This document shows positions 1 to 32,258 of a stretch of 32,258 nt of DNA, in pieces. The notes under the pieces were generated by a model, which was not told where the DNA came from, did not search any database, and saw only the letters and a program-made list of their open reading frames with translations. A program made the position numbers and the translations under genes. Every line of letters starts with the position of its first letter. Within the stretch, counting starts at the first letter, position 1. The stretch is from Terriglobia bacterium (GTDB lineage Bacteria > Acidobacteriota > Terriglobia > 20CM-2-55-15). The stretch lies in assembly GCA_036496425.1 (NCBI GenBank), contig DASXLG010000113.1, positions 1 through 32,258 on the forward strand. The letters run 5' to 3'.

Positions 1-141
1 TGGGATACCCGTCCTGTCTACACAAGCTGTGTATCCTATCCCTCGTCACCCAGTCCGTTCGCCGTTTGATTGCGACTAATGCGAGATTATCGAACAGTTT
101 TATCGGGAGAGCATCGAAGCCGTAGATCGTGATGCGTTACA

Positions 142-360
142 CTCTGCTTTACCCCGCGCGATAAGCCAAAGAGTTTTAAAGTCTCTGCCTTACCTCGCGC
201 GGCAAGCCAGAGAGTTTCAAAGTCTCTGCCTTACCCCGCGCGGTAAGCCAAAGAGTTTTAAAGTCTCTGCTTTAGCTCGCGCGGTAAGCCGAAGAGTTTT
301 AAAGTCTCTGCTTTACCTCGCGCGGTAAGCCAGAGAGTTTTAAAGTCTCTGCCTTACCTT
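142..360. repeat. 41-bp tandem repeat array, five full copies plus a partial copy
   Basis: Direct reading shows units starting at 142, 183, 224, 265 and 306, each exactly 41 bp and beginning CTCTGC, followed by a 14-base partial copy from 347. Copies differ at only a few positions. Each unit has two dyads: TTACC...GGTAA around a CGCGC core, and AGAG...CTCT around TTTAAA, so transcripts from either strand would fold into a string of hairpins. There are no unique spacers, so this is not a CRISPR array. It ends about 20 bp from the katG stop codon and may serve as a multi-hairpin 3' end for katG, which is inference. The remaining flank (1-141) shows only short dyads such as TACACA-AGC-TGTGTA and no gene that I can support. 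Confidence 0.93.
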
Positions 361-378
361 GTGAACTCCTCCTTTCGA

Positions 379-2710
<2,332 letters not shown>

Positions 2711-2726
2711 GGAGAGGAGTGCCGCC

Positions 2727-3689
2727 ATGCCCAGCCTGGCTCAGTTGGAATATATTGTTGCAGTTGCGGATCTCAAACACTTCGGGAAAGCTGCCGAAGC
2801 CTGTCATATTTCGCAGCCCACCTTGAGTCAGCAGATCCGAAAAGTAGAAGAGGATCTGGACATCGTCATTTTTGATCGTGTCAAGAAACCAATCGTCCTC
2901 ACTGAGGACGGCGAAGCCATACTGCAGCAAGCGCGCCGCATTCTCCGCGAACACAGACGTCTGCAGGAAATTGCCCGGCAGAAGTCAGACGAAATTTCCG
3001 GCGAGTTCCGGCTTGGTGTTATTCCGACGGTGGCCAACACGCTCGTGCCGCATTTTGTCAAACGTTTCGCTGAACAATATCCCAAAGTCACGTTACTGAT
3101 CGACGAGCTAAAAACCAGCTCGATCTTGCAGGAACTCAGCGAAGATCGGCTCGATGCCGGCGTGATGGCGACCCCGCTGTCGGTTGCCGGTCTGCTGGAA
3201 GAGCCGCTGTACTATGAGACTTTCAATGTCTATGCGGCCACCGATCATCGATTGTTAAAGGGGAAAACCTGCCGCATCGATGATCTGGATTTATCGGATA
3301 TGTGGCTGCTGCAGGATGGACATTGTTTTAAAGATCAAGTCATGCAACTTTGCTCGCTGGGGGAATCCAAAACCCCAACGACACTGCCCAGAATTCAATT
3401 TCAGGGCGGGAATCTCGATACCCTCCTCCGCCTCGTCCGCCAGGGAACCGGATATACACTCCTGCCGGCATTTATGATCGACCAGATGCCGGTCGACGAA
3501 GTCAAAACGCATGTCCGCGAGTTTCAGAGGCCCTTCCCTGCCCGCGAGATCAGCCTGGTCAGCCGAAGGGCTCATTGGCGTAGAAAAACCATTATCGCGC
3601 TGAGAGAATCCATACTCGCAAATCCACCCCAATGCCTGTACATGAAGCGCCGACCGGAACTCAGGGTTCTGGATGTCTGTTTGAGGTGA
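2727..3689 (+). CDS. oxyR: Peroxide-sensing LysR-family regulator OxyR
   Basis: 320-aa LysR-type transcription factor. The winged HTH covers about residues 1-60 (FGKAAEACHISQPTLSQQIRKVEE), followed by a linker helix and a regulatory domain from about 90. The segment GHCFKDQVMQLC aligns with the E. coli OxyR redox loop GHCLRDQAMGFC: C200 and C209 occupy the C199/C208 positions with the same 9-residue spacing, so this is a true peroxide sensor rather than a generic LysR protein. The ATG is preceded by GGAGAGGAG at 8-16 nt. It is divergent from katG and shares the operator at 2678-2710, which suggests autoregulation and control of katG. Confidence 0.94.
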   Translation: MPSLAQLEYIVAVADLKHFGKAAEACHISQPTLSQQIRKVEEDLDIVIFDRVKKPIVLTEDGEAILQQARRILREHRRLQEIARQKSDEISGEFRLGVIPTVANTLVPHFVKRFAEQYPKVTLLIDELKTSSILQELSEDRLDAGVMATPLSVAGLLEEPLYYETFNVYAATDHRLLKGKTCRIDDLDLSDMWLLQDGHCFKDQVMQLCSLGESKTPTTLPRIQFQGGNLDTLLRLVRQGTGYTLLPAFMIDQMPVDEVKTHVREFQRPFPAREISLVSRRAHWRRKTIIALRESILANPPQCLYMKRRPELRVLDVCLR

Positions 3690-3852
3690 TCAGAAGGGAT
3701 GCTATAGCCGTCCGCCGCCACGGATATTCACGCAGCGGTCTTCAAATAATTTTTCTGACAACCGGAATATTTGGGCTGTGTGTGGGCATATATTGAAGGA
3801 GGGCAATTCAGGCCCTGGCTTCACCGAGCCTTACTTTGATGAGGGGTTCACC

Positions 3853-4644
3853 ATGAGTCGTTATCCGCTTTGGCTATTGATCATCTTTACGCTGGCGCTC
3901 GCGGCCGGCCGGTACACCGGGAAACCGGCAGGTGCGGCCGCGCCTTTGACACGAACGCCGGTATTGGTCGAACTGTTCACGTCGGAAGGCTGTTCGGATT
4001 GTCCGCCCGCCGATCAAGTCCTTGCTCAACTGGCTGAACGCAACCTCGCAGATGGAGCCGAAGTCATCGCGATGAGCGAACATGTGGATTATTGGAATCG
4101 ATTGGGTTGGTCCGATCCGTTCTCAGACGCTCAGTTTTCGGCCAGACAGAATGAATACGCTCAAGCGTTCGGACACCGGGACATCTACACTCCACAAATG
4201 GTGGTCGATGGCCAAAGCGAATTTGTCGGTAGCAACCAGGCCCAGGCAATCCAGGCTATAACGCGTGCGGGGCAGAGGCCGAAAGGATCTGTTGCGCTCA
4301 CACAGATAGGCCGCGACAAGGACACGGTGAAAGTTCAGGTCAGCGTTTCTCAATTATCGCAAAGCGCGTCGGCCGACGTATTTCTCGCACTCACAGAAAA
4401 TAATCTCTACTCCAACGTTGAGCGTGGTGAAAATCGCGGACGGAAGCTCGCGCACACCGCGGTGGTTCGCAAACTCACTCCGATCGGCAGGATCAGTGGA
4501 GGTGGCTCTTTTACAGGCACATCTCTTGTCCGCGTCGCTCGCCAATGGAAGAGCAAGGACCTCCGAGCTGTCGCCTTCGTGCAGGAGAAAGCGAATCGCC
4601 ACATTCTGGCGGTGTCCAGCATTGCGATCGAAACACAGGAGTAA
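3853..4644 (+). CDS. Secreted DUF1223 thioredoxin-like protein
   Basis: 263-aa protein with an N-terminal hydrophobic segment (LWLLIIFTLALAAG) consistent with a signal peptide or anchor. The mature part begins PVLVELFTSEGCSDCPPAD and carries C47-S-D-C50, a CxxC pair in a thioredoxin-like setting. It continues with HVDYWNRLGWSDPFS and YTPQMVVDGQ, the hallmark motifs of DUF1223. The molecular function of the family is not established; a periplasmic redox role is inferred. I chose ATG 3853, preceded by GAGGGG, instead of the GTG at 3778, because the longer N-terminus would put 25 hydrophilic residues ahead of the signal sequence. It stands between oxyR and nrdJ without obvious coupling to either. 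Confidence 0.85.
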   Translation: MSRYPLWLLIIFTLALAAGRYTGKPAGAAAPLTRTPVLVELFTSEGCSDCPPADQVLAQLAERNLADGAEVIAMSEHVDYWNRLGWSDPFSDAQFSARQNEYAQAFGHRDIYTPQMVVDGQSEFVGSNQAQAIQAITRAGQRPKGSVALTQIGRDKDTVKVQVSVSQLSQSASADVFLALTENNLYSNVERGENRGRKLAHTAVVRKLTPIGRISGGGSFTGTSLVRVARQWKSKDLRAVAFVQEKANRHILAVSSIAIETQE

Positions 4645-4652
4645 ACGTAAAG

Positions 4653-4705
4653 TCAGAACGATTTTTACGCAATTGAAGAATTCGTTCTGATCAAATAAGA
4701 TTTGA
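4653..4705. promoter_or_regulatory. Pair of adjacent hairpins upstream of nrdJ
   Basis: TCAGAACGA (4653-4661) is perfectly complementary to TCGTTCTGA (4682-4690) across a 20-base loop. Directly after it, TCAAAT-AAG-ATTTGA (4691-4705) forms a 6-bp stem with a 3-base loop. They lie between the DUF1223 stop (4644) and the nrdJ start (4745). They could be a terminator for the upstream gene or a control element for nrdJ. There is no T-tract and no cobalamin-riboswitch core, so the role is open. Confidence 0.45.
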
Positions 4706-4744
4706 GCTCGCGTTTCCTCTTCTCAAAGCTTCAGGAGATTTCCC

Positions 4745-6526
4745 ATGCGCCAGATTGAGCAGCCGCGAATCCTCGATGAACGCTACAATCCCAGCATCAC
4801 CGACAATTCGATGTACATCCTCCGCTTCAGATATCTGCTCAAGAGAGAGGATGGAACCCTCGAAACACCTGTCGAAATGTTCCGGCGTGTGGCATGGAAT
4901 ATCGCGGAGGCCGAGCGCATCTTCGCCCCGGACATAAGTCCTGAGGCCGTACTGGCATACGCCGAATCGTTTTTCACCATAATGACCGATTTCCGGTTTT
5001 TGCCTAACGCTCCGGCTCTCCTTGGCGCGGGCGGGCCGCTACAGCAGCTCGCGGCCTGTTATGTCCTTCCCATTGAAGATTCGATCGAATCCATTTTCGA
5101 AACGCTGCGAATGGCTGCAATCGTTCACAGCAGAGGCAGCGGGACGGGATTTAACCTCTCCGCTTTGAGGCCACGCGGGACACCGATCGCGACGGGCGGC
5201 GTTTCGACGGGACCGGTCTCGTTTATGCGGATCTTCGACATGGAAACGGAGATCATCAAGCAAGGGGGAACGGGCTGGGGCGCAAACATGGGGATGCTTC
5301 GCTGCGACCATCCCGACATTCAGGAATTCGTCACCGCGAAATCAACCGGCGCCGGGCTGCAGAATTTCAACATCTCCGTGGGAGTGACCGACGAATTCAT
5401 GAGGCTGAGCCGTACGGGCGGTACGTTTGCCTTAGTGGACCCGCAGTCGGGACGCAAAGCGGGCACGGTGAATCCGCGGGAGTTGCTGGACCGGATTGCG
5501 CTCGAGGCATGGAAAACCGGCGACCCCGGACTGCTGTTCCTGGATCGGATCGAACGGGACAATCCGACTCCTCAGCTCGGCCGCATCGAGGTGACAAACC
5601 CATGTGGCGAGGCCCCGCTTCTACCGTACGAAGGATGCTGGCTCGGCGGAATCAATGTTGCCGCTCATCTCGACTCGAGGAAGCGCGCGGTGGACTGGGA
5701 ATCGCTCCGTCAAACATGTTCGATTGCGTGCCGGATGATGGACAACGCTTTGGAGGTGAGCAGTTATCCGCTTCCCCAACTGAAGGAAGCGACACAGCGG
5801 ACCAGAAAGCTGGGAATCGGTGTTATGGGCTTTGCGGACATGCTCGTTCAGATGAACATTCCGTACGGTTCTCCGGAAAGCGAAAGTCTGGCACGGGATT
5901 TGATGTCCTTCATACAGGAGTCTCTCGAGGAGACTTCCGTGATGCTGGGCCGGGAACGCGGCGTCTTCCCGGCCTATCCGGACAGCAGGTTGGCGGCGGA
6001 GGGAGCAAAAGGACGCCGGAACGCGACGGTTACAGCGAACGCTCCCAACTCCACCATTGCTGCGATAGCCGGATGTTCGTCGGGCATCGAACCTATATTT
6101 TCCATCGCTTATTCCAAACAACTGCGCAACGGAGACACGCTGAATGAGATTCATCCGGAATTCTTACGCATGGCGCGGAGCCTGGGATTCTACTCCGAGC
6201 GGCTGGTCGATCGAGTACTGAACGAGGGTTCCATTCAGAGCATCTCCGAAGTGCCTCAGGCGGTGAAGGACGTGTTCCTGACAGCGCACGACATTTCGGC
6301 CGGCGGCCACATCAGGATCCAAAGCGCTTTTCAGGACCACATCGAGTTAGCCGTAGCGAAGACAATCAACCTGGCGAATCATGCAAGGCCGGAAGACGTA
6401 AAGAGTGCGTTCCTGTTGGCCGGTGAATCCGGGTGCAAGGGGATCACGTGTTTTCGCGACGGATGCCGTGATCGCGCATTTCTGGATCCCGGTCATAAGA
6501 CTGCGAGGTCGGGCTTGTCTTGCTGA
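4745..6526 (+). CDS. nrdJ: Adenosylcobalamin-dependent ribonucleotide reductase (class II)
   Basis: 593-aa catalytic subunit that reduces ribonucleotides to deoxyribonucleotides using an adenosylcobalamin-derived thiyl radical, without oxygen or a beta subunit. The active-site triad reads N285-P-C287-G-E289. C105 (QLAACYVLP) and C298 (YEGCWLGGINV) are the redox pair, the latter 11 residues past the radical cysteine as in class II enzymes. Other family motifs are SRGSGTGFNLSALRP, GGTGWGANMGMLRCDHPDI and ATVTANAPNSTIAAIAGCSSGIEP. There is no N-terminal ATP cone. The C-terminus is short (GCKGITCFRDGC...SGLSC) and lacks the usual CxxC pair, ending in a single Cys593. AGGAG lies upstream of the ATG. 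Its stop codon abuts the stop of the convergent Nudix gene. Confidence 0.93.
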   Translation: MRQIEQPRILDERYNPSITDNSMYILRFRYLLKREDGTLETPVEMFRRVAWNIAEAERIFAPDISPEAVLAYAESFFTIMTDFRFLPNAPALLGAGGPLQQLAACYVLPIEDSIESIFETLRMAAIVHSRGSGTGFNLSALRPRGTPIATGGVSTGPVSFMRIFDMETEIIKQGGTGWGANMGMLRCDHPDIQEFVTAKSTGAGLQNFNISVGVTDEFMRLSRTGGTFALVDPQSGRKAGTVNPRELLDRIALEAWKTGDPGLLFLDRIERDNPTPQLGRIEVTNPCGEAPLLPYEGCWLGGINVAAHLDSRKRAVDWESLRQTCSIACRMMDNALEVSSYPLPQLKEATQRTRKLGIGVMGFADMLVQMNIPYGSPESESLARDLMSFIQESLEETSVMLGRERGVFPAYPDSRLAAEGAKGRRNATVTANAPNSTIAAIAGCSSGIEPIFSIAYSKQLRNGDTLNEIHPEFLRMARSLGFYSERLVDRVLNEGSIQSISEVPQAVKDVFLTAHDISAGGHIRIQSAFQDHIELAVAKTINLANHARPEDVKSAFLLAGESGCKGITCFRDGCRDRAFLDPGHKTARSGLSC

Positions 6527-6994
6527 TCAGCTCAGGTTCTGCCACTGGAATTTCCAGAACCCGCGCTCCCCGTTCACTTGAAAATCCCTGGCCGTGTGGA
6601 CTGCCTTCTGCACCAGCTCTTTTTGAAAAGGGCACTGGATGTCGATCGAATGCGCCTGGTCGGCTTTAACCCACTGAAACGTGTATTCGCTCATATCACT
6701 TGCCGGTGAAATGACGCCTTCCTCATATTTCAAGAGGCAAAAAACGCTCAGGATGTTGCCCAGCCGTGGATATGCAAAAATGTGCGCATCCAGAACGTCG
6801 ATGAGCCTGTAGCGAATCGGGCCCAGTTCTTCCTGAATTTCCCTCGCAATGCATTCCGGAATCGTTTCATTGGCCTCAAGCTGTCCACCCATGACGCGCC
6901 AGGCCGTACCATCGCGTGAGAAAAACAGGAATCTGTCCTCATCGTCGACGATGAAACACGATACGGCTACTGGAAAAGCTGGTTCAGGGTTCAT
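6527..6994 (-). CDS. Nudix hydrolase, last gene of the radical SAM operon
   Basis: 155-aa protein with a complete Nudix box, GQLEANETIPECIAREIQEELG, fitting Gx5Ex7REUxEExG. It should hydrolyse a nucleoside diphosphate linked to another group; the substrate cannot be read from sequence. I chose ATG 6994 (MNPEPAFPVAVSCF). The open frame extends to 7243 but would overlap the SPASM-coding end of the upstream radical SAM gene, and that extension has no Nudix-like features. The start lies 19 nt after the stop of the radical SAM gene at 7014, on the same strand, so it is probably cotranscribed. Its stop directly abuts the nrdJ stop in the convergent direction. Confidence 0.85.
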   Translation of the reverse strand: MNPEPAFPVAVSCFIVDDEDRFLFFSRDGTAWRVMGGQLEANETIPECIAREIQEELGPIRYRLIDVLDAHIFAYPRLGNILSVFCLLKYEEGVISPASDMSEYTFQWVKADQAHSIDIQCPFQKELVQKAVHTARDFQVNGERGFWKFQWQNLS

Positions 6995-7013
6995 GAAATA
7001 ACCAGGTCGATCT

Positions 7014-8237
7014 CTAGTGTGGGCGGCCGATCCAGGTGCAAAGGTAGTCCATATGGACCAGCCTTTGTTCCGTGCACAGCTCAGGCTTCTGAGGGAAGGT
7101 TTCGCGCGGCCGAATATCTTTGGGGCAATAGGGATCCCGGGCAAGCATGGTTTTCTTTCCCACAGTGTGAAGATGGTGCAGGTAAGAGCGCGCAGCGCAT
7201 CCGCCACCGCAGCGATCCAGTAAAGGGCAGTCTGCGCATCCATCGACCGCCTGTGGGTTCTGATTACGTTGGCGGAAGACGCGGAATTGCGGACTCGTAA
7301 TGATCTCCGACAAGTCGCGCCGAATCAGATCGAACTCGGACTTGTAGTCGTGTAAATACACGCACGGGCTCACGTGAATGCTGCCGGACGGCGTAATCGA
7401 GTGAATCCGGAAAGAGGTGCGGCCGCATGGACACCGTTTTGCATTGGCATAACTCGTTACGGCTGCAATCGGCGGTTCTCCCAGATCGACGGGCCGGCAA
7501 AGCTCGAGCAGGCGTGCAAAACCTGCGTAATACATTCCCGCGGGCAGGGCGCTGTCCATGTGCTCCGGTTGCACGGGCTTGACCGGGTTGATACGAACGT
7601 TTCCGTCGTACTTCTTCGCCAGAGCAACGAGCGCTTCGATGTGGCGCAGGTCAAAATTCCATTTCATGCCACACATGATGAGGCTATGCGGAAGATTGTG
7701 GCGCTGGCAGATCTCCAGCGCTTCAATGGCCTCGTGGTAAATAGGGGCGCCGCGATTCGTGTTGTGTTCCTCTTCAAACGGCGAATCGAACGAGACATCG
7801 AGGTCGTTCAGCAAGTCGAATGCGCGGCGATGGAAGCGGTACAAATACAGCAGCGTGATACCGCTCGTCGTCAAACCAACGATGATGCCGGCATCCACGA
7901 GCTTCTCGATGATGTACGGCAACAGCGTGTTTTTCGGGTTTGCCCCGTTCGTAAACAGGGGCTCGTTGCCTCCGAGATTCACGGTTTCGACGCCGTTGAT
8001 CCGCAACTGATCTACGATTCGATCGACCATCGCCACCGACATGTCCTTGCCCTTCTCGCGGGCATTCATGCTGTAGCAATGTTTGCAGCGGTACGGGCAG
8101 TCGTTTCCGAGGGTCCACCCGATATTCCGGATCGTCGGCTCAGCTTCCGGCAACGAGCCAAACTCGCCGGTCGGTCCGGTGTTGCCCTGGTAGTGTTCAA
8201 GCGGGTCGTATTCGACTGTGCGTTGCGGTCTGCTCAT
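7014..8237 (-). CDS. Radical SAM/SPASM protein 3 of the cluster
   Basis: 407-aa protein. The radical SAM cluster motif is C47-P-Y-R-C51-K-H-C54 in WTLGNDCPYRCKHCYS, followed by NLGGNEPLFTNG at the SAM-binding GGE position, here with Asn (GGNEP). The C-terminal SPASM domain has CPCG..., then CADCPLLDRCGGGC (Cx2Cx5Cx3C) and a final DPYC, enough ligands for two auxiliary Fe-S clusters. SPASM enzymes usually modify peptides or proteins through radical chemistry. The gene begins 4 nt after the stop of the preceding radical SAM gene (8242), so translation is probably coupled. The substrate is unknown. Confidence 0.9.
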   Translation of the reverse strand: MSRPQRTVEYDPLEHYQGNTGPTGEFGSLPEAEPTIRNIGWTLGNDCPYRCKHCYSMNAREKGKDMSVAMVDRIVDQLRINGVETVNLGGNEPLFTNGANPKNTLLPYIIEKLVDAGIIVGLTTSGITLLYLYRFHRRAFDLLNDLDVSFDSPFEEEHNTNRGAPIYHEAIEALEICQRHNLPHSLIMCGMKWNFDLRHIEALVALAKKYDGNVRINPVKPVQPEHMDSALPAGMYYAGFARLLELCRPVDLGEPPIAAVTSYANAKRCPCGRTSFRIHSITPSGSIHVSPCVYLHDYKSEFDLIRRDLSEIITSPQFRVFRQRNQNPQAVDGCADCPLLDRCGGGCAARSYLHHLHTVGKKTMLARDPYCPKDIRPRETFPQKPELCTEQRLVHMDYLCTWIGRPH

Positions 8238-8241
8238 GGCT

Positions 8242-9369
8242 TCAGCTTCCGATCGTGGCGAGCGTTTTCACACGCGGCAGCCGCTCGATTCGACTCTCGG
8301 ACTCAACGACCGAAATATCGGCATCGTGCATCCTGTCATGGACCCTCTCCGGATACTTTTCCGCGTACGCCTGACATAACGGATAGGGTGAGAACCAATT
8401 GTCGGCATGCGACCAGGCATAAGCCCGGCAGGACCCCCTGCAGCTTTCCCAGTAGACGCATTTGCCGCAAACACCCTGGAAATCCCGCTGTGTGACCTCT
8501 CGCATACCCTGGAAGTACTCACTATTGCGCCAGATCTCCGAGAGCGATTGCTGGTGCAGGTTTCCGGCCGTAAATCGCGTATGCGTGAACGTGATCGGAG
8601 CGCATGTGGTCACATCCCCATTGGGCATGACCTCGCAGCGGCGAATTCCCCAGCCGCAGGTTTCGCCGGCATGGCCGGTAATCAACGGAGGAAGTTCAAT
8701 TTCGAGATTCAGACCGAGAGAGTTCAGATAATCGTGAACCCGCAGCACCGTATCGAGATCGAAATTCTCCAGGGACACGCCGTTACCAAGCACGCTGTGG
8801 TCGAAGAAAATGCGCTGCGGAATACCATATTCGCGCGCTAACTCCAGCAACTCATCCAGGTGATCGATGTTGATGCCCGTCAGGGAACTCTGGACACGTA
8901 CGTCCACTCCATTCCGGTGCAGATGAATGACGAGATCGCGGATGGCCTGATGTTCCTCGCTCGAGATGCCTCGTTGGGCCGCCAGGTCATAACTGACGTA
9001 CAGATTGATCAAATCGCGATGATCGATCATAAGCCGTACGATTTCATCGTCGTGGCGCCGCAGGAGGACCGCGTTGGTTTCGAGTTTGGTTTTTATTCCG
9101 CTCTTCACACAGTGCATCAGCATGTCGGGAAGGCCTCGATGCAATGTGGGCTCGCCCCCGGTGAACGTGACCTTCTGCAAGCCGAGAGGCACGGCTTCAT
9201 CGATGGCACGGCATACCAGACCGGGGTCCAGAACGTCGGATCGCACGAACCAGTCTGAGGCATAGCAGTGCGCACAATTGAGATTACATTTTGCGACGAG
9301 CCGGATATGAAGGTCCGTCATCGCAGGACAGGCTTGCGGCGAGGTTGGCAGCGGCGGCTCCGAATACAT
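8242..9369 (-). CDS. Radical SAM/SPASM protein 2 of the cluster
   Basis: About 375 aa. With the start used here, the radical SAM motif is C28-N-L-N-C32-A-H-C35 (AKCNLNCAHCYAS), followed by VTFTGGEPTLHRG for SAM binding. The SPASM region shows CGWGIRRCEVMPNGDVTTC (with GX4C) and CGKCVYWESCRGSC (Cx2Cx5Cx3C), then a final PLC. The layout resembles PqqE/NirJ-type maturases, but identity cannot be fixed. ATG 9369 is one base after the TAA of the upstream gene and has GGTGA at a suitable distance. GTG 9393 is an in-frame alternative that would overlap the upstream gene by 23 nt. Middle gene of the four-gene run. Confidence 0.9.
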   Translation of the reverse strand: MYSEPPLPTSPQACPAMTDLHIRLVAKCNLNCAHCYASDWFVRSDVLDPGLVCRAIDEAVPLGLQKVTFTGGEPTLHRGLPDMLMHCVKSGIKTKLETNAVLLRRHDDEIVRLMIDHRDLINLYVSYDLAAQRGISSEEHQAIRDLVIHLHRNGVDVRVQSSLTGINIDHLDELLELAREYGIPQRIFFDHSVLGNGVSLENFDLDTVLRVHDYLNSLGLNLEIELPPLITGHAGETCGWGIRRCEVMPNGDVTTCAPITFTHTRFTAGNLHQQSLSEIWRNSEYFQGMREVTQRDFQGVCGKCVYWESCRGSCRAYAWSHADNWFSPYPLCQAYAEKYPERVHDRMHDADISVVESESRIERLPRVKTLATIGS

Positions 9370-9370
9370 G

Positions 9371-10843
9371 TTATTCACCGTGCCTCGAAACACCTTTTAG
9401 CGGAAGCGATTCATTGTTCGGATCGATGTTGCCGAACAATGCCTCGCGGTCCGTCGCGGTAGGAAACAATACGGTGGGCGTGTCCGGACCAGACGTTCGC
9501 TGGCAGACCTTAAACAGGTCTGCCAGCATCCATGCCAACAGGAGTCGAGTCTGATCGCAGTTTTCTTCGTCGAGTGCGTCAAGATTTCCGTGGAGCTGGA
9601 AAGCATTAAACGGACAACCGCCGCCGCATACTCCGAGTGCGGGACAATTCTGGCAATCCATCTTCAGGACCGGAGCGCGGCGGTTCCACGATTCGTCATC
9701 ATTGCCTGCGATGTCGAGTTGCACGAGATCCCGCGCGGCTGCCCCTTTGGAATACGCGATGTATTCGCAATGACCTTCCATGCCCCACGGGGTCGCAGTC
9801 ACCTTTCCGCCGCACGCCATGCAGTCTTTCAGTTTCGGCCGCATCGACACGAACGGCCTCATTCGGCGCGCAACCTGATCGACGTAGACTCCTTTCTCAC
9901 GACAGGCTATGTATGTCTCGACCAGTGCGCTGATCACGCGATCTGCTTCAGCCTGGAACGGGTTCTTCTGACGCTTCAAGGGATGGAACACTCCGGCGAT
10001 GCCTATCTCGTCGGGCTTCAACTCGTCAATCAGCCATCGAACAGACTGCGCCAGTGAGTCGACATTGTGCCGTCCGACCATGATGGAGATGCCCATTCTG
10101 CAGCCGGCGTCCTGAAGTTTGCGATATCCCCTGATGGTCCGCTGTGTCGACGGGTTGTAGTTAAGGTCCACGCGCCCGAGATCGTTGACTTCAGCCGGCC
10201 CATCCATGCTGACGATGGCGTACACGTTATAGCGAGCGCAAGTGGCTGCGATCTCGTCGGTGATCAGGGATCCGTTCGTGAAGGTCGTGATGTTGATGTC
10301 CTGATCGCCTCGTTCGTCGCGAATATACTTCAGGACATCCTGAATGATGTCCGCGGCCATAAAGGGCTCGCCGCCAAAGAAGACGAAGTCCCGGCTGCGC
10401 GGTGACGCAGCTGCCGACATCCGGTAGAAGGCGTTTACCAGTTCGCGAGCCTGGCCGGTCGTCATCTTCTGATAGTTCGTCGTCTCGGGGAACTCCTGGA
10501 TAAACTCGCAGTACTTGCAGCGATAATTGCACGCCATCGCCGGAATGAAATAGACCGTAGTAATGCCTTCTGAAACGGCCCTGGCCTGCAGGCCATTGAT
10601 CAACTCCGTTGCCCCGTGCCAGCCGGACCGCAGATCCAGGCCGAGTTCGTGCAGTCTTTCGGCTTCCGCCGGCGTCACGCAGTCATAGCTGCAGATGTCC
10701 ATGGCATCTTCTGGAACATCCTGGATAAATGCTGCATTCAGATTGAGAGAGTTGTACAGGGCGACAACCGATCCGCTCCTGTAGGCATGAACGTAACCGT
10801 TGCTCGTGGCGTGCTTGAATGCAAGAGACTGGACTGCTGCCAT
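9371..10843 (-). CDS. Radical SAM/SPASM protein 1 of the cluster (peptide-maturase-like)
   Basis: 490-aa protein, first gene of the operon. Residues 1-95 form an N-terminal domain (GYVHAYRSGSVVALYNSLN) of the kind found ahead of the core in radical SAM peptide maturases. The core motif is C105-N-Y-R-C109-K-Y-C112, followed by DFVFFGGEPFMA. The SPASM domain shows CMACGGKVTATPWGMEGHC, then CQNCPALGVCGGGC (Cx2Cx5Cx3C) and a last ENC. A strong Shine-Dalgarno (AGGAG, 8 nt before the ATG) and a consensus-like promoter at 10929-10958 precede it. A peptide or protein substrate is inferred from the domain layout. Confidence 0.9.
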   Translation of the reverse strand: MAAVQSLAFKHATSNGYVHAYRSGSVVALYNSLNLNAAFIQDVPEDAMDICSYDCVTPAEAERLHELGLDLRSGWHGATELINGLQARAVSEGITTVYFIPAMACNYRCKYCEFIQEFPETTNYQKMTTGQARELVNAFYRMSAAASPRSRDFVFFGGEPFMAADIIQDVLKYIRDERGDQDINITTFTNGSLITDEIAATCARYNVYAIVSMDGPAEVNDLGRVDLNYNPSTQRTIRGYRKLQDAGCRMGISIMVGRHNVDSLAQSVRWLIDELKPDEIGIAGVFHPLKRQKNPFQAEADRVISALVETYIACREKGVYVDQVARRMRPFVSMRPKLKDCMACGGKVTATPWGMEGHCEYIAYSKGAAARDLVQLDIAGNDDESWNRRAPVLKMDCQNCPALGVCGGGCPFNAFQLHGNLDALDEENCDQTRLLLAWMLADLFKVCQRTSGPDTPTVLFPTATDREALFGNIDPNNESLPLKGVSRHGE

Positions 10844-10928
10844 GACATTAACTCCTGCCGGCTCGGCTGAGTTGCGCTCGAGCCGCGATGTTCTTGCTCG
10901 AAAATAAGTGAGTTTGTGATTAGAGAGT

Positions 10929-10958
10929 TTTATACATGCTGTTTCAGGCGCGTGTCAA
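10929..10958 (-). promoter_or_regulatory. Sigma70-like promoter of the radical SAM operon
   Basis: On the minus strand TTGACA (10958-10953) is followed after 18 bases by TATAAA (10934-10929). That is a perfect -35 and a 5/6 -10. It lies between the nitroreductase stop (10971) and the radical SAM start (10843), so the operon can be transcribed independently of the nitroreductase. The leader would be about 80 nt. Confidence 0.7.
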
Positions 10959-10970
10959 CGTTTCACTTTT

Positions 10971-11612
10971 TCAGTCTTTCGAATACGCCGCACCCCAGCG
11001 GTCCAGATACACAACATCTTTGAGGGGCCGGCGTTGTACGGGGCCGAAACTGCCCATCGGATAGCCGATCGGAATGATCGCGTATGAGCGCGCGCCGGGA
11101 GGAATTTCCAATATCGCATCGACTTCGGCGCTGTACAGCGTGTGACGGGTCGTCAATACGGCTCCCAATCCAAGCGCGCGGGCCGCTATGAGGATGTTCT
11201 GAACCGCTGGATATATGGATGCTCCGGACCAGATCGTTTCCGGATGATCCAGGCGGTCGAGACACGCCACAATCCAGACAGGCGCCTCGTGGAAGTGGTC
11301 CGTGAGATATTCAACCGCGCTGAACTGCCGATCGTATTGCTGTCGCGTGACGCCGGCGGGTAGAGGGTCTTCCTTGTACTGCGGCGCGATATATTCATCC
11401 AGCGCTTTTTTGTAGTAGTGCTGCACACGCTGTTTGATCGATCGGTCTTTGACGATCACAAAACGCCACTTCTGGCGATTGCCGGCGTTTGGCGCAGCGA
11501 TAGCGGCGCGGAGTATCTTATGGATCAGGTCGTCGGAAATCGCGTCCGGTTTCAAACGGCGCATCGCCCGCATCGTCCCCATGACGTTTAAAACATCACT
11601 CTCAATGTCCAT
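10971..11612 (-). CDS. Nitroreductase-family flavoprotein
   Basis: 213-aa FMN-dependent oxidoreductase of the nitroreductase superfamily. RAMRRLKPDAISDDLIHKIL followed by AAIAAPNAGNRQKWRFVIVKD is the N-terminal FMN-binding region; SIYPAVQNILIAARALGLGAVLTTRH and IPIGYPMGSFGPVQRRPL are C-terminal family motifs. The substrate is unknown. ATG 11612 is preceded by GAGAGG; TTG 11624 in the same frame is less likely. It lies upstream of the radical SAM operon on the same strand and is divergent from the 65-aa gene, so it may supply a dehydrogenation or reduction step in the same pathway. That is inference. Confidence 0.87.
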   Translation of the reverse strand: MDIESDVLNVMGTMRAMRRLKPDAISDDLIHKILRAAIAAPNAGNRQKWRFVIVKDRSIKQRVQHYYKKALDEYIAPQYKEDPLPAGVTRQQYDRQFSAVEYLTDHFHEAPVWIVACLDRLDHPETIWSGASIYPAVQNILIAARALGLGAVLTTRHTLYSAEVDAILEIPPGARSYAIIPIGYPMGSFGPVQRRPLKDVVYLDRWGAAYSKD

Positions 11613-11645
11613 CGGTCCTCTCAAACCTGGGAAACAGCCTTTGTT

Positions 11646-11675
11646 TGACAGTCTCTAATCTTGAGGTGTAAAAAG
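11646..11675 (+). promoter_or_regulatory. Possible sigma70 promoter for the 65-aa gene
   Basis: A perfect TTGACA (11646-11651) is followed after 18 bases by TAAAAA (11670-11675, 4/6 match), about 30 nt upstream of the ATG at 11705. The -10 element is weak, so the call is tentative. Confidence 0.35.
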
Positions 11676-11704
11676 ACAATATATTTCACTTTACAGGAGT
11701 GCTT

Positions 11705-11902
11705 ATGGCAAACGTGTATAGGACAGCCGATGAGATGATCGCTGCGGTGTCTAAAGAAACGGGCGTGAAACCCGAGGATGTCCGTAACGTCATCCGGGGG
11801 ACCTTCGAGAGCACGAAAGCCTACATCCTGCGCGAGGCCCTGGAAATCGAAGCACAGCAGGCACGGCTGACCGAAAAGATCATCGGCAGCATCCAGCTCT
11901 AA
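11705..11902 (+). CDS. 65-aa small protein with an HU-like N-terminal helix pair; possible cluster substrate or partner
   Basis: Short helical protein starting MANVYRTADEMIAAVSKE and ending LTEKIIGSIQL, with no cysteine or tryptophan. The segment from TADEMIAAVSKETG to VIRGTFES lines up by eye with the first two helices of HU/IHF proteins, but the DNA-binding beta arms are missing, so it is not a standard HU. ATG 11705 has AGGAG five nt upstream. It lies in the divergent gap of the radical SAM cluster, directly ahead of the adenylate-forming enzyme in the same reading frame, separated by one TAA. It could be a RiPP-like precursor, a carrier or scaffold, or a small regulator; the sequence does not decide. 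Confidence 0.7.
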   Translation: MANVYRTADEMIAAVSKETGVKPEDVRNVIRGTFESTKAYILREALEIEAQQARLTEKIIGSIQL

Positions 11903-11998
11903 AGAGATCGGGAGGCTTCCATCCTCAGTTTCGGTTCCATAGAGCGCGATGCCTCTAACCTTTCGGACATTCATCGCGCCTTCGGACTTCATACGCTG

Positions 11999-13222
11999 TT
12001 GGATCGCGTCCCGGGAGCCCTGGCTGAATATCAAAGCCGGCGCCTCGCTTCGTTCCTGATTCAGGTTCCCGCTAAGAGTCCGCTCACAGAACGTCGTATG
12101 GAATTCGGCAGCATTCCCCTGCTGGAAAAATCGGAACTGCAGCAGAGGAGCCTCCATTTCATCTCCTCGGGCGCCGACCCGGAAGCTCACTTCAGAGTGC
12201 AGACGACAGGATCGACGGGTGTCCCTCTCGAGATCTGGTTCGATCGCCGTTATTTCGTCAGCTTCTACGCGTACTTCCTGTACTTTTTGCATCGCCATAA
12301 ACTACGTCCGCGACCGTTTACTGTCAGCTTGATGAGCCTGTCTGTGAGTCCGAAGGCATCTTATGACCAGGATAACTACTGGTTTATTCAGCCGGCTCTC
12401 AACTTCAGCTTCTTCCAGCGCGTCAATCTGCGATCTGGCGCCTGGACTTCGCCTGCTGCCGTGGTGGAATTTATCGCCTCGAAAGATCCCATGACGATCC
12501 GGGCCTTCCCCAGCACCCTGGAGGTTTTCGCGGACTACGTTGAAGAATATCCATCATCCCGAGCAATCCGTCCGCCAACCATAATCAGCGATGGGGAGAC
12601 GCTATTGCCTGCAGTTCGTGAGAGATTGGAACGTGTTTTTCAGGCGGCGGTCGTTGACGAATATGGACTGAGTGAAGCGGGCGGCGCCGTCGCGTTGGAA
12701 TGTCGCGAGCGTTGCGGGTTCCACGTCAACGTGCTGGATTATTATGTCGAAATTGTCGATGCCGATGGCAGGCCTGTGCCGGATGGGATTGAAGGCGAGG
12801 TTGCGATTACAAACCTGTATCATTGCCTTGTTCCCATCGTTCGCTACAGCACAGGCGACTATGCAACGATGACATCCGAACCCTGCCGCTGCGGGGCACT
12901 GTCTCCAAGGATAACGAAGCTGAGCGGACGCCAGCTTAGCCGTTTCAAACTCTCGAATGGCGAGAGCTATAGCCCTTTCGAGATGTACCGCGAGTATCTG
13001 TTGAGCCTTCCAGTCCGCAGATTCCAGATGGTGCAGGAGAACATGGAGACATTTACGCTGTCTTTCATCGGCGACCCTGCCGTGATCGAATCCCCATTGA
13101 TTCAGGGCCTTCGTTCAAAAGTACGTCTGCTGCATTCCGATGCAGCAGTTCTGCGGCTTCAGCGCGTCCAGGATCTGCCGGCCGGACGGAAATTCCAGGT
13201 TTTTGTCACGCTTCCGGATTGA
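11999..13222 (+). CDS. PaaK/CapK-like adenylate-forming enzyme
   Basis: About 407 aa from TTG 11999. It has VQTTGSTGVPLEIW (phosphate-binding loop), DEYGLSEAGG and VRYSTGDYA, the core motifs of the phenylacetate-CoA ligase/CapK branch of the ANL superfamily, followed by CRCGALSPRITKLSGR. Such enzymes activate a carboxylate as acyl-AMP and pass it to CoA, a carrier or another nucleophile; the substrate is not readable. The TTG has no Shine-Dalgarno, whereas GGGAGG at 11910-11915 lies after the upstream stop and the frame is open from 11903 with plausible protein sequence (ERDASNLSDIHRAFGLHTLL). The true start may therefore be a non-ATG codon near 11921. Probably cotranscribed with the 65-aa gene. 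Confidence 0.85.
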   Translation: MDRVPGALAEYQSRRLASFLIQVPAKSPLTERRMEFGSIPLLEKSELQQRSLHFISSGADPEAHFRVQTTGSTGVPLEIWFDRRYFVSFYAYFLYFLHRHKLRPRPFTVSLMSLSVSPKASYDQDNYWFIQPALNFSFFQRVNLRSGAWTSPAAVVEFIASKDPMTIRAFPSTLEVFADYVEEYPSSRAIRPPTIISDGETLLPAVRERLERVFQAAVVDEYGLSEAGGAVALECRERCGFHVNVLDYYVEIVDADGRPVPDGIEGEVAITNLYHCLVPIVRYSTGDYATMTSEPCRCGALSPRITKLSGRQLSRFKLSNGESYSPFEMYREYLLSLPVRRFQMVQENMETFTLSFIGDPAVIESPLIQGLRSKVRLLHSDAAVLRLQRVQDLPAGRKFQVFVTLPD

Positions 13223-13259
13223 TCGAATTAAGCTCGCGCCAATTTGCGTCAATTTGTTT

Positions 13260-14345
13260 TCAATCTGTATCGGCATCGAATGCGTTCAGCGACTCGACGA
13301 TGTAGTCCAGGTGGTCACGGGACAATCCAGGATGCACCGGTACGGTTGTAATGGTCCTCAGTAGCCGGTCCGCCCTTTGGCATGACCGTTCCAGATTCCG
13401 CAAGATAGGATACCGGTAGACTGGTTGGACGTTGTACCTCAAGACATCGGACGGTATTTCTTTGCGGCCCATATAGTCCAGCAGACGGCGGTTATCTTTT
13501 CGAACTTTGAGGATGAGATGGTAGTAATTCGGAATACCGCCTTCAACCACGGGCAGGGGAAACAAGTTCGGATTTTGCAGCGATTCACAGATGAACCGGG
13601 CATTTCGTGTTCTTTGGGCGAGGTTCTCCGCCAGCTTTCCCAGCCGGTGCAATCCGACGGCGGCAAGAACGCTGCCGAGCTTGAAATTCACGCCGAAGTC
13701 TTCTCCGTTCAACCAGCCGAAACGGCTATAACTGACCGCTTTCTCGAAATAGTCCTCGCGCGGCGTCAGCAGGAAACCGCCTTCACCGGTCGAGAGAACC
13801 TTAATGTTATGCGTGCTGAAACAGGCGATATCACAATATTCGGAAAGGTGTTTGCCTTCGAAAAGCGATCCGTGAGCGTGGGCCAGATCCAACACGAGAG
13901 GAATTTGCCGGTTGCGTGCAAAGTTCTGAAGCTGGCGCAGGGGCGTTGGGTATCCCCACATCGGGACTCCGATAATCGCCTTTGTCTTGGGCCCGATTTG
14001 GCCATCAGCATCGTCTAAATCCAGGCCGAAATTGTTTTCCTGTATGTCGCACAACCGGATCCGGGCCCCCGTCATTTGTATCGGAAACACCGTACACATC
14101 GGACACGTCGCCGGCAGAAGCACTTCATCGCCTTCTGAGATCCCCAGAGTTTTCAACGCGACGGTCAGTGCGGCCGCGCCCGATGACAGCCCAACCGCGA
14201 ACGGCGAATGGAAGCAGGTTCGGAGCGCCATCTCATACTCGGTAACCAGCGAGCCTTTTCCTGAAAGGTCGCCGCTGGCCAGCGCGCGTTGAAGCACCAG
14301 GAGTTCTCCGTCTTCGGCTGGATAATAGATATTCGGGATGTGCAT
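13260..14345 (-). CDS. DegT/DnrJ/EryC1/StrS-family PLP aminotransferase
   Basis: 361-aa PLP-dependent enzyme of the sugar-aminotransferase family. It shows the N-terminal GDLSGKGSLVTEYE, FAVGLSSGAAALTVALKTLGISEGDEVLLPA, the VLDLAHAHGS aspartate region, and K182 in CFSTHNIKVLSTGEGGFL as the Schiff-base lysine. The family mainly transfers amino groups to keto sugars, and some members act on other ketones. ATG 14345 (MHIPNIYYPAED) was preferred over the upstream frame to 14465, which would overlap the pentapeptide gene and adds a low-quality N-terminus; there is no clear Shine-Dalgarno. It converges on the adenylate-forming gene with a 37-bp gap and may belong to the same pathway. Confidence 0.87.
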   Translation of the reverse strand: MHIPNIYYPAEDGELLVLQRALASGDLSGKGSLVTEYEMALRTCFHSPFAVGLSSGAAALTVALKTLGISEGDEVLLPATCPMCTVFPIQMTGARIRLCDIQENNFGLDLDDADGQIGPKTKAIIGVPMWGYPTPLRQLQNFARNRQIPLVLDLAHAHGSLFEGKHLSEYCDIACFSTHNIKVLSTGEGGFLLTPREDYFEKAVSYSRFGWLNGEDFGVNFKLGSVLAAVGLHRLGKLAENLAQRTRNARFICESLQNPNLFPLPVVEGGIPNYYHLILKVRKDNRRLLDYMGRKEIPSDVLRYNVQPVYRYPILRNLERSCQRADRLLRTITTVPVHPGLSRDHLDYIVESLNAFDADTD

Positions 14346-14418
14346 CACGACGGCCGCATGTTTCTTATGCGAACAAGATAACGTCGTCAGCAGTCGTAGC
14401 CAAGTCTTCTTTCGGGCA

Positions 14419-15015
14419 CTAATGCCGAAGGTCGCGGAGGTGGGCGATGACGCTTTCCGGAACACCCGAGCCTTTAAGGAAGGAATCAGGAATCTCGCCC
14501 TGGGACAGGCAGAAAGTGTCCAGGCCTATAGTGGACTGGTCGGCATGGTTGACCTCCTCAAGGCCGACGACCCTCCGCAGATCAACATTCGCGAAGATGG
14601 TCCGGCCGGCCTCGGCGTTCCGCAAATCTGCGCCTGCCAGGTTCGCTCCGTAGAGGTTGGCGCCACGAAGCCGCGCGCCACGAAGATTTGCCTCGCGCAG
14701 GTCGGCTGACGCCAGATGCGTTCCTCCCAGATCCGCCTGACTCAGATTCGCATTCCTCAGATTCGCGTTGCCCAGGTGAGCGCGGAACAGTCTGGCTCCG
14801 CTCAAATTTGCGCCGATCAATTGAATCCGATCCAGAAACGAACCATAAAGGTGAGCCTCAGCCATGTCGGCGCCGGCAAGATTTGCTTCGCGCAGGTCGA
14901 TTCCGACAAGCACGGCGCCCCGCAGATCCACGGTTATTCCGGGGCTTTGGCTTATCCACTCATTCCATGCCACGGCGCCCTGTTGCAGGATACTCAGGAT
15001 CTTCTGGTCAGCCAT
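14419..15015 (-). CDS. Pentapeptide-repeat protein
   Basis: 198-aa protein made mostly of A(D/N)LxX-type repeats between about residues 30 and 150 (DLREANLAGADMAEAHLYG, ANLRNANLSQADLGG, ADLREANLRGARLRGANLYG), predicted to fold as a right-handed quadrilateral beta-helix. The N-terminus ILSILQQGAVAWNEW and the C-terminus IPDSFLKGSGVPESVIAHL match the caps seen in many bacterial pentapeptide proteins. No enzymatic domain is attached; roles in protein binding or DNA mimicry are known for some members but are not shown here. AGGAGG lies 6 nt before the ATG and overlaps the stop of the coiled-coil gene 10 nt upstream, indicating one operon. Confidence 0.92.
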   Translation of the reverse strand: MADQKILSILQQGAVAWNEWISQSPGITVDLRGAVLVGIDLREANLAGADMAEAHLYGSFLDRIQLIGANLSGARLFRAHLGNANLRNANLSQADLGGTHLASADLREANLRGARLRGANLYGANLAGADLRNAEAGRTIFANVDLRRVVGLEEVNHADQSTIGLDTFCLSQGEIPDSFLKGSGVPESVIAHLRDLRH

Positions 15016-15025
15016 GATCCGCCTC

Positions 15026-15574
15026 CTAAACCACAGATCCCTGGTCTATGCTCAATTGATAGCTTAGGCCCCGGGCATATGCCTTCATCTCGTTTTGAAC
15101 GGCATTCTGGCGGATGACCTTGGCAAGCTCCACGTCGGGATCATCCAGCATCTGAGCGATTTCCGCAGTAACATTTTGCAGCGCCTGATTCGTGCGGTTC
15201 AGTTCCGATTGAAGCTTGGCCGTTACGTCGGTCCGTTTGAGGGTCTCCAACTCTTTGAGAAGCTGCGCCCGCTCTCTTTCGAAGTCAGACTGAGTCTGCT
15301 GCAGCCGATCCTGAAATTGTTGCCGAACACCGTCAATCGCCGAGCGAAAGTTCGCATCTGCCTCTTTCCGCATTCTTTCGGTGACTTCCCGGCTGATGGT
15401 CTCGCGCATTTCGATCATGGCTTCCTTCATTCGCGCAACATAGTTACCTGAGGCTATCCGGCTCAGGTCGCGAGCCAGTTCGTCCAAAGGCGCCCGAAAC
15501 GAGGCGGGAAAGCTGCCGTCATCGTCGGCCGGTATGCTGTTTTTCACCGTTGTTGTTTCACCCGAAGGATTCAT
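15026..15574 (-). CDS. Coiled-coil protein of unknown function
   Basis: 182-aa soluble protein with no recognised domain. From about residue 45 to 150 it is long, charged and heptad-like (REVTERMRKEADANFRSAI, FERERAQLLKELETLKR), predicting an extended coiled coil. There is no signal peptide or membrane segment. ATG 15574 has GAGAGG about 10 nt upstream. It is translationally coupled to the pentapeptide-repeat gene downstream. The constant pairing of a coiled coil and a beta-helix could mean a structural or scaffold pair, which is inference. Confidence 0.75.
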   Translation of the reverse strand: MNPSGETTTVKNSIPADDDGSFPASFRAPLDELARDLSRIASGNYVARMKEAMIEMRETISREVTERMRKEADANFRSAIDGVRQQFQDRLQQTQSDFERERAQLLKELETLKRTDVTAKLQSELNRTNQALQNVTAEIAQMLDDPDVELAKVIRQNAVQNEMKAYARGLSYQLSIDQGSVV

Positions 15575-15711
15575 GTTCCCGCACCTCTCGTTATTAGACG
15601 GTAGGAGTGTACCGCAACCCTGATTCTGATACGACTCCGGCAGGGGAAGAAGCCTGCGTCAGGGCCGTGCATTCCGGGTGGTCACGACGAGGCCGGCAGC
15701 CATTTCGTGCG

Positions 15712-18273
15712 CTATTCGTAGCGCAGCGCTTCGAGTGGGTCGGTATTGGCGGCACGCCGGGCTGGCAGGAACCCCGCCACGAGTGCGACCGCCGTCAGGA
15801 TCACTGCTGCGGCGGCCAATGCTACCGGGTCGCCCGGCGCGATGCCAAATAGTTGCGATGCAACCCAGCGCGCCGCCAGCATGCTGGCCGGGATTCCGAC
15901 CGCGATTCCGATTGCGACCATAAGAAACACTTCGCCCAGGATCATCCTCAGCACGCTGCCCGGGACCGCTCCCAGCGCCATGCGTACGCCAATTTCACTC
16001 GTGCGCCGCGCCACGCCGTACGACATCACGCCATAGAGTCCAATGGCCGCCAGCAGCAGCGCCAACAGGCCAAAAAAGCTGGAGAGTTTGGCGAGGACTT
16101 CGCGCGGCGCCAGCGACCTGTCCACCAGCGACCTCATGGTGTTCATCGCCGGCGTGGTGAGGTTGGGATCGACGCTGCGGATCGCCTGCATGATCTCAGG
16201 TTCGATCACGTCTGGCGGGCCCGCAAAGCGAACCTCAAAACGCGCTTCCTCGGGTGCGTCGGCCGGCAGGCTGTCTTCCATCAAAATGTAAAAACGAGGC
16301 GGCGATTTCTCCTCCAGACTGTTGTACTTCACGTCGCGCGCCACGCCGACGATGGTCATCGTCGCGCCTTTGTCGTCGGGATAGAGGTCGGTAAAGTGGC
16401 GTCCGATGGGGTTTCGGTCGCCAAGGAACTTTTTCACAAAAGCCTGGTTCACCACGGCCTGACGCAGCGCGCCGGGCGCGCCGGAGCTGGCGTGTTCGAT
16501 GTCGTGGCCCAGAATGAGAGGAATACCAACCGTCGAGAAATACCCTGGCCCGATCTCGTCGTAACGCGAATTCGCCAGCGCGCCGTTGGGCTCTGTATAT
16601 CCCTCGACCGAGATGTCGGTGGCGTCTTCGTAATGGTTAAAGAGGCCGTCTTCCGAGTAGCTCAGCCGCGCTACGCCGGGAATCGACGCCACGCGGTCGT
16701 AGACTCTTCGAAACAACGGGATGGCCCGCTGCCAGTCGTAACCCGCGCTTCCTGCATTTACCCCGAACAGAGTCAGGCCGCCGGCTTCGTATCCGAGGTT
16801 CACCTCCGCGAGCTTTTGCAGGCTGCGGACAAAAAGCGCCGCACTCGAGATCAACGCCACCGATAGCGCCACTTGCGCGACGATCAGCAGCGTGCCCAGC
16901 GGGACGCCGCGGCGGAATATGTTCCAGTTGGCGCGGATTCCGGTTGAGGTAGCGCCGCGGGTGCGCAGCTGCGATCCGGCGGTGAGATCGCGCGACGTGG
17001 CGCGCAGCGCCGGCGCCAGACCGATCAGAAGTCCGGCGACAAGGCACAGAGCGAAACTGAAAGCCAGAACGCGCAGGTCGGGTGTGATATCGAGCCATAC
17101 CGGATTGCCGCCTTCGATGACAAGGCCCATTAACAGCTGCTCGCCCCAGCGAGCCAGCATCCAGCCGGCGGCGCCGCCCAGGAATGCAAGCAGCACGGTT
17201 TCGGTCAGCAACTGGCGGACGATGCGGCCGCGGCCGGCGCCCAATGCCAGTCGCACGCCGATTTCGCGCTGCCGCGAGGCGGCGCGTGCGATTAACAGAC
17301 TCGCCAGGTTGGCGATCGCAATGAGCAACACCAAGCCGACCAGCGCAAACAGTACATAAAGGGCGTCGCGATACTGGCTAAGCCGGGTAGCCACAACTCC
17401 GCTGCTCAGCTTGAGAGACTGGGTAGCGAGATCCCGCTTTTCCTTGGGATCGCCGGTTTGATTGACCTGGTTCTGCACCAGACGCTCAAAGACCAGATCG
17501 ACGTTGGCCTGTGCCTGGGCCAGATGAACTCCCGGCTGTAACCGTCCGATCGAAGCCAGCCACATGTAACGGGTCACCCCCGGCGGATCGTGCAACAGAT
17601 CCGTGCCCGGCTCGACCTCCGCCTGCATGCTGATCGGGAACCACATGTCGGGCGCATCGCCGACGGTTTCACCAAAGAAGCCAGGCTGCGTCACACCGAC
17701 AACCGTGAACGCATGGCCGTGTAACAGCAAAGTCCGGCCGATGACGGAGGGTTCCAGGCCGAATCGTTTTTGCCAATAGCCGTAGCTCAACACCGCTTCG
17801 GGATGAGCGTTCAACGGCAGATCCTCCTCAGAGGTGTACAGGCGTCCACGGCTGGCATCCACGCCCAGAATCTGAAAGTAATTTCCCGTGACCAGCTTGG
17901 TGTGCACGGTTTCGCGCCCACCACCGTCCCAGCTCACTTCTTCGCGCTCCGAGCCGCCGCTCTCTACTGCCATCAGGCCCGAAAACGCAGTGGTCTGGTC
18001 GCGTAGCGCCAGGTATTCCGAATAAGCCAGCAGCGAACGCAAACCGGAATCCGTCCCGTTACCCAGGCCCCCCGCTGAGGGTTTGGTCAGAAACACAAGA
18101 CCCTGTGGATCCTTCACCGGCAGGCTGCGCAACAGCACCGCGTTGACCAGCGAAAAGATTGCAGTATTGGCGCCGATGCCCAGCGCCAGTGTCAGGATCG
18201 CCACGGCGGTGAAGCCGGGCGCGCGGCGCATCATGCGGAGGGCGTAATGAAGGTCGCGGAGCAAGGTGATCAT
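15712..18273 (-). CDS. ADOP-type duplicated ABC transporter permease (MacB/FtsX family)
   Basis: 853-aa membrane protein with two FtsX-like permease units. It starts with YALRMMRRAPGFTAVAILTLALGIGANTAIFSLVNAVLLRSLP, the signature of acidobacterial duplicated orphan permeases, then a large periplasmic MacB-like domain. The first three-helix FtsX block is near residues 310-430 (EIGVRLALGAGRGRIVRQLL), with a further transmembrane helix near 475. A second periplasmic domain and a final FtsX block at 740-850 (EIGVRMALGAVPGSVLRMI), ending PLEALRYE, complete it. No ATPase gene is adjacent, as is typical for this orphan group. Probably exports or senses substrates at the inner membrane with an unlinked ATPase. 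Confidence 0.95.
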   Translation of the reverse strand: MITLLRDLHYALRMMRRAPGFTAVAILTLALGIGANTAIFSLVNAVLLRSLPVKDPQGLVFLTKPSAGGLGNGTDSGLRSLLAYSEYLALRDQTTAFSGLMAVESGGSEREEVSWDGGGRETVHTKLVTGNYFQILGVDASRGRLYTSEEDLPLNAHPEAVLSYGYWQKRFGLEPSVIGRTLLLHGHAFTVVGVTQPGFFGETVGDAPDMWFPISMQAEVEPGTDLLHDPPGVTRYMWLASIGRLQPGVHLAQAQANVDLVFERLVQNQVNQTGDPKEKRDLATQSLKLSSGVVATRLSQYRDALYVLFALVGLVLLIAIANLASLLIARAASRQREIGVRLALGAGRGRIVRQLLTETVLLAFLGGAAGWMLARWGEQLLMGLVIEGGNPVWLDITPDLRVLAFSFALCLVAGLLIGLAPALRATSRDLTAGSQLRTRGATSTGIRANWNIFRRGVPLGTLLIVAQVALSVALISSAALFVRSLQKLAEVNLGYEAGGLTLFGVNAGSAGYDWQRAIPLFRRVYDRVASIPGVARLSYSEDGLFNHYEDATDISVEGYTEPNGALANSRYDEIGPGYFSTVGIPLILGHDIEHASSGAPGALRQAVVNQAFVKKFLGDRNPIGRHFTDLYPDDKGATMTIVGVARDVKYNSLEEKSPPRFYILMEDSLPADAPEEARFEVRFAGPPDVIEPEIMQAIRSVDPNLTTPAMNTMRSLVDRSLAPREVLAKLSSFFGLLALLLAAIGLYGVMSYGVARRTSEIGVRMALGAVPGSVLRMILGEVFLMVAIGIAVGIPASMLAARWVASQLFGIAPGDPVALAAAAVILTAVALVAGFLPARRAANTDPLEALRYE

Positions 18274-18337
18274 AGGTCTTCACGTAGGCATTCGGAGGTC
18301 CACATCCCTGACCGGTAAGTCGTTTAGACACGGAGCG

Positions 18338-18376
18338 GGACAAGCGGTTCGTGTCCGTTGGCGAAACCGCCTGTCC
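18338..18376 (-). terminator. Hairpin downstream of the DUF3500 gene
   Basis: GGACAAGCGGTTC (18338-18350) pairs with GAAACCGCCTGTCC (18363-18376) with one mismatch and one bulge across a 12-base loop. It lies 17 bases after the DUF3500 stop codon in the direction of transcription. No U-tract follows, so it may be an imperfect terminator or an mRNA-stabilising hairpin. Confidence 0.45.
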
Positions 18377-18393
18377 GAAATCGGACGTTGGTG

Positions 18394-19791
18394 CTAATTG
18401 AGGTCGGATGCTGACATGAAGCCATGCCTGCGCAGGTAGGCGACGGTAAGGTCTCGCAGCATGGGCCCGGCTCGCCGGGTTTCGATTCGGCCCAGCTTCT
18501 CTTTGCTGTCGCTTGCGATGTATGCAGTTGTGGCGACAGTGAAGGTTTTCCTGTCGTCGAGCGCGATGCGCTGTTCGCGCAGTACAGCCTGAAGCGGCGC
18601 GCTTAGATTCGAGCCGCGGACTTCGACCACTTCCACACTCTCCTGCCAGCTTTCGAGACTATATATGTCGCCAGAGCGAATGAGGCCTGGGCGCAGCCGG
18701 CCGGCCACGCTGCGTTCGTCATAGTAAGCGAGGTCCGACCCCGTCTCACGTCGCAGAGCCGTTTCAAAGAGCGCCTTCACACCCGCCCGGTCCAACCACG
18801 TGGGATTCGTCCCAAGCGGCTCACCGACGGAGAGCGGCGCATCTCCATCCATGGCGACATTCAGGAAAGCATGAACGTGCGGATATCCGCGAAAGTAGAA
18901 GACCGCCGCGGGACCTTCCAGACGAAAGACCTGGGCTTCGGGAATGTTGCCGTCCTGGCCGTGTTGGTAGTAACTCAAAAAGAGCGCATCGAGACCCCCG
19001 TTGGCGGCGAGACACTCGCGAGCATACGCCACATCGCCGGGTTCGTAGGTACTCATGATCCGCTCGACCAGCTCGTGGGCCACGGTTTTGCTCTCCTCAG
19101 TAAGTTCGGCCACGGGAATTCCCTGAAATGAGCCGTGCCGTCCCTGGAGTTCGATCTGGGTCTGGACTGGAGCCTCCTCCAGAACCGCATGCTTCCTTCG
19201 GCCGTCATCGAGACTGCGTAAGAGCCGCTGTCCGATCAAAAACTGGTCGCGATATACATTCCCCGGCAATCCAACCCGCTCATTTCCGCGCTGATCGCCA
19301 TAAACCTGCGGCCCACCGAAAGCTGCGCCTTCGGCGCTCCTGCCTCCAAGACGCAGATTCAGGTGCGTTCCGGTAAGGATAATTTGATACGGCGGCGAGG
19401 CCGGGTCGCCACAAATCAGGACACGCATCCCGTTTACGCCAATCCACCGCGTGACGTCTTCCTGGGGCAGGCGGCTGCGCCCTTCCACTGACAGTCCCGC
19501 GTACATCAGGTCGGTCAGAATCCCGCGCTGTTCTCGACTGAAACCGGACAAGACTTCGCGGCCTCCACCCCAGACTCCGCGGTTGTGATATTGCCGCAAG
19601 GGATGGTCATAGCTCACAGACGCGTCGGCACGTTGGGCAGCATCGAGTCCCATGTACAGACGCCGCGCAAGGACATCCGCCGGTTCAATCACGCGGCTCG
19701 GCCCCGGCGGCAAAACCCAATAACCACCGAAGAGTCCCGTGCCGGTTAGGACCCCAAGTCCGCCAGCTTTAATTGCGGTACGGCGATTCAT
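18394..19791 (-). CDS. DUF3500 protein with a 5'-nucleotidase C-terminal-like domain
   Basis: 465-aa exported protein. The N-terminus MNRRTAIKAGGLGVLTGTGLF is a signal-like sequence of near-Tat type, with RR at residues 3-4. Residues ~35-310 match DUF3500 (QIILTGTHLNLRLGG, AFGGPQVYGDQRGN, LEGPAAVFYFRGYPHVHAFLNV). Residues ~335-440 read ETALRRETGSDLAYYDERSV, then GLIRSGDIYSLESWQESVEV and RGSNLSAPLQAVL, resembling the C-terminal domain of secreted 5'-nucleotidases; this match is my own reading. No metal-dependent phosphoesterase domain is present, so nucleotidase activity should not be assumed. ATG 19791 is the natural start. Confidence 0.85.
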   Translation of the reverse strand: MNRRTAIKAGGLGVLTGTGLFGGYWVLPPGPSRVIEPADVLARRLYMGLDAAQRADASVSYDHPLRQYHNRGVWGGGREVLSGFSREQRGILTDLMYAGLSVEGRSRLPQEDVTRWIGVNGMRVLICGDPASPPYQIILTGTHLNLRLGGRSAEGAAFGGPQVYGDQRGNERVGLPGNVYRDQFLIGQRLLRSLDDGRRKHAVLEEAPVQTQIELQGRHGSFQGIPVAELTEESKTVAHELVERIMSTYEPGDVAYARECLAANGGLDALFLSYYQHGQDGNIPEAQVFRLEGPAAVFYFRGYPHVHAFLNVAMDGDAPLSVGEPLGTNPTWLDRAGVKALFETALRRETGSDLAYYDERSVAGRLRPGLIRSGDIYSLESWQESVEVVEVRGSNLSAPLQAVLREQRIALDDRKTFTVATTAYIASDSKEKLGRIETRRAGPMLRDLTVAYLRRHGFMSASDLN

Positions 19792-19883
19792 GCTGGGATT
19801 TTACCAGTTCGATTTCGGAATTCCGCGGAATTCAGGCCATCCTGGATAATTTGGGACCGAAGCACAATCCTACCCGGGTATGA

Positions 19884-19900
19884 CCATCAGGTTATGATGG
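19884..19900 (+). promoter_or_regulatory. Inverted repeat just upstream of the antitoxin start
   Basis: CCATCA (19884-19889) and TGATGG (19895-19900) are perfect inverted repeats with a five-base loop. The right arm shares GG with the GGAG ribosome site (19899-19902). It may be an RHH operator for autoregulation or a hairpin that hides the ribosome site. A 16-bp perfect palindrome, GAATTCCGCGGAATTC, lies further upstream at 19818-19833. Confidence 0.5.
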
Positions 19901-19904
19901 AGTT

Positions 19905-20150
19905 ATGAAAGTGGACAAGATCAGTATTTCTCTTGAGCCGGCCCTCAGCGATGAAGTCCGCGCCGCAGCCATGAAAGCCGGAATTGGAGTTTCAACATGG
20001 CTAGCGGAAGCCGCTGCCGCTAAACTCCGGGCGGAAGCATTGGCAGACTTCCTTGACGTTTGGCAAAAAGAACATGGCCCGATTACGCCGCAGGAATTGA
20101 GCCGTGCGGAATCGGAACTCGGCCTCAAAAAAGCGAGACGCATCCATTGA
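19905..20150 (+). CDS. Ribbon-helix-helix antitoxin of a PIN toxin pair
   Basis: 81-aa protein. KISISLEPALSDEVRAAAMKAGIGVSTWLAEAAAAKLR is a beta strand followed by two helices, as expected for a short RHH DNA-binding domain (residues ~4-42); the acidic C-terminal part should bind the toxin. ATG 19905 sits only two bases after GGAG, so GTG 19911 is a possible alternative start. The stop codon overlaps the toxin start (TTGA), which is typical of a coupled antitoxin-toxin operon. It probably represses its own promoter with the toxin as corepressor. Confidence 0.82.
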   Translation: MKVDKISISLEPALSDEVRAAAMKAGIGVSTWLAEAAAAKLRAEALADFLDVWQKEHGPITPQELSRAESELGLKKARRIH

Positions 20151-20581
20151 GCGCGTTGGTGCTGGACGCAGGGGCGCTCATTGCCGTAGATCGCAATGAC
20201 CGGTCTATGATCGCGAGGCTGCAAGCCGCGCACCGCCACGGGTTTGGATTACGAACGACCGCAATCGTACTCGCCCAGGTTTGGCGTGATTCAGGCGGCC
20301 GCCAGATAGAACTTGCGCGATTACTCCGCGCCGTCGATGTACGCCCGGTTGACGAGCGCCTGGGTCGCGAATCAGGGATTCTCCTCGGCCTTGCAAAAAC
20401 GAGCGATCCCACAGACGCGACAATCGTCCTTACAGCCTCAAATGGTGATCGCATTCTCACCAGTGATCCCCGGGATCTGAAAAGGCTTACGTCAGCAGCT
20501 CGAAAGCGCGAACAGATTAACGCGGTCCTTAAATTCGCCGCACGAAGCCTTGACGCACCCGCTCCTGTGCTCGCCCGTTAA
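20147..20581 (+). CDS. PIN-domain (VapC-like) ribonuclease toxin
   Basis: 144-aa PIN-domain protein starting at TTG 20147, which overlaps the antitoxin stop. The longer open frame from 20060 only covers the antitoxin gene in another frame. Acidic positions are D7 (LVLDAGALIAVD), D90 (DPTDATIVLTA) and D107 (ILTSDPRDL). The usual Glu is Q44 in IVLAQVWRD, a substitution common in this PIN subfamily. Such toxins cleave tRNA, rRNA or mRNA, and activity is restrained by the upstream antitoxin. The pair looks intact. It lies next to a decayed gene of another PIN-like family, so this spot may be a toxin-antitoxin hotspot. Confidence 0.85.
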   Translation: MSALVLDAGALIAVDRNDRSMIARLQAAHRHGFGLRTTAIVLAQVWRDSGGRQIELARLLRAVDVRPVDERLGRESGILLGLAKTSDPTDATIVLTASNGDRILTSDPRDLKRLTSAARKREQINAVLKFAARSLDAPAPVLAR

Positions 20582-20592
20582 ATCGCCTGCCG

Positions 20593-20783
20593 ATGCTCAT
20601 TCTGTTCGATCATGTCACGCCCGCTGGAGTGGCTCGCTGTCTCGAGGGTCACAAGGTTGTGAGAGCGAAGGAGTGCGGATGGATACGCTCACGAACGGTG
20701 ACCTGCTCTCTGCTGCCGAAAGGGGTGGGTTTGACCTGCTCCTCACTGCCGACAAGAATGAACTCGCAGATCCTCGCGTGTAG
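20593..20783 (+). pseudogene. Frameshifted, truncated DUF5615-like PIN-related gene
   Basis: The first frame reads MLILFDHVTPAGVARCLEGH then KVVRAKECGW, and the match continues one frame back as DTLTNGDLLSAAERGGFD then LLLTADKNELADPRV before a stop at 20781-20783. Together these follow the DUF5615 pattern, with a start like LILFD.gTP, a middle like GW..L.NGDLL.AAE..GFD and the TTD.N motif. A one-base deletion near 20680-20684 explains the frame change. The C-terminal ~40 residues expected for the family are not recognisable. A degraded toxin-like gene just downstream of an intact PIN toxin. Confidence 0.72.
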
Positions 20784-20902
20784 CGAGAATTATCCAGAAA
20801 CACGTACCTGGAAAAATGGCGATAACACCGGCAATGGCCAGAAGAAGGAACGTGTTTCACCCTCAGTCGGGTGCCGGGGTGATCGAAGGCTTGCGGCATT
20901 GC

Positions 20903-21733
20903 TCAGCCAGGCCGCTCGATCGTGTGCTGCGCCGGTGAATACCGGAACCTGGCGGCGACGGCGGCGATCTCCGATTCGCTCGGCTCGATGTGATGGTTGA
21001 AATAGGTTTCGGTGCTGACGTGATCGCGTGGAGCGCCCGAACGGAACAGGACCTGCCGGACCAGTTGCACCATCCCGCCGTTGCCGACCAGATGAAAATG
21101 ATGCGTCTCCACAATCTCCGGCTTGAACAGCGGCGGAATCGATTCGGTGACGCGGCCCGTTAGTCCCTGCCATTCCGGCAGAGGACTCGTCACGGTGAAT
21201 TGCCACTCGAAGTTCGAATAGTCGCGGCCGAGTGCTTCGAGTTCGCGGATCAGGCAAAAGTCCGCCTGTTCGCGGAATCCGGCGTAGAGCCGGATGAGCC
21301 GCGGCTCGCCCTCACGCAGCGTCTTTTCGGCGTAGCCGAATATCGGACCGATGCCCGTGCCCGTTGCGATCAGAATGATGCCGGCGGCGGTGGGACGGAT
21401 CTCGTCCTGGACCGGTGTATGAAATGGCCCGTGGAAGGACAGGGAATCGCCGGGCTGCAATTCGGCAAGCCGCGGCGTCATGCGCCCGTGGGGGATCACG
21501 CGATAAAGGTGCGAGAAGCGGCGGCGGTCGGGTTCGCCGCGGCTGACGGTGTAGGCGTGACGCTGATATCCGCCGTCCGGATTTGGCAGCCCGAGTCCGA
21601 GAACGTGGCCGGGTTCGTAGCCGGCGGGAAGATCGTCAGCGGCTTCCAAGGTGAGCCAGACGCTGCCGCGGGCGATGGCGCGGTTCTCGATAACCTGCGC
21701 TGGACGCCACAGTTGCGTGCGATCTCCGATCAT
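20903..21733 (-). CDS. Ferredoxin-NADP reductase-like flavoprotein
   Basis: 276-aa protein of the ferredoxin reductase fold. R58-H-A-Y-T-V-S is the RxYTxS FAD-binding motif, and GTGIGP at 125-130 begins the NAD(P)-binding domain (IILIATGTGIGPIFGYAEK); HFHLVGNGGMVQLV is the C-terminal nucleotide-binding loop. It ends with ETYFNHHIEPSE, a tail often seen in FNR-type oxidoreductases. It should transfer electrons between NAD(P)H and a ferredoxin- or flavodoxin-like partner. ATG 21733 was chosen because the frame upstream (to 21889) is low in family likeness. It could serve radical SAM enzymes as an electron source, but there is no direct link. Confidence 0.85.
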   Translation of the reverse strand: MIGDRTQLWRPAQVIENRAIARGSVWLTLEAADDLPAGYEPGHVLGLGLPNPDGGYQRHAYTVSRGEPDRRRFSHLYRVIPHGRMTPRLAELQPGDSLSFHGPFHTPVQDEIRPTAAGIILIATGTGIGPIFGYAEKTLREGEPRLIRLYAGFREQADFCLIRELEALGRDYSNFEWQFTVTSPLPEWQGLTGRVTESIPPLFKPEIVETHHFHLVGNGGMVQLVRQVLFRSGAPRDHVSTETYFNHHIEPSESEIAAVAARFRYSPAQHTIERPG

Positions 21734-21830
21734 TGATCCATAGTAATCGAATATGGCGCCATAACGACTTGGCACGGCCGTCACCCGAGAAGCTTCTGAA
21801 TGAGGTAACGCGCGGGTAGTGTATGCCGCG

Positions 21831-22682
21831 CTACAAATACTTGATGAAGGCGACTTCGTTGTGAGCTTCGTTGTAGATGATCTCGTCAACCAGCGTGTGA
21901 CTCATCAGAAGGCCGAAGCCGCCAGGACGAATGCCTTTTTCGATACGCACAGCCATGTGGCCGTGAGGATGATCCGGATCATTGGAGACCGCTGCATGCT
22001 GTAATTCCGCGGGATTGAAACCGGGACCAGGATCTTGAATGCGATATTGCAGAAAGCGGCTGAACCGAAGGCAAGCGATGCGGACCTTCCGGTTGGGATC
22101 CAGTTGGCCGCCCCATTCGAGCGCATTCATGAGCAACTCGTGAAAGGCGAGGCCCGTCGATTCGCGTACTTCCTGCGGCAGTTTGGCGTTGAGACCCAGC
22201 ATGAAGCTTTGGATGCGGTCTGCGATCTCCAATTGACAAGGCACCAGCAGCTCCACCCAATCGGGTTTTGCAGAAACGACCTCGATGGGCAGGACCTCAG
22301 CCGTCTGGCTCAGGGCTTGTTCAACCGCATCGAGATACGTCGCACGCTGCGCCGGCTTGGAAATAAACTGATACGCCTGGCCTTGAACGGCACGGAGGAC
22401 CGTTTCCGGCGTATCGTCGCCTGTCATCACAATCACTTTGGGCGAATTGGACGGATGCGGCCGGCTCTGCAAACGTTGCAGGATTTCAAAGCCGCTGATC
22501 CCAGGCAACCCCAGGTCAAGAAGCACGAGATCGAAATGATTGCGATCAAGCAGGTTCCAGGCAACGGCGCCATCGGCTGCCCCGACGATCTCATACTCGG
22601 GCTTTTCCAGTAGTTCCAGCAGCAGCTCGCGAAGGGCGTCGCTATCCTCCACGATGAGAATTCTTCTTCGCAGCGGTTTCAT
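21831..22682 (-). CDS. Response regulator with an anti-sigma/HATPase-type output domain
   Basis: 283-aa two-domain protein. The N-terminal receiver domain has E12-D13, phospho-acceptor D56 (LVLLDLGLPG), T87 (VIVMTGDD) and K109 (FISKPA), all canonical. The C-terminal domain from about residue 145 has HELLMNALEWGG (N-box), DPGPGFNP (G1-box) and GGFGLLMSH (G2-box), fitting the RsbW/SpoIIAB HATPase_c_2 family of serine kinases. Phosphorylation could thus control kinase or anti-sigma activity in a partner-switching pathway. No matching sigma factor or anti-anti-sigma factor is in this window. Start ATG 22682 (MKPLRRRILIVEDSD); the longer upstream frame lacks homology. Confidence 0.88.
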   Translation of the reverse strand: MKPLRRRILIVEDSDALRELLLELLEKPEYEIVGAADGAVAWNLLDRNHFDLVLLDLGLPGISGFEILQRLQSRPHPSNSPKVIVMTGDDTPETVLRAVQGQAYQFISKPAQRATYLDAVEQALSQTAEVLPIEVVSAKPDWVELLVPCQLEIADRIQSFMLGLNAKLPQEVRESTGLAFHELLMNALEWGGQLDPNRKVRIACLRFSRFLQYRIQDPGPGFNPAELQHAAVSNDPDHPHGHMAVRIEKGIRPGGFGLLMSHTLVDEIIYNEAHNEVAFIKYL

Positions 22683-22746
22683 GGGACACCATTCTAGCGC
22701 CGAATATGACGCGGAAACAGAACGGACGTCCACAGTCGTAACATGT

Positions 22747-23088
22747 TCACTCAACCCGCGACAATCGGCCCGGCACGACATCCAATACTACTGAATGAGA
22801 CTGACAGTCGAACCAGTTCTGAAAGAGTCGAACCGAGCGATCGGTCGGCCACAACCGTTGATCCGTCCACCATCCAGCAAGCTGTTCCTGGAAGATGTCA
22901 TCGAAATGGCCTTCAACCCATTTCGCGAACTCTTCGTCCGATTCGAATTCCGGCACTAGATAAATGACCGGCTCCTCGTTAATGTCCTCCAGGGTCAAAT
23001 CCGAGCTGCTTGCGTCAACTTCGCGCACCCAATCCAGGAACGCCGGCTTTGCCGTCAGAATCAACGCGGATCGATTCACTTCCCGCAT
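22747..23088 (-). CDS. Small conserved protein of unknown function
   Basis: 113-aa acidic protein starting MREVNRSALILTAKPAFLDW, with IYLVPEFESDEEFAKWVEGH and a C-terminal WFDCQSHSVVLDV. It resembles a widespread family of unknown function that I recognise only by its pattern of conserved Trp/Asp residues. No signal peptide or membrane segment is present. ATG 23088 is preferred (GAGGC upstream) over GTG 23130. It lies 64 bp upstream of the response regulator on the same strand and may share its transcript. Confidence 0.7.
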   Translation of the reverse strand: MREVNRSALILTAKPAFLDWVREVDASSSDLTLEDINEEPVIYLVPEFESDEEFAKWVEGHFDDIFQEQLAGWWTDQRLWPTDRSVRLFQNWFDCQSHSVVLDVVPGRLSRVE

Positions 23089-23170
23089 TTCGCTATGCCT
23101 CGCTTCAAGCGACTGTTGCAAGAATGCCACGTTCGAAGTAAATTCATTCCCGCATTTTAAAAGGGTGGTG

Positions 23171-23572
23171 ATGATGAGCAGTCCGCCGATACAGTTTCAC
23201 AAAATCTGGGTCGAGCAATGCGAGGCGACCGGAGGGATACGGCAGCGATTCGGACTCGACGACGCTCTGCAGTATCTGATCGGCGAAAAACTCTTCAGCT
23301 TCGTCGATGCCGCAGAAGACGACGCTGATTTTGCCTCAGAGCTGCCGGCATTCGTCACCGAAATCCGCCGGATCTTCTCCGAGCAGGAGATCCGCTCGTT
23401 TCTGGACGAACTCGAACATGACAAATTCCTCGCTCCCAATGAGGCGGATTTGGGGATCGAGGATGAGACCGATGAGTTCGACGACGAGGAGGAGACAATC
23501 TTGCCAAATCCAGTCCGAGCCGCAGAAGAACTTCTGCGTTTCTCCCGTATCCGTCAACTCCTGACCGAGTAG
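23171..23572 (+). CDS. Acidic hypothetical protein
   Basis: 133-aa protein starting MMSSPPIQFHKIWVEQCEA, rich in Asp/Glu (EDETDEFDDEEETI near residues 95-110), otherwise predicted helical (RQRFGLDDALQYLIGEKL). I do not recognise a named domain. Two consecutive ATG codons (23171 and 23174) follow AAGGGTGG. The frame is open far upstream to 22964, but that part is antisense to the neighbouring gene and reads as non-coding. Divergent from the 113-aa gene with an 82-bp gap. Confidence 0.7.
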   Translation: MMSSPPIQFHKIWVEQCEATGGIRQRFGLDDALQYLIGEKLFSFVDAAEDDADFASELPAFVTEIRRIFSEQEIRSFLDELEHDKFLAPNEADLGIEDETDEFDDEEETILPNPVRAAEELLRFSRIRQLLTE

Positions 23573-23634
23573 CTAAGCCGTCAGCCTGGACGCTCGTCCC
23601 AAAATCTGCTTCCATTTTATCCAGCCGATCTTAC

Positions 23635-23664
23635 TTGTCTGAAGTTATCTACATCTTGTATAAC
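23635..23664 (+). promoter_or_regulatory. Possible promoter of the TIGR03435 gene
   Basis: In the 268-bp gap, TTGTCT (23635-23640) is followed after 18 bases by TATAAC (23659-23664), a 4/6 and 5/6 match to sigma70 boxes. The leader to the ATG at 23841 would be about 170 nt and contains one short dyad (TTCGCT...AGCGAA). Nothing else is visible in this gap. Confidence 0.4.
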
Positions 23665-23840
23665 CCGTTCGCGGGCGGTCGCTCACGGTTCATGTTGATT
23701 CCAGACCGACCACTCCCGGCGCTTCGCGACTAATTCGTTGCAGTGCCGCGCCGTTTTCGCTACGGTTCAGCGAACCCGGCCCTGTAGCCTTCCATCGCGT
23801 CGTTTGCTTTCTGGCCTCCCATAGTTACTTCAGGAGTTTT

Positions 23841-24653
23841 ATGCCGAAACGAATTTCGATCGTCGTTTGCCTGCTGCTCTCAGGGACGGTTCACGGGGTA
23901 CAAGTGAATGCAGTGCCCGCGTTTGAAGTTGCGTCGGTCAAGCCATCGCTGCCATCGGGGCGTGGTGCGCCGAGGCAGGTAGGAGGGTGTCGCGGGAGCG
24001 ATACTCCGGCCGGGAACGGCTCGCGAATCGAAAACATCCCGCTCGGCCGATGCGTTTTCCGGGTGGCGCGCTTGAGCGAGATCCTGGGCGACATGTACAA
24101 ACTGTCGAACGATCGAATCAGCGGTCTTCCGGATTGGGATCGTTCCTCGTTCTTCGATGTAGAAGGAAAGGCGGAAGATCCGGAGAGAACCACGGAAGCA
24201 CAGCTCATCCAGATGCTTCAGAGACTGTTGACGGAGCGTTTCCGGCTGGATATGCGGCATGTCACCGTCGAGGCCCCCGTGTTCGCGATGCGGGCCGGCA
24301 GGAAGGGACATAAGTTGCAGGTGTCCAAGGAAGAGTCCGCATCGGTGACACCGCAGGGCGGCAGTCTCGTCTTCAAAGGGATGACGATGGCGAAGCTGGC
24401 GGATTTCCTCAGCGGAATGCCGGCAGTTGGACGGCCGGTTGCAGATGCGACGGAACTCCGCGGACGTTTCGACTTCACGCTGACCGTCCTGGACACCAAG
24501 CCGGAGAACGCCGGAGACTTGAAGGGCGCGATGTCGAGGTGGGATTCCGTATTGAGCGACGTTGAGGAACAACTCGGTCTGCGCTTCGACTCGGAGAAAC
24601 GCATGGTCGATGGCTTGATCATCGACCATGCGGAGAAGCCGATGGCGAACTAG
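23841..24653 (+). CDS. TIGR03435-family secreted protein
   Basis: 270-aa protein with a signal peptide (ISIVVCLLLSGTVHGVQVNA) and then PAFEVASVKPSLPSG, the opening motif of TIGR03435. Further family motifs are FRVARLSEILGDMYKL, GLPDWDRSSFFDVEGKAED, QMLQRLLTERFRLDMR and ELRGRFDFTLTV. The family is strongly expanded in Acidobacteriota, especially Solibacter, and its function is unknown. AGGAG lies 4 nt ahead of the ATG. Often such genes sit beside sigma-factor/peptidase pairs, but none is present here; the neighbours are a hypothetical protein and the convergent cytochrome gene. Confidence 0.93.
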   Translation: MPKRISIVVCLLLSGTVHGVQVNAVPAFEVASVKPSLPSGRGAPRQVGGCRGSDTPAGNGSRIENIPLGRCVFRVARLSEILGDMYKLSNDRISGLPDWDRSSFFDVEGKAEDPERTTEAQLIQMLQRLLTERFRLDMRHVTVEAPVFAMRAGRKGHKLQVSKEESASVTPQGGSLVFKGMTMAKLADFLSGMPAVGRPVADATELRGRFDFTLTVLDTKPENAGDLKGAMSRWDSVLSDVEEQLGLRFDSEKRMVDGLIIDHAEKPMAN

Positions 24654-24717
24654 AAAGCACCGTGAAATGCACCGGTCCCTGGTCGCTGGCTCTGCGCACG
24701 GCGTCGGGTCCGAGACT

Positions 24718-26922
24718 CTACTTCACCGCGACGGCTGTCAGCCCTGCGACGGCCCTTTCGCGAATTTGCGGGTCGGGATCGGTCTGCGCGGCCCGGAATT
24801 CCGCCGCCGCTCCAGCCCGGTCTCCCCTACGCCGCAGCACCGCGCCTAGTTCCAGGTGGGCCTTCCCGAAATCGGGCTGCAAGCGAATCGCCTCTTTGTA
24901 ATGTGAAATCGCTTCGGAGATCTTGCCGTCTGCTTCGAGCAACTGGCCCAGGGCCTCGTGCACCAGGGGTTGCCTCGCTTCGGCTTGCAACGACCTTTCC
25001 AGGTGCGTCCGTGCTTCGGCTCTCCGGTTCATCCTTGCGAGGGTGATACCATAGCTGAACTGATTGAACGCGTCGTCTCCCGCTCGCTCGAAGTGCGAAA
25101 TCGCCCCTTCCAAGTCGCCGCGCAGTTGCAACAGGTAGGCGAGGTTCGCTTGAGCCGCCTGCATGGCAGGCCGGATACTCAGCGCAGCCCGGATCTGGAC
25201 CTCCGCCTCCCGAACCTGACCGATCTCCGCCAGCACATAGCCCAGGCTGTTTCGGCTGTCCGCAAATTCGGGATCGAGATCGATGGATTTTCGGAATGAA
25301 TCGATCGCCGATTTCTTGTCCCCGAGTTCGGATTGCAGAAGCGCCAGGTTGTACCAGACCTCGGGCTGGTCCGGGTCCGCTTGCACAGACTTCAGCATGG
25401 CATCCAGGGGCTCCCGAGATTTCCCCATTGCCCGCAAAGGCATCGCCAGTCTGGCCCACAATACTGCGGACTGCGGCCTCATTTCGATTGCGGCACGATA
25501 TGCCGACGCCGATTCCTCAGAACGGCCCGCGCGCTGCAGCGCGTCGCCCAACTCCATATAGACCTCCGGGCGTTCGGGTTTTCGCTTGGTAACCTCCGCT
25601 TGCAGCCGGCCGATTCCGTCTTTCAGATTGCTGCCGTGGGTGACCTGCGCGATAGCCGTGTAAAGATCGTCCTGGTCTCCGTACGGCACGACTTCACCGT
25701 GATACTCCCACTCCGAATGACTCTTTTCGGGACGCTCCCTCAACAGGTCTGCTGGAGGGCGCCGTTGGATCAAATGATCCGTCATTACAACGTGGACGAC
25801 GTCCTCCGGCCGGCGTTTCGGCATATGGCACTCGACGCAGTTGCTGCCGGACAGATGCGGCTGTACTGTGATTTTCCCTGGGTCGTGACATCCCAGGCAT
25901 ACCTTGTTATATCCGTCGACTGCCGCCTGACCATGCTGTATATCATGCGGATTGTGGCACGTGGTGCAGCCAAGCGCGCCGTTACTTTCGAGAAAGCACT
26001 TCGATTGGCGGAGCCGGTACACCGCATTCACGATCTCGAACTTTCCTTCTCTGCCTGACCCTGGCGCGTGATCAAACCAGAGTTGAAAGGCGCTGAAAGG
26101 CTCGCCGGGACGGTAAGAAAACGGCCCGCGATCGAAGCGACGGATTACGTTCGGCAGAGGGGCACTGGTCGTTTCGAGATGACACTGCATACAGACCTCC
26201 AGGGCGCGCTCTTTCCCCAGACGCGCAGGATTCACAATCGCGCTCCGGATGTCCTCGAGTTTCGCACCGGGCTGCGCCAGCGCTCGAAGATGGTTGCCAC
26301 CTGGTCCGTGGCATCGCTGACAGTCGATCCCCTGAGGCAGCTGCCCTGTGTAGACAGGCTCCGATCCTGCGTCCTCATGACCGGACGGAATTGCGGGATA
26401 GGAGTTGTGGCAGAACATACAGTCGTAGCCGACCTTCCTCCCGGTCGCCGGATCGCTCATGTCGAGACCGGGATTCAGTGCCCAGCTGCCTCCCTTTTCC
26501 GCATACCACGCCAAGGGAAGTTCGATCAAAGTATTCCGCGCCGTACGATGAAGATACGTTCGGACGTGGTTGCCCGAACCCATCACATAGTCGATCTTCG
26601 ACTCACCGACGCTCTCTTCCTGGCCGTTGAATCCAATCTGCCACGACCGCTGATACCAGGCGCCGTCCCTGGCGACGATCTGATACCAGGTACCCGATGC
26701 CCGATGAAAATAGGCCTTCGGATTCGAGACGCTCGTGACGCCCGGAGAATAGAAGGATCTCGCCATGCCGGTATTGGAATAGGTGTCTGCGATCTCCGTG
26801 TGGCAGTCCGCGCAAATTGCGGCATCAACGTACTCGTTTGCCGCAGCAGGCGCGACCGGCTTCCTGTCGGAGCACGAGGCCAGCGCAGCGACGCACGTGA
26901 AGACAAGAAGCAATTTTGACAT
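24718..26922 (-). CDS. Heptaheme cytochrome c lipoprotein with C-terminal TPR domain
   Basis: 734-aa protein. MSKLLLVFTCVAALASC is a lipoprotein signal peptide with lipobox LASC. Seven CxxCH heme-binding motifs follow at about residues 37, 168, 201, 244, 319, 342 and 362 (CADCH, CMFCH, CQRCH, CMQCH, CTTCH, CLGCH, CVECH). From ~430 to 730 there are repeated TPR helices (PEVWYNLALLQSELGDKKSA, ADSRNSLGYVLAEIGQ). It probably handles periplasmic electron transfer with protein-protein contacts through the TPR part. ATG 26922 was chosen for the signal peptide, but an open in-frame extension through an inverted-repeat element reaches ATG 27021. The ribosome site for 26922 is weak. Confidence 0.92.
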   Translation of the reverse strand: MSKLLLVFTCVAALASCSDRKPVAPAAANEYVDAAICADCHTEIADTYSNTGMARSFYSPGVTSVSNPKAYFHRASGTWYQIVARDGAWYQRSWQIGFNGQEESVGESKIDYVMGSGNHVRTYLHRTARNTLIELPLAWYAEKGGSWALNPGLDMSDPATGRKVGYDCMFCHNSYPAIPSGHEDAGSEPVYTGQLPQGIDCQRCHGPGGNHLRALAQPGAKLEDIRSAIVNPARLGKERALEVCMQCHLETTSAPLPNVIRRFDRGPFSYRPGEPFSAFQLWFDHAPGSGREGKFEIVNAVYRLRQSKCFLESNGALGCTTCHNPHDIQHGQAAVDGYNKVCLGCHDPGKITVQPHLSGSNCVECHMPKRRPEDVVHVVMTDHLIQRRPPADLLRERPEKSHSEWEYHGEVVPYGDQDDLYTAIAQVTHGSNLKDGIGRLQAEVTKRKPERPEVYMELGDALQRAGRSEESASAYRAAIEMRPQSAVLWARLAMPLRAMGKSREPLDAMLKSVQADPDQPEVWYNLALLQSELGDKKSAIDSFRKSIDLDPEFADSRNSLGYVLAEIGQVREAEVQIRAALSIRPAMQAAQANLAYLLQLRGDLEGAISHFERAGDDAFNQFSYGITLARMNRRAEARTHLERSLQAEARQPLVHEALGQLLEADGKISEAISHYKEAIRLQPDFGKAHLELGAVLRRRGDRAGAAAEFRAAQTDPDPQIRERAVAGLTAVAVK

Positions 26923-27021
26923 GGTGTGTGAGCGACCCCCTGCCGCTTCGCGGCTCTCCCCCTGTATCAGGGGGAGAGTTACTGTCCCCCTGATGCAGGC
27001 AGGGGGTCGCTCACACACCAT
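26921..27021. repeat. 101-bp MITE-like element with perfect 23-bp inverted ends
   Basis: The left end (26921-26943, starting ATGGTGTGTGAGCGACC) is the exact reverse complement of the right end (26999-27021, ending TCGCTCACACACCAT). Inside lies a second perfect hairpin: CTCTCCCCCTG (26954-26964), a 3-base loop, and CAGGGGGAGAG (26968-26978). A further CCCCCTG...CAGG copy follows. No transposase is encoded. The element fills most of the 113-bp gap between the cytochrome and TonB-receptor genes and its edge overlaps the cytochrome start codon. Confidence 0.9.
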
Positions 27022-27035
27022 CTTGAAGTCGGCTG

Positions 27036-30000
27036 CTAGAAGGTAAACCTCAAAGCCATCTGCAGGACACGTGGAGCGGCGGCACTAGACGTCTTCGTGA
27101 TTTCACCGAAGACCGACGATCCGAATGCGGCGTAGGTGCCCGCGCTGGTGGTACCGGGGATCGGCGTGATGCTTAACGTCGGATTCGCAAATGTCTCCTT
27201 GTTCATGAGGTTATAAGCTTCCACGCGGAAGCTCACTTGTTTGCGTTCACCGATTTTGAAGACCTTGTTGAGCGACAGATCGTCATTCCAGAAGGGCAAT
27301 CCACGCTGCATGCCGCGGTAGCCGACTTGGCCGGCGTAGCCGGGTACGAAATCGTTCCCGGCGCTGACATTGCTGAATATGCTCGGAATGCCGAGGTTGT
27401 CGAACTGAAGCTTGCTCGCTGGAGGGTTGACAACGCCCGGACCGAGTATGCAAAGGGCCGAGCTGAGGTAGTTGCTGTTGAATATGCCGCTCGCGGTGCA
27501 TGTGATCGGATTGCCGGTGTGGAATGTAAACAGAGTGCTGACCTGCCACCCGCCAACGATCCCGTTGACCACTTTCGGCGCGTTGCCAAGCAGGGGCTTG
27601 CCTCTCCCGACGGGAAGTTCGATCACCGAATTCGCGTTGATCGTATGACGCGCATCGTAATCGGCCGGACCGCTGCTGCATTTCGGACAGAAGGCGTTCT
27701 GGACATTTGTCGGACCACCGTTGCCGCCCGCTGCGTTGGCGCTTCCCTCCGAGCCGGAAGCGTTGTCGATCGCGTGAGACAACGTGTAATTGAAGTCATA
27801 GCCCCAGCCATTCGAAACCGTGCGCCGGAGCGAAACCGTCATGGAATGGAAGTTGGCAATGCCCGAATTGCTGTATGCAAGCACGTCCGAAGCCTGCAAC
27901 GGGAAAAATGTGTTGCAACCGGTTTTGACCAGGCAGCCGCCACCGGGACCTTGACGAATGCGGTCGTTATCGTTGATGGTGTCGGTCCAGCTTCCGAGGT
28001 ATGTGGAATAAGCATCATAGAACAGGTTGGCGGACGCGCTGCCGGGGATATAGAAGCCGGCGAGATTACCCAACATGTTCTCGGCAAAAGGCTGGAGAGG
28101 AATCAGGTTCGGATTGGCTTTGACCTGAGCGGGCGTGACGCCGGAATTGTAGAGTTGCGCAAGCGACTTCGCAGCCTGCGAGAAGAGCTGCCCGGACTTC
28201 GGATCCGTGAAATTCTCGAGCGGCTGACCGAAATCCCGGGTCAGGATCGCACGATGGGAAAGGCGGCCCGCATAGCCGACTTCGATGGTCATATGCTTCG
28301 GCAATGGGCGGGCATAGTTGAGGTTGAGGAGATACTCGTAAGGGGCTTTCAAATCGCTTTGAACGGCGGTAAAGCTGGTGAACCCGCCGACGATGGTTGG
28401 AGGCGTATAGGGAAATGCGCCGCCGGTTGCCGTAGAGAGCGTGGTGTATGTGGCGGGCGTCCCATCGTAGCGGGGACTGCTCGTGAAGTTCGTGTTGTTG
28501 GCCTGCTGAACCTTTGTCGCCAATCCCGGCGAGCCGCTGTTGGAAAACTGGGCAGCCAGGCCGTTGCCATAGTTATCGTAGACGAGGGATGCGCCGCCAC
28601 GGAGGACGCTGCCCTTGCCCATGATCTTTTCGAGCAGTCCGCCATCTCTGGGAGAGTATGCCAGCGAGAGCCGCGGCGCCCAGTCCTTGTTGTCTTGCGG
28701 ATAATAGCCGGCACCATGGTTGACGGGCCCGCCGACGACATAGGTAATGTTGGCATCCGGAAGGGCGGAGTTCGGAACCCCGGCCAAAGCCGCGCCGATC
28801 CGCTCTCCGAAGAAGTTGCTCATGTTGGTTTTGGGAACCACCTGCACGCCGTCCTCGGCGTACGGCACTCCATAGATGGCGTAGCGCACGCCGGCGATGA
28901 CCGTAATATTGGGCTTCACTTTCCAGGTGTCCTGGAAATACTCCTCAGGAGAACGGGAAATGAAATCGCGGCTGATGGACTGCCCGAACGGAATCGGCTG
29001 GCCATTAATGCCGAAGTTATAGGTTGCGCTGCCGCTGTTCAACATACCGAAGATCGCCCCAAAAGCATTGGTCACGTTGGTCGTCGAGGAGAGCGCCGCA
29101 CCCGGAACTGTTTTCTGAATGTAGGCGGTAACGGCATTGGTGATGTCATTTCCGAGCCCGAGAAGCACGGTTCTGCCGAAGCTGTAGCTCGGTTCGTTGT
29201 TGGCGACCGAGGTGAGGTTCTTCGCGATGAGATAGTTGAACCCCATCTGGAAGGTATGCTTCCCTTTCGTCCAGGTCAGATCATCACTCAGGTTCGGCGT
29301 CGGCGCGATACGCGTCGAACCACGTACTGTGGGCAGCTGCGTTGTAAATCCGAAGCTCGGCACCACGTTCAACGTACCGGTCGTCGCATTGCCCAGCCTC
29401 GTGTAGCCGTAGTTGAAGACGTTGACGAGCGTGGGTGTCACGACGTACGTGTAACGCGCGGAAACCCCGCGCGAGTTGTCGAGCGTCTGCGAGACGGGCG
29501 CCTGGCCTGGGAACAGCGCCAGGCCGTTGGTTGGAATCTGGGAATCGCCGACCAGCGTGCCGCGCAGCGAAACCGTATGACGGCTTGCGCCGTCGATGAC
29601 GTAATCGATCTTGCCGACCTGAACATGGTTGTTCAGGGGCTGCGGCGCGTTAAAAAGCAATTGGTTGAAGTTCAGGCCCTTGTCGCTGCCTCCCAGAGGA
29701 TTGTTACCCGAGGGATACTGCTGCGCCAGATTCGCGATGTATGGATTCTCGCCGATGCCGAGCGGATCGATCGCTTTGATGTCGGCTGGCGTCAATGAAA
29801 CGGTCTGGCCGCTCTTCAGAAGCACCTTCACGATGCCCTGTTTCAAGGTATCGGTCGGAACATTTGCGGTGGCCGCAGCCTGGCTGCGGTCCTTCCGGCC
29901 TTCCCAGTTGTAGAAAAAGAACAATCTGTTCTTCTGGATCGGGCCGCCGGCCGAGAATCCGTATTGATTCCGGATCAGTGCGGGACGGGCGACGTGCGCG

Positions 30001-30773
30001 CGATTGCTGAACCAGTCATTGGCTTCAAAATCGGTATTCCGGTTGTATTCATAAATAGATCCGTGAAACGCGTTGGTGCCGCTCTTGGTGACCAGCGTCA
30101 CCTGCCCGCCGGCCGAGTGGCCGAGATCGGCGCCCTGTCCGGCGATGGTGGTGCGGAATTCCTGCACCGAGTCGAGCGGAATCTGGAGGACGGAGTTGAA
30201 TCCGTCTGCGCCCCGGTTGTCGGTGACATTGGCGCCATCCAAGGTCACATTGTTCTGGTCCGCTCTCGCGCCGAGCACCTGCCCGGTTGATGCAACGCCC
30301 GGCTCCTGGCTCAATAGCGCCACGACATTGCGGGTCTGCAACGGTAGCTCGACAACCTGCTTCTCTGTAAACGGGTTTCCGACAGTCGCATTCTCCGTAT
30401 TGATAGCGGTCGCTTCCGCTTCCACGCTCACGACGTCCGTGGCCTGGCCGACGGCCAGTTCCAGATTCAGCGTCAAGGGCTGGCCTACTTGCAGCGCGAC
30501 CTGTGAGACTTTGGTCGTGAATCCCGGCAGCTGAACTTCGACTTTGTAAGGACCCGGCAGGACCTGGAGAAATCTGTAGGTGCCCGTGTCATCCGTCAAT
30601 TCCTGACGCGACACGGCCGTGTCTGTGTTTGTGATCGCTACCACCGCACCGGGTAGAACGCCGCCCGTTTGATCGGCGATGACGCCTTGAAGCGAACTGG
30701 TTTGCTGCGCCGCCAACGGCAGAGCCCCGATAACAGAAACAATAATGAGAAGAGCTATGAAATGCCGGTACAC
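27036..30773 (-). CDS. TonB-dependent receptor, Oar-like, with carboxypeptidase-regulatory N-terminus
   Basis: 1245-aa outer-membrane protein. A signal peptide (FIALLIIVSVIGALPLAAQ) is followed by a carboxypeptidase-regulatory-like domain (residues ~25-110: LQGVIADQTGGVLPGAVV, TGTYRFLQVLPGPYKVEV). A plug domain follows (VVELPLQTRNVVALLSQEPGV, NNVTLDGANVTDNRG, GQVTLVTKSGTNAFHGS), and then a long beta-barrel that ends LQMALRFTF, with the terminal Phe needed for barrel assembly. Typical of the large OmpA-related/Oar receptors expanded in Acidobacteriota, which may import polysaccharide or peptide ligands; the ligand is not evident. The start is GTG 30773, with AGGAGG 7 nt upstream. The cytochrome-TPR gene follows on the same strand. 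Confidence 0.95.
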   Translation of the reverse strand: MYRHFIALLIIVSVIGALPLAAQQTSSLQGVIADQTGGVLPGAVVAITNTDTAVSRQELTDDTGTYRFLQVLPGPYKVEVQLPGFTTKVSQVALQVGQPLTLNLELAVGQATDVVSVEAEATAINTENATVGNPFTEKQVVELPLQTRNVVALLSQEPGVASTGQVLGARADQNNVTLDGANVTDNRGADGFNSVLQIPLDSVQEFRTTIAGQGADLGHSAGGQVTLVTKSGTNAFHGSIYEYNRNTDFEANDWFSNRAHVARPALIRNQYGFSAGGPIQKNRLFFFYNWEGRKDRSQAAATANVPTDTLKQGIVKVLLKSGQTVSLTPADIKAIDPLGIGENPYIANLAQQYPSGNNPLGGSDKGLNFNQLLFNAPQPLNNHVQVGKIDYVIDGASRHTVSLRGTLVGDSQIPTNGLALFPGQAPVSQTLDNSRGVSARYTYVVTPTLVNVFNYGYTRLGNATTGTLNVVPSFGFTTQLPTVRGSTRIAPTPNLSDDLTWTKGKHTFQMGFNYLIAKNLTSVANNEPSYSFGRTVLLGLGNDITNAVTAYIQKTVPGAALSSTTNVTNAFGAIFGMLNSGSATYNFGINGQPIPFGQSISRDFISRSPEEYFQDTWKVKPNITVIAGVRYAIYGVPYAEDGVQVVPKTNMSNFFGERIGAALAGVPNSALPDANITYVVGGPVNHGAGYYPQDNKDWAPRLSLAYSPRDGGLLEKIMGKGSVLRGGASLVYDNYGNGLAAQFSNSGSPGLATKVQQANNTNFTSSPRYDGTPATYTTLSTATGGAFPYTPPTIVGGFTSFTAVQSDLKAPYEYLLNLNYARPLPKHMTIEVGYAGRLSHRAILTRDFGQPLENFTDPKSGQLFSQAAKSLAQLYNSGVTPAQVKANPNLIPLQPFAENMLGNLAGFYIPGSASANLFYDAYSTYLGSWTDTINDNDRIRQGPGGGCLVKTGCNTFFPLQASDVLAYSNSGIANFHSMTVSLRRTVSNGWGYDFNYTLSHAIDNASGSEGSANAAGGNGGPTNVQNAFCPKCSSGPADYDARHTINANSVIELPVGRGKPLLGNAPKVVNGIVGGWQVSTLFTFHTGNPITCTASGIFNSNYLSSALCILGPGVVNPPASKLQFDNLGIPSIFSNVSAGNDFVPGYAGQVGYRGMQRGLPFWNDDLSLNKVFKIGERKQVSFRVEAYNLMNKETFANPTLSITPIPGTTSAGTYAAFGSSVFGEITKTSSAAAPRVLQMALRFTF

Positions 30774-30943
30774 AAGATCCTCCTTGGGTTTTGTTGGTCA
30801 GGGAACGGTCAGACGTATGACGAAAGCCCTAACGGGAGGCTGATGCTCTTCAAACCAGGAGAGATGCAAGTGCGTGGGACGACGTAGCCGACGCTACAGA
30901 CGGGGGGTAACTTTTCGAACTCGAACAGGGCGGAGTCTGACTT

Positions 30944-30981
30944 ATTTGTAAGACGGCGTCAACCGTTTTTTACAAATTTGT
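30944..30981. promoter_or_regulatory. Dyad in the TonB-receptor upstream region
   Basis: ATTTGTAA (30944-30951) and TTACAAAT (30970-30977) are perfect inverted repeats 18 bases apart, and ACAAATTTGT (30972-30981) is itself a palindrome. On the minus strand TTGACG lies between the arms (30962-30957) and could be a -35 box, but no good -10 is found at the right distance. It may be an operator for the receptor gene. The rest of the 276-bp gap shows no gene. Confidence 0.45.
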
Positions 30982-31022
30982 GTCTTTTTAACGCGGGTGA
31001 CTGGCGGGTATGCCCGTATCCT

Positions 31023-31044
31023 ATTGGAAATTCGAATTTCCAAT
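31023..31044. terminator. 22-bp perfect palindrome after the beta-propeller gene
   Basis: The 22 bases from ATTGGAAATTC to GAATTTCCAAT read the same on both strands and are extended by CC/GG outside. It begins 6 bases beyond the stop of the beta-propeller gene on the minus strand. Position suggests a terminator hairpin, although no T-tract follows; an operator site is the alternative. Confidence 0.5.
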
Positions 31045-31049
31045 GGGAT

Positions 31050-32048
31050 TTACGGTTGTTTCGGATCAATCCTCCAGACATTCTGTTGTTTAAGGTTTGA
31101 AAGCCATACGGATCCGTATCCCACGCGGATGGCATCTCCGCCGGGACCGGTCCATTGCCTGATGACTTTGTTCGTGTCCGGATCGATCTGCGTCAGCGGT
31201 AGATCGAACACGCTGACCCACACGAAACCTTCGCCGTATGCGATTTCACCGCTTGGCCCCGGCAAGCCGGCGTCGATGTTCGTCACCAGCTTTTTCGTGC
31301 GGACGTCAATACGGGAAACCGTGCCGTCACCCTGGTTCAACGTCCAAATGGCGCCGCCGCCGGTGGCGGTAAACCGCGGTTGAGGACCGACCGTAACGCG
31401 ATCGGTAATCAAATTCGTTTTCGGGTCCACACGAACGACGACATTGTGTTCCGTGCTGGTGACCCAGACCGCTCCGTCGTCCCCTATCACGCAAACCGGG
31501 GAGCCGGACGGAACCTGAATCTCGGCGACGAGACGGTTCGTCTGCGGATCGATTCGCGAGAGAATTCCCTTGGAATCCGTCATCATCCAGATGCTGTCCG
31601 GGCCTGCGGCGAGCCCTCCTTCACTGTCCGCAGGCCCCAGCGGGATCGTGGCGGAAACCTTATTCGTTTTCAGATCGACGCGCGAAAGCGTCTTATCCAT
31701 GCAGTTGGGAACCCAGAGGCTGCCGAAGCCGGCAGCCAGACCGGAACACGGACGCTTGCCGACTTCGACGGTCGCGGCAACTTTATTCGTTTTGGGGTCG
31801 AGTTTCAGAACCGTATTTCCAGGCCCGTTCGATACCCAGACGGCATCGGGCGTGACGACCTGCCAATCCGGGGCTCCTTCGACTGGAAACACTGCGACGG
31901 GCTTTATGGTGGAAATATCCCGCTTGACGCCAGGCGCACTGACGCCGGGACGGGACGCACGCGGCGGCTTCTGTTGCCCGGCGGCGAGAACAGACCCGGC
32001 CAGGCAGACCCCCAGCGCCACCGCGATGGACAATCGGCTCGGAATCAA
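31050..32048 (-). CDS. Exported YncE/Vgb-like beta-propeller protein
   Basis: 332-aa protein with a signal peptide (RLSIAVALGVCLAGSVLAAG) and about six to seven repeats of the type AVWVSNGPGNTVLKLDPKTNKV, SLWVPNCMDKTLSRVDLKTN and GSVWLSNLKQQNVWRIDP, which form a seven-bladed beta-propeller of the YncE/virginiamycin B lyase-like fold. Lyase activity cannot be claimed from this. I chose TTG 32048, because AGGAGG lies six bases upstream and the signal peptide then begins at residue 2. The longer frame to 32120 would run into the gene upstream. Its ribosome site overlaps the stop of that gene, so the two are translationally coupled. Confidence 0.85.
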   Translation of the reverse strand: MIPSRLSIAVALGVCLAGSVLAAGQQKPPRASRPGVSAPGVKRDISTIKPVAVFPVEGAPDWQVVTPDAVWVSNGPGNTVLKLDPKTNKVAATVEVGKRPCSGLAAGFGSLWVPNCMDKTLSRVDLKTNKVSATIPLGPADSEGGLAAGPDSIWMMTDSKGILSRIDPQTNRLVAEIQVPSGSPVCVIGDDGAVWVTSTEHNVVVRVDPKTNLITDRVTVGPQPRFTATGGGAIWTLNQGDGTVSRIDVRTKKLVTNIDAGLPGPSGEIAYGEGFVWVSVFDLPLTQIDPDTNKVIRQWTGPGGDAIRVGYGSVWLSNLKQQNVWRIDPKQP

Positions 32049-32058
32049 AATGCCCCTC

Positions 32059-32258
32059 CTAATTCGCCGCTGCAGGCTGGGCCGCGCGCGTTGAAAGAAT
32101 GATGTCCCGAAGAACCACACGTTCCGGCTTGCCTTTGAGATTGACCAGCACTTCGTTCAACTCGAGCAACGTCCCACGAGTGAGTTCCAGCACATGTTCT
32201 TCCGGCTGATACACCGTTCCTCGCGGGTAATCGACAAACGGAGTGCTCGTTTGTTCAA
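32059..32258 (-). CDS. 3' end of an unidentified gene, cut by the window edge
   Basis: The frame ending in TAG at 32061-32059 reads VYQPEEHVLELTRGTLLELN and LVNLKGKPERVVLRDIILST, then AAQPAAAN. The composition is coding-like, and the downstream beta-propeller gene carries its ribosome site over this stop codon, supporting a real gene. Only the last 65 residues are visible and I recognise no family. Confidence 0.7.
   Translation of the reverse strand, partial: EQTSTPFVDYPRGTVYQPEEHVLELTRGTLLELNEVLVNLKGKPERVVLRDIILSTRAAQPAAAN

Follow-up and report, generated by a model that had tools for sequence, protein, structure and literature searches.

Three radical SAM/SPASM genes, a 65-residue helical protein and an adenylate-forming ligase in a probably foreign gene cluster of a Terriglobia bacterium

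The window analysed here, a stretch of 32,258 nucleotides from the genome of a Terriglobia bacterium, contains three adjacent genes for radical SAM/SPASM enzymes (S1, S2 and S3), accompanied by genes for a Nudix hydrolase, a nitroreductase, a 65-aa protein (P65), an adenylate-forming ligase and a DegT aminotransferase. The reading that we favour, albeit tentatively, is that the genes form a natural-product cluster obtained by horizontal transfer, made up of two halves that are probably regulated together, S3-S2-S1-Nudix on the minus strand and P65-ligase on the plus strand, in which S1 would act on a nucleotide-like molecule. The enzyme kinds present in the cluster are already known; the S1 family is unnamed and apparently unstudied, and there is a real chance that it is more than a variant of a known enzyme kind.

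Gene content and layout of the cluster

The cluster lies on contig C113 of a genome of 6.16 Mb in 407 contigs, between a ribonucleotide reductase gene and a pentapeptide-repeat gene (Table 1). As claimed in the first-pass annotation, the three SPASM enzymes differ from each other, and the sequence of each contains both CX3CX2C and CX2CX5CX3C; Pfam Radical_SAM matches all three, and Pfam SPASM matches S1 and S2. The tight packing and the strong promoter described there also hold, with 1 nt between S3 and S2, 4 nt between S2 and S1, and a promoter upstream of S3 that was missed by an automatic sigma-70 scan, whose strict -10 rule needs T at position 6. Likewise, Pfam and profile models agree with the families given for the nitroreductase, Nudix, ligase and DegT genes, and the 65-aa gene is present as described. 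Radical-SAM places number about 41 genome-wide, from which a simple Poisson estimate gives about 0.015 expected triplets inside 4 kb, and three such genes within 4 kb are therefore more than would be expected by chance.

Table 1. Positions of genes and promoter-like sequences in and around the cluster
Feature	Positions	Strand	Remarks
Ribonucleotide reductase (left flank)	4745-6526	+	judged from its sequence to be of the vitamin-B12-dependent kind
Nudix hydrolase	6527-6994	-	intact Nudix box GX5EX7REUXEEXGU; Pfam NUDIX 50.5 bits, cut-off 21.1
S1, radical SAM/SPASM, unnamed conserved mobile family	7014-8237	-	C-terminal LVHMDYLCTWIG
S2, radical SAM/SPASM	8242-9369	-	ATG start; longer GTG start at 9393
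S3, radical SAM/SPASM, N-terminal extension	9371-10843	-	related to FibroRumin/PapB/TigE maturases
Promoter of S3-S2-S1-Nudix operon	10905-10960	-	TTGACA-N18-TATAAA, TG directly before TATAAA; read by eye
Nitroreductase-family flavin oxidoreductase	10971-11612	-	ATG; alternative TTG 11624; Pfam 93.5 bits
Promoter-like TTGACA-N16-TGTAAAAA ahead of P65 gene	11645-11675	+	read by eye
P65, 65-aa all-helical protein	11705-11902	+	homologue in L035; predicted model
PaaK-type adenylate-forming ligase	11921-13222	+	probable start ATC 11921; alternative TTG 11999
DegT/DnrJ aminotransferase	13260-14345	-	PLP lysine in HNIKVLSTGEGG
Pentapeptide-repeat gene (right flank)	14419-15015	-	

The DegT and nitroreductase genes are transcription units apart from S3-S2-S1, and the membership of each in the cluster is uncertain; DegT, which is convergent to the ligase and located on the side of the pentapeptide-repeat gene, may belong to the upstream unit. 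Elsewhere in the same genome, contig C259 holds four radical-SAM genes, mostly of the B12 type, with glycosyltransferase and sulfotransferase-like genes, and this group looks like a separate cluster.

S2 is closest to MftC/StsB-type models and stays under every curated equivalog cut-off; with the mycofactocin MftC equivalog (cut-off 265), S1 scored 63 and S2 100 bits. S3 carries about 95 residues ahead of its radical-SAM core and reached 148.6 bits with the FibroRumin model TIGR04136, below its cut-off of 400, while its match to TigE (8vpo) has an E-value of 9e-21. An annotated FibroRumin locus encodes two precursors; in the region studied here, a search for Shine-Dalgarno-preceded ORFs of 20-130 aa with at least 5 Cys gave no Cys-rich precursor candidate, and no RiPP precursor model matched in the cluster. 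The nearest solved structure to the nitroreductase is albonoursin synthase (8uc3, E 2.4e-16). BluB (DMB synthase) was rejected as its identity (TIGR02476, 65 bits, cut-off 150), and so was prokaryotic viperin for the radical-SAM genes (NF038283, 31-58 bits, cut-off 180); an anti-phage, viperin-like reading had generic radical-SAM scores only. Neither S3 nor the ligase had a match on viral contigs.

The S1 family and its gene neighbourhoods

Plasmid records of Phaeobacter inhibens, Streptomyces clavuligerus and an Enterococcus hold sequences 54-67% identical to S1, and a fragment is present on a Lactiplantibacillus plasmid. When about 85,000 species were searched with an alignment built from the plasmid S1 sequences, 53 loci emerged, in Actinomycetota, Alphaproteobacteria, Nitrospirota, Paenibacillus (Firmicutes), Clostridia, Mollicutes, candidate-phyla bacteria (CPR) and a Woesearchaeota MAG, with identities of 45-75% across phyla and plasmids. 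Members of the family, as we define it, are 45% or more identical along their length and have 13 invariant cysteines and a C-terminal tail of the LVHMDYLCTWIG type, and the S1 of the window has all of these. In 41 sequences the tail is near-invariant, and the invariant cysteines occupy positions 47, 51, 54, 247, 269, 271, 292, 334, 337, 343, 347, 371 and 400. The AlphaFold model of S1 (pLDDT 91) has a SPASM fold and matches SuiB, anSME, CteB, ChlB, TigE and PqqE at Z 21-25, and BlsE and viperin at Z 20-21. On viral contigs there is one relative (L078), accompanied by a small pyrophosphatase and by a B12 radical SAM that is split, and S1 was not found in phage records. The literature searched contained no published description of the S1 family or of the S1-P65-ligase combination, and the earlier idea of an unnamed pathway thus stands.

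In regard to the gene neighbourhoods, a second radical-SAM gene, usually B12-binding, is found within 5 kb of S1 at 40 of 52 loci, several of the remaining 12 being cut by contig ends; neighbour-gene clustering and Pfam place a B12-binding radical SAM beside S1 at 31 loci. Further neighbours according to Pfam are small inorganic pyrophosphatases, proteins resembling thymidylate/deoxynucleoside kinases, adenosine deaminases, purine nucleoside phosphorylases (PNP), thymidylate synthases and deoxyribosyltransferases, and Nudix hydrolases, in addition to amidohydrolases, histidine phosphatases, HPr-kinase-like proteins and DegT. One more group of neighbours, of about 565 aa, has no Pfam match and a marginal dGTPase match as its sole profile match; by its sequence pattern it is taken for an HD-type hydrolase. 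All of these neighbours except the radical SAMs, the HPr-kinase-like proteins and DegT were counted as nucleotide-type. At least one nucleotide-type family occurs within 4 kb of S1 at 46 of 57 loci, many of the Clostridia loci being near-duplicates. Beyond 7 kb the nucleotide-type families are represented by a single PNP-like gene, in a comparison of 427 near with 168 distant genes that takes the same contigs, rather than whole genomes, as background and families that were grouped after being seen. Because nucleotide-type families cluster near S1, its substrate could be a nucleotide- or nucleoside-like molecule. Some of these nucleoside enzymes could, on the other hand, merely clear 5'-deoxyadenosine, the by-product of radical-SAM chemistry.

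The window has neither a B12 radical SAM nor a small pyrophosphatase, the commonest S1 neighbours elsewhere, and the source genome holds no close copy of the S1-linked B12 radical SAM in another place (best 28%). At other S1 loci, no homologue of the nitroreductase and no orthologues of S2 and the Nudix hydrolase were detected. Two Clostridia MAGs (L041 and L042) combine S1 with two radical SAMs, one of them S3-like, a methyltransferase and nitrogenase-like proteins of the NifH and NifD/K kinds. DegTs adjoin S1 at four loci (L020, L021, L023 and L038), and the amino-sugar part of the first-pass annotation, as far as DegT is concerned, is unproven: the DegT of the window is as similar to generic DegTs (105 bits) as to the S1-linked ones of other loci (45-105 bits), and DegT was discarded as proof of an amino-sugar route.

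A second cluster with S1, P65 and the ligase

An alphaproteobacterial MAG (L035), whose record name suggests a lake, combines in about 8 kb S1, two further SPASM genes, a radical SAM of the B12 type, and genes for a P65 homologue, a ligase orthologue and a Nudix enzyme. Its S1 is 59% identical to that of the window, its P65 homologue has 95 aa (E 3e-10), and its ligase is a 41% identical orthologue (291 bits) followed by the Nudix gene, which shows no detectable orthology to the Nudix of the window. This locus is among those having no counted nucleotide-type family within 4 kb of S1, its Nudix gene lying just beyond. With S1, P65 and ligase side by side in L035, the one genome beyond the window in which they are linked, the plus- and minus-strand halves belong together. 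Their shared function, previously argued from proximity, thereby gains further ground, and homologues that never co-occur, named earlier as an outcome that would count against the cluster, are not what was found for these three genes. In L035 this co-occurrence does not extend to S2 and S3, as the two further SPASM enzymes there are not their orthologues.

Similarity between the two P65 proteins is confined to the first ~43 residues. In L035 this conserved N-terminal part is followed by the tail LSEGELNQAAGG-LNPQPLPPG..., with GG before LNPQPLPP, so that the sequence looks like a double-glycine leader and core of a RiPP precursor; a search for the LNPQPLPP tail gave no match in the literature and no convincing one on plasmids. 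The P65 of the window has no Cys, GG or Trp, nor a core resembling that of L035, and its AlphaFold model consists of helix 7-18 and a long helix 22-63. The only recurrent fold matches are HU-type helical hairpins, at a non-significant E of about 0.9, and the homologue has a weak DNA-binding-protein profile match (0.013). Searches of 296 further genomes from the phylum and of 288 other Alphaproteobacteria yielded weak matches in five genomes (G187, G205, G352, G462 and G566) and no convincing homologue, nor was there a convincing match in plasmids, PDB, Pfam, PHROGs and PADLOC. P65 could be a scaffold or a leader-like peptide, or even a carrier.

P65 and the ligase share a reading frame, with one TAA between them. 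Homology to the L035 ligase does not stop at TTG 11999 but continues upstream as far as about 11921. An ATC codon is located there, 5 nt behind GGGAGG, and the N-terminal residues align (ILSFGSIERD in the window, MLTLGSITRD in L035); the ligase probably starts at this ATC, or the base there is an assembly error. The ligase is recognised by AMP-binding Pfam, scores 129 bits with its best model NF045666 (cut-off 300), and reaches 53-81 bits with phenylacetate-CoA ligase (PaaK) equivalogs, whose cut-offs are 646-700.

Horizontal acquisition

In 60 relatives, five of them congeners, S1, S3 and P65 have no match, and the ligase has no near orthologue, with relatives of 25-29% identity in two genomes; among 297 genomes of the phylum, S3 matched in its own genome only. 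In the S1 tree, the copy from the window joins sequences of Actinomycetota, Alphaproteobacteria and Nitrospirota in a group of 11 with good support, which departs from the species tree and therefore fits horizontal transfer. In GC and GC3 the cluster is not clearly distinct from the DNA around it, and no island-like GC shift was seen. Absence from relatives and the S1 tree together suggest that the cluster is probably foreign to its lineage and horizontally acquired.

Proposed pathway and alternative explanations

In the pathway that we propose, the substrate of S1 would be a small molecule resembling a nucleotide or nucleoside, from which it would abstract a hydrogen, and Nudix would hydrolyse a diphosphate linkage in this nucleotide branch. 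The ligase would adenylate a carboxylate and join it to or on P65, serving as a scaffold or leader, or to the product, while S2 and S3, which are nearer to peptide maturases, would continue the radical chemistry on the peptide or conjugate. The weakest part of the proposal is that redox and amino groups may come from the nitroreductase and DegT. A bolder version, to which we give a low probability, is that the S1 family represents a new, widely mobile SPASM class acting on a nucleotide or nucleoside, the product of which would be activated by the ligase and built onto the helical scaffold in an undescribed peptide-nucleotide hybrid pathway. The conservation and mobility of S1, usually with a second radical enzyme, are a strong lead to a radical-chemistry building block shared by many products, and the window joins S1 to a peptide/ligase module, making the S1 product and the scaffold role of P65 directly testable.

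The main alternative, which we judge somewhat less likely than the favoured reading, is a RiPP cluster in which P65 is a precursor with a leader and a short C-terminal core, modified by S1-S3 and tailored by the ligase, nitroreductase and DegT. The leader-and-tail structure of the L035 homologue would agree with it, as would the divergent orientation of P65 beside the SPASM operon, the proximity of S3 to the peptide maturases FibroRumin, PapB, TigE and CteB, and the S1 fold, nearest to SuiB, anSME, CteB and ChlB. However, the P65 of the window, modelled as essentially one long helix, has no recognisable core, P65-like peptides are mostly absent from other S1 loci, and neither a Cys-rich ORF suiting a FibroRumin-like S3 nor a matching precursor model came up in the region. 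The RiPP-like idea of the first-pass annotation is consequently weaker than claimed, as the S1 family mostly stands beside nucleotide-type and B12 radical-SAM enzymes, not precursors. It is less likely still that P65, rather than being a substrate, has a structural or regulatory role as a helical hairpin of the HU type, next to a pure small-molecule pathway in which the ligase and DegT act on a nucleotide-derived product. The nucleotide-type S1 neighbourhoods would suit this explanation, and so would the hairpin and DNA-binding matches of P65 and its homologue, but these are far from significance, and the tight pairing of P65 with the ligase in two phyla suggests a direct partnership.

Finally, the genes could encode unrelated enzymes of different pathways that are adjacent by chance. 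The other S1 loci lack orthologues of the nitroreductase, Nudix and S2 (as a true orthologue), and the placement of DegT, convergent to the ligase and on the side of the pentapeptide-repeat gene, points the same way. Nevertheless, we consider chance adjacency very improbable, given the 1-4 nt gaps and the single promoter of S3-S2-S1, the conserved company of S1, P65 and ligase in L035, the joint absence from all congeners, and the S3-like radical SAM genes near S1 in the two Clostridia MAGs.

Comparison with known systems

The cluster resembles SPASM RiPP maturases (SuiB, CteB, TigE, PapB, FibroRumin) in fold, in CX3CX2C and SPASM cysteines and in having a small protein nearby, and S3 is distantly related to the FibroRumin/TigE group. 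It differs in missing all curated equivalog cut-offs and a Cys-rich precursor, in having an adenylate-forming ligase alongside SPASM enzymes of three different kinds, and in the conserved tail and extra invariant cysteines that are S1's own.

The nearest published radical-SAM nucleoside chemistry that we found is that of 4'-thiothymidine (thmA-C) and albomycin (PMC12691670). With nucleoside radical-SAM enzymes (BlsE, viperin, MoaA, AbmM, thmA-C) the S1 family shares neighbours resembling nucleoside kinases, phosphatases, phosphorylases and thymidylate synthases, although the window itself has no nucleoside kinase. BlsE and viperin give good structural alignments with the S1 model (Z about 20), yet S1 has a full SPASM set, which viperin and MoaA lack. 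AbmM from the albomycin pathway (8wm2) is distantly similar (Z 13.3), far under the SPASM enzymes.

As in butirosin biosynthesis (BtrN/BtrS), where an alcohol is oxidised and the resulting ketone aminated, radical-SAM and DegT aminotransferase genes are close together in the window. However, S1 has no close similarity to BtrN (Z 14.3 over 227 residues), and the DegT is generic and of uncertain connection to the cluster. Finally, the ligase has the AMP-binding fold and motifs of DVU_1553/PaaK-like ligases but is distinguished from them by its pairing with a 65-aa helical protein, with no acyl-carrier or CoA pathway beside it.

Further genes in the window and its genome

In the window, a single TAA separates the 65-aa gene from that of the adenylate-forming ligase, the two sharing a frame. 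Judging by homology and a Shine-Dalgarno sequence, the likeliest ligase start would be an ATC codon, representing either a rare start codon or a base error. Immediately upstream of the DegT aminotransferase gene lies a gene for a pentapeptide-repeat protein, and since such proteins can shield DNA gyrase, a role in self-resistance is conceivable. About 6.5 kb of another contig of this genome (C259) holds four radical-SAM genes, mostly B12-type, accompanied by glycosyltransferase and sulfotransferase-like genes; this group appears to be separate from the window's S1 cluster.

S1 loci in other genomes

Besides S1 and DegT, three Nitrospirota and Bradyrhizobium loci (L021, L023, L038) encode a second radical SAM, a cluster-12 protein (possibly HD-type), a PEP-synthase-like protein and small proteins, and the gene arrangement is common to them. 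S1 is also present on a contig filed as viral in IMG/VR (L078), where it is joined by the small pyrophosphatase seen at other S1 loci, by nucleotidyltransferase-like genes and an MFS transporter, and by a B12 radical SAM whose gene is split.

In L030 and similar Actinomycetota loci, S1 is accompanied by a B12 radical SAM and by thymidylate synthase-, deoxyribosyltransferase-, purine phosphorylase- and ThiD-like genes; such loci, in Nocardia and Streptomyces, look like an undescribed nucleoside-antibiotic cluster. Two Clostridia MAGs have the S1 family in a nitrogenase-like cluster, with a methyltransferase and two radical-SAM genes as neighbours alongside one NifH-like protein and a pair of NifD/K-like ones.

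Coordinates of the features discussed
Locus	Positions	Feature
Window	11900-11935	65-aa gene/ligase junction
Window	14419-15015	Pentapeptide-repeat gene
L088 (C259)	2923-9556	Radical-SAM group
L030	8135-16577	Actinomycetota S1 locus
L041	3894-11125	Clostridia S1 region
L042	1-7483	Clostridia S1 region
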